Source: Maribacter sp. 1_MG-2023
Lineage (GTDB): Bacteria; Bacteroidota; Bacteroidia; Flavobacteriales; Flavobacteriaceae
DNA: 64,000 bases
Direction of reading: 5' to 3'
Assembly: GCF_030547005.1 (NCBI RefSeq)
Contig: NZ_JAUOPN010000019.1
Span: forward strand, 1-64,000
Shown in pieces: positions 1 to 64,000 of the stretch. The position numbers were made by a program, and so were the translations under genes. Position 1 is the stretch's first letter, and each line of letters begins with the position of its first letter. A model generated the notes under the pieces. The model had not been told where the DNA came from, made no database searches, and worked only from the letters and a program-made list of their open reading frames with translations.

Positions 1-343
1 GGTGTAAAGGTGTATTCCGTGGTCTGCGTATTATCAAGTGCCGGTGACCATGTTCCTTCTATCCCATTAGTGGAAGTCGTTGGAAGTGCGGCTAATGTTT
101 CGCCCTCACATATTGCAGCGACAGGGTCGAAGGTCGGAACTACTTTATCCCCGACCTCAATGGTCAAGCTAGTCGTTTCGGCACACTCGCCATCCACCGG
201 TGTAAAGGTGTATTCCGTGGTCTGTGTATTATCAAGTGCAGGTGACCATGTTCCTTCTATCCCATTAGTGGAAGTAGTAGGAAGTGCCGCCAATACTTCG
301 CCCTCACATATCGCTGCTATCGCATCGAATGTTGGGCTAACTG
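1..343 (-). repeat. 198-bp tandem coding repeat (66-residue Ig-like units)
   Basis: The sequence starting at base 1 recurs at base 199 in the same phase, a period of 198 bp or exactly 66 codons. Over the first 77 bases the two copies differ at only two positions (27 and 42). Similarity fades after about 145 bases of each copy. The copies lie inside the adhesin gene and the array probably continues past the window edge. Confidence 0.9.
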
Positions 344-1478
344 ATTCTGTTATATTTATTACAATTGTTGCAGAAGGTCTACAATTAGCATCTGTTAAAT
401 CCGAATCATTAGTATCTAGAATGGCATAAGCATAATATGTACCAGGATCTAAATTAGAAATACCTTCAGTAGAAGTAGCTGTACCCCCAGTTGGAGAAAC
501 TATTGCTCCTATCTGCGTACCACCTACATAAGGATTAGATTGTTGACTGGTGAAATATACGAACCTAATATCTATATTATCAACATTTGAATTAACGGAT
601 AATATTTGTCCTTGTTCATCTTCACAAGTTGTTATATCTAGAGATTCATCAGATAATGTGGGACAGATAAAGCAAATAGGTGTTGTTATACTGGTTGAAG
701 TTGTACAACCTTCGGCATCGGTGACGGTAACATTATAAGTAGTTTCATTATCTAAGTCAACTAAGTCTTCGGACATTGCATTAAATTCACCAGGTCCTGA
801 CCAAGAATAAGATAAAGGTGCTGCTCCCCCACTTACAACTAAATCTACATCGCTTAAATTATTAGAATTACATGATGCCGTAGCTACTGCATTTAAAGGG
901 GGAACAATATTAATAACTGGGTTTGCATAACAGTATTTACCATTCGGATTATTTTGAGGTGTAACAGGACTTTCCCCATTTGCAGCTGTCCAAACTAAAA
1001 GAATATTATCAAGAACTAATTGACTTCCACATGTAAAGGTAACTTCACCATAATCCAATACTTGTTGATTACCTGACTGTTCACTGTTCTTAAGAACTGG
1101 ACCAGATGACCTAGCAATTTTACAAACTGCCACCGAACCATCTGGTCGTGTTTCGGTTAAATCTGCAAAAACACCAAGGAATCTATCGCCACTATTTGTA
1201 TTGTGATTAATGGAAATGGAAAAATTAGCAGTTATTTCATCACCAGATATACAACTATTACATACTTCGCCAGTATCGAGGAATGCCCCAACAATTTGAA
1301 TATCATTCGCTGGACATTGGCCAGGAGTGTATTCCGAATTTAATCTCAAATCTTGTTGATCAAAAGGGTCTGGGTCTTGTGGGCAAAATGATTGCGCCAC
1401 AGCACTAAGAGATGTAAAAAGTAAAAAAGTAAAAAAAAGTAAAGTTTTTCTAAATGAAAAAAAAGTAAAGTTCCCCAT
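1..1478 (-). CDS. Repeat-containing secreted adhesin, SprB/gliding-associated type (3' end outside window)
   Basis: The minus-strand frame opens at ATG 1478 and stays open to base 1, so at least 492 codons are present and the C-terminus lies beyond the window. A signal peptide is clear: basic start (SFRKT), a Phe/Leu-rich core, and a likely cut after SLSAVA before QSFCPQD. A Cys-containing N-terminal domain (about residues 30-200) is followed by PKD/SprB-like segments such as SYSWSGPGEF and YNVTVTDAEGC. The part nearest the window edge is made of 66-residue Ig-like units beginning PTFDAIAAICEGE and containing GTWSPALDNTQTTEYTFTP. Flavobacterial proteins of this kind are usually very large, end in a type IX secretion sorting domain and act on the surface in gliding or adhesion. 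The sorting domain cannot be seen here, so that role is inferred. The gene stands alone downstream of yidC and its terminator. Confidence 0.85.
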   Translation of the reverse strand, partial: MGNFTFFSFRKTLLFFTFLLFTSLSAVAQSFCPQDPDPFDQQDLRLNSEYTPGQCPANDIQIVGAFLDTGEVCNSCISGDEITANFSISINHNTNSGDRFLGVFADLTETRPDGSVAVCKIARSSGPVLKNSEQSGNQQVLDYGEVTFTCGSQLVLDNILLVWTAANGESPVTPQNNPNGKYCYANPVINIVPPLNAVATASCNSNNLSDVDLVVSGGAAPLSYSWSGPGEFNAMSEDLVDLDNETTYNVTVTDAEGCTTSTSITTPICFICPTLSDESLDITTCEDEQGQILSVNSNVDNIDIRFVYFTSQQSNPYVGGTQIGAIVSPTGGTATSTEGISNLDPGTYYAYAILDTNDSDLTDANCRPSATIVINITESVSPTFDAIAAICEGEVLAALPTTSTNGIEGTWSPALDNTQTTEYTFTPVDGECAETTSLTIEVGDKVVPTFDPVAAICEGETLAALPTTSTNGIEGTWSPALDNTQTTEYTFT

Positions 1479-1835
1479 GGTATAGTATTTATTGATTTAA
1501 ATACCATATCATAAAAGATTTCGATGTTATAAATAAGATGTGGGGTTCTTAATTATATAAGCATCTTTCAACAATAAGAAATATATGAACGTGGTCGATA
1601 AAAAGATTTTATTTAATTTTTCATCAGAAGGATTGTATTAAAACTGAAAAATTAACCAATGACCCTTACTTTCTTATTTTCAAAACATCATATCAATATC
1701 TTAATTTTTTAACATTATTTTAAATAAAACATAATTTATTCGATAAAATACACAGATAATCCACAAAAAACAGAAAAGCCCTTTCAATTTTGAAAGGGCT
1801 TTTCTGTTTATACTTTATAAGTAAAAGAAGTTTTA
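1479..1835. other. Intergenic region between adhesin gene and yidC
   Basis: About 360 AT-rich bases with no convincing ORF. It holds the yidC terminator (1771-1806) and should hold the adhesin promoter, but no clean TTG-N17-TAnnTTTG match was found. A 7-bp inverted repeat (1477-1483 with 1501-1507) spans the adhesin start codon. Confidence 0.6.
1771..1806 (-). terminator. Intrinsic terminator after yidC
   Basis: A perfect 16-bp stem (1771-1786 with 1791-1806) with a 4-base loop lies 30 bases past the yidC stop. The core is AAAGCCCTTTCA with its complement, and an A-rich plus-strand flank gives a T-rich tail on the minus strand. Confidence 0.9.
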
Positions 1836-3689
1836 TTATTTTTTCTTCTGTGTTTCTGCTTGTTCCATCATCTCACGCATCTTCTTTTGAAACTTGTTCT
1901 CTTTCTTCGGTTTCTTCTTGTTCTCTTGTATCTGGGCATGAATTTTATCATTATCGAGAATAACATTCTTAATGACCAACATGATACCTATTGTAATGGT
2001 ATTAGAAACAAAGTAATACAAACTCAATCCACTCGCATAGTTATTGAAGAAGATCAACATCATGAAAGGCATTAGGTACATGATAAACTTCATGTTCGGC
2101 ATACCTGGTTGTGTTGGCATGTTCTGACCTGTTGTCATCATCATGTAAAAGAATATAGCGATAGATGCTAATATTGGAAACAAACTAACGTGGTCACCAT
2201 AGAAAGGAATAGAGAATCCTTCTGGGAATTGATAAACCGTATCAAAAGAAGAAAGGTCATCTGCCCATAAAAATGATTTCTGACGTAGCGCAAATGATGT
2301 TGGGAAAAACATAAAAAGTGCATAGAAAATAGGCATTTGTATTACCGCAGGTATACAACCACTCATGGGGCTTACCCCTGCCTTACCATACAGTTTCATG
2401 GTTTCTTGCTGCTTTTTCATCGCATTGTCTTTGTACTTCTCCCCTAGCTCTGTGATCTCTGGCTTTAACACCTTCATTTTAGCTTGAGATAAATACGACT
2501 TATACGTTACAGGTGACATTGCCAAACGAACTAATATTGTCATAATTATAATCGCTATACCGTAAGGAAAATAACTACTAATCAATCCGTAAAAAGGTGT
2601 AAACACATAACGGTTGATCCAACCGAAAATACCCCATCCAAAAGGAATAGAATCTACCAGGCCTAAATCTTCATATTTAGATAAAGTATCAACATCTGTA
2701 GGACCAAAATACCAGTGTAAATCTTTAGATATTTCTCCACCTTCCAATTCTACTGGTAAAGCAGATGCATATTCTTTAGTAAAACCAAAAGTTCTACTTT
2801 CCTCTTCTACTAAATTAACAGAAGTAAGATCACCACCTTTAAAAGGCTCATCTGCTGCTAGAATACTACTAAAAAAATGTTGTCTGTATGAAATCCATTT
2901 TATATCTTCTTCAGTTTCCTCGTCATCACTTCCTTCAGAAAGCTTACTTATTTTACCATCTTCATGATTATAAGTTAAACGCGTATACCTGTTCTCGTAC
3001 TCTATACTTTTTGAGTGGCGTATCCCTTTTAATTTCCAATCTAAGGTTACTGGCTTACTTGTGCTAATAACATTATCCAAACCTTTTGACTTGATCGTAA
3101 AATCTACCAAATAATCGTTCGGTTTAATAACATATCTATATTCAAGATATTGATTACTAGATATCTTTGCTTTCAATGATAATACCTTATTACCATTGTC
3201 TTCTGTCATTGTAGGCTCAAAATATAAATCTTGAGTATTCAACACTCTATTATCAGATGTAGAGAAATCTAAACCAAAAGAGGCATTACCATCTTTTACC
3301 AAATACACTGGTACAGAATCATAAGTAACGAATTGTTTCATTTTCGCCTCTACTATCTGTCCACCTTTATTGCTGATTCTTAATAAAAGAACACCATTCT
3401 CTAATGTAGTAATATCATTAGAAGGTTTTGTAAAACCAAATGCACCAAGTTTACCTTGGTAATTGGCAACTGCAGTTGAATCTTGTAAATCTAACTGAGG
3501 TACATCATTAATAACAGTTTCTGTTTCTGAATTTTCTGATGCCTTCGCAGCCTCTACTTGTTCTTGCTTTGCCTTTTCTGCCTCTAACTCTTCTGGAGTT
3601 GGTTGATTTTGGTAAAACATGAAGATCAGTATTCCAAAAATAAGCACGAAGCCAATTATGGATTGTACATCAAATTTCTTTTCTTCCAT
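1836..3689 (-). CDS. yidC: Membrane protein insertase YidC
   Basis: YidC/Oxa1-type insertase that inserts and folds inner-membrane proteins with or without SecYEG. The 617 residues show the Gram-negative plan: an N-terminal membrane segment (about 10-28), a long periplasmic beta-domain (about 30-350) and five C-terminal membrane segments. The segment IIIMTILVRLAMSP carries the conserved groove arginine and is followed by the amphipathic QAKMKVLKPEI stretch. The segments GCIPAVIQMPIFYALF and LMPFMMLIFFNNYASGLSLY are typical. The C-terminus is a Lys-rich tail, as in YidC forms that contact ribosomes. It lies 69 bases downstream of pyrG, the usual Flavobacteriaceae order, and ends at a strong terminator. 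Length is normal. Confidence 0.97.
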   Translation of the reverse strand: MEEKKFDVQSIIGFVLIFGILIFMFYQNQPTPEELEAEKAKQEQVEAAKASENSETETVINDVPQLDLQDSTAVANYQGKLGAFGFTKPSNDITTLENGVLLLRISNKGGQIVEAKMKQFVTYDSVPVYLVKDGNASFGLDFSTSDNRVLNTQDLYFEPTMTEDNGNKVLSLKAKISSNQYLEYRYVIKPNDYLVDFTIKSKGLDNVISTSKPVTLDWKLKGIRHSKSIEYENRYTRLTYNHEDGKISKLSEGSDDEETEEDIKWISYRQHFFSSILAADEPFKGGDLTSVNLVEEESRTFGFTKEYASALPVELEGGEISKDLHWYFGPTDVDTLSKYEDLGLVDSIPFGWGIFGWINRYVFTPFYGLISSYFPYGIAIIIMTILVRLAMSPVTYKSYLSQAKMKVLKPEITELGEKYKDNAMKKQQETMKLYGKAGVSPMSGCIPAVIQMPIFYALFMFFPTSFALRQKSFLWADDLSSFDTVYQFPEGFSIPFYGDHVSLFPILASIAIFFYMMMTTGQNMPTQPGMPNMKFIMYLMPFMMLIFFNNYASGLSLYYFVSNTITIGIMLVIKNVILDNDKIHAQIQENKKKPKKENKFQKKMREMMEQAETQKKK

Positions 3690-3734
3690 GTGGTATTTCT
3701 AATTAATTGGGAATATTTTGAATTTTTAAGAAAG

Positions 3735-3742
3735 CAAATATA
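3735..3742 (-). promoter_or_regulatory. Candidate -7 element upstream of yidC
   Basis: Minus strand reads TATATTTG, matching TAnnTTTG, inside the 69-base pyrG-yidC gap. A TTG lies 23 bases further upstream, a long spacer. yidC may therefore have its own promoter as well as readthrough from pyrG. Confidence 0.3.
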
Positions 3743-3758
3743 TGTCCAAATATGGGGT

Positions 3759-5411
<1,653 letters not shown>

Positions 5412-5421
5412 TTACGGGACA

Positions 5422-5429
5422 CAAAGTTA
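5422..5429 (-). promoter_or_regulatory. Candidate pyrG promoter, -7 element
   Basis: Minus strand reads TAACTTTG, a match to TAnnTTTG, 25 bases before the pyrG ATG in a 50-base gap. No good TTG -33 box was found at the expected distance. Confidence 0.4.
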
Positions 5430-5446
5430 CAAATTGAGGTTAGAAC

Positions 5447-5689
5447 TTAACGGGTTTCTTTAGGAAAATGTTTTTGTATTTTTCGAATTATCGATTCTAA
5501 GCCGTTTGTTTTGATTTCTAACATAGAACGCAATAAATCTCCCAATTTACCATCAGGAAATCCTTTTTGATTAAACCATACCAAATATGGCTCTGGTAAA
5601 TCGATTAGATACTTACCCTTATACTTACCAAATGGCATTCGGTAATGCGCCAATTCTATTAACTTCCCCTTATCTGGATTAATTTCCAT
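5447..5689 (-). CDS. DUF3820 family protein
   Basis: Small 80-residue protein with the DUF3820 signature: MPFGKYKGK at 18-26, then LPEPYLVWF and a C-terminal helix. The family is sometimes labelled putative quorum-sensing-regulated virulence factor, but its biochemical role is not established. The same FGKxKGK...YxxW signature forms the C-terminal domain of the exonuclease at 35447-36223, which hints at a nucleic-acid-related role (inference). It is divergent from the isomerase-like gene at 5738 (48-base gap) and lies upstream of pyrG. Confidence 0.85.
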   Translation of the reverse strand: MEINPDKGKLIELAHYRMPFGKYKGKYLIDLPEPYLVWFNQKGFPDGKLGDLLRSMLEIKTNGLESIIRKIQKHFPKETR

Positions 5690-5737
5690 TTTTAAATGTA
5701 AAAAAATTATCTTTAAGAATTCAACAAATCAAACAAC

Positions 5738-6607
5738 ATGAAAAGAAGAAATTTTATTGAAACCTCAGCGGCTGCCTCTGTCGGATTCTTAACTACTTCA
5801 GCAGCAACGGCAAGCGATAAAAACCTTGAAACTGATGCTAAATTAAAGTACAATATTAACCATAGTGTTTGTTATTGGTGCTATGGAAGCATCCCTTTTG
5901 AAGATTTTCTTAAAAATTTAGTAGAATTAGATATTAGATCAATTGATTTAGTAGGACCAGATGAATTTCCACTTCTTAAGAAATACAATATTCACGCTTC
6001 TATGTGCTGGGGTGCAGGTATGGGTATAGAAAAAGGTTTTAATGATATTTCTTTACACGAAGAGTTAATTGCCGATTACGAGCGCGTAATACCATTAGTG
6101 GCAGAAGCAGGTTATACTAACTTAATCTGTTTTAGCGGAAATAGAAACGGAATGAACGATTTAGTCGGATTACGAAATTGCGCCTTAGGTTTAAAAAAAC
6201 TTATGCCTTTGGCTGAAAAGCACGGCGTAGTTTTACAGATGGAACTTCTTAATAGTAAGGTAAATCATAAAGATTATATGTGCGACACCTCTGAATGGGG
6301 CGTATCTCTTTGCCAAGCAATAGGTTCTGAACATTTTAAATTGCTTTATGATATTTATCACATGCAAATTATGGAAGGTGATATCATTAGAAATATTGAA
6401 GATTACCACCAGTATTACGGACACTACCATACTGGCGGAAACCCAGGTAGGCACGAGATAGATGAAACTCAAGAAATTTTCTACCCTGCAGTTATGAAGG
6501 CTATTCTAAAAACCGGATATACGGGACACGTAGCGCAAGAATTCGTACCCAGCTGGGATGATAAAATTGCTGCACTAAAACAAGGCGTTACTATTTGTGA
6601 TGTGTAA
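5738..6607 (+). CDS. Hydroxypyruvate isomerase-like TIM-barrel protein with Tat-type leader
   Basis: The 289 residues start MKRRNFIETSAAASVGF, a twin-arginine-like leader, so export to the periplasm is likely. The rest is an AP-endonuclease/xylose-isomerase type TIM barrel related to hydroxypyruvate isomerase. Visible motifs are a strand at SIDLVGPDEF, metal-ligand candidates in VVLQMELLNSKVNH and LLYDIYHMQIMEGD, and the late GHYHTGGNPGRHE and GHVAQEFVP segments. The substrate is unknown; sugar or keto-acid isomerisation is inferred from the fold. It is a single gene, divergent from DUF3820 and ending at a bidirectional terminator. Confidence 0.85.
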   Translation: MKRRNFIETSAAASVGFLTTSAATASDKNLETDAKLKYNINHSVCYWCYGSIPFEDFLKNLVELDIRSIDLVGPDEFPLLKKYNIHASMCWGAGMGIEKGFNDISLHEELIADYERVIPLVAEAGYTNLICFSGNRNGMNDLVGLRNCALGLKKLMPLAEKHGVVLQMELLNSKVNHKDYMCDTSEWGVSLCQAIGSEHFKLLYDIYHMQIMEGDIIRNIEDYHQYYGHYHTGGNPGRHEIDETQEIFYPAVMKAILKTGYTGHVAQEFVPSWDDKIAALKQGVTICDV

Positions 6608-6673
6608 TTTTAACAAGAACTTTTCTTAATTCTAAAACATCAATTTGAGTGCAGTCTAAATACTCGAATCAAT

Positions 6674-6704
6674 AAAAAAGCACTTCTTAGAGAAGTGCTT
6701 TTTT
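6674..6704. terminator. Bidirectional terminator between convergent genes
   Basis: A perfect 14-bp stem (6674-6687 with 6691-6704), loop TAG, core GCACTTCT, with six A before and six T after. It serves both the isomerase gene (plus) and the zincin gene at 6726 (minus). Confidence 0.92.
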
Positions 6705-6725
6705 ATTACCGAAAAATTTTAAGTC

Positions 6726-7259
6726 TTATTGTTTTAAAACATGTTCAATTTCTTTAACCCATCTTTCTTGAACGGGCAAATTTCTTGAGTAATTGGTTTC
6801 TGAATCGTACTTATTTTGAAAATCGTTCAGTTGGCGAATGGTAGCTTTATAGATATTACGAATCTCTTCTTTTACATTCTTAGTAAATTTTGTCCCTGCC
6901 AATTGCTTTCGCAATTTTCGTGCATAGAGCTCGGTAATATCAAAATGTAATTGCTCATGTAACAAGGTATCATCATTACATAGCTTAGGTTTGTACCACG
7001 ACTTCGTCGGATAGAAATAGGCGAATACCTTATAATCTACCTGTAATTCGTTATTCTCGTAAAAAGTGGAAAAGCGATACGTAATACCACTTGCCGTAGT
7101 TGCCGCTGCTCTTGAAGTTATGGGAGCAGCACCTTTAAAATCACTCCAAGTAAATCTAAAATTAGGTTCCCAAGACACTACTTCTTGACTCTGAACATTA
7201 GAAATGGTCAGTAGTGCAAATAGAAATAATATTAAATGTGCCTTTTTTATAAGTCCCAA
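6726..7259 (-). CDS. DUF922-type secreted zincin-like protein
   Basis: 177 residues with a signal peptide (hydrophobic LILFLFALLTIS, likely cut before QEVVSW). The motif HEQLHFDITE at 101-110 fits the zincin HExxH pattern, with Glu110 a possible third ligand. This is the pattern of DUF922 (Zn-dependent protease-like), whose members are largely uncharacterised. The only start that keeps the signal peptide is a TTG at 7259, overlapping the end of the OsmC gene by 13 bases, so translation is probably coupled. It is the last gene of the guaA operon and ends at the shared terminator at 6674. Confidence 0.75.
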   Translation of the reverse strand: MGLIKKAHLILFLFALLTISNVQSQEVVSWEPNFRFTWSDFKGAAPITSRAAATTASGITYRFSTFYENNELQVDYKVFAYFYPTKSWYKPKLCNDDTLLHEQLHFDITELYARKLRKQLAGTKFTKNVKEEIRNIYKATIRQLNDFQNKYDSETNYSRNLPVQERWVKEIEHVLKQ

Positions 7260-7651
7260 TTAAAAGTGATTACTTTCTCTATATCTGGATGTAAACTATA
7301 GTGCACAGGGCAAGTATTTGCCGTATGCACTAAAATCTTTCTATTCTTATCTGAAATATCTTTTGGCAAATGAACTTCTACTTCTATTTTAGATATTCTT
7401 CTAGGTGAAGCAGCCATGTGCTTGGTAACAGATGCCGTAGTACCTTTTAAGTCTACTTCTAACCCGTTTGCCTTAATACCCATCATTGTTAACATACAAC
7501 TAGCCAAACCTGTAGCAACAGTATCTGTCGGTGAAAATGCCTGACCTAAACCATTATTATCTACCGGTGCATCTGTAACGAAAGAATCATTCGATTTTAA
7601 ATGAACACATTTAGTTCTTAAATCTCCGTTGTAGGTTACTTTTGATGTCAT
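7247..7651 (-). CDS. OsmC family peroxide-reducing protein
   Basis: OsmC/Ohr-fold protein of 134 residues. These cytosolic proteins reduce organic hydroperoxides through two cysteines. The pair is seen at Cys52 in GLASCMLTMMG and Cys114 in NTCPVHYSLHPDIE, both in the family positions. The spacing and the short N-terminus fit the YhfA/OsmC branch rather than Ohr. The start overlaps nothing: the ATG at 7651 directly abuts the stop of the LysM gene at 7652. Operon position is guaA, LysM/PBP1, OsmC, DUF922. Confidence 0.92.
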   Translation of the reverse strand: MTSKVTYNGDLRTKCVHLKSNDSFVTDAPVDNNGLGQAFSPTDTVATGLASCMLTMMGIKANGLEVDLKGTTASVTKHMAASPRRISKIEVEVHLPKDISDKNRKILVHTANTCPVHYSLHPDIEKVITFNWDL

Positions 7652-9868
7652 TTACTCTATTGTTTTAATTCTTAAATCATCCATCATCATAATGTACGAA
7701 GATTGATTATAATACCCTGCAACACCTTTTCTCTGGTAATTGAATTTATTACCGTTGTATTGAGTTTCACCGATAAATCTAGACACATCAATTAAACTGT
7801 TATTGTAAGCTAATTTCAACAAGAGGTCATAAGTAAGATCGAAACCTCTAACAGCATATTTATCTGGATCATCACCAAAACGTTTTCTGTAACGTTCAAC
7901 AAATGAATTGTTTTTCACTGGACGATTTACCGAAGGATACGTAAACTTCAAATTCGATAAATGCGTATTTGAAATAACGTCATTTTCAAAAGCAGAATTC
8001 ATATCTGTTGTAAACATGCGAACATTAACCTTGTCTTTACCTAATACAGGATCAAAAGCTGTATTATTGAATGAATTCAAAATAGATACCACACTGGCAA
8101 TCAACTTATAATTATCAGATTCTACAAATACCCAATTCGAAACTTCATCTGAAAGTAGTGTTTGTAATTTATCTCTATTAATACCTATATTCTTCTCTTC
8201 TTCCTTTACTACAACTACTTTCGCCGTTGGAAATCGTTTTATAATAGCCTCTTTCTCCTTTTTATTATCCTCGTCTGCGATAATCAGAAGTGTCTCATCT
8301 TTATGGCTGGCTTCTACATAATCTAACATATGTTTCCACAATACTTCTTCTTCTGTATAAGAGAAGAAAACGTTATCTAAACTAATATCGCTCTTAGCAT
8401 TTACCGGCGCCAACACTGGTACATTAAATTTAGATGCTTGCACAGCGGTTTCTTTAAGGGATGGCGCATCTAAAGGCCCGAAAACAGCACTATAATTACC
8501 TAACTGTTCCGCTTGCAGAATCTGCTTTGTTTTCGCTAAATCTAATTGATTATCAAAAGTCTTTATATCAATTGATACTCCCAATGATTTCATCGAGTCA
8601 ATAGCTACCAAAGCACCCGAATACAGACCTAAGCTAACGGTCATATCTCTTCGCGCATTAATAGTTTTTTCTGAACTCTCCTTATTTTCTAAATTAACCT
8701 TATCCAACCTAAATGGTAATAAGAACAATATTTTTGGCGTAACACCAACATTTATACTATCTAATAAATTTACTTTATCTAGAACTAGAGCATTTCTCAC
8801 CTCAAAATCACCAACTTTATCTTTTGGTAGTTTTAAAACCATACCTGCTTTTAGTCCGTCTTTCAAATCAGGATTCAAAGCAACCAATTCTGCCCAAGTC
8901 ATTCCGAATTTTCTAGTTAATCGAAACTCATTTTGCTTTGGTTTAACCTCATAAAAAATATAGTTATCTGTATTTATTTCTCCTGTTTCAATTTTCTGTT
9001 CAGGAATACGAATAACCATACCTTCTTTTAATCCGCCACGTTCTGTAATTTCAGGATTTAAGCGAACAATCTCGTCTGACTTTACACCAAATTCTTTTTC
9101 TAAACGATAGAAATTCATTTTGGCAGGTACCGTATACGAAGTATATAATTGTGTTACCTGATTTTTAACTGTGCTACCTGCAATTTTAGGCATCAACAAT
9201 TCATATCCTTCAGATAAATAATTATTAGCTGTAGATAACCCTGGGTTTAGTTCTAGCATTCTTTCAATGGTAATACCATATTTATGAGCTATACTCCACC
9301 TTGTTTCTTTTGCCGCAACAATGTACTTTTCTAAATCATCTTGATTACCAACTACTTCTTCAACTTTAGGAGCACGATACTTCGGAATACGCAAATCCAT
9401 CTTCTTCTGAAGTGGTGAGGCATACAACTTCGGATTGTATTTTTTTAGCTCATCTTCAGTAATATTATACATCTGAGTAATGCCAAAAATTGTTTCCTTT
9501 TTCTTGACACGGTGCTCGGTATAACCAATAGGCTCTCTTGCCTTTACCGAATCTTGAACTACTCTATTGCTTACTTTTGTTGTTACCGTACTAGAAGTGG
9601 GTGTATTAGAAGTCGGCGCACTTGTTTGCTCAACTATCTTTTTACCAGGCACTACCAATATCGTATTCGACCTCAGTTTCTGACCTTCCTTAATTTCCTT
9701 ATTATACTGTAATATACTTGCAGGTGAAACTCCGTACATTTTAGAAATGCTTTCTAAAGTTTCTCCTGATCTTACTTGATGGGTATTGAATTTTTGTGCC
9801 ATTGCCGTGCAAGACACTAATAAACAAAATGACCCAATTAAGTAAATTTGATTAAACATGTATTTCAT
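7652..9868 (-). CDS. Five-LysM protein with a periplasmic-binding (PBP1) domain
   Basis: 738 residues. A signal sequence (LIGSFCLLVSC, possibly a lipobox with Cys20, or cut after TAMA) is followed by five LysM modules at about 30-74, 119-162, 182-226, 245-288 and 306-348. The last ~360 residues resemble type 1 periplasmic-binding proteins of amino-acid ABC transporters (for example ILFLLPFRLDK, then SAVFGPLDAPSLKE and DEVSNWVFVES). The LysM modules should bind peptidoglycan or related glycans in the envelope. The binding domain has no transporter partner nearby, so it may be a sensor or scaffold. The architecture next to guaA recurs in Flavobacteriaceae. The gene starts one base after the guaA stop. 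Confidence 0.85.
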   Translation of the reverse strand: MKYMFNQIYLIGSFCLLVSCTAMAQKFNTHQVRSGETLESISKMYGVSPASILQYNKEIKEGQKLRSNTILVVPGKKIVEQTSAPTSNTPTSSTVTTKVSNRVVQDSVKAREPIGYTEHRVKKKETIFGITQMYNITEDELKKYNPKLYASPLQKKMDLRIPKYRAPKVEEVVGNQDDLEKYIVAAKETRWSIAHKYGITIERMLELNPGLSTANNYLSEGYELLMPKIAGSTVKNQVTQLYTSYTVPAKMNFYRLEKEFGVKSDEIVRLNPEITERGGLKEGMVIRIPEQKIETGEINTDNYIFYEVKPKQNEFRLTRKFGMTWAELVALNPDLKDGLKAGMVLKLPKDKVGDFEVRNALVLDKVNLLDSINVGVTPKILFLLPFRLDKVNLENKESSEKTINARRDMTVSLGLYSGALVAIDSMKSLGVSIDIKTFDNQLDLAKTKQILQAEQLGNYSAVFGPLDAPSLKETAVQASKFNVPVLAPVNAKSDISLDNVFFSYTEEEVLWKHMLDYVEASHKDETLLIIADEDNKKEKEAIIKRFPTAKVVVVKEEEKNIGINRDKLQTLLSDEVSNWVFVESDNYKLIASVVSILNSFNNTAFDPVLGKDKVNVRMFTTDMNSAFENDVISNTHLSNLKFTYPSVNRPVKNNSFVERYRKRFGDDPDKYAVRGFDLTYDLLLKLAYNNSLIDVSRFIGETQYNGNKFNYQRKGVAGYYNQSSYIMMMDDLRIKTIE

Positions 9869-9869
9869 A

Positions 9870-11402
9870 CTATTCCCATTCTATTGTTGCTGGTGGCTTT
9901 GAACTTATATCATATACGACACGATTCACCCCAGGGACTTTATTAATTATATCATTTGATGTTTTTTGTAGAAACTCATATGGCAAATTCACCCAATCGG
10001 CTGTCATACCATCTGTACTTTCTACTGCTCTAAGCGCTACACATTTTTCATACGTACGCTCATCACCCATTACACCAACACTATTTACAGGTAATAACAT
10101 AGCACCTGCTTGCCATACTTTATCATAAAGATCCCATTTTTTTAATCCGTCTATAAAAATTGCATCTACTTCTTGTAAAATAGCTACTTTCTCAGGAGTG
10201 ATATCTCCAAGAATACGAATTGCCAAACCAGGACCAGGAAAAGGATGTCTACCCAACAATGCCTTGTCGATACCCAAGCTAGCTCCTACTCTTCTTACCT
10301 CATCTTTAAATAACATCTTCAGCGGCTCTACCACTTTCAATTTCATATAATCTGGCAAACCACCTACATTATGGTGACTCTTTATGGTTTGTGACGGACC
10401 ACCTGTTGCTGATACAGATTCGATAACATCTGGATAAATTGTACCCTGCGCCAACCATTTTGCATTTTCAACCAAATGCGATTCATCATCAAAAACTTCT
10501 ATAAATACACGACCAATAGTTTTTCTTTTGGTTTCGGGATCGCTCTCACCAGCCAAATCATCCAAAAAACGTGCCGAAGCGTCTACACCCTTTACATTTA
10601 AGCCCATACCTTCGTATTGCTTCAATACATCACCAAACTCGTTCTTTCTTAAAAGACCGTTGTTTACGAATATACAATGAAGGTTTTTACCTATTGCTTT
10701 ATGTAACAAAACTGCTGCTACGGTAGAATCTACTCCGCCAGATAATCCTAAAATCACCTTTTCATCACCAATTTTTTCTTTTAACTCTGCTACCGTTTTA
10801 TCAACAAAAGCATCGGGAGTCCAAGTTTGTTCCATTCCGGCAATGTTAACCAAGAAGTTCTCCAAAACCTGTTTTCCATCCTTAGAATGATATACTTCTG
10901 GATGAAACTGAATTGCATAGGTCTCTTCCCCTTCAAACTTAAAAGCGGCATTTTCCACATCATGTGTACTTGCCAATAAGGTTGTATTCTCTGGCAAGTG
11001 CTTGATTGTATCTGCATGGCTCATCCATACTTGACTACCTGTATCAACTTTATCAAAAAATGGTTCGTTTTCCTTAATAAAGCTAAGATTGGCACGACCA
11101 TACTCTCTTGTATTAGATTTTTCTACACTACCACCATGAAAATGCGCCAAATACTGAGCGCCATAACAAACGCCCAATAATGGTTTTTTACCGCGTATTT
11201 CAGACAGATCCGGGTGAACGGCATCTTCGCCCCTAACCGATAAAGGAGATCCAGAAAGAATCACCGCTTTATACTCAGAAAGGTCTTTTGGTAGTTTATT
11301 ATAAGGTTTAATTTCGGAGAAAATATTCAGCTCACGTACGCGTCTTCCAATCAATTGGGTGTATTGTGAACCAAAATCTAGTATCAGGACTTTATTTTGC
11401 AT
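9870..11402 (-). CDS. guaA: GMP synthase (glutamine hydrolysing)
   Basis: Converts XMP to GMP with ATP and glutamine in the cytosol. With the ATG at 11402 the protein has 510 residues. The class I glutaminase domain has Cys79 in GVCYGAQ and His167/Glu169 in FHPEV. The ATP pyrophosphatase domain has the PP-loop SGGVDS at 221-226, followed by the dimerisation domain ending PPATIEWE. The longer frame starts with TTG at 11417 and adds only MLFLP; the ATG giving [13 protein letters not shown] matches family N-termini and is preferred. First gene of a four-gene operon, divergent from the SIMPL gene. Confidence 0.97.
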
Positions 11403-11476
11403 GGGCAAAAATAGCAAATTGGCGGTTCTTGAAAAGGATCTTTTGTTATATTTAAACTCTATTTTAAATATTTTTC

Positions 11477-12202
11477 ATGAAACACGTTAGTGCATTAATT
11501 TTTGGAGCTGCAATTGTTATCGCTGCATATTTTTTAGGCAACGCATATATACAAAGGGCGAACCCGCCACAAATGATATCCGTAACCGGTCTAGGCAATG
11601 AAAATTTCACCTCTGACCTTATTGTTTGGGAAGGTCAATTTTCTACAAACAGTACCGTATTAAAAACAGCTTTTGATCAATTAAACCGCGACAAAGAAGT
11701 TGTTCGCCAATATTTAACCTCAAAAGGTATTGATGCGAACAGTATAATTTTTAATAGTGTACAAACTACCGAAATGCGAGATAACCAATATGAAAATGGA
11801 AATTATGTTGGTAGTATTTTTAGAGGATATCAATTAATTCAAACTCTAAAAATAGAATCTGAAAACGTTGCATTGATAGAAGGTGTATCAAGAGAAATTA
11901 CCGAGTTATTAAATAAAGGAGTACAATTCAACTCATCGCCACCAAGATATTACTACACCAAATTAGCCGACCTTAAAATTGAAATGATTTCGAAAGCTAC
12001 CGAAGATGCTAGAATACGTGCTAAAAAAATAGCTGAAAATGCAGGTAGTAATTTAGGTGATTTGGTTTCTGCCAATATGGGTGTTTTTCAAATTACAGGG
12101 CAAAATTCTGGTGAAGATTATAGCTGGGGCGGTGCGTACAACACCTCATCTAAAAATAAAACAGCATCTATTACCATGCGCCTAGAATACAAGGTGAAGT
12201 AA
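11477..12202 (+). CDS. SIMPL (DUF541) domain protein, membrane anchored
   Basis: 241 residues: one N-terminal membrane segment or uncleaved signal (LIFGAAIVIAAYFLGNAYI, about 7-25), then a SIMPL/DUF541 domain starting at ISVTGLGNENFTSDLIVWEG. The AEDARIRAKKIAENAG-type segment (here ATEDARIRAKKIAENAGSNL) late in the domain is typical. Members are periplasmic or outer-membrane proteins (for example BP26, YggE) with poorly defined roles, sometimes tied to oxidative stress. Single gene, divergent from guaA by 74 bases. Confidence 0.9.
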   Translation: MKHVSALIFGAAIVIAAYFLGNAYIQRANPPQMISVTGLGNENFTSDLIVWEGQFSTNSTVLKTAFDQLNRDKEVVRQYLTSKGIDANSIIFNSVQTTEMRDNQYENGNYVGSIFRGYQLIQTLKIESENVALIEGVSREITELLNKGVQFNSSPPRYYYTKLADLKIEMISKATEDARIRAKKIAENAGSNLGDLVSANMGVFQITGQNSGEDYSWGGAYNTSSKNKTASITMRLEYKVK

Positions 12203-12257
12203 TAGTGTTACTTTGATCAATGTCATTTACTGATCTGGTAAAGAATATATTAAATAT

Positions 12258-12330
12258 AAAAGCCCGGTAATCACCCCGGGCTTTTCAATCAACCAATTAT
12301 CAAATCGAATACTTAAAAAATCTTTTTCAT
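12258..12330 (-). ncRNA. Candidate small RNA / terminator module, copy 2
   Basis: Read on the minus strand: a five-codon frame ATGAAAAAGATTTTTTAA (12330-12313), an A/T-rich stretch, then a 10-bp stem AAAAGCCCGG/CCGGGCTTTT with loop GGTGATTA (12258-12285). On the plus strand the same hairpin is followed by TTTTC and may terminate the SIMPL gene. It shares 21 of 28 hairpin bases with copy 1, with pair-preserving changes. Whether it is transcribed is not known. Confidence 0.4.
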
Positions 12331-12389
12331 AACAATATGTATTCAAACACTAGGTCGTTACTTATCTTTTCACCTTACAATTTTTTTAT

Positions 12390-12489
12390 AAAAAAAAGAA
12401 AGCTCAGGAACCACCCCGAGCTTTCACATAAATCAAAAACCAAATTCAAACCAAAGCTTAAAAATTGAACCTAATCAATTCTTTTTCAC
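12390..12489 (-). ncRNA. Candidate small RNA / terminator module, copy 1
   Basis: Minus strand: GTGAAAAAGAATTGA (a four-codon frame, 12489-12475), about 50 A/T-rich bases, then the stem GAAAGCTCGGG/CCTGAGCTTTC (12398-12425) followed by eight T (12397-12390). That is a strong minus-strand terminator, yet no minus-strand gene lies upstream: the next gene is on the plus strand. A short noncoding transcript is the simplest reading. Confidence 0.45.
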
Positions 12490-12571
12490 AGCTATTACTT
12501 ATATAACAACCAGCTCATCATTTACCCTACTATAAAATTCATTTATTTTTACCTTTAGATAAATTAGCTGT

Positions 12572-13117
12572 ATGATCAATTCATTTTTTAAAGAATTAAG
12601 TACTGAAATACACAACGGAGTAAATGAAAAAGGGCATCCGTTCAGATTCATTACCATGGCAACAGTCGGCAATGAAACTATCGCTCGTTTGCGTACTGTA
12701 GTGTTACGTGAGATTACCGAAGATTTACGCCTAACTATATATACTGATAGCCGCACACAGAAAATAAAACATATAAATGATAATAATCAGGTTAGTTTTT
12801 TATTATATCATCCTGAAAAAATGCTACAGTTAAAAGTTGAAGGTACTGCCCAAATGGTAACGGACACAGAAAGATTAAATACGACTTGGAAAACTATCCA
12901 GCCTAACAGCAGAAAAGACTACATTACCCAAACGACGCCAGGAAGCACTATTAAAAACCCAGATAATGTTGAATATATTGAAGATGAAAACTATTTCAGC
13001 ATCATTGATATTAGACCTAAAAAGATTGAATATTTAAAACTTAAGCGACCTAATCATATTAGAGCCGTTTTTGTAAAAACCAATGATAAATGGAATGGGG
13101 AATTTCTTGTTCCTTAA
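12572..13117 (+). CDS. Pyridoxamine 5'-phosphate oxidase-like flavin protein
   Basis: 181 residues with the split-barrel FMN-binding fold of the PNPOx-like superfamily. Recognisable segments are FRFITMATVGNETIARLRTV (first strands and FMN contacts), IYTDSRTQKIKHI and VSFLLYHPEKMLQLKVEG. It is close to Alr4036-like family members rather than to true PdxH, which has a distinct C-terminal R-x-H motif not seen here. Substrate unknown. It overlaps the convergent glycosyltransferase gene by four bases, both stops sharing TTAA. Confidence 0.85.
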   Translation: MINSFFKELSTEIHNGVNEKGHPFRFITMATVGNETIARLRTVVLREITEDLRLTIYTDSRTQKIKHINDNNQVSFLLYHPEKMLQLKVEGTAQMVTDTERLNTTWKTIQPNSRKDYITQTTPGSTIKNPDNVEYIEDENYFSIIDIRPKKIEYLKLKRPNHIRAVFVKTNDKWNGEFLVP

Positions 13118-14487
13118 TTGATATAGAAATAAAGATTTTCCATATCCTTTCCAAAAACAATTAGACTATCTACAGGTGTGGTCTGTTTTACTTCGGGTGG
13201 GTTAATCGTTATTTCAACTTCCTTTTTATGTTTGAATTCTAAAGTTTTCAAGGAATAATCATCTGCAGAAATTATTGTTCGATCAGGATGTAACAATCGC
13301 ACATTACCTGCATAGGTTACATTAGGAAGCACCCATTGATATTCATCATAATTCTTGCTTAACTTATTGGCAATAGGCTCAAAACCAAAATGAACAGATG
13401 AAGGTATATTCAATATTTTTTCTACTGGTGTTCTTACTGTTTGTATAAAAATTACAGCTATAAAAATCCTGAATCCAAATGAAACTAATTTCGTACTATT
13501 CTTAAAACTTATTGTCTCTATTAACAATACTATAAAAGGAATAAAAAGTGGTAATAACCATCTTGTTTCTACTTTCTGACTTTGAAAAACAAGAAAAAAC
13601 AAGCCCAACACCAGTAACTGCGCCAAGAACATTTTTGAAAACCAGTTTAAATTTTGCTTATTTAAAGTTATCAATTTTGAGAAGTACCCGATACCAATTA
13701 CCAATAGCAAAGGGAATGATAGCGCAAATAATCCTTTTACATAAATTAGAATCGGCATAAATGAAAATCCCGATTCAACTTCTTCTATTCCAATTTTCTC
13801 TTCAATACTAGAAGCTAAAAAAGTTTGAAATCCGTCAGGACCCAATAACCAATAGGCATGTGGCGCTACTAACAAACAAGAAAACAAAATAGTGAACAGC
13901 ATTTTCGGGTTAAATACTATAGCTCTCAAATCTTTATCCCATAAAGAACCTAAGGCGAAGGTTACCAGAAAAAATGCATAATTGTATTTAGATAATAAAC
14001 CTACACCCACGACAAAACCGAGTAATAGATAATTTAAAATCGATTTTCGTTGCATCAATAACTGTATACAATAGTAAGACGCTACTACACTTAAACACAA
14101 TAGACTGGTATGTGAAAGCCTTCGGAACGTAAAGTCGATATATACAGGTATGAAAACCAATGCCAAAATTGCCAATTTAGATGTATCAAAATCTTTAATT
14201 CTTAGCTTAGAATATCGATACAACATAAGTAATGTGCCGGCAAACAAAATCCCCCTAAGAATGGAAAATGATATTTTACCTACACCAAATATGGTATTGA
14301 AACCATACTGCAACCATGTATAAAGTGGTGGTTGATCATCATAACCCCAACGAAACCATTGCGAGTAATATGCCTGTTCAGCGTCTTCTAGCTCTAAGGC
14401 ACTTTTAAAAAATGTAATGAAGGTTATGGCTAAAAATGATAAAAAAGCAAGTATGGTTATCATATTTAGAGATTTGTACTTGCCCAT
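13114..14487 (-). CDS. GT39-like membrane glycosyltransferase
   Basis: 457 residues, strongly hydrophobic with about ten membrane segments. The first periplasmic loop carries acidic residues (LELEDAEQAYY) and the segment DDQPPLYTWLQYG, the usual pattern of GT39/ArnT/PMT-type polyprenyl-phosphate-sugar transferases. A C-terminal soluble tail of about 100 residues includes ADDYSLKTLEF. It would move a sugar from a lipid carrier onto a protein or glycan on the outer face of the inner membrane; the acceptor is unknown. It starts 3 bases after bshC, so the two are co-transcribed. Confidence 0.82.
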   Translation of the reverse strand: MGKYKSLNMITILAFLSFLAITFITFFKSALELEDAEQAYYSQWFRWGYDDQPPLYTWLQYGFNTIFGVGKISFSILRGILFAGTLLMLYRYSKLRIKDFDTSKLAILALVFIPVYIDFTFRRLSHTSLLCLSVVASYYCIQLLMQRKSILNYLLLGFVVGVGLLSKYNYAFFLVTFALGSLWDKDLRAIVFNPKMLFTILFSCLLVAPHAYWLLGPDGFQTFLASSIEEKIGIEEVESGFSFMPILIYVKGLFALSFPLLLVIGIGYFSKLITLNKQNLNWFSKMFLAQLLVLGLFFLVFQSQKVETRWLLPLFIPFIVLLIETISFKNSTKLVSFGFRIFIAVIFIQTVRTPVEKILNIPSSVHFGFEPIANKLSKNYDEYQWVLPNVTYAGNVRLLHPDRTIISADDYSLKTLEFKHKKEVEITINPPEVKQTTPVDSLIVFGKDMENLYFYIN

Positions 14488-14490
14488 AAT

Positions 14491-16095
14491 TTATTTTTGG
14501 GTAATAACCGTAAAACTTAAATCTAATGGATTTAAAGCTTCAAATAACATAGGCACTAAGTCTTCGCCATACGCTAAATAAAACTCAGAAAAATTTAACT
14601 GACGTTCTTGAAGTGACTGGTTTGGAAAAATTTCATTCTGCAGCTCTGTCATTCGAACTACGTGATCTTTCAATTTTCTTTTCTGCGCTTGCAACAATCT
14701 CTTTTCTAAAGCATCTAAGCCTTTTTTCTGCTTTACTTCTTGTGCTTTTACAGCACCTAGAAAAGATTTGTCGGTCTTTTCTGTTAGTACGTACAAATCT
14801 TTAAACTGCTCTTCTAGCAATTTCTTTTGTGGAGAAAAATCGATATCGATATTAGAAATTTCTCGAATCTTTTTATTGATAAGGCTATTCTGCTTTAAAA
14901 ATATATCTGACTTAGAAATATTCATTCGCTCTAGCTTTTCGGCTTGTTTCTCGGTAATGATCAAAGCTGAATTTCTAACTAATAGAATAGGAAAAGGAAC
15001 ATTCATAGCTTCAAAAGCTGCCTTTAATTCTAACCAATACGCAATTTCTCCGCCTCCGCCTATGTAGCATAAGTTTGGTAATATTACTTCTTGATATAAT
15101 GGTCTTGCAATTACATTAGGCGAAAACCGCTCTGGGTGAGCATTCATCTCTTCTATCAACTCTTCTTTAGTGAAAGAAATAGTTGTTTCATTTATTAAAT
15201 ACTTCTCTTTACTTTCTATAATTCTTTCGCGAATACCGTCTTTCAAATAGAAATAATTGATTTCACGCGGATTTACTTGTACCGGATAATCAGATGAAAT
15301 ATTTTCAATTTCTTTGATGGTTTCTAAAACTTTCTCGAACGCAGTTTGCTCAAAAATATCTTTCTTTATGTACGGCACTAGGGTCTTTTTTAAGTCGATA
15401 TCATCACCGTCTACGATAACTAATCCGTAGTCCTTAAAAATTTCGTTTGCCAAAAACCGGGTTGCATCTGTTAAGTTATCATGTTTTAGATATGCGTTTT
15501 CAAACAACTCTTTTAGCTTCTTAGCATTGTTACTATCGCCAATGGTTTTTGAATATAGTGTAAAAACTTCTTCCAATCCTTCGGTAGGCAAATGCCCAAC
15601 GGCACCAGACGCTTCTTTATTCCATTGAAATTTTAATCCCTTGAAATTAAAATAATTGATTTCGTCAAAATCGTGATCTTCTGTAGCCATCCAATATATA
15701 GGCACAAAATTACTATTTGGAAACTCTTTCTTTAACTGCTTCGTTAAATTGATGGTAGATATAATCTTGTATAAAAAATACAACGGACCAGTAAAAAGAT
15801 TTAACTGATGCCCCGTAACTATAGTAAACGTGTGTTTTTCTTTTAAAAGTTCAATATTAGCCGCTGTACCTTTAGAAGTATCTGTGCTTTTATATTGATT
15901 CTGCATTGAAGAATACAGCACATTCCGTTGAGCTTGGGTAAAATACCTCCCTTTCTCTTCAATTTGTCCTTTAAATCCGTCAACATCGGGAAACCGATTG
16001 TATAATGGTTTTAATTTGGTGTCAGTAGCGACGTAATCGCAAATTAATTTCGAAAAATAGCCCGTTTTTTCTAAGGGCAAACAATCAATATCCAT
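14491..16095 (-). CDS. bshC: Bacillithiol synthase BshC (cysteine-adding enzyme)
   Basis: 534 residues, full length for BshC, which joins cysteine to glucosaminyl-malate to make bacillithiol, the low-molecular-weight thiol of many Firmicutes and Bacteroidetes. Family features are VTGHQLNLFTGPLYFLYKI near residue 95, PIYWMATEDHDFDEIN, LPNLCYIGGGGEIAYW and a long coiled-coil C-terminus (QKRKLKDHVVRMTELQNEIF). The ATG start gives MDIDCLPLEKTGYFS, matching the family N-terminus. bshA and bshB are not in the window. Paired with the GT39-like gene. Confidence 0.96.
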   Translation of the reverse strand: MDIDCLPLEKTGYFSKLICDYVATDTKLKPLYNRFPDVDGFKGQIEEKGRYFTQAQRNVLYSSMQNQYKSTDTSKGTAANIELLKEKHTFTIVTGHQLNLFTGPLYFLYKIISTINLTKQLKKEFPNSNFVPIYWMATEDHDFDEINYFNFKGLKFQWNKEASGAVGHLPTEGLEEVFTLYSKTIGDSNNAKKLKELFENAYLKHDNLTDATRFLANEIFKDYGLVIVDGDDIDLKKTLVPYIKKDIFEQTAFEKVLETIKEIENISSDYPVQVNPREINYFYLKDGIRERIIESKEKYLINETTISFTKEELIEEMNAHPERFSPNVIARPLYQEVILPNLCYIGGGGEIAYWLELKAAFEAMNVPFPILLVRNSALIITEKQAEKLERMNISKSDIFLKQNSLINKKIREISNIDIDFSPQKKLLEEQFKDLYVLTEKTDKSFLGAVKAQEVKQKKGLDALEKRLLQAQKRKLKDHVVRMTELQNEIFPNQSLQERQLNFSEFYLAYGEDLVPMLFEALNPLDLSFTVITQK

Positions 16096-16233
16096 ATAAA
16101 AAGTAAATACTTGGTAAATATAAAACCCTTTCGTTTTACATTTCCTAAATATAAGTTAATTACCGCTAGTATTAAATACCCGATTACTCGTCAAAATACA
16201 AGCTAAATCAACTACATTTTGCATTTATTTTAA

Positions 16234-16241
16234 TAGATTTG
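16234..16241 (+). promoter_or_regulatory. Candidate -7 element of the M14 peptidase gene
   Basis: TAGATTTG matches TAnnTTTG 25 bases before the ATG at 16267. A TTG at 16219 is only 12 bases upstream, too close for a normal spacer. Confidence 0.3.
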
Positions 16242-16266
16242 ACTGACTCTCAACACAAATAACTAT

Positions 16267-18720
16267 ATGAAACTAATTTTACGCTACGCATTACTTTTTA
16301 TTCCACTTTTAAGTTTAGCTCAACTAAAATCTCCATCAGAATTTTTAGGTTATGACTTAGGCACACAATTTACAAGACACCATGAAGTTGTTGATTACTA
16401 TCAATATTTAGCAGAGGCTGAACCGCAACGCATGACGCTTATTGAATATGGTAAAACCAATGAACGCAGACCGCTAATATTGGCAACCATTTCTACAAAA
16501 GAAAATATGCAAAATCTTGATAATATAAGAGAAGAGCATATGAAAGCCTTAAATGGCGAAGGCGCACCAGACAAAGCTATTGTATGGCTTAGCTACAATG
16601 TTCATGGTAATGAAAGTGTTAGTACCGAAGCCTCTATGCAAACCATTTATGATCTATTTACTAGCAAAAGTAGTTATCTAGAAAACACAGTCGTATTAAT
16701 CGACCCTTGTATTAACCCAGATGGTAGAGATCGTTATGTAAACTGGTACAACCAATTTAAAAACTCACCAAATCAAGTTGACCCAAATAGCAAAGAGCAC
16801 CATGAAAATTGGTGGAGCGGTCGTAGTAACCACTATATGTTTGATTTAAATAGAGATTGGGCTTGGCTTACACAATTAGAAAGTCAGCAACGTTTAAAGC
16901 AGTTTAATAAATGGTTGCCTCACGTGCATGTAGATTTTCATGAGCAAGGTGTCAACAACCCTTATTATTTTGCACCAGCTGCCGAACCTTTTCATGAAGT
17001 AATTACAGATTTTCAAAGAGAATTTCAAGAAACTATTGGTAAAAACCATGCTAAGTATTTTGATGAGAATGGATGGTTTTATTTTACAAAAGAAGTATTC
17101 GACTTACTATACCCAAGTTATGGTGACACCTACCCTACTTATAATGGTGGTATTGGTATGACTTATGAACAAGGGGGCGGAGGTCGTGGTGGTCTTGGTA
17201 TTACTACCAGTATTGGAGATACGCTTACCTTAAAAGATAGAATTTCTCATCATCTAACTACTGGTTTGTCTACCGTAGAAGTGGCTTCAAAAAATGTATC
17301 TAAATTAAATGACGAGTTTAAGAAGTTTTACCTGAATAAAAATTTCAAATACAAAAGTTATGTATTGAATGGTAACCCAGATAAATTAGAAGTTTTAGCA
17401 AGTTTATTAGACAAGCATGAAATAAAATACCAAGCCGGTACCAATAGTACGGTTAAAGGTTACAGGTATGCAACTGGCAAAACAGGATCATTAAAAAGTA
17501 CCGACCAAAGTTTGGTGATTTCATCAAATCAGCCAAAAAGTACTTTGGTAAAAGTACTTTTCGAACCTATGGCTAAACTAAGTGATTCTGTTACTTATGA
17601 TATTACTGCATGGTCTTTACCCTATGCTTACGGATTAGATGCTATCGCGAGTGAAAGCAATTATAGTGGTTCTTCTGCTGCACCTAAAAAGCCAGAGCTT
17701 AAAAATGTAGATGCAAACAAATATGCTTATTTGGCGGACTGGAATAGCATGAAAGATGCTCAATTTTTGGCTGAATTATTACGTAATAAAGTACGTGTGC
17801 GTTATGCACACAAACCATTTACATTAGATGGTATTTCTCATGAACGTGGTACATTGATCATTACTAAAAGTGATAATAAACAGTTGAAGAATTTTAATGA
17901 AATTTTGACTACTGCATCTGCCAACCATTCTAAAGAATTAATTTCTACCAGTACTGGCTTCGTAGAAAGCGGTAAAGATTTTGGTTCAGGTTATGTTGAT
18001 GTGATTCAGAATTTGAATATTGCAGTACTTTCTGGCAAGCCTACTTCTACCCTACGCTTTGGAGAAATATGGAACTTTTTTGAACAACAATTAAACTACC
18101 CTATTTCTGTATTGGATGAGGATTACTTTGGTCATGTTGAACTTGCCAAATATGATATTTTAATATTACCTGACGGTCGTAGTTATAACAGTTTCTTAAG
18201 CAAATACAATAAAGAAAAAATTAAAGATTGGGTAAAACATGGTGGTAAATTAATTGCTATGGGTGGTGCAATTGATGGTATTACAGCCTCGGATAAAGAT
18301 TTTAAACTATCTGAAAAAGAAATACCAAAAGACTCTTCTACTACTATTGAATCTTTTGAAATTTCTGAAAGAGAGCAGATTAAATCAGCAATTACAGGAG
18401 CTATTTTTAAAGCAACGGTTGATAATACAAACCCTTTAGCATATGGGTATGACGACACATATTTCACCCTTAAACTAGGAGCCCGTTCTTATAATTATTT
18501 AGAAAACGGTAGCGCTGTTTATTTAAGTGAAGGGGCTAATGAACCTGTATCTGGATTCGCAGGTAGCGAGGCAAAGAAAAAAATTGCCGAAACCTTAATT
18601 TTTGGAACAGAAGATATGGGTCGCGGACAAGTAATATACATGGTAGACAATCCGCTTTTTAGAGGTTTTTGGGAAAATGGAAAACTATTTTTCGCTAACG
18701 CTTTATTTATGGTTAACTAG
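16267..18720 (+). CDS. M14 family zinc carboxypeptidase, secreted
   Basis: 817 residues with a signal peptide (LRYALLFIPLLSLAQ). The M14 catalytic domain is N-terminal: zinc ligands His113 and Glu116 in YNVHGNES, the substrate-binding DPCINPDGRDR at 146-156, a His in HVHVDFHEQG (221 or 225) as third ligand, and Glu301 in MTYEQGGGGRGG as likely catalytic base. The C-terminal ~450 residues include a glutamine amidotransferase-like segment (ILILPDGRSYNSFL, GGKLIAMGGAIDG) common in large Bacteroidetes M14 proteins. It probably degrades peptides in the periplasm or outside. Followed 8 bases later by a DUF4177 gene. Confidence 0.92.
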   Translation: MKLILRYALLFIPLLSLAQLKSPSEFLGYDLGTQFTRHHEVVDYYQYLAEAEPQRMTLIEYGKTNERRPLILATISTKENMQNLDNIREEHMKALNGEGAPDKAIVWLSYNVHGNESVSTEASMQTIYDLFTSKSSYLENTVVLIDPCINPDGRDRYVNWYNQFKNSPNQVDPNSKEHHENWWSGRSNHYMFDLNRDWAWLTQLESQQRLKQFNKWLPHVHVDFHEQGVNNPYYFAPAAEPFHEVITDFQREFQETIGKNHAKYFDENGWFYFTKEVFDLLYPSYGDTYPTYNGGIGMTYEQGGGGRGGLGITTSIGDTLTLKDRISHHLTTGLSTVEVASKNVSKLNDEFKKFYLNKNFKYKSYVLNGNPDKLEVLASLLDKHEIKYQAGTNSTVKGYRYATGKTGSLKSTDQSLVISSNQPKSTLVKVLFEPMAKLSDSVTYDITAWSLPYAYGLDAIASESNYSGSSAAPKKPELKNVDANKYAYLADWNSMKDAQFLAELLRNKVRVRYAHKPFTLDGISHERGTLIITKSDNKQLKNFNEILTTASANHSKELISTSTGFVESGKDFGSGYVDVIQNLNIAVLSGKPTSTLRFGEIWNFFEQQLNYPISVLDEDYFGHVELAKYDILILPDGRSYNSFLSKYNKEKIKDWVKHGGKLIAMGGAIDGITASDKDFKLSEKEIPKDSSTTIESFEISEREQIKSAITGAIFKATVDNTNPLAYGYDDTYFTLKLGARSYNYLENGSAVYLSEGANEPVSGFAGSEAKKKIAETLIFGTEDMGRGQVIYMVDNPLFRGFWENGKLFFANALFMVN

Positions 18721-18728
18721 AAAACAGT

Positions 18729-18923
18729 ATGAAAGAATATAAAGTTGAAACCCTGATATTTCGTTCTAAATTAACTTTTGATAGAAATTATTTAGCAAAT
18801 TCATCAAATAAAGCAATTCAAGAAAAACTAGACGAGTATGCAAAAAATGGTTGGCGCTTAGTTTCTACCAATACTACAGAATATAGTATGGATATGTATG
18901 TTTATTTATATTTTGAAAAATAA
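18729..18923 (+). CDS. DUF4177 domain protein
   Basis: 64 residues matching the DUF4177 pattern: an opening strand EYKVETLIF, then a helix with LDEYAKNGWRLVS and closing strands ending in YVYLYFEK. Function unknown; members are small alpha/beta cytosolic proteins. It follows the M14 peptidase by 8 bases and shares its transcript, ending at the terminator at 19034. Confidence 0.85.
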   Translation: MKEYKVETLIFRSKLTFDRNYLANSSNKAIQEKLDEYAKNGWRLVSTNTTEYSMDMYVYLYFEK

Positions 18924-19033
18924 ATAAACTCGGGACAAAACCCTTAGGCATTAAATTAAAAGTTTAATTGAGATTTAGACGCAAGCTTCTGAACATTTAA
19001 ATCTCGCTTCTCTAGTAAAATCATATTATTTAG

Positions 19034-19069
19034 ATATCCCTGAAACAATTAAATTCGTTTCAGGGATAT
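19034..19069 (+). terminator. Intrinsic terminator after DUF4177
   Basis: A perfect 13-bp stem (19034-19046 with 19057-19069), core ATATCCCTGAAAC, 10-base loop, followed by TTTTATTT. Confidence 0.9.
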
Positions 19070-19165
19070 TTTATTTCATAGCTACACCAATCTTTCCCCA
19101 ACATATTTAGATCTTTTACGTTTAAATTAGAAGACCCTAACCTTTTAGGTTAAAAACCACCACCA

Positions 19166-21523
19166 ATGCCAAACAATCAAGATCAAATAAATAACCTTAT
19201 GCAAAAGTTAGAACTGCTTTTAAAAAAGCAGCAAGACTTTAATATTGAGGTAAATGAAATTCGCAGAGATATTCAAATTCTTAGAAATACTCAGGCAATA
19301 AAATTCAACGAAGAAACTACCGAACAAACAACTAAATCTCAAGAAGTAAGTATTGAAAAAGAGGCTGTAATAATTGATAAAGCAGTTGAAATTGAAACTC
19401 CTACTCCTATAGAACTTACTTCTGTACAAGAAGAACCTAAAAAGGTTTTTGAAAAGAAAATAAAATTACCAAAGGGTAAATCTAATCTTGAAAAATTTAT
19501 TGGTGAAAATCTGATTAATAAAATAGGTATACTTATTACCGTAATTGGTGTTGGAATTGGTGCAAAGTATTCTATCGAAAATAACTTAATTAGTCCGCTA
19601 ACCAGAATTATACTTGGGTATTTGGTAGGTATAGGCTTATTAGGATTCGGATTTAAGTTAAAAGCAAAATACGTAAGCTACAGTGCTGTTCTAGTAAGTG
19701 GTGCTTTGGCTATTCTCTATTTCTTGACCTATATCGCTTACGACCTTTATGGGTTATTTCCGCAGATGGTAGCATTTGGTATTATGCTGTTATTTACCGT
19801 TTTTGGGGTTGTAGCCGCACTAAGTTACAACAAGCAAATTATTGCTCACATTGGTCTAGTAGGGGCTTACGCCGTACCTTTCCTCTTAAGTAATGATTCC
19901 GGCAATGTTACTGCTCTATTTAGTTATATCGCCTTAATTAATATCGGTCTCTTAGTTATTTCGTTTAAAAAGTATTGGAAAGCACTTTATTACGTAGCCT
20001 TTACATTCACCTGGCTTATTTATGGTACTTGGTACGCGCTATCAAGTTACGATGAAGATTTCACTATTGGTTTTGGCTTTTTAGCGTTATTCTTCACATT
20101 GTTTTACACTACATTTTTAGCGTTTAAATTGATAAAATCCGAAAAATTTCAAGTTGCTGATATTATTTTGATCATGCTGAATTCGTTCATATTTTACGGC
20201 TTTGGTATTGCATGGCTCTATGATTATGAAGGTGGAGAATATTATTTAGGTTTATTCACCCTATTGAATGCAATTATTCATTTTGTGATAACGGTAATTA
20301 TCTTCAAAAGAAAATTAGCCGATCGAAAACTATTCTTCTTAACCTCTGGGTTTGTACTTACGTTTATTACCATAGCGGTACCTGTTCAATTAGATGGCAA
20401 TTGGGTAACGTTATTTTGGGCATTTGAAGCCGCACTATTATTTTGGATCGGGCGCACCAAAAAAGTCAAATTCTATGAATACCTTTCCTATATTTTGGTT
20501 GCTCTAGCATTCTTAAGCTTAACAATGGACTGGGCAGAAAGGTACTCGTATATGAATACCACAGACGAATGGAGTCTTATATTAAACACTACGTTTTTGA
20601 CTTCGATACTTTGCGTTGCTGTCTTCGGATTCATGAATTGGATTCAAACAAAATTCAGCACTGAAAAACCTTCAATAGTTCAACAGATAATGACATTTGG
20701 TATTCCTGCTTTATTAGTAAGCACTCTCTACTTTGCCTTCTATCTTGAAATTGAACAGTATTGGAACAATGCCTTTCAGTTATCTAAAATAGAAATATCA
20801 AGTACCCCTGGCGCTTACCCTGAATATAATTACAACCTTAATGATCTTGAAGAGATTTGGTTAATTCTATATACCATGTTTTTTATTAGTGTTTTAAGTT
20901 TCGTAAATATTATTAAAATTAAAAACAAGATATTAGGAATTGTGGCCTTAGGCTCCGCGCTTTTAATAACTTTAATATTCCTTACTATCGGACTTTACAC
21001 CTTAAGCGAGCTTCGTGAAAATTACCTTACTCAACAGCTGACAGAATTTTATAATGTAGGAGCTTATAATATTTACATGCGTTATATTTCATTTGCATTT
21101 CTTACATTCCTTCTATTCGCCATTTACAAATTAGCACAACAAGAGTATCTAAAATTCAATTATAAAATTCCGTTTGAAATTCTAATGCATACCACAATTA
21201 TATGGGTGACAAGTAGCGAATTGTTAAATTGGATGGATATATCTGGATCTGAACAATCTTATAAACTAGGGCTTAGTATTCTTTGGGGTATATATGCGCT
21301 ATTACTGATCGCTTTAGGTATTTGGAAAAAGAAAAAATACCTGCGAATTGGTGCTATAATACTATTTTCAATTACGTTAATTAAGTTGTTCTTTTATGAT
21401 ATTTCATCATTAAATACTATTTCTAAGACAATCGTATTTGTATCATTGGGTATCTTATTATTGATTATTTCATTTCTTTACAACAAATACAAATACATTA
21501 TTTCAGATGAGACTGAACAATAG
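19166..21523 (+). CDS. DUF2339 polytopic membrane protein
   Basis: 785 residues. The N-terminus (about 1-40) is a Gln/Lys/Glu-rich coiled coil, followed by an acidic linker. From about residue 105 (KFIGENLINKIGILITVIGVG) there are some twenty membrane segments, with the DUF2339 hallmarks FIGENLINKIGI and FWAFEAALLFWIGRTKK. Function is unknown; an envelope or transport role is only inferred. The next gene overlaps it by 17 bases and encodes DUF3999, its usual partner. Confidence 0.92.
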   Translation: MPNNQDQINNLMQKLELLLKKQQDFNIEVNEIRRDIQILRNTQAIKFNEETTEQTTKSQEVSIEKEAVIIDKAVEIETPTPIELTSVQEEPKKVFEKKIKLPKGKSNLEKFIGENLINKIGILITVIGVGIGAKYSIENNLISPLTRIILGYLVGIGLLGFGFKLKAKYVSYSAVLVSGALAILYFLTYIAYDLYGLFPQMVAFGIMLLFTVFGVVAALSYNKQIIAHIGLVGAYAVPFLLSNDSGNVTALFSYIALINIGLLVISFKKYWKALYYVAFTFTWLIYGTWYALSSYDEDFTIGFGFLALFFTLFYTTFLAFKLIKSEKFQVADIILIMLNSFIFYGFGIAWLYDYEGGEYYLGLFTLLNAIIHFVITVIIFKRKLADRKLFFLTSGFVLTFITIAVPVQLDGNWVTLFWAFEAALLFWIGRTKKVKFYEYLSYILVALAFLSLTMDWAERYSYMNTTDEWSLILNTTFLTSILCVAVFGFMNWIQTKFSTEKPSIVQQIMTFGIPALLVSTLYFAFYLEIEQYWNNAFQLSKIEISSTPGAYPEYNYNLNDLEEIWLILYTMFFISVLSFVNIIKIKNKILGIVALGSALLITLIFLTIGLYTLSELRENYLTQQLTEFYNVGAYNIYMRYISFAFLTFLLFAIYKLAQQEYLKFNYKIPFEILMHTTIIWVTSSELLNWMDISGSEQSYKLGLSILWGIYALLLIALGIWKKKKYLRIGAIILFSITLIKLFFYDISSLNTISKTIVFVSLGILLLIISFLYNKYKYIISDETEQ

Positions 21524-22733
21524 CTTTTTAACAATACTTGCCTTTTTAACGATTTCAGTTTGTTTTGGACAGATGGATTCCTATTCTAAAAAAATAGCGC
21601 TCAAAGGTATCGACAGTCAATGGCATACTATTGAAGTACCAAACAACGTATTTGAAGATGTAAATACCAACATGAGCGATATTCGCGTTTATGGGGTTAC
21701 CGCTACCGATACTATTGAAGCGCCATACCTGCATAAAGTTTCAAAAGCTGAAAATTCGAATTCAGAGATATCTTTCAACCTAATAAATAGCGTTAATAAT
21801 TCTAAAGGTTATTTTTATACTTATGAGCTACCCCAAAAAGAAACTATTAATGAGATTCTACTAAACATAGAAGATCCTAATTTTAATTGGGAAATTACAC
21901 TTGAAGGTAGTCAACATCAGAAACAATGGTTTACTATTCTAGAAGACTATCGTATTTTATCTATCAACAATGACCAGACAAATTATTCGTTTACTACATT
22001 AAAGTTTCCAGATGCTAGCTTTAGATATTACAGAGTATTAATAAAGAGTAAAGAAAAGCCGAATCTAACATCTGTACATATTACTAAAAAGGCTAAAAAG
22101 GCAGCAACTTATCGCAATTATGAGGTTAGTGATTTCCAAATTTCTAAAGAAGACAAAAAAACGATTATAGACATTGATTTAAAAAACCGTGTACCCCTTA
22201 ACTTACTAGAGTTTACGGTCGATGATAAAATCGATTACTACAGGTCAATTTCCATTCAGTATTTGGTTGATAGCGTAAAGACTGAAAAAGGATATTATCA
22301 CAATTACAGACCTTTAGCTACAAAAACCCTTTCTTCAATGGAAGATAACAGCTTTCAATTACCTGGTACATTAGCACAAAAACTCCGAGTTATTATTTTA
22401 AACAATGATAATCAACCTTTAAAAATATCTGCTGTAAATCTTAAAGGGTATGTGCATACATTGACCACTCGTTTTACAGAACCAGCTACCTATTTTTTAG
22501 TTTACGGCAAGCCGAATGATAATTTCCCCAATTATGATATATCAAAAACTACGATTTCTTTACCTGAGAATATTACAAAACTAGATTTTGGTAGCGTAGT
22601 AGAATTTCCTAAACCAGAAATTGAAACAACCAATCCTCTTTTCGAAAATAAGTGGTGGTTGTGGGTTATTATTGGCGTAGTAATCGCATTGCTAGGATAT
22701 TTCACCATTGGTATGATGAAGAAGGAGCTTTAG
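21507..22733 (+). CDS. DUF3999 family protein
   Basis: 408 residues. A signal peptide (FLTILAFLTISVCFGQ), a periplasmic beta-rich region (about 22-375) and one C-terminal membrane helix (WWLWVIIGVVIALLGYFTIG) place the bulk of the protein in the periplasm, anchored at its end. The segment SDIRVYGV and the discoidin-like FRYYRVLI are family features. It overlaps the DUF2339 gene by 17 bases, so the two products are made together and may form a complex (inference). Function unknown. Confidence 0.88.
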   Translation: MRLNNSFLTILAFLTISVCFGQMDSYSKKIALKGIDSQWHTIEVPNNVFEDVNTNMSDIRVYGVTATDTIEAPYLHKVSKAENSNSEISFNLINSVNNSKGYFYTYELPQKETINEILLNIEDPNFNWEITLEGSQHQKQWFTILEDYRILSINNDQTNYSFTTLKFPDASFRYYRVLIKSKEKPNLTSVHITKKAKKAATYRNYEVSDFQISKEDKKTIIDIDLKNRVPLNLLEFTVDDKIDYYRSISIQYLVDSVKTEKGYYHNYRPLATKTLSSMEDNSFQLPGTLAQKLRVIILNNDNQPLKISAVNLKGYVHTLTTRFTEPATYFLVYGKPNDNFPNYDISKTTISLPENITKLDFGSVVEFPKPEIETTNPLFENKWWLWVIIGVVIALLGYFTIGMMKKEL

Positions 22734-22951
22734 TTGTTTTTATCAAGCGATGTACTTTCTAAAGTGGACACAACTGATTCCTAAAATCAAGTATCAACAA
22801 GTTACTCAACTAAGTTCAAACATATCTCTCTGATCTGGGAATCAACAACTAAACCATTGTTATATAAATTATAATATGATGTAAAGGTCGTTGATCTAAT
22901 TTAACACACAAATTGGTAAAACCTTCATAAAATTTCATCGTAAGTAGTGTG

Positions 22952-23908
22952 ATGAAAAATTACATTCTATTACTATACCTACTTCCAACGGTTCTTTTAA
23001 GTCAAAAAATAGACCATCTTGCCTCCTTTAGAGATATGGGTAGTGAAAGCTATTTCCGATTTAATTATGACAATGATTTCTTCGCTGCATCAGATAAAAA
23101 TTACACCCAAGGCTATAGTTTTGAGTATGCGAATCGAAGCTTAAAGAAAAATCCAATGAACTATCTTTTCATCAATCCAAAAGCTAAGTACTTCACTTAC
23201 GGATTGGCATTAGAGCATATTGGCTATACGCCTAGCGATTTTGTTAGTCCCGATATTCAAATTGATGATAGACCCTTTGCTGCTGCTATATACATTAAGA
23301 GTTTTGTAATTGCAACAGACACCGTTTCTAAATCAAGATTATCTCAATCATTAAGTCTGGGGATTATTGGTCCCGGTGCATTTGGCAGAGAAATGCAAAC
23401 AGCAATTCATAAACTTATCGAAAACAAATCTCCAGGTGGATGGGACAATCAAATTCAGAACGATTTAGTGTTGAACTATAAAATTGGCTATGAGAAACAA
23501 ATTTTAAATTATAAAAATTTAGGAACTATACAAGCAATAACTTCGCTACAACTAGGGACCTTATTTACAAATGCATCGGTCGGATTTAATTCTACTGTCG
23601 GACTAATAGATCATCCGTTTTCTAGAAATGGTACACATTCGAAGATTAAATTTTACACTTTTGCACAGCCCACAGTTAATATAGTTGGTTTTGATGCCAC
23701 CTTGCAAGGCGGCATTTTTACAAATGACAATCCTTATACAATTTCTTCAAAAAATATAGAAAGGTAAACCGCACAAATCGACTACGGACTCATACTCAAA
23801 TACAGAAAACTGTATTTAGAATATACCCGAACAACGATTACCAAAGAATTCACCTCTGGTAATTCTGCCAATTGGGGCGGTTTTAAAGCAGGATTTCTAT
23901 TTAATTAG
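22952..23908 (+). pseudogene. LpxR-like lipid A deacylase gene interrupted by an in-frame stop
   Basis: LpxR/DUF2219-type outer-membrane beta-barrel. The frame runs from ATG 22952 (a GTG one codon earlier is less likely) through a signal peptide (ILLLYLLPTVLLSQ), the YDNDFFAASDKNYTQGY segment and GPGAFGREMQTAIHKL with GGWDNQ, the family active-site region. A TAA at 23765-23767 (codon 272) then interrupts it. The same frame continues for 46 more codons (TAQIDYGLILKYRKLYLEYT to GFKAGFLFN) to TAG at 23908, reading as the two last beta-strands with a C-terminal outer-membrane signal. A single base change such as TTA to TAA would explain this. The last four bases overlap the rimO stop. Confidence 0.8.
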
Positions 23909-25215
23909 ATGATAACAACAGGTTCACCGTAAAGGTCAAAGTCCGCCGCTTCTGTAATCTTAATATTTACAAACTCACCTTGCTTCACATAATGCTTAGC
24001 TGCATCTATTAAAACCTCGTTATCAACATCGGGAGAATCAAATTCTGTTCTTCCAATAAAGTAGTTACCTTCTTTACGATCTATAATACAACGAAAAGTC
24101 TCCCCTACTTTCTTCTGGTTCAATTCCCAAGAAATTTGAGATTGAATTTCCATGATGATGTTAGCACGCTCTTGTTTAACTTCTTCTGGCACATCGTCTT
24201 CTAATGAAAATGCATGTGTGTTTTCTTCATGACTATACGTAAAGCAACCTAAACGCTCAAAACGCATGGCAACTACCCAGTTTTTAAGAATCTCAAAATC
24301 TTCTTCAGTTTCACCAGGGTAACCAACAATCAAAGTGGTTCTAATGGTCATTTCTGGTACTGCAGCTCTAAACTCCTTTAACAACTTGGTTGTTTTAGCT
24401 TCTGTGGTACCACGACGCATACTTTTAAGAATACGGTCAGATATGTGTTGTAATGGAATATCTAAATAGTTACAAACCTTTGGTTCTCTATTCATTACAT
24501 CTAACACATCCATCGGAAAACCTGCAGGAAATGCATAATGTAAACGTATCCACTCAATACCTTCTACCTTTACCAAAGCTTCTAAAAGCTCGGCAAGATT
24601 TCTTTTCTTATAAAGATCCAACCCATAATACGTAAGATCTTGGGCAATCAATATTAATTCTTTCACTCCTTTGGCAGCTAACTTTTCAGCTTCGGTTACC
24701 AAATCTTCAATCGGTGTACTCTTGTGCTTACCACGCATTAGAGGAATTGCACAGAACGAACAAGGTCTATCACAACCTTCAGCGATTTTTAAATACGCAT
24801 AGTTCTTTGGTGTTGTCGTTAAACGCTCACCAATTAACTCGTGTTTATAATCTGCCCCTAGTGCTTTCAATAAACCTGGCAACTCACTGGTACCAAAGTA
24901 TTCGTCCACATTAGGAATCTCTTTCTGTAAATCTGGCTTGTAACGCTCACTTAAGCAACCAGTAACAAAAACTTTATCTACCGTACCATCTTCTTTCTTT
25001 TGAACATATTCTAAAATGGTATTAACACTTTCTTCTTTTGCATTAGCAATAAAGCCACAGGTGTTAATTACAACAATGTTTCCTTCTTCTTCATGTACAA
25101 CTTCTTTGTCGTTAGCCTTTAGCTGACCCATGAGTACTTCAGAATCATATACATTCTTTGAACAACCTAGAGTTACTACGTTGATTTTGTTCTTCTTAAG
25201 GGTTTTTGTCCTCAT
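23905..25215 (-). CDS. rimO: Ribosomal protein S12 methylthiotransferase RimO
   Basis: Radical-SAM enzyme that methylthiolates an aspartate of ribosomal protein S12. The 436 residues hold the N-terminal UPF0004 domain (INVVTLGCSKNVYDSE with its Cys, then NTCGFI and VTGCLSERY, three cluster-binding cysteines), the radical-SAM motif GCDRPCSFCAIP (CxxxCxxC), and a C-terminal TRAM domain. Choice of RimO over MiaB rests on the LRLHYAFP-like IEWIRLHYAFP segment and the sequence around GCSKN. Normal length. A TAnnTTTG element lies 17 bases upstream. Confidence 0.96.
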   Translation of the reverse strand: MRTKTLKKNKINVVTLGCSKNVYDSEVLMGQLKANDKEVVHEEEGNIVVINTCGFIANAKEESVNTILEYVQKKEDGTVDKVFVTGCLSERYKPDLQKEIPNVDEYFGTSELPGLLKALGADYKHELIGERLTTTPKNYAYLKIAEGCDRPCSFCAIPLMRGKHKSTPIEDLVTEAEKLAAKGVKELILIAQDLTYYGLDLYKKRNLAELLEALVKVEGIEWIRLHYAFPAGFPMDVLDVMNREPKVCNYLDIPLQHISDRILKSMRRGTTEAKTTKLLKEFRAAVPEMTIRTTLIVGYPGETEEDFEILKNWVVAMRFERLGCFTYSHEENTHAFSLEDDVPEEVKQERANIIMEIQSQISWELNQKKVGETFRCIIDRKEGNYFIGRTEFDSPDVDNEVLIDAAKHYVKQGEFVNIKITEAADFDLYGEPVVII

Positions 25216-25231
25216 AATTTAAATTGGGGTG

Positions 25232-25239
25232 CAAAAATA
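25232..25239 (-). promoter_or_regulatory. Candidate rimO promoter, -7 element
   Basis: Minus strand reads TATTTTTG, matching TAnnTTTG, 17 bases before the rimO ATG. No clear TTG at the right spacing. Confidence 0.4.
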
Positions 25240-25332
25240 CGATTTGGGTACTTAAAAACGTTAGATATGGACAAATTTACTTGTAATCTTTATTTGATTG
25301 CAGTTTATCAATACCCAAATCTTAAATTAACC

Positions 25333-26454
25333 ATGAAATTCTCCCAATATTTCAGGCTATTTGCCCTATCATTAATTGTAGCTTCATGCTCCAGTGATTC
25401 TGAACCTACCTCAGAAACTGGCAAAAGTGGCGTACCACCCGAGGTGGCACCAATACCTACAGAAACTTATTTTCCTCCAATTTCAAGATCTAACGAGTGG
25501 GAAACCATATCTATGGAAACCTTAGGATGGAACGAAGACCAGGTAAGCAACTTATATTTCTTTTTAGAAAATAATAACACCGACGCTTTTATTATTCTGA
25601 AGGATGGCAGAATAGTAATCGAAAAATACTTTGGCGATTTTAAGTCTGATGATAATCATGCATGGAATTCAGCCGGAAAAAATTTAACGGCAATGCTTAC
25701 AGGTATTGCTCAAGAAGAGGAATATCTCAAAATTACAGATTCTACGTCTACTTATTTAGGTGAGGGCTGGTCAAGCATGCCTCTAGAACAAGAACTGAAT
25801 ATTACCATAAAAAATCAATTGACGATGACTACTGGTCTAGATTATACGGTGGATGATATTTTTTGCACTGATTTAGAATGTCTATCATATTTGAATGATC
25901 CTAGTACTTTTTGGTATTATCATAATGCACCTTATACGTTATTAGATGATGTCATTGCCAACGCGACCGACACGGATTTTAATTCTTATTTTTCTAAAAA
26001 GATCAAAGAACCAATTGGCATGCAAGGCTTATTTATTAAAGTAGGCTATAATAATGTATTCTTTAGTTCTGCAAGAAGTATGGCTCGTTTCGGAATTTTA
26101 AACTTAAATCAAGGTAATTGGGACGGAACCTTGATTCTATCTGACCAGAGTTACTTTAACGCCATGATAAATAGCTCTCAAGATTTAAATCTTTCTTACG
26201 GATACCTGTATTGGTTAAATGGTAAAAGTAGTTTTAGACTACCGAGTACCGTTGAAGAGTTTACCGGCAGCTTAATACCCAATGCACCTGCAGATATGTA
26301 TGCAGGCTTAGGGTTAAATGACCAAAAACTATATATGGTGCCAAGCTTAGATTTGGTAGTTGTACGATTAGGTGGTGCCAGTAACGAAGAACTTTTAGGT
26401 CCTTCTAATTTCGATAATGAAATATGGGAGCTAATCAATGCTATAATCGAATAG
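25333..26454 (+). CDS. Beta-lactamase-like serine hydrolase, lipoprotein
   Basis: With the ATG at 25333 the protein has 373 residues and starts with a lipoprotein signal, LSLIVASC, lipidated at Cys19. The frame extends upstream to an ATG at 25267, but that would bury the signal, so the shorter start is preferred. The class C beta-lactamase/DD-peptidase fold is indicated by SAGKNLTAML (SxxK nucleophile motif), YHNAPYTLLDD (YxN) and the late LGLNDQKLYMVPSLDLVVVRLG. Family members are esterases or peptidases; the substrate is unknown. Single gene, divergent from rimO. Confidence 0.87.
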   Translation: MKFSQYFRLFALSLIVASCSSDSEPTSETGKSGVPPEVAPIPTETYFPPISRSNEWETISMETLGWNEDQVSNLYFFLENNNTDAFIILKDGRIVIEKYFGDFKSDDNHAWNSAGKNLTAMLTGIAQEEEYLKITDSTSTYLGEGWSSMPLEQELNITIKNQLTMTTGLDYTVDDIFCTDLECLSYLNDPSTFWYYHNAPYTLLDDVIANATDTDFNSYFSKKIKEPIGMQGLFIKVGYNNVFFSSARSMARFGILNLNQGNWDGTLILSDQSYFNAMINSSQDLNLSYGYLYWLNGKSSFRLPSTVEEFTGSLIPNAPADMYAGLGLNDQKLYMVPSLDLVVVRLGGASNEELLGPSNFDNEIWELINAIIE

Positions 26455-26537
26455 TTTTTCTATCTAATTAAACACATCTTATATTCGTAGTCTACACTTA
26501 GCAAATAAGTATTCTTACTTTTGTATAAAATTTTAAA

Positions 26538-27140
26538 ATGGATTTTAGAAGTATTGCAGAAAAAAGATACACTACCCAAAAATATGATGTTTCTAGAAAA
26601 ATCTCAAATTCAGAAATTGAAGATTTAAAACACATTTTAAAATTAAGTCCGTCTTCTATTAATAGCCAACCCTGGTTATTCACATTCGTTTCTAATGAAC
26701 AGGTAAAAAATGACTTAGCTGATGCTTCATATTCTAATGCCCCTAAAATAAAAAATGCCAGTCATTTGGTCGTTTTTAGCGTAATGGATAACCTTGAAGA
26801 GTTTGAAAAACGTGTTGAAGAAAATTTACTTGAAAACTCTATTAAGTTTTATAAACAATACATAAAAACGCAATCAAAAGAGAAAACGGTTAACTGGTTA
26901 TCTCATCAAGTTTATATTACGTTAGGATTCTTTTTGGCCGCATGTGCGTCTATGGAAATAGACTCCACTCCTATGGAAGGTATTGACGTTGCAAAATATA
27001 AGAACATACTTAATATTAAAGATCACAAGGTTTTATTTTCAGTAGCAATAGGCTACCGTGATGAACATGATAACACACAACCGAATTTAATAGGTAAATC
27101 TAGATTGGCTGAAGATACCGTGATTCAATCAATTGATTAG
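26538..27140 (+). CDS. Nitroreductase family NAD(P)H oxidoreductase
   Basis: 200 residues of the FMN-dependent nitroreductase family (NfsB-like). The N-terminal RYTTQKYD with LSPSSINSQPW forms the FMN phosphate site, and the late VLFSVAIGYRDEHD segment is also typical. It reduces nitroaromatics or quinones with NAD(P)H in related enzymes; the physiological substrate is unknown. It is convergent with the metallophosphoesterase gene (9-base gap), with no visible terminator between them. Confidence 0.92.
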   Translation: MDFRSIAEKRYTTQKYDVSRKISNSEIEDLKHILKLSPSSINSQPWLFTFVSNEQVKNDLADASYSNAPKIKNASHLVVFSVMDNLEEFEKRVEENLLENSIKFYKQYIKTQSKEKTVNWLSHQVYITLGFFLAACASMEIDSTPMEGIDVAKYKNILNIKDHKVLFSVAIGYRDEHDNTQPNLIGKSRLAEDTVIQSID

Positions 27141-27149
27141 TCTAAGGTT

Positions 27150-27995
27150 TTAAACTTTTTTCATCAATTCAAATACCGTAATTTCTGGTCTTACATTAAA
27201 ACGAACTTGACGCAAACAACCCAATGCACTATTAATATACAAGGTTCTTCCGTCTTTTAAATCTTTTATACCAGCATCGTAATTTTTATTTTTTACCGGT
27301 AATATTAATGCAGGTAGAAAAGGTGGTTTTACTTGCCCGCCATGTGTATGACCAGAAAGTATCCAACCATTAAAATTATTCCAAACAGGAAGATCACATA
27401 CATCCGGATTGTGACATAGGGTAATATTTGCTTTCTCAGGATTATATTTTGCTGTAGCTTTTTCAGGATAAAAATTACTTCCCCAAAAATCATCCATCCC
27501 CAAAAAATTGAGTCCGTTTATTTCTATTGCATCATTACGCAACATGGTTACCCCTACATCTTCTAAACTCTTCGTGATTTTTTGCGCGACATCATCTTCT
27601 ACAAAATCGATTCCGTAGTCGTGATTACCCAATATACCAATGGTACCCAAAGCACCTTTAACCACAGATTTCAATACCTCTTGCAACTGGTTTAGTTGTT
27701 CATTGTCTTCATAGGTTACGTAGTCACCGGTATACACCACAAAATCAGGATTTAATTCTTGGGCTTCTTTAAATGAATCTATGATGTATTGATAATCAAA
27801 AGAATTGCCAATATGCACATCACTTATTTGCATTACCGTTTTACCGACGAGTGAATCTGGTAAATTCTTTAAAGGCATTTTCAAATACACAAACTGCATC
27901 CAAAAAGGTTCTATTTGCCAACTGTACAATCCTGTTACCAAACCTAACCCAGCTACCCACTGAAAAGTCTTTTTGACAAAGCTCCTTCTTTTCAT
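27150..27995 (-). CDS. Metallophosphoesterase, membrane anchored
   Basis: 281 residues. The calcineurin-like motifs are all present: DVHIG (about 57-61), GDYVTY, GNHDYG, the HNP segment and GHTHGG. The N-terminus MKRRSFVKKTFQWVAGLGL is a twin-arginine-like or signal-anchor sequence, so the enzyme faces the periplasm. It resembles YkuE/YaeI-type phosphodiesterases, some of which act on UDP-sugars or lipids; the substrate here is not known. Last gene of the ftsY operon, 15 bases after the amidase. Confidence 0.9.
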   Translation of the reverse strand: MKRRSFVKKTFQWVAGLGLVTGLYSWQIEPFWMQFVYLKMPLKNLPDSLVGKTVMQISDVHIGNSFDYQYIIDSFKEAQELNPDFVVYTGDYVTYEDNEQLNQLQEVLKSVVKGALGTIGILGNHDYGIDFVEDDVAQKITKSLEDVGVTMLRNDAIEINGLNFLGMDDFWGSNFYPEKATAKYNPEKANITLCHNPDVCDLPVWNNFNGWILSGHTHGGQVKPPFLPALILPVKNKNYDAGIKDLKDGRTLYINSALGCLRQVRFNVRPEITVFELMKKV

Positions 27996-28010
27996 TTTAA
28001 GTAATTAAAT

Positions 28011-29690
28011 TTAGTTTTGGTAGTCTTTAGGCGTCACGCGTTTATGAAAATTATCTTCATATGATTTTCCCAGCCTTAACAGATGCGCTTCTGAAAACTG
28101 TTTTCCAATAAAGGTTAAGCTTATTGGCTCACCAGACACTTTATACCCCATAGGTATTGTCAAAGCAGGGTATTTGGCAACTGCCGCATAACCTGCGTGG
28201 TAATTATTAATAGATAAAACAGCATCTAGCTTGTACTTATCCATCGCTGTATCGAAGAAAGTTCGTCCATTTTTTTCAAGATTAGATTTTATTTCTTCCA
28301 ACTTGGCAGTTGTGGTAGTATCTGATAATATACCTTCAAATAGTGCTTGCCCGTACGGAATTCTAATCAACGAATCTGCATTATTAAATGTCACCGCATC
28401 TGCAATTGAAGTAATTTTCACCAAATCAGGCTTGGTTTTTTCTTTTAGATACGACTTTAAATCATTTCGCATATCAATATTGAGGATACTCAAAAAACCG
28501 TTCATATCAACTTCTGGTGGTGTAAACTCAATTATTGTTGCGCCAGCTTCTTTTAAATCTTCAACGGTATGTTTATAAATACTGTCGGTCTCCATCAGAT
28601 CTTTGATAGCACCCAATCTCATTTCTGAAAAAGGTATTGGATGTAAGCCTGCAGATAAAACTCCCAAAAAATTATCTTCAACAGATGCAGGGTCTGACTC
28701 ATCATAACCAAACATGGCAGAAAGCAAAATAGCATTGTCCTTCACATTTTTAGTCATGGGTCCTGGAGTATCCAATGTACTTGAAATAGGTACGATGCCT
28801 GACCTACTCAATAAACCTATGGTCGGTTTTAAACCTACCACAGAATTCAGACTACTAGGTGACAAAATAGAACCAGAAGTTTCTGTACCTACTGCAGCAA
28901 CAGCATAATTTGCAGCTACCGCCGTACCACTACCAGAACTTGAACCGCCTGTTTCAAAGACTCTTCTCCCGTAAGGATTCAGAGTTTGACCACCATAGGC
29001 ACTATACCCTACCGGGCAACCTGAACATAAAAAATACGCCCATTCACTTAAATTAACTTTACCTAAAATTAAAGCTCCGTTCTTTTTTAATTGCTGAACG
29101 ATAAACGAATCGTCAACTTTATTATCCATTAGCGCAATTGAACCTGCAGTAGTTTTCATGCCCATGGCATTAATGTTGTCTTTCAACAAAATAGGCATAC
29201 CATAAATTGGATGTTGCGTTTGAGCCGCTATTCCCTTTTCATTTTCCCTATCTAATTCTCGCGCTTGCTCAACCACATCTTTATTAAGGGCTATTATGGT
29301 ATTTAAAGTTGTCTCATTATTCAACTCATACTTATAAATGCGGTATAAATAAAACAATACCAGATTTTCATATGTTAGCCTACCTTCTTTGATATGATTT
29401 CGAATAACAAAAATATCTTGCTCCAAAATCATAGGAAGCATCTCTTTATATGTCGGATCTGTTAGATTAGAAACTTCTTCATACAAGGGCATAAAGACTT
29501 CATTCTTATCTAACACTTTAGATTGAATCAACTTGTATTGCATGCGACCTTTTTCGTGATCTGCATTTTCAGCAACTTCTATAGAATCGTTATACGGTGT
29601 CCAAAGAATTACTTCCTCTTTCTTAGCTTCTTGCTCTTTTTTACAAGCACTCAACAAAATAATGACTAATAATAAAACATGCTTTTTCAT
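28011..29690 (-). CDS. Amidase-signature family lipoprotein
   Basis: The ATG at 29690 gives 559 residues with a lipoprotein signal (LLLVIILLSAC), lipidated at Cys16. The longer frame from 29738 overlaps the preceding gene and hides the signal. The amidase signature is present: the catalytic Lys in PILLKDNINA, the glycine/serine stretch GGSSSGSGTAVAANYA, and the nucleophile in GTETSGSI (Ser-cisSer-Lys triad). These enzymes hydrolyse amide bonds; the envelope location suggests peptides or amides taken from outside. It follows the DUF2911 gene by 4 bases. Confidence 0.92.
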   Translation of the reverse strand: MKKHVLLLVIILLSACKKEQEAKKEEVILWTPYNDSIEVAENADHEKGRMQYKLIQSKVLDKNEVFMPLYEEVSNLTDPTYKEMLPMILEQDIFVIRNHIKEGRLTYENLVLFYLYRIYKYELNNETTLNTIIALNKDVVEQARELDRENEKGIAAQTQHPIYGMPILLKDNINAMGMKTTAGSIALMDNKVDDSFIVQQLKKNGALILGKVNLSEWAYFLCSGCPVGYSAYGGQTLNPYGRRVFETGGSSSGSGTAVAANYAVAAVGTETSGSILSPSSLNSVVGLKPTIGLLSRSGIVPISSTLDTPGPMTKNVKDNAILLSAMFGYDESDPASVEDNFLGVLSAGLHPIPFSEMRLGAIKDLMETDSIYKHTVEDLKEAGATIIEFTPPEVDMNGFLSILNIDMRNDLKSYLKEKTKPDLVKITSIADAVTFNNADSLIRIPYGQALFEGILSDTTTTAKLEEIKSNLEKNGRTFFDTAMDKYKLDAVLSINNYHAGYAAVAKYPALTIPMGYKVSGEPISLTFIGKQFSEAHLLRLGKSYEDNFHKRVTPKDYQN

Positions 29691-29694
29691 ACTT

Positions 29695-30576
29695 TTATTT
29701 ATATGTTGATTGAAGAGTTTTCCACCTGCGGATATCATTTTGGTTTAAGCGTACAAATTCATCCTTACCTTCCTTTTCGGCTAATTCAATGGATATTATA
29801 GATGCTTTTATTGCTGCTTCATATTTATTTAAATCTGCCAAAATCAAAGATCGTACTCTATAAAAGTAATAGGTATCTCCACCCATGCTAATAGCACTAT
29901 CAATATAACCGAGGGCTTCTTTAGGTTTTAATCCTTGCTCTTGATAATAACGTGCTATTTGGTAATAGGTTTGTGCAGTTGGAGTATTTAATAATTGAGC
30001 ATTAATCTGCTCTTGAAAAATAGATTTCGTATCAAATTGAATGGGGATTGATATTTCTGTATTTCCCCAATTCCAATTCATAATAGCTCCGTTGTGATCA
30101 ATATCATCAAACGAAATTAGAAAAGTCTCTTGAAAATCTTGTTTTTGAATTGGTTTAACGTGAATACGTAATGCATCTTCTTCTGTATTATACTTTGCCC
30201 TGCCATCTCCCCAATGTGTAGTATTGTTATGAAAAACTATTTGCCATTCTTCTTCCTCAGGAAAAGCATACAAAGCATAAGTACCTTTAACGAGCTTTTG
30301 ACCCTCAACAACAACATCTGTGCTGAAAATGATTTTGGTAGATTCATTAGCCCCTACTCGCCAAATACGACCATAAGGTACTAAACCACATTCACCATTT
30401 GATCCATTGCCAAACAAAACTCGACCCTTAGCAGATGGTCTTGAATATTCTATAGTAATTTTTAAGAGCCCTACTTCTTGCTCAATCTTAGAAAACGGAC
30501 TAGCTTTTGGGTGGTTCATTTGCCCCCAACTCAGATTACATAATAAAAGAGGAAGTATGAACCAGCCGTATCTCAA
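29695..30576 (-). CDS. DUF2911 family secreted protein with TPR-like tail
   Basis: 293 residues. A signal peptide (GWFILPLLLCNLSWGQ) precedes a DUF2911 domain (about 25-180), with the hallmark segments IEYSRPSAKGRVLFG, IWRVGANESTKI and GTYALYAFP. The C-terminal ~110 residues (YYQIARYYQEQGLKPKEALG) look like TPR helices. Function unknown. The start must be TTG at 30576, two bases after the ftsY stop, because no ATG or GTG precedes the signal peptide. Translation is probably coupled to ftsY. Confidence 0.85.
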   Translation of the reverse strand: MRYGWFILPLLLCNLSWGQMNHPKASPFSKIEQEVGLLKITIEYSRPSAKGRVLFGNGSNGECGLVPYGRIWRVGANESTKIIFSTDVVVEGQKLVKGTYALYAFPEEEEWQIVFHNNTTHWGDGRAKYNTEEDALRIHVKPIQKQDFQETFLISFDDIDHNGAIMNWNWGNTEISIPIQFDTKSIFQEQINAQLLNTPTAQTYYQIARYYQEQGLKPKEALGYIDSAISMGGDTYYFYRVRSLILADLNKYEAAIKASIISIELAEKEGKDEFVRLNQNDIRRWKTLQSTYK

Positions 30577-30578
30577 TT

Positions 30579-31535
30579 TTAAATTTTAAAGAATGAATCT
30601 ACAAACTCGTGCTTATTGAATGCCTGTAAATCTTCGATACCTTCACCTACACCAATATACTTCACTGGAATTTTGAATTGATCAGAAATTCCGATAACAA
30701 CACCACCTTTTGCCGTTCCATCTAATTTGGTGATAGCTAAGGCAGTTACTTCCGTAGCTTTTGTAAACTGTTTTGCCTGTTCAAATGCATTTTGCCCAGT
30801 AGAACCATCTAACACCAATAATACTTCATGCGGCGTATCTTCAACTACCTTCTGCATTACACGTTTAACCTTGGTCAACTCATTCATTAGGTTCACCTTA
30901 TTATGCAAACGCCCAGCCGTATCTATAATAACTACATCGGCATCTTGGGTAACGGCAGAACTCAAAGTGTCAAAGGCAACAGAAGCAGGATCACTACCCA
31001 TTTGTTGTTTTACTATAGGCACATCCACACGATCAGCCCATACTTGTAATTGATCTATTGCAGCCGCTCTAAATGTATCGGCTGCACCAAGAACTACTTT
31101 TAAACCTTGATTTTTAAAACGATAAGCCAACTTCCCAATAGTTGTTGTCTTACCAACACCATTTACACCAACGACCATTATTACGTATGGCTTTTTATCT
31201 TCTGGTATTTGAATATCGCCAGTGTCACTATCGTTAGTCTCTGAAAGTAGACCAGCTATTTCAGCTCTTAAAATAGTATTAAGCTCATCGGTACCAACAT
31301 ACTTATCGCGAGCAACCCTTGCCTCTATTCTTTGTATAATCTTTAAGGTAGTATCTACACCAACATCTGAAGAAACCAATACTTCTTCAAGATTATCTAA
31401 AACGTCATCATCTACCTTAGACTTACCAGCAACCGCTTTACCTAACTTCGAAAAGAAGCTGGTTTTAGTTTTTTCTAAACCTTTATCTAAGGTTTCTTTT
31501 TTCTGAGAAGAAAATATTTTTTTAAATAAGCTCAT
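30579..31535 (-). CDS. ftsY: Signal recognition particle receptor FtsY
   Basis: SRP-receptor GTPase that docks ribosome-nascent-chain/SRP complexes at the inner membrane. The 318 residues comprise a short basic N-terminus and an NG domain: P-loop GVNGVGKTTTIGKL, DTFRAAA, DTAGR and TKLDG. The long acidic A-domain of E. coli FtsY is absent, as usual in Bacteroidetes. It follows DUF4295 across a terminator, so it is transcribed by readthrough and perhaps from its own promoter (TATATTTG at 31555). Confidence 0.97.
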   Translation of the reverse strand: MSLFKKIFSSQKKETLDKGLEKTKTSFFSKLGKAVAGKSKVDDDVLDNLEEVLVSSDVGVDTTLKIIQRIEARVARDKYVGTDELNTILRAEIAGLLSETNDSDTGDIQIPEDKKPYVIMVVGVNGVGKTTTIGKLAYRFKNQGLKVVLGAADTFRAAAIDQLQVWADRVDVPIVKQQMGSDPASVAFDTLSSAVTQDADVVIIDTAGRLHNKVNLMNELTKVKRVMQKVVEDTPHEVLLVLDGSTGQNAFEQAKQFTKATEVTALAITKLDGTAKGGVVIGISDQFKIPVKYIGVGEGIEDLQAFNKHEFVDSFFKI

Positions 31536-31554
31536 TGTTCATCCTATGGTTAGT

Positions 31555-31562
31555 CAAATATA
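31555..31562 (-). promoter_or_regulatory. Candidate ftsY promoter, -7 element
   Basis: Minus strand TATATTTG, 19 bases before the ftsY ATG and just after the terminator at 31574-31597. The -33 region overlaps the terminator tail and has no TTG. Confidence 0.3.
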
Positions 31563-31573
31563 AAAAATTAAAA

Positions 31574-31597
31574 AGCCCCTTTCGTATGAAAGGGGCT
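31574..31597 (-). terminator. Terminator between DUF4295 and ftsY
   Basis: A perfect 10-bp stem (31574-31583 with 31588-31597), core AGCCCCTTTC, loop of 4, followed on the minus strand by TTTTTAATTTTTT. It should make the three small ribosomal genes more abundant than ftsY mRNA. Confidence 0.88.
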
Positions 31598-31622
31598 CAA
31601 TAACAACTAAAAGTTGTATTTC

Positions 31623-31775
31623 TTATTTCTTGGCAATCCAAGCATCTACCAATTCTGGTGGCATAACTTGTTCTACAAAAACGTAAGCACCTGATTTTGG
31701 TGACTTAACCATTTTTATAGCTTTTGTCAATCTTTTAGAACTTGTCTGTAAACTTGCTACGGTCTTCTTAGCCAT
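31623..31775 (-). CDS. DUF4295 small basic protein, probable ribosome-associated
   Basis: A 50-residue Lys-rich protein, MAKKTVASLQTSSKRLTKAI to VDAWIAKK. DUF4295 is a Bacteroidetes-specific family found, as here, right after rpmG and before ftsY. The basic composition and the ribosomal-protein neighbours suggest ribosome association; this is inference from sequence and context. It is 36 bases downstream of rpmG. Confidence 0.88.
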   Translation of the reverse strand: MAKKTVASLQTSSKRLTKAIKMVKSPKSGAYVFVEQVMPPELVDAWIAKK

Positions 31776-31811
31776 GTCTTATGTTTTTAGTGATTCCTTA
31801 AAAAAAAGAAT

Positions 31812-31994
31812 CTATTTAATTTCTTTATGAAGGGTCATTCTCTTAAGAATAGGATTGAATTTTTTAATTTCCAATCTCTCTGGAGTATTCTTCTTATTTT
31901 TTGTTGTGATATATCTTGAAGTACCTGGTTGACCAGATTCTTTATGCTCTGTGCATTCTAATATAACTTGTATTCTATTACCTTTCTTTGCCAT
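31812..31994 (-). CDS. rpmG: 50S ribosomal protein L33
   Basis: 60 residues, a typical L33: [18 protein letters not shown], then [20 protein letters not shown] and a C-terminal basic end. Only one cysteine is present, so this is the zinc-free (C-minus) form of L33. The protein is a component of the large subunit near the E site. It lies 21 bases after rpmB in the usual order. Confidence 0.96.
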
Positions 31995-32015
31995 CTTAAT
32001 GCTCTATTTTCCAGA

Positions 32016-32255
32016 TTACTTAATAACGAATCCTTTTGCTTTTGCTTCTTTCAAAACAGCAGATATTCCTTTTTTATTGATACTCTTTAAAGCTCTTGTA
32101 GAAACTTTAATAGTAATCCAACGGTCTTCTTCAGGAATGTAGAAACGCTTTTTAGATAGATTTACATCAAATCTTCTTCTCGTTTTATTAATTGAAAACG
32201 AAACATTGTTTCCAAACATCGCCTTCTTCCCCGTAATTTCACATACTTTTGACAT
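32016..32255 (-). CDS. rpmB: 50S ribosomal protein L28
   Basis: 79 residues with the L28 signature: CEITGKKAMFGNNVSFS, NKTRRRFDVNL, and ITIKVSTRALKSINKKG. Large-subunit protein. First gene of rpmB-rpmG-DUF4295(-ftsY), driven by the consensus promoter at 32285-32312, which gives a leader of about 24 bases. Confidence 0.97.
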   Translation of the reverse strand: MSKVCEITGKKAMFGNNVSFSINKTRRRFDVNLSKKRFYIPEEDRWITIKVSTRALKSINKKGISAVLKEAKAKGFVIK

Positions 32256-32284
32256 CGTGCTGACTTTTTCTTTTAAACAGGGTG

Positions 32285-32312
32285 CAAATTTATATCTTTT
32301 TTATCGTTCCAA
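32285..32312 (-). promoter_or_regulatory. Promoter of the rpmB operon
   Basis: On the minus strand: TTG (32312-32310), exactly 17 bases, then TAAATTTG (32292-32285). This matches the Bacteroidetes sigma-ABfr consensus TTG-N17-TAnnTTTG in both boxes and the spacer. The rpmB ATG is 29 bases downstream. Confidence 0.8.
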
Positions 32313-32324
32313 CAACAATAAAGA

Positions 32325-33575
32325 TCACATTTTTAAAATTTCTTTTTGAAGAAGCTCAAAAGCCTTATTTACAGACTTTTCCACAACCCTCTCGCGAGTG
32401 CTTCCCATTTGAAATTCTTGTACAAATTTCGACTTCGGTCCATCGATCGCTATAAATACCGTTCCTACCTCTGCATTTGAATCTCCTTTTGTAGGTCCTG
32501 CATTACCAGTTGTAGCTATTGCATAATCGGTTTTTAGCAATTCTTTTGCTCCTTTCGCCATTGCAGTTGCTACTTCTGCACTAACCACTGAATGTTTATC
32601 AACTAACTCTTTAGATACCTTTAAAACATTAATTTTAGCTTCGGTGGCATAACTGACCACAGAACCTTTAAAATAATTAGAAGCACCAGGAATCGACGTA
32701 ATTTTCTCTGCGATTTTGCCTCCTGTAAAACTCTCTGCCGTAGACAAAGTTAAATTTTTATCGGTCAATAATTTAGCTACAATCTCTTCTAAACTCTCAT
32801 CATCTTCGAGCCCGAATATAATATCATTGATTAGCGGATATAATTTATCACATTCCGCATCCATTGCAGCCGCCAATTCTTCATAATCAGCCGCTTTACC
32901 AGACAATCGCAACCTTACCTTACCCAAATTGGGCAAATAGGCTAATTTAATATTAGAAGACAGGTTATCTTCCCAATCTTCAATACGCTTTGCAATTGCA
33001 CTTTCTCCCATACCATAAGTAACTATTGTTCTATGGATAATATGTGGTCTTTTATAATAAGCTGCCAATTTAGGAATCACAGATTCCGTCATTAGGTGTT
33101 TCATTTCAAAAGGCACACCGGGCATTGAGATGAATGTTACTTCATTTTCCCTAATTAACATACCAGGGGCAGTACCATTCGCATTATGCAATACTTCTGC
33201 CCTACTCGGTACCAAAGCTTGCATTCGATTAATATCTGATATTGGAGTATTACTAATGTATTTCGCAAACAATTCTTCTACATGTGCCAATACTTCGGCA
33301 TTCTCTACAAGCTCATCATTGAAGAACTCACATAGGGTATGTTTGGTAATATCATCTTTTGTAGGACCTAAACCGCCCGTGATAATCACAACATCTACGC
33401 GTTCTGAAGCATCTTTAAAAGCTTTCAGTAAATGTGTACGCTCATCTTGAATAGAGGTAATTTGATAAACTGAAATACCAATCTTATTTAACTCTTTACC
33501 AATAAATGCAGAGTTGGTATCAATTACTTGACCAATGAGAATTTCATCGCCAATGGTAATAATTTCTACAAGCAT
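32325..33575 (-). CDS. cinA: CinA family protein (competence/damage-inducible, NMN deamidase type)
   Basis: 416 residues with both CinA domains. The N-terminal MoCF-like domain ([39 protein letters not shown]) is linked to ADP-ribose pyrophosphatase activity in related proteins. The C-terminal CinA domain ([40 protein letters not shown]) is linked to NMN deamidation in pyridine nucleotide salvage. Last gene of the exonuclease-CPD_reg-FAH-Hpt-cinA operon. Its ATG overlaps the Hpt stop (TAATG), pointing to coupled translation. Confidence 0.95.
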
Positions 33576-33913
33576 TATAACTGGAAGTCATTTTTTAATT
33601 CTGCCACAACCTGAGCGATATCGGTCTTCAGCATTGGAAATCTCTTTTCAATCTCTGCCATATTAGCTTCTTGCTTACCTAAAGTTTCTAACTCCAAGGC
33701 TATGGCACGTGTTTGCTCCATTCCGAGCAAATCTACGTTTGGCTTTATTTTATGCGCAAGTTTATATACTTGATCATGGTCTTTTTCTTGAAGAGCTTTT
33801 TCTAAAGATTCTAAATCTTCAGGTACTTCTTCCAAAAAAACAGAAATAACAGAATTTATAAAATCCTGATCCCCCTCTGCCATCTCATTAATCTTATCCA
33901 GGTTATAAATCAT
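33575..33913 (-). CDS. Orphan histidine phosphotransfer (Hpt) domain protein
   Basis: 112 residues from ATG 33913 (a GTG one codon earlier is also possible). All-helical Hpt fold with the phosphorylatable His54 in [17 protein letters not shown], the usual HxxKpxxxxxG pattern. Such proteins carry phosphate between response-regulator receivers in multistep phosphorelays. No histidine kinase or receiver is encoded in the window, so the partner is elsewhere. The start overlaps the FAH stop (TGATG) and its end overlaps cinA. Confidence 0.9.
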
Positions 33914-34524
33914 CACTTAATTTTTATGGTAAAAAGCTCTTTGTCTTCCAAACTACCCGTAAGATAGTCATTTGGACTTATTTTCCCAACACCGGCAGGT
34001 GTTCCAGTAAAAATAATGTCTCCTTTTTTCAACATAAAGAACGTTGAAACATAAGCAATTATTTCATCTATCTTCCAAAGCATAAAACTGGTATTACCTT
34101 CTTGAACGATCTCATCGTTCTTTAACAGCTTAAAATTAAGGTTATTAATATCTTTAAAATCAGTTTTTGGAAGCCACTCTCCTATCACTGCAGCACCATC
34201 AAATCCTTTAGCTTTTTCCCAAGGCAGCCCCTTTTCTTTTAATTTAGATTGTAAATCTCTTGCCGTAAAATCTATACCCAACCCTATTTCATCATAATAG
34301 GTAGGTGCAAACTCTTTACTAATATGCTTACCTACTTTTTTGATTTTCACCAAAACCTCCACTTCATAATGTACATTATCAGAAAATTCGGGTATATAAA
34401 AATCTTGTTGTTTTGGTAATACTGATGAATCTGGTTTTATAAAAACTACCGGCTCTTCTGGTCTTACATTCTTAAGCTCATCGATATGTGCAGTATAATT
34501 TCTGCCAATACATATAATTTTCAT
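33913..34524 (-). CDS. Fumarylacetoacetate hydrolase family protein
   Basis: 203 residues, a single FAH domain without extension. Seen are IICIGRNYTAHIDEL at the N-terminus, metal-ligand acidic residues in VHYEVEVLVKI (ExE) and GIDFTARDLQ, and the closing GDIIFTGTPAGVG. Related enzymes include acylpyruvate hydrolases and oxaloacetate tautomerases/decarboxylases; the exact substrate is unknown. It lies between the CarboxypepD_reg gene (6-base gap) and Hpt. Confidence 0.93.
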   Translation of the reverse strand: MKIICIGRNYTAHIDELKNVRPEEPVVFIKPDSSVLPKQQDFYIPEFSDNVHYEVEVLVKIKKVGKHISKEFAPTYYDEIGLGIDFTARDLQSKLKEKGLPWEKAKGFDGAAVIGEWLPKTDFKDINNLNFKLLKNDEIVQEGNTSFMLWKIDEIIAYVSTFFMLKKGDIIFTGTPAGVGKISPNDYLTGSLEDKELFTIKIK

Positions 34525-34530
34525 ATTACC

Positions 34531-35445
34531 TTATTTTTTCTTTGACAATTTAAGACTGATCGCTGGTATTAAATTTTCATTGTTACCTGGCGCTTTTATT
34601 GCAAAATCTGTCCATTCGCCCATACCATAAACCATCGTTTTAAAGTTTTGATTCTTTTGATATACAGCGGCGAAGGTAGGTGCAAAGCGGTCTTCTACAA
34701 CGTTCTTGTTTGTAATTGCATGTCTAAAGGTATTCGTATACCAATTATAAGGTAGAAATATCCATTCTAATCCAATATAGACCCCTTCATCTGGCATTCT
34801 AATGCCCATGCTTGAAAGATCAATAGAAACATAATCCTCATTCTTAGAACTCTCTAAAATGATACTCTTACGAATTAAATCATGATCGGGCTTCTTGGTC
34901 TTTTTATCCACATCATATACTCTTAGTCTAAATTTTGACGAAGCTCTTTTGAACTTGCTATTCTGCTGCACATGAATGGTTATTTTCTCTATATATTTTT
35001 TAGCTGCCCCTATGTTAGGAAAATACAATGCCAGTACCCATGGGGTTTCTGCAGAAGAGAATCCACTTTTAATACTATAAGAACTCACAGGATTCAACAC
35101 CTGAGAATCTCCTAAACTCTGAGAAACTACCACTTCTTCAAGCTCGAAGGTTTCTTCTTTCATGTATATTTTCTTCTTTTCAGAAATAACCCTGGCAGAC
35201 ATTATGGTGTCTTTAAAGCCTAATGCTGAAATATGTACATCGCGTTCCAAATACGATTCAGGGACATCTATATAAAAATACCCTTCTTCATCACTTGATG
35301 TTCCCTTTAAAGTTTTAAGAAAACTTATGTTGGCATATGGTACTGCAGTTTTTGATTTGTCATCATATACATGACCTTCGACTAAAACTTCTTGAGCATG
35401 ACCAACACCCAATATCAATAAAAACAATACTAAACAAATTCGCAT
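34531..35445 (-). CDS. Carboxypeptidase-like regulatory domain protein, exported
   Basis: 304 residues. A signal peptide (ICLVLFLLILGVGHAQ) is followed by a CarboxypepD_reg-like beta-sandwich (VEGHVYDDKSKTAVPYANIS, SSDEEGYFYIDVPE), the module found at the front of TonB-dependent receptors. The remainder (about 105-304) is a beta-rich region with AETPWVLALYFPNIG and no TonB-dependent barrel, so it is not a receptor. Periplasmic or surface location is inferred. The stop is 6 bases before FAH; the exonuclease gene ends 1 base upstream. Confidence 0.82.
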   Translation of the reverse strand: MRICLVLFLLILGVGHAQEVLVEGHVYDDKSKTAVPYANISFLKTLKGTSSDEEGYFYIDVPESYLERDVHISALGFKDTIMSARVISEKKKIYMKEETFELEEVVVSQSLGDSQVLNPVSSYSIKSGFSSAETPWVLALYFPNIGAAKKYIEKITIHVQQNSKFKRASSKFRLRVYDVDKKTKKPDHDLIRKSIILESSKNEDYVSIDLSSMGIRMPDEGVYIGLEWIFLPYNWYTNTFRHAITNKNVVEDRFAPTFAAVYQKNQNFKTMVYGMGEWTDFAIKAPGNNENLIPAISLKLSKKK

Positions 35446-35446
35446 T

Positions 35447-36223
35447 TTAACCTAATTTATTATTGAGTTTGCTCAGTTTTATTTGAGTAAGAATCTTTTT
35501 TGTGTACAATGGAAAATCAGCATTTAGCATCCAACCAAAATATCCTGGTTCTTTTTCTAAAACGGCATGTACTTTTTTGCCTTTATGCTTACCAAAAGAG
35601 AATACTTCTTCTCCTTCTTCATCCATAGCTATAAAACCTGCAAAATCTACAGATTGCTTTCTTCTAGAGAATTCAGATAGTTTTTTGATATTATTTTCAA
35701 GATCAGGATACCTATCTAACTGAGAAAGCAACACTTCGTAAGTAGCATTGGTATCTGCCGCCGCACTATGGGCATCCAAAAGATCTTTATCGCAATAGAA
35801 TTTATATGCTGCTTCTAACGTACGTTTTTCCATCTTATGAAAAATGGTCTGCACATCTACAGATACCGTATTTTTCATATCAAAATCTATATCTGAGCGC
35901 AATAATTCTTCTGCCAATAAGGGAATATCGAATCGGTCAGAATTGAATCCACCTAAATCACTATCCTTTATAATCTTATAAATTTCTTTTGAAAGTTCTT
36001 TGAATGTTGGTTCATTAGCAACCTTTTCATTAGTAATACCATGAACGGCAATTACCTCTTCTGGTATTACCATTTCAGGATTAACCAACCACGTTTTACT
36101 CTCTTTATTACCGTTAGGGTAAACTTTTAATATCGCAATTTCTACAATACGATCTTTTGCTACATTGATCCCAGTTGTCTCTAAATCAAAGAAGCAAATA
36201 GGTCTGGTAAGCTTTAATTCCAT
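35447..36223 (-). CDS. DnaQ-like 3'-5' exonuclease with C-terminal DUF3820-like domain
   Basis: 258 residues. The DEDDh exonuclease domain (about 8-170) has Asp13 and Glu15 in FFDLETTG, Asp96 in FNSDRFD, and His152/Asp157 in AHSAAADTN. The C-terminal ~50 residues, with FSFGKHKGKKV at 208-218 and PGYFGWML, resemble DUF3820 (compare the gene at 5447). This architecture is seen in exodeoxyribonuclease X-like proteins. It probably trims single-stranded ends in DNA repair rather than proofreading, since it is not fused to a polymerase. First gene of a five-gene operon. Confidence 0.92.
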   Translation of the reverse strand: MELKLTRPICFFDLETTGINVAKDRIVEIAILKVYPNGNKESKTWLVNPEMVIPEEVIAVHGITNEKVANEPTFKELSKEIYKIIKDSDLGGFNSDRFDIPLLAEELLRSDIDFDMKNTVSVDVQTIFHKMEKRTLEAAYKFYCDKDLLDAHSAAADTNATYEVLLSQLDRYPDLENNIKKLSEFSRRKQSVDFAGFIAMDEEGEEVFSFGKHKGKKVHAVLEKEPGYFGWMLNADFPLYTKKILTQIKLSKLNNKLG

Positions 36224-36240
36224 AAGTGTTCAACTTTTAA

Positions 36241-36248
36241 CAAAGATA
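36241..36248 (-). promoter_or_regulatory. Candidate promoter of the exonuclease operon, -7 element
   Basis: Minus strand TATCTTTG, matching TAnnTTTG, 17 bases before the ATG at 36223. No TTG at -33. Confidence 0.4.
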
Positions 36249-36407
36249 CCCTTTCGTTTTTTAGACACATAAAATTACCCTTGATAATTTTTTACTGTGA
36301 AATATAAAAACAAAGATATCTTCATAAACCTTTACGCAACCAGCATATCAATTCACCTTTGTAGTACTTTCTAAACCATTAAAAATCAATATGATACATA
36401 AAAAAAA

Positions 36408-36434
36408 TCCAACAATACAAAGCGTATTGTTGGA
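36408..36434 (-). terminator. Terminator after the 2-oxoacid dehydrogenase E2 gene
   Basis: A perfect 11-bp stem (36408-36418 with 36424-36434), core TCCAACAATAC, loop of 5, followed on the minus strand by seven T. Confidence 0.9.
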
Positions 36435-36460
36435 CTTTTAAATATTTAAGTTTTATAAAT

Positions 36461-37885
36461 CTAAACTTCTCTGTTAACATCCCAACCTTCTAGATAGTCT
36501 GCAACAGCTTTCGCGAACATACTACCTAATGCACCATTGACAACCCTATGGTCATAACTGTGAGATAAGTACATTTTACTACGAATAGCGATCACATCTC
36601 CTTCTGATGTTTCTATTACCGAAGGAATCTTTCTAATTGCACCAAGAGCTAAAATACCTACTTGCGGCTGATTAATTATTGGGGTTCCAAATACACTACC
36701 AAAGGTACCTACATTAGTAACCGTATACGTACCGCCTTGTACCTCATCTGGTTTTAAGGCATTGTTTCTAGAACGATTTGCCAAGTCGTTTACAACTTTA
36801 GCAATACCTGTAAGGTTCAATTGGTCTGCATTCTTTATAACAGGAACTATTAGGTTACCATCTGGTAATGCAGCAGCCATACCTATATTAATATTTTTCT
36901 TTTTAATAACTGTATCGCCATCTACAGAAATATTCATCATCGGATATTTCTTTAGCGCCTTGGCAACAGCCTCCATAAAAATTGGTGTGAACGTAAATTT
37001 CTCCCCTTCACTTTTAAAGAATGCATCTTTTATCTTATTACGCCACGTAACAATATTGGTTACATCGACTTCTATAAAACTTTGAACGTGTGCAGATGTC
37101 GAAATACTATCGTTCATATGCTTGGCAATCAACTTGCCCATTCTCGTCATTGGTATTACCTCATCACCACGAGAAACCTGCATTTTAGGCTTTTCAAGTG
37201 CCGGAGTATTTACTCTGGAAACTGGCGGTGCCGAGTTTACAACTACTGTAGGTTCTGGTTCAGCCACTTTTACAGGAGTTGCAACTGGTTGTGGCGCTTC
37301 TACCTTGTCTTGAATTACTACTCTTTCTGGCGCGGCAACTTGCTGAGCAGGCTTACTAGCTCCGTTTTTAACGTAGTTTAAAATATCATCTTTAGTAACT
37401 CTGCCATCTTTCCCTGTTCCAGAAATAGTCTCAAGAACCTCAAAAGAAATACCTTCTTCTTTTGCTATGTTTTTAACCAATGGTGAATAGAATCGATCAG
37501 AATCTCCATTTAACCGAACGGTAGATGTTTCTGCTCTCGCATGCATAACCGCTGATTCTGCTACAGCAACCATTTCTTCTAGAACCGGTTCTGGCTCCTC
37601 AACTACATTAGATGTGCTCGAAGCATCACTTACCTCTACATCACCGCCAACCTGAATAATTGCAACTGTTTGCCCTACTTTGACAATATCATCTACATCA
37701 AAGCATTTTTCAATTAAAACGCCATCAACCTCACTCGGCACTTCACTATCAACCTTATCTGTAGCAATTTCAAAAATGGCTTCGTCCATTTCAATCGTAT
37801 CACCTACCTCTTTTAACCATGACGTCAATGTTGCTTCTGCAACACTCTCTCCCATACGTGGTAGTTTCAATTCAAATTTTGACAT
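36461..37885 (-). CDS. Dihydrolipoamide acyltransferase (E2 of a 2-oxoacid dehydrogenase, likely branched-chain)
   Basis: 474 residues. The lipoyl domain (1-78) has Lys44 in EIATDKVDSE. A Pro/Val-rich linker follows, then a peripheral-subunit-binding domain (about 130-165, YSPLVKNIAKEEG, GTGKDGRVTKDDIL), another linker, and the acyltransferase domain (about 245-474). It transfers acyl groups from lipoate to CoA; the domain order and sequence suit the branched-chain (Bkd) type better than OdhB. The active-site motif reads DHRVVNGALG: the Asp of the family HxxxDG motif is Asn here. E1 and E3 are not in the window. It follows recR by 90 bases. Confidence 0.9.
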   Translation of the reverse strand: MSKFELKLPRMGESVAEATLTSWLKEVGDTIEMDEAIFEIATDKVDSEVPSEVDGVLIEKCFDVDDIVKVGQTVAIIQVGGDVEVSDASSTSNVVEEPEPVLEEMVAVAESAVMHARAETSTVRLNGDSDRFYSPLVKNIAKEEGISFEVLETISGTGKDGRVTKDDILNYVKNGASKPAQQVAAPERVVIQDKVEAPQPVATPVKVAEPEPTVVVNSAPPVSRVNTPALEKPKMQVSRGDEVIPMTRMGKLIAKHMNDSISTSAHVQSFIEVDVTNIVTWRNKIKDAFFKSEGEKFTFTPIFMEAVAKALKKYPMMNISVDGDTVIKKKNINIGMAAALPDGNLIVPVIKNADQLNLTGIAKVVNDLANRSRNNALKPDEVQGGTYTVTNVGTFGSVFGTPIINQPQVGILALGAIRKIPSVIETSEGDVIAIRSKMYLSHSYDHRVVNGALGSMFAKAVADYLEGWDVNREV

Positions 37886-37922
37886 ATCGATAATTTAAAG
37901 CTTGTTTTGTTTATATTTTTTG

Positions 37923-37930
37923 CAAAAATA
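37923..37930 (-). promoter_or_regulatory. Candidate E2 gene promoter, -7 element
   Basis: Minus strand TATTTTTG in the recR-E2 gap, 37 bases before the ATG at 37885. No matching TTG. Confidence 0.3.
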
Positions 37931-37975
37931 ATAAAATAAATACCTTTTTATTGACATTTACATGAAATTCAAGAA

Positions 37976-38596
37976 CTAATCTTGCCTCAAAGAGCCTTCA
38001 AACGGTACTCTATTCAAAATACTTCGACCCAAAGTAACCTCATCTGCATACTCCAATTCATCACCAACGGCAATTCCTCTGGCTATTGTAGAGGTTTTAA
38101 CATCCACCCCTTCTATCTGTCTGAAGATATAAAAATTGGTAGTATCACCTTCCATGGTAGAACTCAACGCAAAAATCAACTCCTTTATTACGCCTTTTCT
38201 CACTTTATCTACCAAGGTTCCTATTTTCAAATTCTGTGGACCAATGCCTTCCATAGGCGATATTTTACCACCAAGAACATGGTACTTTCCTCTAAATTGA
38301 CCTGTATTTTCAATTGCCATGACATCTCTAATATCTTCAACAACACAAACTAATGCACTATCTCTTTTAGGGTTGGCACATATTTCGCACATTGTAGTAT
38401 CTGAAATATTATGGCAATTTTCACAAAACTGAATTTTACCTCTTAAATCTACCAAAGATGTAGAAAGATTTTCTGTACGTTGCTCTGGCTGCTTTAATAA
38501 ATGTAATACCAAACGTAATGCAGTACGCTTACCAATACCTGGTAATTGCGAAACTTCATACACTGCGTTTTCCAATAATTTAGATGAGAAATCCAT
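37976..38596 (-). CDS. recR: Recombination mediator RecR
   Basis: 206 residues, full length. Helix-hairpin-helix at the N-terminus ([18 protein letters not shown]), a four-cysteine zinc motif (FCENCHNIS and MCEICANP), and a Toprim domain ([32 protein letters not shown]). It works with RecF/RecO to load RecA on gapped DNA. It ends 90 bases before the E2 gene. Confidence 0.96.
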
Positions 38597-38704
38597 AAGT
38601 TTTTGTCGGTATAAATTTACAACTAAACTTGAAAATCAACTCTTACGGTTTTCATAAAATTATTTAACATTTGAAAAATACTGGAAAGATTTTATAAATA
38701 ATCG

Positions 38705-40015
38705 CTATTTTACGTAACCAGCTTCAATAACAGTAAGCAACATTGCCAATTTAATAGCTTCTGCACCATTTTCATTAAGCCACCATTCATGAAGTGAATG
38801 TGCACCACCGCCAATACCACCTCTACCAATGGTGATTGCTGGTATACCCATAGAAATAGGAATATTACTATTTGTAGAACCTCTAGTAAGACTTGGTTTA
38901 TATCCAAATAAATTGGTAGCACTAATGGCACGCTGCACTAAAGGAGTGTCTAATGAAAGCTCGCCTGATGGTCTATCACCAATTTTTATAAGCTCTAATG
39001 ATATTTCATCATCAATACCTGTATTATTATATGCCTTTAAAGCAGTTTCCATAGATTCTTTAAAAATAGCTTCTACTTCTTTTAATCGACCACTATCAAC
39101 AGACCTCATATCAACTTCCATCCAAGATTCAAAAGGAATAGAATTAACCGAAGTTCCACCTCCTATTCTACCTATATTAAAACTTGTCTTCGCTCCTTCA
39201 TCAGTAAATGCCTTAGCATTTTCAGTAAACTCTTTTATTGCCAAACCAAGCGCATGATGCGGATTTGCCAATCCGAATGCACCCCATGAATGTCCTCCTT
39301 TTCCTTTAAACAGCGCTTTATACCTTACAGAACCTAACCCTGCATTATTCACTCTACCAACCGTACCGCCATCTATAGATATCCATGAATCAATTTTTTG
39401 AGCTCCTTCTCTGAACAAATGCTTAACTCCACGTAAATCTCCTAATCCTTCTTCACCAACAGAACCAACGAACCAAACATCAGCCTCAGTACTGACATCA
39501 GCTTTCTTCATAGCTTTAAAAATAGCTAGCAACATTACTAAACCTCTTGTATCATCTCCAACGCCAGGTGCAACCAAGGTATCTCCTTTCTTTACTACTT
39601 TTACATCGGTCCCTTCTGGGAATACGGTATCTAAATGAGCATCTAAAACAACTATTTTACCCCCAACCGTTCCTTTTCTTATTGCTACAACATTACCTAC
39701 ATCATCAATTGAAACTTCATCTAAACCTGCTTCCATAAACATTTCCTTAAATGCTTCTGCCCTCTCAGCTTCCATAAAAGGTGGAGCCGGAATTTCTGTT
39801 AACGCAATCAAATCACGTTCTGTTTCATTCTCAATAGCATCTATAATCTCAAAAGCATTTTTTATTTTTTTATCTTTCAAAAGCTTACCGACTGCCTTAT
39901 CAATTTTCTTGTCCGCAACTACACTCTCTTGACCACTTAACACATTACTTAATAGCAAGCCGAAAATCAGTAAACCTAAAAAGATTTTATTTTTCAAAAG
40001 ATGCCCCTTATTCAT
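38705..40015 (-). CDS. M20 family peptidase, exported (peptidase T-like)
   Basis: 436 residues with a signal peptide (FLGLLIFGLLLSNVLSGQ). Dinuclear-zinc M20 motifs: VVLDAHLDTVFPEG, the bridging Asp in GVGDDTRG, GEEGLGDLRG, and a final His in GGAHSLHEWW. A dimerisation domain sits between (GKGGHSWGAFG). It probably cleaves small peptides in the periplasm. Single gene, divergent from the symporter gene by 173 bases. Confidence 0.92.
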   Translation of the reverse strand: MNKGHLLKNKIFLGLLIFGLLLSNVLSGQESVVADKKIDKAVGKLLKDKKIKNAFEIIDAIENETERDLIALTEIPAPPFMEAERAEAFKEMFMEAGLDEVSIDDVGNVVAIRKGTVGGKIVVLDAHLDTVFPEGTDVKVVKKGDTLVAPGVGDDTRGLVMLLAIFKAMKKADVSTEADVWFVGSVGEEGLGDLRGVKHLFREGAQKIDSWISIDGGTVGRVNNAGLGSVRYKALFKGKGGHSWGAFGLANPHHALGLAIKEFTENAKAFTDEGAKTSFNIGRIGGGTSVNSIPFESWMEVDMRSVDSGRLKEVEAIFKESMETALKAYNNTGIDDEISLELIKIGDRPSGELSLDTPLVQRAISATNLFGYKPSLTRGSTNSNIPISMGIPAITIGRGGIGGGAHSLHEWWLNENGAEAIKLAMLLTVIEAGYVK

Positions 40016-40188
40016 AATTATTTTTATTTAGAATTTGATATTCGAAAAGGTATCAAAATTAAATCGGTAATAAAATGTAAACCACCTTTATCAGTTCTTA
40101 ATTAAAGTATTCTCAAATTAAGCTCCAAGATTTTAAGTTATCTCACAAGCTCCTTTAACTTTTTGTAATTTGCCGCAAATTTTACACC

Positions 40189-41676
40189 ATGAACGCCTCA
40201 CATATTTTACTTTTAATCTCTGGCTACTTTGTTTTGCTGTTGATTATTTCATATTTCACCGGCAAAAATGATTCTAACGAAGATTTTTTTAAGGCAGGTA
40301 AACAGTCACCATGGTATTTAGTTGCATTTGGTATGGTGGGAGCCTCTTTATCTGGTGTTACCTTTATTTCTGTACCAGGTTGGGTAAAGGCTTCTGAATT
40401 TAGTTACATGCAAGTTGTTTTTGGGTACTTTTTAGGCTACATGGTTACCGCGTTTGTACTGCTTCCTATTTATTACAAGCAGAATGTAACCTCTATTTAT
40501 CAGTATTTAGATGATAGATTTGGCTTTGTAAGTTATAAAGTGGGCGCTATTTCATTTTTCATCTCAAGAGTTCTTGGCGCTGCTTTTCGTTTATTTCTAG
40601 TAGCTATTGTTCTGCAGCAATTCGTATTCGATGCTTGGAACGTTCCTTTTGAAATTACAGTTATTCTATCCATATTACTAATTTGGATTTATACTTTTAA
40701 AGGCGGAATAAAAACAATTGTTTGGACCGATACCTTGCAAACTTTGTTTATGTTGGTATCTGTGGGATTATCCATTTATTTTATATTGGATAAAATGGAC
40801 TGGACTTTCATGGAGTTTCTAAACTCACCCGAATTAGGTCAGTACAGTAAGACCTTTTTTACTGACCATCTTTCTTCTAAAAATCATTTGATAAAATCGT
40901 TTTTAGGCGGAATGTTCATTACTATTTGCATGACGGGACTTGATCAAGATATGATGCAGAAGAACTTGACGTGCAGAAACTTAGGTGAAGCTCAAAAAAA
41001 TATGGTCAGCTTTAGTATTGTATTGGTTGTTGTTACTTTCGTTTTCATGCTTCTTGGTGCATTGCTATTTATTTATGCAGACGCACACAATATAGCGCTA
41101 CCACTTATGGACGGATCACCGAAGTCTGATCTATTATTTCCAGAGATAGCATTAAACAGCGGCTTAGGTATAACCGTTGCAGTTACGTTTATGCTCGGTT
41201 TAATCGCCGCGGCATATAGTAGTGCAGACAGCGCACTTACCTCGTTAACCACATCGTTTTGTATCGATTTTCTTAATACCGAAAAGAAATCTGAACATGT
41301 AGCAAAAAAGACCCGTAGAATTACACATATTGGTATGAGCGTTCTGTTAATTCTCGTAGTCATCTCTTTTAAATATATATTGGATAAAAATGTAATTGAC
41401 GGATTATTAACCGTAGCCTCATATACCTACGGACCGCTGCTAGGATTATTTTCTTTCGGAATTTTCACAAAACATCAAGTAAAAGATAAATATGTATGGA
41501 TTGTTGCGCTTGTTTGTGTGTCGATAATTCTCATTTTAGCGAAGTTACCAAGTGACTATTTTGGTGGTTATATCTTCGGATATGAGCTTTTACCGTTGAA
41601 TGGTCTGCTAACCTTTGTAGGATTATGGCTCATTCGTAAAAAAAATACCAATGCCAATATTAACGGTATTACTTAA
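40189..41676 (+). CDS. Sodium:solute symporter family protein
   Basis: 495 residues with about 13 membrane segments, LeuT-like SSS family. Family features are [18 protein letters not shown] at the first loop, [49 protein letters not shown] and [18 protein letters not shown] (Na2 site serines). Couples sodium entry to uptake of a solute; the substrate cannot be read, though this branch resembles SglT/NIS-like proteins of Bacteroidetes. It is convergent with the CoA-binding gene, sharing TTAA at the stops. Confidence 0.93.
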
Positions 41677-42032
41677 TACTGACCTGTACTTAAAAGCACC
41701 AAAGTACATGCAATATCAACCTCTATACCACTATTTTCCAGTAGTTTATATAATTTCGGATTTTCTGTTCCTGGATTAAAAATCACTCTTTTTGGAGCTA
41801 AATAAATTATACTATTAAAATATTCTTCTTGTCTTTTTGGATTTATATATAGGGTAATTGTATGAATATCACTAATTTTGTCTAAATTATTGCTGATATT
41901 GACTCCTGAAACCTCACCTTCTCTTAATCCATAAGCTAAGGTTTCAACCCCCGAATCAACCAGTCTATGTATCGCTAAATTGCTATATCGATTTGGTTTT
42001 AAGGAGGCTCCGAACACTAGGGTCTTTTTCAT
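41673..42032 (-). CDS. CoA-binding (YccU-like) protein
   Basis: 119 residues with a Rossmann-type CoA-binding fold: [21 protein letters not shown] at the N-terminus, [15 protein letters not shown] and [14 protein letters not shown]. Related to the CoA-binding domain of succinyl-CoA synthetase. Biological role unknown. Its stop overlaps that of the symporter gene. Confidence 0.9.
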
Positions 42033-42425
42033 GATAAAATAATGTTAAAAATTATATAAACTGTAACTAATCGGACAATATTTCGTCTATTAGTAAAGTT
42101 AAATACTCTACGAGTATAAAAAAATTGTTGGTAACGCTATATGTTTATAGTTAATGGTTAGTGTTTAGTATAGCCTATCAGCATTTGAAGCCCGGCTTCC
42201 AATTCATTTTGGAATGTTCGGGTTTCTTCTTTTAAAAGCTTTTCTAAACCTCCTGTTTACTTTAAATTATATTGAAAATGAGAAATTAGCTATAATTAGT
42301 AACAATCGAACCTTAACTGCGTCTATTACTTTATATAGGGATATTTAATATTGAAGATTGGTTGGTTTTTTCTTATTGAATAAATCTATATAGCACCCAT
42401 AGCAAAAACTATGGGTGCTTTATTT
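42033..42425. other. Noncoding region between CoA-binding and fabH-type genes
   Basis: 393 bases without a convincing gene. It contains an imperfect hairpin at about 42189-42224 (AAGCCCGG...TTCCAA with TTGGAA...TTCGGGTT) followed on the plus strand by a T/C-rich run, and a strong hairpin at 42392-42419. The only plus-strand frame of note (42214-42348, 44 codons) looks like chance. Confidence 0.6.
42392..42419. terminator. Terminator hairpin at the 3' end of the fabH-type gene
   Basis: A perfect 11-bp stem (42392-42402 with 42409-42419), AGCACCCATAG with its complement, 6-base loop. The better T-run (TTTATTTTT) is on the plus strand; the minus side, facing out of the fabH-type gene, has only TATATAGATTT. 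Confidence 0.85.
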
Positions 42426-43436
42426 TTACCATCTAATGATGACACTGCCCCAGGTAAAACCACTACCAAATGCAGCTAAAACTACTAAGTCTCCACTTTT
42501 CACTTTACCTTCTTCCCATGCTTCTGTAAGCGCTATCGGAATAGATGCGGCTGTAGTATTACCATATTTCATAATATTATTGAAAACCTGGTCATCACTT
42601 AATTGAAATTTCTTTTGAATAAATTGAGATATTCTCAAGTTGGCTTGATGCGGAACCAACAAATCAATATCGGTCGCATTCAATTTATTTTTCTCCAAAC
42701 CTTCTACAATAACCTCACTGAAACGAACAACTGCATTTTTAAATACAAATTGACCATTCATATGCGGATAATAAGATTCGTCATTAGGATCATTGTCCTC
42801 CATAATATCCGTTACCCATCTATTACCCATACCAGGTGCAATTAAAGAAAGTTCTTCTGCATGCTGACCTTCTGAATGTAGATGTGTTGACAATATACCT
42901 TTGGTAGTATCTTCTTCTCTGGTCAATACTGCCGCACCGGCACCATCACCAAAAATTACTGAAACTCCCCTACCCCTTGTAGTCATATCTAAGCCATGAG
43001 AGTGAAGTTCTGAACCTATAACAAGTACATTTTTGTACATACCTGTTTTTATATATTGATCTGCAATAGAGATAGCATACACAAAACCAGAACATTGGTT
43101 ACGTACATCTAACGCACCAACAGTTTTAATACCTAAATCTCTTTGAACCAATACACCAGGACCAGGGAAATAATAATCGGGACTCAAAGTAGCAAAAACA
43201 ATAAAATCAATATCGTCTTTATCAATACCGGCTCTTTCAATGGCAATTTTAGCTGCCTTAACACCCATGGTAGTAGTGGTGTCTCCATCACCTTTTACCA
43301 CATGCCTTCTCTCTTTTATACCGGTACGTTCTTGGATCCAAGCATCATTTGTTTCCATTACCTTAGACAAATCATCGTTTGTCACTACGTTTTCAGGTAC
43401 ATAATGACCTAAGCCAATTATTTTTGAATTATACAT
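42426..43436 (-). CDS. 3-oxoacyl-ACP synthase III family protein (FabH-type)
   Basis: 336 residues, a thiolase-fold KAS III. The catalytic triad is Cys115 in VRNQCSGFVYA, His in VPHQANLRI and Asn in KYGNTTAASIP. It would start fatty-acid (or a related) chain by condensing an acyl-CoA with malonyl-ACP. The sequence is close to the second KAS III group of Bacteroidetes rather than the copy in the plsX-fabH cluster, since no plsX or rpmF is nearby. Single gene. A terminator hairpin follows at once. Confidence 0.9.
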   Translation of the reverse strand: MYNSKIIGLGHYVPENVVTNDDLSKVMETNDAWIQERTGIKERRHVVKGDGDTTTTMGVKAAKIAIERAGIDKDDIDFIVFATLSPDYYFPGPGVLVQRDLGIKTVGALDVRNQCSGFVYAISIADQYIKTGMYKNVLVIGSELHSHGLDMTTRGRGVSVIFGDGAGAAVLTREEDTTKGILSTHLHSEGQHAEELSLIAPGMGNRWVTDIMEDNDPNDESYYPHMNGQFVFKNAVVRFSEVIVEGLEKNKLNATDIDLLVPHQANLRISQFIQKKFQLSDDQVFNNIMKYGNTTAASIPIALTEAWEEGKVKSGDLVVLAAFGSGFTWGSVIIRW

Positions 43437-43550
43437 AGTAATATTTTAATCCTGATAAAGTTCAGGTTGAATTAGTGTTGCAATATAAACAACTATTAAG
43501 AAATTTTTTTAAAAATATAACAATCATCTATTATAAGAATGAGTGTGAAA

Positions 43551-44864
43551 TTATTTATTCAAATATTTCTTGTAATCGTTTACTTTAATATTTGCCTTTA
43601 AATCATGAAGAAGATTGTAAAGACCAAAGAAGGTACGGTTCATATACAAAAAGTGCTTTGAACCTCTATTTCCATTCATTTTTCTAATTTGCTTATCAGA
43701 AGAGAATTGTTCACCTAACGCCGCTATTTCACTCCAAAAAACCTCATTGCCAAAATCAAAATCTTCATTGTGAAATGGTGATGTAAATAAACTTAGCAAT
43801 TGATGAAATATTGATTTAAAAAATAATATTTCCTCTGATGCATCTGTAGTCATCAGTATTTCAAGCTCATATAACTTTTCGGTAAACTTCTCATCATTTG
43901 AAATCACCTCTGGTCTTGCCAATTCAAAATACGGTACATAAAAGGAATCTGGCACTTCTTTAATGCAACCAAAATCGATAGCAATAAGCTCTTCAATATC
44001 ATTCACCAAGAAATTACCTGGGTGCGGATCGGCATGTACTTTTCTTAAGCCGTGAATTTGAAACATGTAGAAATCCCACAATGCCTGACCTAACTTATCT
44101 CCTGTTGCCTGAGAAAAATCTGTTTTTGTAAATTCACTCAAGTGTTTACCGGTCATCCAATCCATCGTAATAATACGTGAACTAGATAGTTCTGTATAAT
44201 ACTTTGGAAAATTGATATTTGGTATTACCGCACATGCTTCGGTAATCTCTTTACTTTGTGCTACTTCTAAAATATAATCTGTCTCTTCTACCAGTTTATT
44301 TTCAACTTCCTTAAAATATTTATCTGAATCTTTGCCTTGAAGATTGAACATACGAATAGCAATAGGCTTCACAATCGCCAAATCGCTACTTATACTTTGT
44401 GCTACACCTGGGTACTGAATTTTTATCGCTAAATTTTTACCGTCTTTAGTAGCTTTATGTACCTGACCTATACTAGCGGCATTTATAGAATCTTTATCGA
44501 ATGTATCAAAAACTTCCTCTGGGTATTTATCCAAATACTTTTTAAAAGTCTTTCTAACTAATGGTGCCGATAAAGGGGGAACTGAAAATTGTGAAAGTGA
44601 AAACTTTTCTACATAAGCATTAGGTAGTAAATTTTTCTCCATACTCAACATCTGGGCAACCTTAAGTGCACTACCCTTCAATGATTTTAACCCATCATAT
44701 ATATCTGCGGCATTATCTTCGTTCAATTCGTCTTTAGTCGTGTCTGGATTTATAATTTTCTTGCCCAAATACTTGGCATAATTACCACCAATCTTAGCTC
44801 CAGTTTTCACCAGCTTGCTTGCACGCTCTATTTTTCCGGTAGGTATTTTATCAAGTGTTTTCAA
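43551..44864 (-). CDS. ABC1 kinase-like protein (AarF/UbiB family)
   Basis: 437 residues with the atypical kinase fold. Motifs in order: the KxGQ-like region (KGSALKVAQMLS), AASIGQVHKA, the ATP-contacting lysine in LAIKIQYPGV, HADPHPGNF and AIDFGCIKE (metal binding). ABC1 proteins support quinone synthesis or lipid homeostasis; this non-Ubi-linked copy sits with a TetR gene, an arrangement that suggests regulated lipid or envelope function (inference). The start is TTG at 44864, 15 bases after the TetR stop; the next Met would remove the first ~70 residues. Confidence 0.9.
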   Translation of the reverse strand: MKTLDKIPTGKIERASKLVKTGAKIGGNYAKYLGKKIINPDTTKDELNEDNAADIYDGLKSLKGSALKVAQMLSMEKNLLPNAYVEKFSLSQFSVPPLSAPLVRKTFKKYLDKYPEEVFDTFDKDSINAASIGQVHKATKDGKNLAIKIQYPGVAQSISSDLAIVKPIAIRMFNLQGKDSDKYFKEVENKLVEETDYILEVAQSKEITEACAVIPNINFPKYYTELSSSRIITMDWMTGKHLSEFTKTDFSQATGDKLGQALWDFYMFQIHGLRKVHADPHPGNFLVNDIEELIAIDFGCIKEVPDSFYVPYFELARPEVISNDEKFTEKLYELEILMTTDASEEILFFKSIFHQLLSLFTSPFHNEDFDFGNEVFWSEIAALGEQFSSDKQIRKMNGNRGSKHFLYMNRTFFGLYNLLHDLKANIKVNDYKKYLNK

Positions 44865-44879
44865 ATCGTAGGGGTTAGA

Positions 44880-45533
44880 TTAGGCAAAGGTTTCCTTGTA
44901 AAGAAATTTCCCGAAGTCTAGAATATTCTCTAAAGGTGTGTTATCAAACACATCGAAAATGGTGTTTACAGATTTTTCAATAGCTACATCTGTTTTTTCA
45001 AATGCTGCAGAATCATCCGATTTCCAAAAATTCATTAAAAACATAGTCTGCAACCATGCCCCCTCTGAAAACAATTGCGGATTGTGTTTCGTGATTTTTA
45101 AATTCTTGTCTGCATTTCCATCTGCAATCAAGCCCTTAGAAAACTCCTTAATATTTTTTCTAAGTCCTTTTAACTGTTCCATATTTTTAAACGGACCAGA
45201 AGCGCTATCCATTATAAATAAGATATAGCTTCTATTCAATGTCAATACTTCAAAGAAGGTATAGAAAAACGTAAGCATCTTTTCTCTATTGGTAAAATCT
45301 TGATACTCTTTATTTTTCTCTATCACACTAACTGTGTTGATATAAAATGTATTCCAAATACCTTTCTTGATGGCATCTATTGATCCAAAATGAAGATAAA
45401 AATCTGATTCTTTAATAGCATTTACTTTACAAAATTTATAAACTGTTTTAGGTAACTTCTCGTTTTCTAAAACGTAGTCCATAAACATTGTTATAATAGT
45501 CTCTTTTGTTACTTTTTTAGCTTTTGCAGGCAT
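44880..45533 (-). CDS. TetR family transcriptional regulator
   Basis: 217 residues. The N-terminal helix-turn-helix region (VTKETIITMFMDYVLENEKLP, FCKVNAIKESDFYLHFGSID) has the TetR shape, with FYLHFGS equal to the usual YxHFxs motif. The C-terminal helical domain would bind a ligand, identity unknown. It probably controls the ABC1 kinase gene behind it and perhaps itself; several palindromes lie upstream at 45593-45781. Confidence 0.87.
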   Translation of the reverse strand: MPAKAKKVTKETIITMFMDYVLENEKLPKTVYKFCKVNAIKESDFYLHFGSIDAIKKGIWNTFYINTVSVIEKNKEYQDFTNREKMLTFFYTFFEVLTLNRSYILFIMDSASGPFKNMEQLKGLRKNIKEFSKGLIADGNADKNLKITKHNPQLFSEGAWLQTMFLMNFWKSDDSAAFEKTDVAIEKSVNTIFDVFDNTPLENILDFGKFLYKETFA

Positions 45534-45592
45534 ATCAAATTATTTTTATATAAGGTACGATGCAGATTTCATAGTTAGAAGCTTTCATGAAA

Positions 45593-45602
45593 CATTAGCT
45601 TT
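45593..45602. promoter_or_regulatory. Palindrome upstream of the TetR gene, candidate operator
   Basis: TTTCATGAAA is a perfect 10-bp palindrome 60 bases before the TetR ATG, where an autoregulatory site would be expected. No experimental support. Confidence 0.3.
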
Positions 45603-45611
45603 TATTTAGCA

Positions 45612-45641
45612 AAAACGTGCTATTTAAAAATAGCACGTTTT
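45612..45641 (-). terminator. Terminator-like hairpin in a divergent promoter region
   Basis: AAAACGTGCTATTT (45612-45625) is repeated as its reverse complement at 45628-45641. On the minus strand the stem ends in five T. No gene reads into it on either strand, so it could end a short RNA, or be an operator. Confidence 0.5.
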
Positions 45642-45903
45642 CAAAACAACCTAACCAATAAATAATCAACATGTGATTATGCTTAAAATTCTTTCTCATA
45701 GCACTTTTTCATAATCACAATACAAATATACATTATGTTTAACCTTTTTTAATATTTCATAAACAAAAATATATGTTAAACTTTTAAAGGCAGTAAACTG
45801 TCAGTTTGTCACAATAAGCTATTGTGGTATTTTTTTTGACCATTAGCAACGAACAAACATTATTAATAATGGCCGCACTAACTGTGGCATAAAAAATATA
45901 AAA

Positions 45904-47793
45904 ATGGCAACAGGTAAAATTAATGTGTCCGTAGACAACATTTTTCCACTGATCAAGAAGTTCTTGTACAGTGATCACGAGATTTTTCTAAGAGAGTTGA
46001 TTTCGAATGCAACCGATGCAACCTTAAAAATGAAGCACTTGACCACTATTGGTGAGGCAAAGGTTGAATATGGCAACCCTATTATAGAGGTTAAAGTAGA
46101 CAAAGAAGGTAAGAAGCTACATATCATTGACCAAGGTCTAGGTATGACAGAAGAAGAAGTAAAGAAGTATATTAATGAAGTAGCTTTTTCTGGTGCTGAA
46201 GAGTTCTTGAACAAATATGAAGACTCTGCGAAGGACTCAGGAATTATTGGTCATTTTGGACTTGGATTCTATTCTGCGTTTATGGTTGCCCATAAAGTAG
46301 AGATTATCACCAAGAGTTTTAAAGATGAGCCAGCGGTTCATTGGTCATGTGACGGTTCTCCAGAATTTATCATGGAACCAGCAGAAAAAGAAACGCGTGG
46401 TACGGAAATCATTCTTCATATCGCAGATGATTCTACCGAGTTTTTAGAAGATGGCAAAATAAACGAGCTTTTAAGTAAGTATAACAAGTTCATGCCTATT
46501 CCGATCAAATTTGGAATGAGGACTGAAACCTTACCAAAACCTGAAGGTGCAAAAGAAGAAGATCCTGCACCTACGAAAGAGGTTGATAATATCATTAACA
46601 ACCCTAACCCAGCATGGACAAAGCAACCTGCAGATTTAAAGCCAGAAGACTATAAGAGTTTTTACAGAGAGCTTTACCCAATGCAGTTCGAAGAGCCTTT
46701 ATTTCATATTCATTTAAACGTAGATTATCCTTTTAACCTTACTGGTATTCTATATTTCCCAAAACTTTCTAACGATTTAAATCAGCAGAAAGATAAAATT
46801 CAATTGTATCAAAATCAGGTATTCGTAACTGATAATGTTGAAGGTATCGTACCAGAATTTTTGACCATGTTACGTGGTGTTATAGATTCTCCCGATATTC
46901 CGCTAAACGTATCTCGTTCGTATTTACAGGCTGATGGTGCGGTAAAGAAAATATCTTCTTACATCACTAGAAAGGTGGCTGATAAAATGAACTCGCTGTT
47001 CAAAAATGATCGTGCCGAGTTTGAAGCGAAGTGGAACGATATTAAAATCGTTATTGAATACGGAATGCTTTCTGAAGATAAGTTCTTTGACAAAGCAGAT
47101 AAGTTTGCACTTTACCCAACCGTAGATGGTTCTTACTTTACGTTTGAAGAATTGCAAGAGAAAATAAAAGATACACAGACAGACAAAGACGGAAAAACAG
47201 TTATTCTTTACGCATCTGACAAAGAAGCACAACACAGTTATATTGAAACTGCAAAGGCTAAAGGTTACGAAGTATTGTTATTAGATTCGCCTATCATCGG
47301 TCACTTAATGCAGAAGCTAGAAAGCTCTAAAGAGAATATTTCTTTTGCACGTGTAGATGCTGATCATATTGACAAATTGATCCAAAAGGAAGAAACTCAA
47401 ATCTCTAAATTATCTGAAGAAGAAAAAGAGACCTTGAAGAAAGAATTGGAAGAAGCTATAACTGATAAAAGCTTTACAGTTCAACTAGAAGCTATGGATA
47501 GTGATTCTTCTCCGTTCACAATTACTGAACCTGAGTTTATGCGTCGTATGAAAGAAATGCAACAGACCGGCGGTGGCGGTGGTATGTTCGGTATGGGTTC
47601 TATGCCAGACATGTATAACTTAATTGTAAACACAAATCACCCACTGGTTAGTGAGTTTTTAAATACAAAGACTGCGAAGAAAAAAGAGCGATTGATCAAT
47701 CAATCACTGGACTTGGCGAAGTTATCTAAAGGCTTACTTAAAGGTAAAGCTTTAACAGATTTCATTAAGCGTAGCTACGAGATGGTAAAGTAA
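45904..47793 (+). CDS. htpG: Chaperone protein HtpG (Hsp90)
   Basis: 629 residues, full-length bacterial Hsp90. The N-terminal ATPase domain has the GHKL motifs: LISNATDATLK, DQGLGMTEEEV, GHFGLGFYSAFMVAHKV and ETRGTEIILH. The middle domain carries NVSRSYLQAD with the catalytic Arg, and a C-terminal dimerisation domain follows. Cytosolic ATP-dependent chaperone. It starts with ATG at 45904 and ends before a strong terminator. Single gene. Confidence 0.97.
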   Translation: MATGKINVSVDNIFPLIKKFLYSDHEIFLRELISNATDATLKMKHLTTIGEAKVEYGNPIIEVKVDKEGKKLHIIDQGLGMTEEEVKKYINEVAFSGAEEFLNKYEDSAKDSGIIGHFGLGFYSAFMVAHKVEIITKSFKDEPAVHWSCDGSPEFIMEPAEKETRGTEIILHIADDSTEFLEDGKINELLSKYNKFMPIPIKFGMRTETLPKPEGAKEEDPAPTKEVDNIINNPNPAWTKQPADLKPEDYKSFYRELYPMQFEEPLFHIHLNVDYPFNLTGILYFPKLSNDLNQQKDKIQLYQNQVFVTDNVEGIVPEFLTMLRGVIDSPDIPLNVSRSYLQADGAVKKISSYITRKVADKMNSLFKNDRAEFEAKWNDIKIVIEYGMLSEDKFFDKADKFALYPTVDGSYFTFEELQEKIKDTQTDKDGKTVILYASDKEAQHSYIETAKAKGYEVLLLDSPIIGHLMQKLESSKENISFARVDADHIDKLIQKEETQISKLSEEEKETLKKELEEAITDKSFTVQLEAMDSDSSPFTITEPEFMRRMKEMQQTGGGGGMFGMGSMPDMYNLIVNTNHPLVSEFLNTKTAKKKERLINQSLDLAKLSKGLLKGKALTDFIKRSYEMVK

Positions 47794-47816
47794 TTTCCAT
47801 TTCCTATAATCTTAAG

Positions 47817-47847
47817 AAAAGCCACTACATTTTTTGTAGTGGCTTTT
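47817..47847 (+). terminator. Intrinsic terminator after htpG
   Basis: A 13-bp stem (47817-47829 with 47835-47847), core GCCACTACA, 5-base T loop, followed by further T. The TTG that would open the longest frame of the next gene is inside this tail. Confidence 0.93.
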
Positions 47848-47887
47848 TTTGTTAAATGTTGTTATCTTTCTTGAAATAATCAAAACA

Positions 47888-49306
47888 ATGAATAACAACC
47901 ATAGCTCTACTTCTTTCAAAAAATTATTAGACAAGCTACAGACTGAAAGTTGGCAACTTGAACTCATAATATCAGGTTTTGCAATATATGGGTTATGGCA
48001 ATCACAAGATTTTTTACAAATTGAATATTTAAAAGCCTTAAAGCAAGATGACGAAATTTATAAATTCTTGCTTGGGCCTACTATTAATGGTGTTTATATA
48101 CTGATGATTGTTCTTTTAATTCATGTTATTCTAAGAGGGTTGTGGATCGGCACCTTAGGCTTACGTTATGTTTCTGGGGAAATTGACTATAAAGAACTTG
48201 GTTACACCGATAAATTCACAAATTTCCTTCAAGTTAAAGTAGGTTCTTTTGACCGATATATCTCTAGACTTGAAAACATTTGTAGTTCTCTATTTGCTTT
48301 AGCCTTTTTAATGGTTTTTTATTTTTTATCCTATTTTTTAATAATGGGTATTTTTCAATTATTAGTTTATCTAATTTTCATGACCGATTGGTTTTCAAAA
48401 ACCACATCTATAATCTTAATGTGCTTAATTGGAATACCGTATGCTATTTGCATTTTATTTTTAGTGATTGATTTTCTAGGTATGGGAATTTTGAAAAAAA
48501 ATGATATGACCGCTAAGTTATATTATCCCATTTATAAAGTTTTCAATATTATTTCACTCTCTTTTATTTATCGTCCTTTAGTTTATAATTTTTTAGATCA
48601 AAAAAAAGCTAGATGGGTTGCTATATATATTCTACCCTTTTATTTCGTGATTTCGCTATTTTTTGGTTTAACTGGAAATCAAAATTCAAATTTTCAAATT
48701 ATTAATCAGGCTTCATCTAGTACGTTTATCAATAAATTAAATTACGAAGATCAATTAATCGAAAAAGAAGATATGATTGACTTTATTTCCATCTCATCTA
48801 AAGTAATTGACAAGCCTTACATGAAAATATTTGTTGGTTTCAATAATTTCATTGAAGATGCAATTATTGAAACCGATACCACATTGAAACCAGAGAATGA
48901 TAAAAGAGGATTTACTTTTCAACCAGAAAAAATGTTTCAAAGTATGGGGTTAACAAATGATCCTGAAAAAGCAGTACTAAAAAAGCAGCAAAAATTTTTG
49001 AATGTAATGAACCGGATTTTTAAAATAAAAATTGATACTATGTTTTTTGAAAAAGAATTTATTCTGACAAATAATAAAAATGATAGATTCGGATTTGAAA
49101 CTTATATAGATTTAGAGGGTTTAGAAAAAGGCAAACACCTTGTTAGGGTAATTGGACCTGCTAACAAAAAACAAAAAGGAACAAAAACGGAAATAGATAC
49201 GTTAAAAACCATCTCTTTCTGGTACTTTCCAGAAAACAGTACTACTCCAAATGTTCAAAATACTGGCATATTACTAGACACTTTGACAACTAATCAATAC
49301 AAATAG
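47888..49306 (+). CDS. Unrecognised polytopic membrane protein
   Basis: 472 residues from the ATG at 47888 (MNNNHSSTSFKKLLDKL); a longer frame begins with TTG at 47849 within the htpG terminator and is rejected. Five or six membrane segments in the first ~270 residues: LELIISGFAIYGLW, YILMIVLLIHVILRGLW, LFALAFLMVFYFLSYFLIMGIF, IILMCLIGIPYAICILFLVID and WVAIYILPFYFVISLFFG. After them comes a soluble tail of about 200 residues with an acidic, Lys-rich character, ending in an Ig-like stretch (GLEKGKHLVRVIGP). No known family was recognised. It is a single gene with no clear terminator; base use is slightly more AT-rich than its neighbours. Confidence 0.85.
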   Translation: MNNNHSSTSFKKLLDKLQTESWQLELIISGFAIYGLWQSQDFLQIEYLKALKQDDEIYKFLLGPTINGVYILMIVLLIHVILRGLWIGTLGLRYVSGEIDYKELGYTDKFTNFLQVKVGSFDRYISRLENICSSLFALAFLMVFYFLSYFLIMGIFQLLVYLIFMTDWFSKTTSIILMCLIGIPYAICILFLVIDFLGMGILKKNDMTAKLYYPIYKVFNIISLSFIYRPLVYNFLDQKKARWVAIYILPFYFVISLFFGLTGNQNSNFQIINQASSSTFINKLNYEDQLIEKEDMIDFISISSKVIDKPYMKIFVGFNNFIEDAIIETDTTLKPENDKRGFTFQPEKMFQSMGLTNDPEKAVLKKQQKFLNVMNRIFKIKIDTMFFEKEFILTNNKNDRFGFETYIDLEGLEKGKHLVRVIGPANKKQKGTKTEIDTLKTISFWYFPENSTTPNVQNTGILLDTLTTNQYK

Positions 49307-49460
49307 TCTAATTACTAAATTTAGAAATTAGCAAATATGAAGCATAAAAATCTATAGTTAATCATTTACATAAGCTGTTTTCAACCAATTTAATAACAGT
49401 TTGGTCAACTTTAGGTAAACCTTTTATTATAAATACTAGTGCTTTTTTTATCTTCACCAC

Positions 49461-50093
49461 ATGAAGGTGATTTCAACGAACATAGGAGATGCAGTAACTT
49501 TTGAATGGAACGGCGCCACAGAGCAAACCGGTATCTTCAAATACCCAACTTCTAAAAGTTTATTTCTAACTAAAAATGACGTTAAAGATGACACTGTAAT
49601 AGACCGTGTTCACCATGGTGGCACCAACAAAGCATGCTATCTTTTCTCTGCCGACTATTATGATTATTGGAAGAATCTTTACCCAGATTTAGAATGGGAT
49701 TGGGGCATGTTCGGAGAAAACCTAACCGTAGAAGGTCTTGATGAATCTAAAATTCGTGTAGGCGACATTTACAAACTAGGTAAAGCGCTGGTACAAGTTT
49801 CTCAGCCACGTGAACCTTGTTATAAACTAGGCATCCGTTTTGGAACGCAAAAAATACTTAAAGAATTTATCACTCATAATCACCCAGGTACCTACGTAAA
49901 AATACTAGAAGAAGGTCTTGTATCTGCCGGTGATGAAATGATATTAGTGGAACAATCTATAAATACTTTCACCTCCCAACAATTTTATGAATTGATGTTC
50001 GCAAAAGAAAAATCAAAAGATTTGCTAGAACTGTTCATGACCAACGAAGCTGTACCGCAATACAAAAAGGACAGATTCATGAAATACCTATAA
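49461..50093 (+). CDS. MOSC domain protein
   Basis: 210 residues. The MOSC (molybdenum cofactor sulfurase C-terminal) core is evident: VHHGGTNKACYLFSADYYDYW, MFGENLTVEGLDESKIRVGD and the conserved Cys in QPREPCYKLGIRFG. It resembles YiiM-type proteins that handle N-hydroxylated compounds with molybdenum cofactor. First gene of an operon with DUF885 (19-base gap) and DoxX-like genes. Confidence 0.93.
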   Translation: MKVISTNIGDAVTFEWNGATEQTGIFKYPTSKSLFLTKNDVKDDTVIDRVHHGGTNKACYLFSADYYDYWKNLYPDLEWDWGMFGENLTVEGLDESKIRVGDIYKLGKALVQVSQPREPCYKLGIRFGTQKILKEFITHNHPGTYVKILEEGLVSAGDEMILVEQSINTFTSQQFYELMFAKEKSKDLLELFMTNEAVPQYKKDRFMKYL

Positions 50094-50112
50094 TATTTTA
50101 ATACTCAATTTA

Positions 50113-51906
50113 ATGAAAAAGCTAATTATACTACTTGCCCTAACTGCTGGGCTGCATACTCAGGCTCAACTAACGACGAACGCAGAGGTTTCAACCAACC
50201 CAACTATTCACAATATTGGTTTCATCACGCTGTTGGCGCATTATTATGATGACGGGTTAAAATTGAATCCGTTAGCCGCTACTTTTCAAGGTGATAATAG
50301 ATATAATGATACCTTACCAAATTTTCTTTCTGATAGTTACAAGAATGAACTGGTCAACTATTACCAAACCTATTTAGAAAAAGCGGAGAAATTTGACAAT
50401 GCGCAACTTTCTGAAAGTGAGCTAATGTCTAAAGCTATATTAAAATGGGAATGCGAAGTAAATTTAGAGGGACTAGCTTTTGAACAGTATACGCCAATAG
50501 ACCAAATGTGGTCCATGAATTTAATGATGGGTCAATTAGCTGGTGGCACAAGTGCGCAACCCTTCAAGACTACCGAAGATTATATAAACTGGAGCAAGCG
50601 TTTAGAAGATTATGAAGTCTGGTTACACTCAGCCAAATCTAAAATGCAAGAAGGTATCAAATCTAAAAACGTATTACCTAAATCGCTTATCAAAAAAGTA
50701 TTACCTCAACTAGCCAGTGTTGCTAACACCGAACTTGAAGACAACTTGTTCTACAGTCCGATTAAAAACTTCCCTGCAGATTTTTCCGACTCAGATAAAC
50801 AACGATTAACCGAAGTTTATACAAATGTAATTACCAATAAAATAATTCCTGCGTACAAAGAACTTCATGATTTTATGGCTACCGAATATTTAAATGCCGG
50901 TAGAGAAACTAGTGGTATACAAGGAATACCAAATGGCGATGAGTATTACGCACATCAAATAAAATTGTACACTACAACTAATATGACTGCTTCAGAAATC
51001 CATGAAATTGGATTAAAAGAAGTAGCTAGAATTAGCGCTGAAATGGAAGCTGTTAAAAAGCAAGTAGGTTTTAATGGTGACCTAAAAGCGTTCTTTAATG
51101 AGGTTCGTAACAAAAAGGAACTGATGCCCAACAAAGACCCACAAGAGGTTATCGATAATTTTAATGACATCCACAAAAGAATGATGCCTAAGGTAAATGC
51201 TTTATTTAGCAAACAACCTACAACTCCTTTTGAAGTAAGACGAACAGAGGCTTTTAGAGAAGCTTCTGCCAGTGCAGAATACAACCCTGGTTCTTTAGAT
51301 GGTACCAGACCTGGAATATTTTATGTTCCTATACCAGACGTTACCGCTTACAACACCTACTCTGATGAAGATTTATTTTTGCATGAAGCAATCCCGGGGC
51401 ACCACTTTCAAATTTCGCTGACACAAGAAAATGAAAATTTACCCGAGTTCAGAAAAACACTTTGGTATAGCGCATATGGTGAAGGTTGGGCTTTGTACAC
51501 AGAATCTTTAGGTAAAGAGCTAGGTTTGTACACTGACCCATACCAATATTTTGGAATGCTAGGGGCAGAAATGCACCGTGCAGTTCGTTTGGTCGTAGAT
51601 ACAGGTTTACATTCCAAAGGATGGTCTAGAGAAAAAGCAATTCAATATTCTTTAGATAACGAAGCAGAATCTGAGGCTAGTATTACCGCAGAAATAGAAA
51701 GATATATGGCAAATCCTGGTCAGGCACTATCCTATAAAATTGGTCAGCTAAAAATCATGGAACTTCGTGCTAAGGCTGAAGCTAACCTTGGTAAAGATTT
51801 TGACATTAAAGTATTTCATGAGAAAGTTTTAGAAGTAGGTTGCGTACCGTTAGCATTACTTGAAGAAAAAATCATGAATTGGATTTCCGCAAACACCAAA
51901 GCTTAA
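50113..51906 (+). CDS. DUF885 family zinc-peptidase-like protein, exported
   Basis: 597 residues with a signal peptide (LIILLALTAGLHTQAQ). The zinc site is HEAIPGHHFQ (HExxxHH pattern of DUF885), with a Glu further on in SYGEGWALYTESLG-like YGEGWALYTESL as third ligand, and RLVVDTGLHSKGWSRE near the end. DUF885 proteins are metallopeptidase-like with few characterised members. Located in the periplasm or outer membrane. Middle gene of the MOSC-DUF885-DoxX operon. Confidence 0.92.
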   Translation: MKKLIILLALTAGLHTQAQLTTNAEVSTNPTIHNIGFITLLAHYYDDGLKLNPLAATFQGDNRYNDTLPNFLSDSYKNELVNYYQTYLEKAEKFDNAQLSESELMSKAILKWECEVNLEGLAFEQYTPIDQMWSMNLMMGQLAGGTSAQPFKTTEDYINWSKRLEDYEVWLHSAKSKMQEGIKSKNVLPKSLIKKVLPQLASVANTELEDNLFYSPIKNFPADFSDSDKQRLTEVYTNVITNKIIPAYKELHDFMATEYLNAGRETSGIQGIPNGDEYYAHQIKLYTTTNMTASEIHEIGLKEVARISAEMEAVKKQVGFNGDLKAFFNEVRNKKELMPNKDPQEVIDNFNDIHKRMMPKVNALFSKQPTTPFEVRRTEAFREASASAEYNPGSLDGTRPGIFYVPIPDVTAYNTYSDEDLFLHEAIPGHHFQISLTQENENLPEFRKTLWYSAYGEGWALYTESLGKELGLYTDPYQYFGMLGAEMHRAVRLVVDTGLHSKGWSREKAIQYSLDNEAESEASITAEIERYMANPGQALSYKIGQLKIMELRAKAEANLGKDFDIKVFHEKVLEVGCVPLALLEEKIMNWISANTKA

Positions 51907-51928
51907 CATATTAAACTTTAAAATACCT

Positions 51929-52288
51929 ATGACTTATCCGTGGCACTTATATGTATTGGGCGCAATCTATATTTTTGCGGGCTTTATGCATTTTATAAAA
52001 CCTAAGATATATCTTAGAATTATGCCACGCTACTTACCTGCTCACAAAGCTTTGGTTCTGCTAAGTGGTGTAGCAGAGATTGTTTTGGGTATTGGTCTAT
52101 TTTTTAAAGAGACCAAAAACTTTTCCATTTATGGCATTATTGCTATGCTAGCCGTATTCTTATTGGTGCACTTTTATATGTTGTCTAGCGAAAAGGCAAG
52201 TGCAGGATTACCAAAGTGGGCACTTTTACTGAGATTGCCAATACAATTTGCTTTAATGTATTGGGCTTTTATGTACTTAAAATTATAG
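51929..52288 (+). CDS. DoxX-like membrane protein
   Basis: 119 residues with four membrane segments. The pattern IFAGFMHFIKPKIYLRIMP followed by LVLLSGVAEIVLGIGLFF is typical of DoxX-like small membrane proteins (DUF4267/MauE relatives). Function unknown; some relatives partner with redox enzymes. Last gene of its operon, 22 bases after DUF885, with a terminator right behind. Confidence 0.85.
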   Translation: MTYPWHLYVLGAIYIFAGFMHFIKPKIYLRIMPRYLPAHKALVLLSGVAEIVLGIGLFFKETKNFSIYGIIAMLAVFLLVHFYMLSSEKASAGLPKWALLLRLPIQFALMYWAFMYLKL

Positions 52289-52296
52289 CAAAAAAA

Positions 52297-52318
52297 AAGG
52301 GGACGCTCCCGTCCCCTT
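52297..52318. terminator. Terminator between DoxX-like gene and convergent secreted-protein gene
   Basis: A 9-bp stem AAGGGGACG/CGTCCCCTT (52297-52305 with 52310-52318), loop of 4, preceded by A-rich and followed by T-containing sequence. Suits both directions. Confidence 0.85.
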
Positions 52319-52340
52319 CTTAAAATCAACTTAAATCAAC

Positions 52341-52925
52341 TTAATTAACAACAAACTCTTCAGTATATGTTTTACCTGCAGACTTCACGGTTACCGTGTA
52401 AGTACCTGGGAAAGCATCTGTGAAATTGAATGCTTTCTCAACAATCATTTCATCTGCTACTTCTTGTGTAAATACTGTTCTACTTTCTGTATCGTAAATC
52501 TTGATAGATAAATCTGCTTTATCTAAGTTCAAATAGTTCATGAAGATCATATTATCAGTCTTTCTAAAGAAAGGCTTGATCTCTTCATCAGATTCTACGA
52601 TTTTCACATTATCGTTATCTAAAACGATTGTATATGAATATGCTGTCATATTATCATCGGCAGATAAGAAGTAAACTCCATCTGTCAAATCTTTAAGGTT
52701 TAATTTCTTGCTAAACTGACCTTCGGTCATTTTTTCTGAATAAATAACATTTAAATCAGAATCCATTAACTTAACCTGTACACCATTAATAGATGCATCC
52801 ATAGTTAAAACCACACTCTTGGCTTTACCCGCAGATAATAGGTTTAATTTTGGCTCTCTTGCCATGCCTGCTACTGTAGCTAACATAAAGGCAACAACTG
52901 TTGTGAATTTTACTAGGTTTTTCAT
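52341..52925 (-). CDS. Small secreted beta-sandwich protein (unassigned)
   Basis: 194 residues with a signal peptide (TTVVAFMLATVAGMA). The mature part looks like two Ig/fibronectin-like repeats of about 75 residues: LMDSDLNVIYSEKMTEGQFS with LTDGVYFLSADDN, and IYDTESRTVFTQEVADEMIV with FPGTYTVTVKSAGK. The second resembles the sorting-domain fold of type IX secretion substrates (YTVTVKSAGKTY), but the usual conserved final motif is not convincing. Function unknown. Single gene with its own candidate promoter. Confidence 0.8.
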   Translation of the reverse strand: MKNLVKFTTVVAFMLATVAGMAREPKLNLLSAGKAKSVVLTMDASINGVQVKLMDSDLNVIYSEKMTEGQFSKKLNLKDLTDGVYFLSADDNMTAYSYTIVLDNDNVKIVESDEEIKPFFRKTDNMIFMNYLNLDKADLSIKIYDTESRTVFTQEVADEMIVEKAFNFTDAFPGTYTVTVKSAGKTYTEEFVVN

Positions 52926-52963
52926 AATATAAATTATTTAAGGGTTAATGATAATTTACACTA

Positions 52964-52971
52964 CAAACATA
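52964..52971 (-). promoter_or_regulatory. Candidate promoter of the small secreted protein, -7 element
   Basis: Minus strand TATGTTTG, matching TAnnTTTG, 38 bases before the ATG at 52925. Confidence 0.35.
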
Positions 52972-53079
52972 CAGCCGTTATAAAACTCTCACTACATCAT
53001 ATTTTCCCTATTTGTGTGCTATTTTAACCACTTCATATATCGATTACTACCCTATGGTTAAGATTCCACATATTTTAGT

Positions 53080-53087
53080 TAATTTTG
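53080..53087 (+). promoter_or_regulatory. Candidate AraC-gene promoter, -7 element
   Basis: TAATTTTG, matching TAnnTTTG, 53 bases before the ATG at 53141. Confidence 0.3.
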
Positions 53088-53140
53088 CAAAGAACATACA
53101 AATTAGAAGGTTTAATTTTATAGTATAATCCCCTAATATC

Positions 53141-54013
53141 ATGGTAAAACAAAAACCTACATTCGAAGCTATTAAGCCAGATTTCGGTCATTCTTTTACT
53201 TATCAAAAGTTTGATGAACATCGATTGAATAAAAATAATCTTTGGCACTACCACCCAGAACTTGAGTTAGTCTATGTAAATGGTGGCTCTGGTAAAAGAC
53301 AAATTGGTAGTCATGTATCGTACTATACGAACGGTGACCTTATACTAATAGGTAGTAATTTACCTCATTGCGGCTTTACAGATGCCCTTACCGGTAATAC
53401 TAGTGAAACGGTTGTTCAAATGAAGTTAGATTTCTTAGGACCAGACTTCTTTAGCCTTCCCGAGATGAAGAAAATTGCAAGCTTGTTTAATAGCGCTAGT
53501 GGCGGAATTGCTTTTTCTGGGAAGACAAAACGAAAAATAGGAGACAAAATGGAGGTTTTAGAATATCAGACCGATTTTCAAAGGCTACTTTCTATCCTTA
53601 ATATATTGAATGAATTAGGAAATTCAGAAGATATTCGATTATTGAATGCAGAGGGGTTTTCATTTACTACCGATGTAAAAGATAATGACCGAATTAACAT
53701 CGTATTCAATCACGTTAAAAATAACTTTAGAGAAGAACTTACGCTAGAAGAGATATCTTCTATGGTGAGTATGACCATACCATCTTTCTGTAGGTACTTT
53801 AAAAAGATTACGAATAAAACGTACATACAATTCGTTAACGAATATCGTTTAGTACACGCCTCTAAACTTTTGGCAGAAAAACCAATGAGTATAACAGAGG
53901 TTTGTTTTGAATGCGGATTCAATAACTTCTCTCACTTTAATAAATCATTCAAAGCATTTACCGGTCAAAATCCTTCGGAGTACCGTAATGAACTAAAGAA
54001 TGTTTTGGTGTAA
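53141..54013 (+). CDS. AraC family transcriptional regulator
   Basis: 290 residues. The N-terminal cupin-like sensor (LWHYHPELELVYVNGGSGKR, GDLILIGSNLPHCGF) is followed by two helix-turn-helix motifs (LTLEEISSMVSMTIPSFCRYF and MSITEVCFECGFNNFSHFNKSF), with the family ending FTGQNPSEYR. It probably responds to a small carbohydrate or similar ligand; the target genes are unknown. Single gene with terminator at 54046. Confidence 0.95.
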   Translation: MVKQKPTFEAIKPDFGHSFTYQKFDEHRLNKNNLWHYHPELELVYVNGGSGKRQIGSHVSYYTNGDLILIGSNLPHCGFTDALTGNTSETVVQMKLDFLGPDFFSLPEMKKIASLFNSASGGIAFSGKTKRKIGDKMEVLEYQTDFQRLLSILNILNELGNSEDIRLLNAEGFSFTTDVKDNDRINIVFNHVKNNFREELTLEEISSMVSMTIPSFCRYFKKITNKTYIQFVNEYRLVHASKLLAEKPMSITEVCFECGFNNFSHFNKSFKAFTGQNPSEYRNELKNVLV

Positions 54014-54045
54014 AAGTTATACCTTATATATAACATCAAAATTTT

Positions 54046-54087
54046 AAAGCTTCCGGATGGTGTATTCCACCCCCATTTAGAAGCTTT
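54046..54087 (+). terminator. Terminator after the AraC-type gene
   Basis: AAAGCTTC (54046-54053) pairs with GAAGCTTT (54080-54087); the 26-base loop holds a second stem GGTG/CACC. Followed by CTTTTTTT. Confidence 0.8.
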
Positions 54088-54173
54088 CTTTTTTTGCTCT
54101 ATTCGTTTTGAGTTATAAAAAAACGGATACGTGTTGTTTTCTATTTATCACCATGTATTATCTTTATACCGTT

Positions 54174-54509
54174 ATGATTAAAGAATTTACAGAAAGAGAA
54201 TTAGATCGTATTATTGAGATGGCATGGGAAGACCGTACGCCATTTGAAGCCATTACTTTTCAATTTGGTATTAGCGAACAAGAGACTATCGAAGTCATGC
54301 GTCGCGAAATGAAACCAAGTAGTTTTAGAATGTGGCGCAAACGTGTTCAAGGTCGCGCCACAAAACATGCTAAATTAAGATCCGATGAAATGGACCGATT
54401 TAGATGTTCTAGACAACGCAACATTACAGGAAATAAATATCTAAACGATAATTATTTAAATGCCTCGTTCAATACTGCAGCAAGGCGAACTCCGCCTTTT
54501 TGTAATTGA
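54174..54509 (+). CDS. TIGR03643 family protein
   Basis: 111 residues from the ATG at 54174; the longer frame starts with TTG at 54108. The first ~75 residues match the TIGR03643 pattern: FTERELDRIIEMAWEDRTPF, FQFGISEQE, MRREMKPSSFRMWRKRVQGR. Small helical, basic protein of unknown function, possibly nucleic-acid binding. The last 58 bases overlap the end of the S1/P1 nuclease gene on the other strand, so the C-terminal ~20 residues (TAARRTPPFCN) are forced by that gene and may not be meaningful. Confidence 0.85.
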   Translation: MIKEFTERELDRIIEMAWEDRTPFEAITFQFGISEQETIEVMRREMKPSSFRMWRKRVQGRATKHAKLRSDEMDRFRCSRQRNITGNKYLNDNYLNASFNTAARRTPPFCN

Positions 54510-55225
54510 TTTGCAGCAGTATCCCACCAATCATAACTATAACGGTAGCTTAGTTTTTCACCTGGCTCTACCGATGCATAAACTTTCTCTGCCAATAGAT
54601 GAGATTCTTCTACCCAGTCAAGCAAACTTCCGCTTTGTAGAAATTTAATTTGCTCTTTAGACATTTCAGGGTATTCAGTAGCGAGTTCTGTAAAACTCAT
54701 TCCGTTTTCGTTGATCATATTAGAATCCCACACTCTATGTAAGTTGGTACCACTACCAAACCATTGTAGTTGAATATCGTTACCTCCTTTATCCTCTCCT
54801 CTGCCTACATGCATAGGTTGGTGTAAATCTCCAATTAAATGAACCAAAAATTTTAGATAGAAGGCTTTATCCTCTTTACTGCTGTTTTCGTCTTTTATAA
54901 TTTCTAAACATGTATTAACCCCTTGTACCAAATCGCCATATTCATTCTTCTCTATTTCTGCATAGGTTTTGCCAAAAGGAATATTCACGTAATGCCACGC
55001 ACTGAATTTGCGATAGGCCCGGTCAGATTTTATTTCATCGCCAAAATTGGCAACAGCAGCCAAACTCTCCCCTTCCAACAAACTTTCAATGGCACGTTTT
55101 GCCTTTTTACTTAAATGTTGCTCAGCAACTTCACCAACAACTCTATGCCCAGTTTTTGACCAATACATATCATTCGCAAAGGTGAAATTCGTTACCAAAA
55201 ACAATAAAATAATACAATTTTTCAT
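54452..55225 (-). CDS. S1/P1 nuclease, exported
   Basis: 257 residues from the ATG at 55225, with a signal peptide (CIILLFLVTNFTFA). Mature protein begins NDMYWSKTGHRVVGEVAEQHL, matching the family N-terminus, where the Trp backbone and following His bind zinc. Other ligands: FGDEIKSD, AWHYVNIPFG, FLVHLIGDLHQPMHVG, GGNDIQLQWFG, NLHRVWDSNMI. It degrades single-stranded DNA and RNA outside the inner membrane, giving phosphate and nucleosides. A longer frame from 55429 adds 68 unrelated residues and is rejected. Convergent overlap of 58 bases with the TIGR03643 gene. Confidence 0.93.
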   Translation of the reverse strand: MKNCIILLFLVTNFTFANDMYWSKTGHRVVGEVAEQHLSKKAKRAIESLLEGESLAAVANFGDEIKSDRAYRKFSAWHYVNIPFGKTYAEIEKNEYGDLVQGVNTCLEIIKDENSSKEDKAFYLKFLVHLIGDLHQPMHVGRGEDKGGNDIQLQWFGSGTNLHRVWDSNMINENGMSFTELATEYPEMSKEQIKFLQSGSLLDWVEESHLLAEKVYASVEPGEKLSYRYSYDWWDTAANQLQKGGVRLAAVLNEAFK

Positions 55226-55313
55226 CACTATAATTTTATCCAAAAATAGTACAACATATTTTAAGGTATTGTTAAAACTTGGTAAGATTAAATTTATATC
55301 TGAACTTGCACAT

Positions 55314-57572
55314 ATGAAGAGGAAGACGAGAAAATCATCTAAACGAAAATTAAGCATTCGTAAAATAATCGGCTTAGGCATACTAAGTCTTTTCGTATTA
55401 TTTATCATATTTATAGGTAGTGTCAACATAGGTTTATGGGGTAAAATTCCCTCTAAAAAAGAACTCTCTAATTTTCAATATCAAATGGCATCTGAAGTTT
55501 ATTCGGCAGATAGTGTATTGATCGGAAAATATTATTTGTATGACCGGCAACCAGTTACTTTTACCGATTTTCCAAAAGATTTAATACACGCATTAATTGC
55601 CATGGAAGATGAGCGTTTTTACGAACACTCTGGTGTAGACATTAGAAGTTTAATTAGAGTCGGTTTCAAAACTGTTCTTTTGGGCGACAACTCTTCTGGC
55701 GGCGGTAGTACGCTTACGCAACAGTTAGCTAAAAATCTCTACCCTAGAAAAGAGCGAAATAAAACCAATATAGTAGTCGACAAGGTGAAAGAAATGATTA
55801 TCGCCAAAAGACTAGAGAAGATTTTCACTAAAGACGAGATTCTTACCAATTACCTAAATACCGTTTCTTTTGGTGATAACACCTTTGGTATTGAAAGCGC
55901 CGCTCTTAAGTTTTTCAACTCTAGTACTAAAGATATAACCGCTACCCAAGCCGCTACTTTGGTAGGTATGCTAAAAGCTACTTATGGCTATAACCCAAGA
56001 ATATTTCCTTATAAAAGTTTGGGCAGACGTAATTTGGTATTACGTGCTATGTATAACAATGATTTCATCTCAGAAGAACAGGTAGCACAATACTCTCAAG
56101 AAGGTCTTAATTTAGACTATAGAGAGTTCGATTACAATGCCGGAATTGCACCTTACTTCAGAGAAGAGGTTCGTAAAGAAATGCTGCTTTGGATTGCCGA
56201 GCAAAATGATCATACCGATTATAACATCTATACATCGGGATTAAAAATTTACACTACACTAAACTACAAAATGCAAAAATTGGCTGAAGAAGCCATGGTA
56301 CAACATATGACGAAACTGCAAAATAGTTTCGAAAAAAGTTACGGTTCTAACGCACCTTGGTTAAAAGATAAAAAGTTAATGGAAAAAATAGCCAAGCGAA
56401 CACCTACATATAAAAGACTGCAGAGTTCTGGTTTGTCGCATGCGCAAATTATAGATAGCTTATCTAAAGACAAACAAAAAAGGACTTTCAAATCGTGGCA
56501 AGAAGATGAAGAAACAACCGCGAGTACTATGGATAGTATTCAACATTATACCAAATTCTTAAATACGGGTTCTTTAGCTGTAGACCCTAGTAATGGTGAT
56601 ATCTTGGTATGGATCGGCGGTATTAATTTTGAACAATATAAGTATGATCATATTTCGCAAAGCAAACGCCAAGTCGGTTCTACATTCAAACCCATTGTGT
56701 ACACAACTGCTGTGGAACAAGGTGTTTCGCCATGTACTTATTTCTCTGCCGAAGAAATTGAATATGATAATCTAAAAGGTTGGTCACCTTCTAATTCTGG
56801 CAATAAAAACGAAGCTTACCTCAACTATTCTATGGAAGAAGGCCTGAGCAATTCTATCAATACCATTGCTGTAAAAGTATTGGAACAAGCCGGTATTGGC
56901 AATGTTTTAGATATGGCAAAAAGCATGGGTATAGAAGATAAATTGCCCAATGAAGCTTCGATTGCTCTAGGTACAGGTGAAATCAAAATCATCGATTTGG
57001 CACAAGCTTACACCAGTTATGCAAATAATGGCAATCATATTCAACCAAATTTGATCAAAAGCATTTCTAATCATAAAGACTCCGTTTTAGCTGAATTTAA
57101 GCCCAAATTGAACGAAAAAGTCGCTTTTTCTAAAGAAACTAGTCAGATAATGATTGAAATGATGAAATCTACTGTCAATTCTGGAACGGCAGCTAGACTT
57201 AGAAATACATACGGACTCAAAAATGACATTGCCGGTAAAACAGGTACTACCCAAAATAATAAAGATGCTTGGTTTGTTGCCCTGACCCCAAAGTTGGTTC
57301 ACATAACTTGGGTGGGTCTTGATCAACATGAAATCGGATTCAGTAATACGAATATAGGGCAAGGTGCAAATGCCGCTCTACCCCTATTTGCACTATGGAT
57401 GCAAGAGTTGAACAAAGACAAAGGTTTTGATAAATACACAAAAACCAGTTTTAAAAAACCTTCATCTTCCGTGTTAGAAGCATTGAATTGTGACCCCGTA
57501 AAACGCGACGGATTCTTTAAGCGTCTCTTTAAAAATCCGAATAAAAAGAAGAACAAAAAGTTTAATGGATAA
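55314..57572 (+). CDS. Penicillin-binding protein 1A (transglycosylase/transpeptidase)
   Basis: 752 residues from the ATG at 55314 (a longer frame from 55047 runs antisense through the nuclease gene). Short basic N-terminus, one membrane helix (about 18-42), then a GT51 transglycosylase domain with Glu98 in AMEDERFYEHSGVDI and GGSTLTQQLAKNLYPRK, and a transpeptidase domain with Ser456/Lys459 in VGSTFKP, SNS (GLSNSINTIAV) and KTGTTQNN. It polymerises and cross-links peptidoglycan in the periplasm. Divergent from the S1/P1 nuclease gene by 88 bases. Confidence 0.96.
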   Translation: MKRKTRKSSKRKLSIRKIIGLGILSLFVLFIIFIGSVNIGLWGKIPSKKELSNFQYQMASEVYSADSVLIGKYYLYDRQPVTFTDFPKDLIHALIAMEDERFYEHSGVDIRSLIRVGFKTVLLGDNSSGGGSTLTQQLAKNLYPRKERNKTNIVVDKVKEMIIAKRLEKIFTKDEILTNYLNTVSFGDNTFGIESAALKFFNSSTKDITATQAATLVGMLKATYGYNPRIFPYKSLGRRNLVLRAMYNNDFISEEQVAQYSQEGLNLDYREFDYNAGIAPYFREEVRKEMLLWIAEQNDHTDYNIYTSGLKIYTTLNYKMQKLAEEAMVQHMTKLQNSFEKSYGSNAPWLKDKKLMEKIAKRTPTYKRLQSSGLSHAQIIDSLSKDKQKRTFKSWQEDEETTASTMDSIQHYTKFLNTGSLAVDPSNGDILVWIGGINFEQYKYDHISQSKRQVGSTFKPIVYTTAVEQGVSPCTYFSAEEIEYDNLKGWSPSNSGNKNEAYLNYSMEEGLSNSINTIAVKVLEQAGIGNVLDMAKSMGIEDKLPNEASIALGTGEIKIIDLAQAYTSYANNGNHIQPNLIKSISNHKDSVLAEFKPKLNEKVAFSKETSQIMIEMMKSTVNSGTAARLRNTYGLKNDIAGKTGTTQNNKDAWFVALTPKLVHITWVGLDQHEIGFSNTNIGQGANAALPLFALWMQELNKDKGFDKYTKTSFKKPSSSVLEALNCDPVKRDGFFKRLFKNPNKKKNKKFNG

Positions 57573-57628
57573 TCTATTTTTTAATCAAATTTGACCTCGA
57601 TCGTAATTTGTATTATTTAATTTGATAT

Positions 57629-57657
57629 ATTTATGATATCATTTTAATATCATAAAT
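57629..57657. promoter_or_regulatory. Inverted repeat abutting the SPFH start codon, candidate operator
   Basis: An 11-bp inverted repeat (57629-57639 with 57647-57657, 7-base spacer) ends one base before the ATG at 57659. It contains the palindrome ATGATATCAT (57633-57642), and GATAT or its complement recurs at 57624, 57635 and 57647. A transcription factor binding here would cover the start of the operon, which itself encodes an Arc-type DNA-binding protein. The stem could also shape the mRNA start. Confidence 0.5.
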
Positions 57658-57658
57658 T

Positions 57659-58510
57659 ATGAAAGTAGAGAAAATTCACAAAGCACAGAATGGCTACATA
57701 ATGCTTTTTGTAGTCTTAGTACTATTGGTTGGGGGTATTGCACTTCTTAGAATCTATGTTGGTGCCTTTATGGTTTTTGCCGCATTATTTATGTGTGCAG
57801 GGTTTGTATTGGTGAATCCGAATAGCTCAAGAGTTTTACTACTATTTGGTAAATACATGGGTACGATCAAAGAGAACGGACTTTTCTGGGCGAATCCCCT
57901 ATACACCAAAAAAAGAATTTCATTACGAGCTAGTAATTTTGATAGCGAACGGTTAAAGGTAAATGACAAACTTGGTAACCCAATTATGATCAGCACAATA
58001 CTTGTTTGGCGCGTAACCAATACCTACAAAGCTGCTTTCGATGTTGATGATTATCAAAATTTTGTGCGTGTACAGACCGATGCTGCCGTGCGTAAACTAG
58101 CGAGTATGTACCCTTATGATAATTTTGCCGACGAAGGTCTTGACGAAGATATTACCTTAAGGTCTAGTGTAAACGAGGTAAGTGAGGCATTAGAACAAGA
58201 GTTGCAAGAACGCCTTTCTATGGCAGGTCTAGAAGTGTTAGAAGCGCGTATAGGCTATTTGGCTTATGCGCAAGAGATAGCAAACGCCATGTTGAAAAGA
58301 CAGCAAGCTACAGCCATAGTCGCTGCGAGACATAAAATAGTAGAAGGTGCCGTTAGTATGGTTGAAATGGCTTTAGAAGAATTGAGTAAAAAGAATCTGG
58401 TAAATCTAGATGATGAAAGAAAATCTGCCATGGTAAGTAACCTAATGGTCGTTCTATGTTCAGATAAGGATGTTTCCCCTATTGTAAATGCAGGCTCTTT
58501 AAATCATTAA
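57659..58510 (+). CDS. SPFH/Band 7 domain protein
   Basis: 283 residues: two close N-terminal membrane segments (YIMLFVVLVLLVGGIALL and AFMVFAALFMCAGFVLV), then an SPFH/Band 7 domain (VNPNSSRVLLLFGKYMGTIKENGLFWANPL, SLRASNFDSERLKVNDKLGN, ARIGYLAYAQEIANAMLKRQQATAIVAARHKIVEGAV). It is a membrane-associated scaffold in the stomatin/prohibitin superfamily, with a coiled-coil tail. First gene of a three-gene set with a membrane protein (1-base gap) and an Arc-like protein. Function in this family is not settled. Confidence 0.92.
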   Translation: MKVEKIHKAQNGYIMLFVVLVLLVGGIALLRIYVGAFMVFAALFMCAGFVLVNPNSSRVLLLFGKYMGTIKENGLFWANPLYTKKRISLRASNFDSERLKVNDKLGNPIMISTILVWRVTNTYKAAFDVDDYQNFVRVQTDAAVRKLASMYPYDNFADEGLDEDITLRSSVNEVSEALEQELQERLSMAGLEVLEARIGYLAYAQEIANAMLKRQQATAIVAARHKIVEGAVSMVEMALEELSKKNLVNLDDERKSAMVSNLMVVLCSDKDVSPIVNAGSLNH

Positions 58511-58511
58511 T

Positions 58512-59018
58512 ATGCGAATCTTCAACGAAACTCAGCGTTTTACACAATGGTGGCTTCTATTGATAAACATAGCTTTGCTATTTTTGATGTTATATAATTG
58601 TTATACCTGGTTTGTGTTGGAGGATGCCGTAGGTAATGTAGCGGCAGATGACCGAGTAGGTCAAACGATATTTATATTAGTAATTGCCCTTGTAATACCG
58701 CTGATATATGTTTTTAATTTAAAAACTACTATCGATGAAATCGGTATACATTATCAATTTATACCTATAAATATTTCAAAAAAAATAATTAGGTGGCATG
58801 AAATTGAAAAATGCTTTGTACGTAAATATAGTCCCATTCGAGAATATGGTGGATGGGGTTACCGCGGTCTATCAGGAAAGAATAAAGCTCTGAATGTAAA
58901 AGGTAACAAAGGCATACAACTTGTATTAAAAAACGGTAATAAATTACTAATTGGCACTCAAAAAGAAAATGATGCAAAAATGGTAATAGAACGGTATTTC
59001 AAAATTACAAATGAGTAA
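58512..59018 (+). CDS. Unrecognised small membrane protein of the SPFH operon
   Basis: 168 residues with two N-terminal membrane helices (WWLLLINIALLFLMLY and TIFILVIALVIPLIYVF) and a soluble C-terminal part of about 100 residues (TIDEIGIHYQFIPINISKKI, RWHEIEKCFVRKYSP, GIQLVLKNGNKLLIGTQKE). That layout resembles bacterial PH-like domains found in membrane proteins, but no family is claimed. It lies between the SPFH gene and the Arc-like gene and overlaps the latter by 8 bases, so it belongs to the same transcript. Confidence 0.85.
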   Translation: MRIFNETQRFTQWWLLLINIALLFLMLYNCYTWFVLEDAVGNVAADDRVGQTIFILVIALVIPLIYVFNLKTTIDEIGIHYQFIPINISKKIIRWHEIEKCFVRKYSPIREYGGWGYRGLSGKNKALNVKGNKGIQLVLKNGNKLLIGTQKENDAKMVIERYFKITNE

Positions 59019-59178
59019 GAAAAAACCTTTTGCACTACGTGTGAACGAAGAAATGCTGCAGGCTATTGAAAAATGGGCTGCAGACGAGTTTCGTAGTACC
59101 AACGGGCAAATTGAGTGGATCTTAATGAAAGCATTAAAAGAGGCCAAAAGAGAACCCAAATCAAATAAACCTAATTGA
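59011..59178 (+). CDS. Arc-type ribbon-helix-helix protein
   Basis: 55 residues, MSKKKPFALRVNEEMLQAIE to NKPN. The strand KPFALRV, helix NEEMLQAIEKWAAD and second helix STNGQIEWILMKALKEAK fit the Arc/MetJ ribbon-helix-helix fold of a dimeric DNA-binding protein. Its ATG at 59011 lies inside the last codons of the preceding gene. Autoregulation through the inverted repeat at 57629-57657 is a hypothesis. No toxin partner is evident, so a toxin-antitoxin role is not supported. Confidence 0.85.
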   Translation: MSKKKPFALRVNEEMLQAIEKWAADEFRSTNGQIEWILMKALKEAKREPKSNKPN

Positions 59179-59208
59179 GTTTGGCATTTATTTAACAAAA
59201 CAAAATCT

Positions 59209-59216
59209 TAAATTTG
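59209..59216 (+). promoter_or_regulatory. Candidate promoter of the DUF5916 gene, -7 element
   Basis: TAAATTTG, matching TAnnTTTG, 24 bases before the ATG at 59241. A TTG lies 25 bases upstream, somewhat far. Confidence 0.4.
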
Positions 59217-59240
59217 GTCATCTAACAAACTCAAACCAAA

Positions 59241-61439
59241 ATGACCAAATATTTAAGTACCCTCGTACTTATATTTTTCTGCTATTCATTACATGCACAA
59301 ACCTCAGAAAAATCATTTGTTGTAAAAGAAACTAATGATAAAATTACACCTGACGGAATTCTAGATGAACCTGGCTGGGAAACTGCTGAACAGGCAGATC
59401 AATTTTGGCAATACTTCCCATTAGACACGGTTCAATCGAAAAAACAAACCGAAATAAAAATGCTATTTGATAATGACAACCTCTATGTAGGCATTACCAT
59501 ATATACTTCTGGTAACGATTATTCCATTCAATCTTTAAAACGAGATTTTAGAGCTGGTAACAGTGATAATATTACCTTACTTTTCGACACATTTAATGAT
59601 GGTAACAATGCCTTTCTCTTTGGTATTAACCCTTATGGCGTTCGTCGTGAAGGTCTAGTTTCTGGTGGCGGACTTAATCTAAACGGTTTTACCATTTCAT
59701 GGGATGTAAAGTGGCGCGGAGATTCTAAAATTTATGATGGATACTATACGTCAGAAATGGTTATACCATTAACCGCATTTAAATTTAAAGAAGGGGAAAC
59801 CAAATGGCGTTTCAATAGCTATAGATTTGATACCCAATCTAACGAAAATAGTACCTGGATGAATATTCCACAAAATCAGAATATATACGGACTCACCTTT
59901 ATGGGCGATATGATTTTTGAGAAACCTTTAGGTAAATATCGTACTCCCCTAGCTATTATTCCCTATGTAAATCTAGGATCCCAAAAAGACTTTGAACTAA
60001 ACGAGGGCAACACCAAATTTAATGTCGGTGGCGATGCTAAAATCGCCATTGGTAATAGTATGAATTTAGATGTAACGATAAACCCAGATTTCTCTCAAGT
60101 AGAGGTTGATGATCAGGTAACCAACTTAACCCGTTTTGAAGTTTCGCTACCCGAGAAAAGACAATTTTTTATAGATAATAGTGATCTATTCGGCAGTTTC
60201 GGGGGTGGTAGAGATGCTAATCCGTTTTTCTCTAGACGTATAGGGATTGCCAAAGATACTGCTGACAATGCTATTGAGAATAAAATTATCGGTGGTGTTC
60301 GTTTAAGTGGAAAAGTAACTCAGGGTCTTAGATTAGGCTTTTTAAACCTACAGACCGAAGAGGACCTAGAACAAAATATCGCGTCTAACAATAACACCAT
60401 GTTAGCATTACAGCAAAATGTATTCGGGCGTTCTAACATTGGCATGTTCTTTATCAATAGACAAACTTTTGAAGATTATGAATTTCAAGATCCCGATGAC
60501 CGCTATAACAGAGTCGCAGGGATAGACTACAACCTTATTTCAGACAATAATGTATGGAACGGTAAATTCTATTTACATAAATCTTTTGCCCACAATGCCG
60601 GGAAAGCAAATCTTTCGTCGGGTGCATTTATGCAGTATAATTCAAGAAACTGGAACTTTTTTGAAGATGTAGTCTATATTGGTGAAGATTTTAGATCTGA
60701 CCTTGGCTTTATTCGAAGAACAGATATTTTTAAATCAGCAACGATGATAGAACGTGTTTTCTGGCCAGAAGATAGCGCCTTGCAAAGCCATAGTTTTCAG
60801 TTCTTCCCAGTTATGACATGGAGCCCCGAAAATGATTTTCTTCATACAGATTATGATTTAATGGGTGCTTGGGAATCGAAATTTAACGACCAATCAGAAA
60901 TTAATGTTTCTTATACGCATTCATATACCTATCTTTTTGATGAATTTGACCCAACCGATTTAGACGACGCTATTCCCCTACCCAATGAAGTTGGCTATCA
61001 TTACAATTATGTTTCATTAGAATATCAATCTGATAGCAGAAAGCGATTTGCATATTCTATATCACCTACCATGGGGAGTTTTTTCAATGGTGATAGATTC
61101 TCGGTAGGTGCAGAAATGTACTTGAGGTTTCAACCAAAGGTATTTTTATCGTTAGTAATGAACTATGATAAAATATCGCTACCAGAACCCTATTCAAGCA
61201 CCGATATTTGGCTTATTAGCCCTAAAATAGACGTTACCTTTAGTAAATCTATTTTTTGGTCAACGCTGGTTCAGTATAGTAATCAACGTGATAATCTCGG
61301 TTTTAATTCTAGACTACAATGGCGTTTTGCTCCTTTATCCGACCTGTTTATCGTTTATAACGATAATTACTTTGTCAACTCTTTCGAACCAAAATATAGA
61401 TCTATCAATCTTAAACTTACCTACTGGTTAAATATCTAA
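59241..61439 (+). CDS. DUF5916 protein with N-terminal CBM9-like domain
   Basis: 732 residues with a signal peptide (LSTLVLIFFCYSLHAQ). The N-terminal ~200 residues are a carbohydrate-binding-family-9-like fold (DGILDEPGWETAEQADQFW, DNDNLYVGITIY, SEMVIPLTAFKF). The rest is DUF5916, rich in alternating aromatic strands (NPDFSQVEVDDQVTNLTRFE, PEKRQFFIDNSDLF), ending in YRSINLKLTYWLNI, which reads as a beta-barrel C-terminus. An outer-membrane barrel is probable; substrate unknown. It is followed after 1 base by a HAD phosphatase gene. Confidence 0.88.
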   Translation: MTKYLSTLVLIFFCYSLHAQTSEKSFVVKETNDKITPDGILDEPGWETAEQADQFWQYFPLDTVQSKKQTEIKMLFDNDNLYVGITIYTSGNDYSIQSLKRDFRAGNSDNITLLFDTFNDGNNAFLFGINPYGVRREGLVSGGGLNLNGFTISWDVKWRGDSKIYDGYYTSEMVIPLTAFKFKEGETKWRFNSYRFDTQSNENSTWMNIPQNQNIYGLTFMGDMIFEKPLGKYRTPLAIIPYVNLGSQKDFELNEGNTKFNVGGDAKIAIGNSMNLDVTINPDFSQVEVDDQVTNLTRFEVSLPEKRQFFIDNSDLFGSFGGGRDANPFFSRRIGIAKDTADNAIENKIIGGVRLSGKVTQGLRLGFLNLQTEEDLEQNIASNNNTMLALQQNVFGRSNIGMFFINRQTFEDYEFQDPDDRYNRVAGIDYNLISDNNVWNGKFYLHKSFAHNAGKANLSSGAFMQYNSRNWNFFEDVVYIGEDFRSDLGFIRRTDIFKSATMIERVFWPEDSALQSHSFQFFPVMTWSPENDFLHTDYDLMGAWESKFNDQSEINVSYTHSYTYLFDEFDPTDLDDAIPLPNEVGYHYNYVSLEYQSDSRKRFAYSISPTMGSFFNGDRFSVGAEMYLRFQPKVFLSLVMNYDKISLPEPYSSTDIWLISPKIDVTFSKSIFWSTLVQYSNQRDNLGFNSRLQWRFAPLSDLFIVYNDNYFVNSFEPKYRSINLKLTYWLNI

Positions 61440-61440
61440 T

Positions 61441-62244
61441 ATGAAGTATAAAATTTTGTGTTCAGATTTAGACGGCACGCTACTTTCAACAAAAAGTGAT
61501 GTTTCGCCAAATGCTATCGAGCAAATAGGTAAAATAAAAAATGAAACCAAAATCATACTTGTTTCCGCTAGAATGCCTAGTGCAATGTGGTATTTACAAG
61601 AAGACTTAGGTATTACTGACCAACCCATCATTTGCTATAATGGGGCGTTGGTTTTATCAGGTAATAAAGAACTTAATTCGGTGTTTATACCTATTAATAT
61701 TTTAAATACGATTTACGAGTTGTGTGTGAACTTAGAAGCTGATATAGGGTTGTACTATAATAATGAATGGTACGTACCAAAAACTTCTTTACGAGTAGAA
61801 AAAGAAATCAAATACACGAAATCTACCCCAGTATTTCAAGATACCGAGCAAACATTACAAAATTGGAAAGAGCGTAACATCGGTGCTCACAAAATCATGT
61901 TGATGTGTACTAAAACAAGTGCAAATACATTGATGCCTATTCTACAAGAAAATCTAGGAGATTCTCTTAACCTGTACCGATCTAATGATACGCTTATCGA
62001 AATTGCCCCAAAATCGGTATCGAAGCTCTCTGCAATTAAACTGCTCATGGAAGAGCATGAATTGCTATCAGACATCATTGCCTTTGGTGATAATTACAAT
62101 GATATTGAAATGCTTGAAAAAGTAGGTTGCGGTGTTGCCGTTGCTAATGCACGAGATGAGGTTAAAGCGATTTCAAATTATATTACATTAGAAAATACAG
62201 CAGACGGAGTAGCACATTACATAGCCAATAACTTGGTATATTAA
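61441..62244 (+). CDS. HAD superfamily (Cof/IIB) phosphatase
   Basis: 267 residues. Motif I ILCSDLDGTLL (Asp9 and Asp11), motif II in IILVSARMPS, motif III around the lysine in APKSVSKLSAIK, and motif IV IAFGDNYNDIEML. The IIB-type cap lies between. Such enzymes dephosphorylate sugar phosphates or cofactors; the substrate is not known. One base after DUF5916 and 33 bases before the DUF819 gene; co-transcription is likely. Confidence 0.93.
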   Translation: MKYKILCSDLDGTLLSTKSDVSPNAIEQIGKIKNETKIILVSARMPSAMWYLQEDLGITDQPIICYNGALVLSGNKELNSVFIPINILNTIYELCVNLEADIGLYYNNEWYVPKTSLRVEKEIKYTKSTPVFQDTEQTLQNWKERNIGAHKIMLMCTKTSANTLMPILQENLGDSLNLYRSNDTLIEIAPKSVSKLSAIKLLMEEHELLSDIIAFGDNYNDIEMLEKVGCGVAVANARDEVKAISNYITLENTADGVAHYIANNLVY

Positions 62245-62277
62245 CTATATTTGATACTAGCAACTTACCAATAATTT

Positions 62278-63552
62278 ATGCCAGATCTTATTACACAACC
62301 TTTAATTACCAACGATACCGTAGTATTCGGTCTATTGGCACTTTGCCTAGGCTTCATCTTTTTCACCTCAAGCTTAAAAACCGGATTGTGGAGTAAGCTT
62401 TACTCCGTTGTACCAGCAGTACTTATGTGTTATCTGTTACCAGCAATATTGACCAGTACTGGTATTGTCTCTGATGAAATTTCAAATTTATACTTTATGG
62501 CAACTAGGTATTTACTGCCTGCAGCGCTTGTTCTTATGACGCTAAGCATAGATATAAAAGCAATTTCCAATTTAGGATCTAAAGCAATTATTATGTTTTT
62601 GACCGGTAGCGCAGGTATCATTATCGGCGGACCAATTGCTATTCTTATCGTTTCCATATTTTCTCCCGATACCGTTGGCGGTAATGATTTTGATGCTATT
62701 TGGAGGGGGTTATCTACTATCGCTGGTAGTTGGATCGGTGGTGGGGCCAACCAAGCAGCTATGCTAGAAATTTTTCAGTACAATCCAGAAAAATATGGTG
62801 GTATGGTATTGATAGATATTGTAGTTGCCAATGTGTGGATGGCTATTGTGCTTTTAGGTGTTGGTAAAACCAAACAGATTGACAAATGGCTAAAAGCGGA
62901 TACTTCTGCTATTGAAACCTTGAAAATAAAGGTGACGGAGTTTACAGAGAAAATTACTCGTGTGCCCACCTTAAACGATTATATGATTATGTTATCATTA
63001 GCGTTTACCGCGGTTGGTTTGGCACATTTTTTCGGAGACCATATCAGTACTTATTTAGAAAGTAATTTTGATGCTGTTAGCGATAAAAAAAGTTTTCTTT
63101 CGTTCTTAGGATCTGCTTTCTTTTGGATGGTGGTTATCGCTACCGGTTTAGGTATAGCACTTTCATTTACCAAAGCAAAGAATTACGAAGGTGCAGGTGC
63201 CAGTAAAATTGGGGGAATGTTTATTTATATATTAGTAGCAACTATTGGTATGAAAATGGATTTAAATAAAGTACTTGAAAACCCAGGATTGATTGCTGTT
63301 GGTTTTATTTGGATTGCCATTCATGCAGGATTAATGATTTTGGTTGCCAAACTCATAAGAGCTCCTTACTTCTTTTTAGCAGTAGGTAGCCAGGCGAATG
63401 TTGGTGGTGCTGCTTCCGCACCTGTGGTTGCTGCTGAGTTTCACCCGTCATTAACATCTGTTGGTGTACTATTAGCTGTTTTAGGGTATGTTGTAGGTAC
63501 AGGCGGTGCTTTACTTTGCGCCTATCTAATGGAAGTTGCATCTAGCTTATAG
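62278..63552 (+). CDS. DUF819 family membrane permease-like protein
   Basis: 424 residues, about 11-12 membrane segments. The DUF819 pattern is seen: ATRYLLPAALVLMTLSIDIKA, WRGLSTIAGSWIGGGANQAAM, DIVVANVWMAIVLLGVG, then VGGAASAPVVAAEFHPSLTSVGVLLAVLGY and GTGGALLCAYLM near the C-terminus. The repeated glycine-rich motifs suggest two inverted halves of a transporter (relatives are labelled YjcL). Substrate unknown. Confidence 0.92.
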   Translation: MPDLITQPLITNDTVVFGLLALCLGFIFFTSSLKTGLWSKLYSVVPAVLMCYLLPAILTSTGIVSDEISNLYFMATRYLLPAALVLMTLSIDIKAISNLGSKAIIMFLTGSAGIIIGGPIAILIVSIFSPDTVGGNDFDAIWRGLSTIAGSWIGGGANQAAMLEIFQYNPEKYGGMVLIDIVVANVWMAIVLLGVGKTKQIDKWLKADTSAIETLKIKVTEFTEKITRVPTLNDYMIMLSLAFTAVGLAHFFGDHISTYLESNFDAVSDKKSFLSFLGSAFFWMVVIATGLGIALSFTKAKNYEGAGASKIGGMFIYILVATIGMKMDLNKVLENPGLIAVGFIWIAIHAGLMILVAKLIRAPYFFLAVGSQANVGGAASAPVVAAEFHPSLTSVGVLLAVLGYVVGTGGALLCAYLMEVASSL

Positions 63553-63634
63553 GTATTCATAATTAATAACAAAATAAAGGGTTGGCGTTCTTTATTATCA
63601 AATTTTATAGATATTTGCGCCCTAAATAAATAGA

Positions 63635-64000
63635 ATGAAGAAAATATTATTTGTTGTTGCAGCAGTACTAGCTTTAGGTTCATGTGGCGACAACCCAGAG
63701 GAAACTATGATTGTTAACGGTAAAATAAAAGGACTTAAAAAAGGTACGCTGTATTTACAACATGTACCTGATTCTGTTCTTGTTACTGTTGATTCTGTAG
63801 CCATAAACGGAGATGGAAATTTCTCTTTTACTACAAAATTAATGAGTCCAGAGATTTTTTACCTGTACTTAGATAAAAAAGATAATAACGACATTAACGA
63901 CCGTATTACTTTCTTTGCTGAACCAGGCACAACTACTATTAAAACAGACTGGAACACATTTGATACTACTGCTAGAATAACTGGTTCTGAATCTCAAGAA
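63635..64000 (+). CDS. DUF4369 lipoprotein, probable thioredoxin-like (3' end outside window)
   Basis: 122 codons from the ATG at 63635 to the window edge. A lipoprotein signal (LFVVAAVLALGSC) gives lipidation at Cys17, followed by a DUF4369 domain (MIVNGKIKGLKKGTLYLQHV, DSVLVTVDSVAINGDGNFSF). In Bacteroidetes this domain usually precedes a TlpA-like thioredoxin domain, which would lie beyond the window; that part is inferred. Confidence 0.82.
   Translation, partial: MKKILFVVAAVLALGSCGDNPEETMIVNGKIKGLKKGTLYLQHVPDSVLVTVDSVAINGDGNFSFTTKLMSPEIFYLYLDKKDNNDINDRITFFAEPGTTTIKTDWNTFDTTARITGSESQE

Follow-up and report, generated by a model that had tools for sequence, protein, structure and literature searches.

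Within the window (the whole 64,000-nt stretch of the Maribacter sp. 1_MG-2023 genome analysed here), positions 12203-12571 of the minus strand carry two probable small RNA (sRNA) genes in tandem, U2 upstream and then U1. Both units show the same anatomy: two promoter-like blocks, a box of the form UUGYUAUGAAAAAG, a U/G-rich linker and an intrinsic terminator. The neighbouring genes and the parts of the two units are as follows.

11477-12202, plus strand: SIMPL (DUF541) gene, convergent neighbour (PF04402)
12572-13117, plus strand: PNPOx-type flavoprotein gene, divergent neighbour of U2-type units (PF12766, 54.1 bits against a cut-off of 26)
12503-12530, minus strand: promoter-like pair of U2, GTAGGGT (12530-12524) and GTTGTTAT (12510-12503), from identity within Maribacter, the N14 spacing and the ECF/FecR pattern
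12481-12493, minus strand: start-codon box of U2, AGCTGTGAAAAAG, from alignments
12475-12489, minus strand: mini-frame of U2, GTG-AAA-AAG-AAT-TGA (start codon mostly kept, peptide not)
12430-12444, minus strand: linker of U2, TTTGGTTTTTGATTT, the likely pairing region (mean identity 0.92)
12398-12425, minus strand: intrinsic terminator hairpin of U2, then eight T (terminator scan)
12351-12379, minus strand: promoter-like pair of U1, TGTAAGG (12379-12373) and CGACCTA (12357-12351), from identity within Maribacter
12307-12344, minus strand: 5' stem-loop of U1, arms GAATACA (12344-12338) and GTATTC (12312-12307) with the box TTGTTATGAAAAAGA (12335-12321) between them (arm-swap test)
12313-12330, minus strand: mini-frame of U1, ATG-AAA-AAG-ATT-TTT-TAA (length not conserved)
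12286-12306, minus strand: linker of U1, GATTTGATAATTGGTTGATTG (mean identity 0.74)
12258-12285, minus strand: intrinsic terminator hairpin of U1 (terminator scan)

The original prediction had placed two tandem units on the minus strand, each with a tiny frame opening with (A/G)TG-AAA-AAG and each with a hairpin. Direct reading of the sequence bears this out: the mini-frames start at 12489 and 12330, 159 bases apart, and read as listed. The two 28-base hairpins (12425-12398 and 12285-12258) are identical at 21 of 28 positions, and the pair changes described for them are real, with 1-28 (G-C/A-T) and 7-22 (T-A/C-G) changing jointly and 9-20 going from G-T to G-C. The copy said to end in eight T is the upstream one, U2. 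It was also correctly noted that no minus-strand gene feeds the units, the flanking ORFs at 11477-12202 and 12572-13117 both lying on the plus strand, and that they lack a downstream gene, none being found on the minus strand beyond either unit. A minus-strand ORF at 12499-12756 (85 aa), nested in the region of the plus-strand gene 12572-13117, was not counted as a gene. The scan for terminator-like sites gave two, each on the minus strand, where shuffled sequence would give 0.1. Fold z-scores are -4.5 and -3.7 on the minus strand and -4.3 and -4.2 on the plus strand; because the plus-strand folds score similarly, folding alone does not decide the strand.

Named relatives of the SIMPL gene, up to 98% identical to it, place the genome near Maribacter. 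The 369-nt region is matched at E <= 3.2e-8 in 34 of the 35 other genomes of the genus that were searched, and the remaining genome, G024 (64% complete), gives a match at E 0.93 only. A tally at E <= 1 is meaningless because all 60 searched genomes match the region at that cut-off. Identity to the window was calculated over 25 Maribacter rows, i.e. a 28-genome alignment (L012 and L031, loci without the SIMPL gene, left out) minus L020-L022. For U2 it is 1.00 in GTAGGGT, 0.60 in the spacer, 0.99 in GTTGTTAT, 0.89 in the box, 0.72 in the variable part, and 0.92 in both the linker and the terminator. For U1 it is 0.99 in TGTAAGG, 0.46 in the spacer, 0.83 in CGACCTA, 0.97 and 1.00 in the stem arms, 0.94 in the box, 0.74 in the linker and 0.87 in the terminator. 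Blocks conserved at a fixed spacing, with spacers free to change, resemble promoters. The A/T-rich spacer TTTTTAAG, which had been singled out in both units, does lie 5' of each hairpin in the window; its detail is not kept in the Maribacter alignment, where conservation falls on the promoter blocks, the box, the linker and the terminator. In three Maribacter genomes (L020, L021 and L022) U1 is present and U2 is replaced by unrelated sequence; these genomes are viable without U2.

A covariance model over Flavobacteriaceae had been proposed as a check, and two models, R1 and R2, were built, with which the units are seen to recur across the family. R1 was trained on 27 U2-type units only (L024 and L091 were dropped from 29). 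Although trained without U1 or U3, it recovers both. U1 scores 43.1 bits in the window and turns up again in 18 of the 21 Maribacter-titled loci that were scanned; the locus scan with R1 and R2 covered the window and 76 loci, with L131 and L139, also titled Maribacter, outside it. The third copy, U3, is found by R1 at 45610-45713 (36.6 bits, E 0.0021), in the same window as U1 and U2 and adjoining htpG.

45607-45720, minus strand: U3, consisting of a 5' stem TGTGATTATG/CATAATCACA around the box GTGCTATGAGAAAG, a linker and a terminator (R1, 36.6 bits)
45730-45723, minus strand: promoter of U3, TATATTTG (TAnnTTTG), from the sequence

Model R2 was trained on 22 U3-type units, the window's U3 among them and U1 and U2 absent, and in the window it detects both of these, U1 at 43.1 bits and U2 at 28.1 bits. 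In 299 genomes of the family, R1 matches 47 at E < 1e-3 and 82 at E <= 0.1 (about 30 chance matches expected), and R2 matches 137 at E <= 0.01 (about 2 to 3 expected), the E-values of both models being rough and related genomes not being independent. In a class-wide sample of 247 genomes, R2 matches 12, three of them of the same family, with about 2 to 3 expected by chance and a best score of 41.2 bits outside the family. The earlier claim of a duplicated small RNA is therefore upheld by the conserved units, their promoter-like blocks and terminators, and the recovery of U1 by a model trained on U2-type units only. The genomic addresses recur as well. A PNPOx-type gene lies beside the U2-type unit in 26 of 28 loci inspected within the family. 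Beyond Maribacter there is one U2-type unit, oriented divergently to this gene; loci titled Eudoraea, Muriicola and Croceivirga are examples. Likewise, of 30 loci with a U3-type unit, 25 have htpG beside it; these loci include some from the training set of R2. Four other places in the window, 6670-6765, 31566-31653, 39955-40030 and 52290-52399 (minus strand), give weak matches to R1 or R2 (17.6 to 24.1 bits, E 0.026 to 0.63), and these are probably due to chance.

The box contains a start codon in most units. Among 65 distinct U2-type units the codon is ATG in 42, GTG in 13, TTG in 4 and another triplet in 6 (GTA in L060), i.e. an NTG start in 59/65; all 22 U3-type units have one (ATG 20, GTG 2), and so do all 26 U1 units (ATG). 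L018 and L019 were left out of these tables for U1; L160, which lacks the GTAGGGT block, was left out for U2-type units here and in the stop and spacing counts. A stop codon within nine codons of NTG-AAA-AAG occurs in 29 of 30 U2-type representatives, against 18/30 and 16/30 in the other frames (Fisher p 5e-5). No early-stop excess is seen in 34 U3-type units (19, 16 and 15 across frames), where a stop directly after Lys-Lys occurs in 8 units against 1 and 3 in the other frames, mostly in related sequences. Past Lys-Lys, residues and frame lengths vary between members, and 5 of the 22 U3-type frames and several U1 frames have no stop ahead of the terminator and continue through it.

In U3-type units, the 5' stem is well supported by an arm-swap test: own-arm pairing scores 19.55 against 13.98 for swapped arms, and none of 2000 permutations is as good (22 units). 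The U3-type terminator covaries, with 47 doubly changed cells against 14.6 in shuffles, scored on a structure derived from the same alignment. For the 5' stem of U1 the evidence is weaker than for U3 (17.92 against 17.03 swapped; 3/2000 permutations as good; L029 and one duplicate left out). A 5' stem was also sought in U2-type RNAs by the arm-swap test and none was found, 928/2000 permutations being as good. The box thus lies in the loop of the 5' stem in U1 and U3, and in U2-type units, which have no such stem, it would sit near a free 5' end, so the presentation of the box would differ between types.

The promoter-like blocks of U2 point to its possible regulator. The GTAGGGT and TTGTT blocks are separated by N14 in 61 of 64 distinct U2-type units; of the other three, L152 and L164 were measured from a second GTAGGGT. 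A search of 12 genomes for GTAGGGT-N14-TTGTT gave 63 exact matches, 11 of which are the RNA genes themselves, whereas the reversed pattern gave 13. Ten of these genomes have a pair of matches spaced about 590-740 bases apart and directed outwards, and in all seven of them that were checked the pair accompanies genes for an ECF sigma factor, a FecR-type protein and, divergently, a lipoprotein-like protein. The ECF protein scores 116.8 bits with TIGR02985, below the model's cut-off of 126.4. Because its promoter pattern also flanks the ECF sigma/FecR locus, U2 is probably driven by an ECF sigma factor as a member of the ECF/FecR regulon. This sharing, a matter of sequence pattern, is what would be expected of an ECF-dependent sRNA, and it supports ECF control of U2 moderately. 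Since the promoter is shared with a cell-envelope sigma-factor locus, U2 is likely to be a stress-response regulator. The divergent lipoprotein-like gene of that locus (at least 488 aa) is itself preceded by the U2 promoter (L320 1501-1526, L332 1501-1526, G000:C1), and its product has no Pfam family above cut-off.

The other two units have different promoters. TAnnTTTG is the housekeeping promoter type described for F. psychrophilum (PMC9723704), and by its sequence the promoter of U3 is of this type. TGTAAGG-N15-CGAC, the U1 pair, has a single occurrence in the window's genome, and a search for a wider regulon in 10 Maribacter genomes gave 15 matches, 9 of them U1 itself, against 7 for the reversed pattern. 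Between the U3-type promoter and htpG, upstream of the promoter, an operator-like TGTTTAA...TTAAACA recurs (L202-L219).

The 21-nt complement of the U2-type linker, at <=3 mismatches, occurs at 35 places in 28 genomes; 27 are the RNA genes themselves, leaving 8 against 3 for the reversed control. Three of these 8 (L389, L394 and L396) keep the ATG, which is the start codon of an ORF in all three. L389 lies on an Amidohydro_3 gene in G160, with one mismatch in 21 nt and, over 26 nt, a G-U pair as the sole difference; L394 (a DUF1800 gene in G217) and L396 (a sigma-70-type gene in G293) have three mismatches each. These places suggest start-codon pairing by the linker in single genomes. The amidohydrolase gene has relatives in 27 of 29 genomes, and the L389 site is absent from the start regions of all 22 close orthologues examined. 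The 13-nt core of the linker is not enriched in 8 genomes (93 matches, including 8 at the RNA genes, compared with 87 for the reversed core), and no gene recurred among 22 of the non-self places, which were inspected (the position of L363 being off). The 21-nt complement of the U3-type linker, at 33 places in 22 genomes, is not enriched either (12 non-self against 10 reversed). Taken together, the searches with the U2-type linker, its 13-nt core and the U3-type linker and among the L389 orthologues found no conserved target. The L396 gene in G293 is ECF-like, and pairing there might feed back on the proposed ECF control.

No match at gathering score to Rfam 15 was found in the window or in 20 loci with U2-type or U3-type units. 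The suggested link to the Flavo-1 RNA did not hold: no family reaches its gathering score, and Flavo-1 is absent among the 27 matches listed at E <= 10 for 12150-12600. The best sub-threshold match of U1 is RteR (RF04181), which resembles it in having a 5' hairpin, a short linker with GGUUG and a terminator. RteR was rejected on its scores (U1 30.4 bits, U2 18.1 bits, against a gathering score of 72), and weak RteR matches also occur in 8 of 14 unrelated control genomes. Membership in the other Rfam families was rejected in the same way, nothing tested reaching gathering score.

In enterobacteria, RybB and MicA are sigma-E-dependent sRNAs, controlled by the envelope-stress ECF sigma factor, and sRNAs of this type pair with mRNAs of outer-membrane proteins. 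U2 would resemble them in being under such a sigma factor, judged here by promoter pattern. The three start-codon complements seen here lie on Amidohydro_3, DUF1800 and sigma-70-type genes. Closer in lineage are FopS and GibS of Bacteroides, paralogous sRNAs that are described as having a conserved stretch left single-stranded and an intrinsic terminator, and as pairing close to start codons (PMC11697453). Compared by description, the present units would likewise be paralogous sRNAs of Bacteroidota with a conserved single-stranded linker and a terminator. However, FopS has 14 copies in B. thetaiotaomicron and canonical promoters, whereas there are three copies here, one ECF-type promoter and a common start-codon box. 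In Flavobacterium psychrophilum, Rfp11, Rfp13, Rfp15 and Rfp18 are conserved flavobacterial sRNAs and Rfp11 has the ECF-type promoter SM6 (PMC9723704). By description they are like the present units in conservation and, for Rfp11, in the promoter type proposed for U2; Rfp18 differs in being described there as strongly structured. In the open-licence literature we found no report of a family of this kind in Maribacter or its relatives.

The above comparisons show the conservation and paralogy of the units, the constant spacing of the promoter blocks, the 5' stem of the U3 type, the terminators and the promoter that U2 has in common with the ECF locus, and they strongly support the view that the units are sRNA genes, for which we infer transcription from the promoter-like blocks and terminators. 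We consider it reasonably probable that U1, U2 and U3 are paralogous genes of one Flavobacteriaceae family of stress-controlled, trans-acting sRNAs, with two of them in tandem in Maribacter. In such a scheme, sRNAs of roughly 90-130 nt would be transcribed, U2 from an ECF-sigma-type promoter, U1 from a related but different block pair, and U3 from a TAnnTTTG promoter. Each RNA would expose the start-codon box UUGCUAUGAAAAAG, which U2 carries close to its 5' end and U1 and U3 carry in the loop of a hairpin; a single-stranded U/G-rich linker and the terminator would follow. Under envelope or protein stress, the linker would pair in trans with start-codon regions of mRNAs, while the box may be contacted by initiating ribosomes or an RNA-binding protein. 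This mode of action is suggested by the anatomy and by analogy, the linker being taken as the pairing region as in FopS (PMC11697453).

Other explanations were considered. The units could be two ordinary, perhaps bidirectional, terminators (for instance of the SIMPL gene) with A/T-rich flanks that are merely alike. Both hairpins do score as good terminators. A search of the genome for further hairpins with such a loop gave 23 matches at <=2 mismatches, although the reversed pattern also gave 16, and one of the matches, L039, resembles a simple terminator. However, the promoter blocks, box and linker are conserved like the hairpins while the spacers are not, and R1 and R2 detect complete units whose genomic addresses recur throughout the family. 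This explanation was rejected on the terminator scan and the blocked conservation, and we regard it as very improbable. A leader-peptide or small-protein gene, with translation of the tiny frame yielding a peptide that has a function, seems only slightly less improbable. The mostly kept start codon and the early stops of the U2-type frame speak for it, and that much of the original leader-peptide-like reading stands. Because indels shift the frame and several frames pass through the terminator, there is no conserved peptide; the residues and lengths after the start vary, on which ground a conserved leader peptide was rejected, the U3-type units show no early-stop excess, and six U2-type units lack ATG, GTG and TTG. 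Nor do the units resemble a leader-peptide attenuator, having no co-directional gene downstream and no conserved coding of the frame. Translation may plausibly begin at the box, but it is not plausible that the resulting peptide has a function.

The third alternative is that the units are decoy RNAs, in which the box, by mimicking a translation-start region (AUGAAAAAG), would titrate a protein or another RNA, the role of the linker being limited to stability or termination. The box is indeed the element that every type possesses, a loop exposes it in U1 and U3, and the failure to find a conserved mRNA target also speaks for a decoy. Yet the linker is as strongly conserved as the box in U2-type and U3-type units, and its long complements fall on start codons in three genomes, so that we consider a decoy unlikely, though the least so of the three alternatives. 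Returning to the family of trans-acting sRNAs, a further and speculative possibility, to which we give little more weight than to the decoy, is a class of ribosome-handled regulatory RNAs. To our knowledge, the initiating ribosomes of this group do not rely on Shine-Dalgarno sequences. An sRNA set under different sigma factors (ECF for U2, housekeeping for U3), with an exposed translation-start box and a short frame, might let ribosomes dock on the box, thereby guarding or gating the RNA, with the linker left to pair with mRNA start codons.

Few sRNAs of Flavobacteriaceae were found in the literature searched. If the proposed family is real, it would be a family-wide sRNA set absent from Rfam 15, with the models R1 and R2 ready for use. 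It would have fixed genomic addresses, next to the PNPOx-type and htpG genes, and a candidate regulator in the ECF/FecR pair, so that control and targets could be tested jointly. A start-codon box common to sRNAs with different promoters would be unusual.

Several variants were seen among the loci. In the U2-type units L107, L225, L229, L231 and L234, an extra hairpin, ACTTCATCCT...CCCCAA...AGGRTGAAGTTTT, with a conserved loop, lies between the box and the linker. Sub-threshold model matches in three genomes (L209, L215 and L216) have another unit in common, TTTAGTTTTTGGTTAGTTTGGTTTGGTATAACCCC, perhaps a fourth sRNA type without the start-codon box. Finally, L235 and L237 contain the box GCTATGAAAAAGAAA with a TTTAGTTTGGTTGGTTAG-like linker in two units at other genomic addresses.
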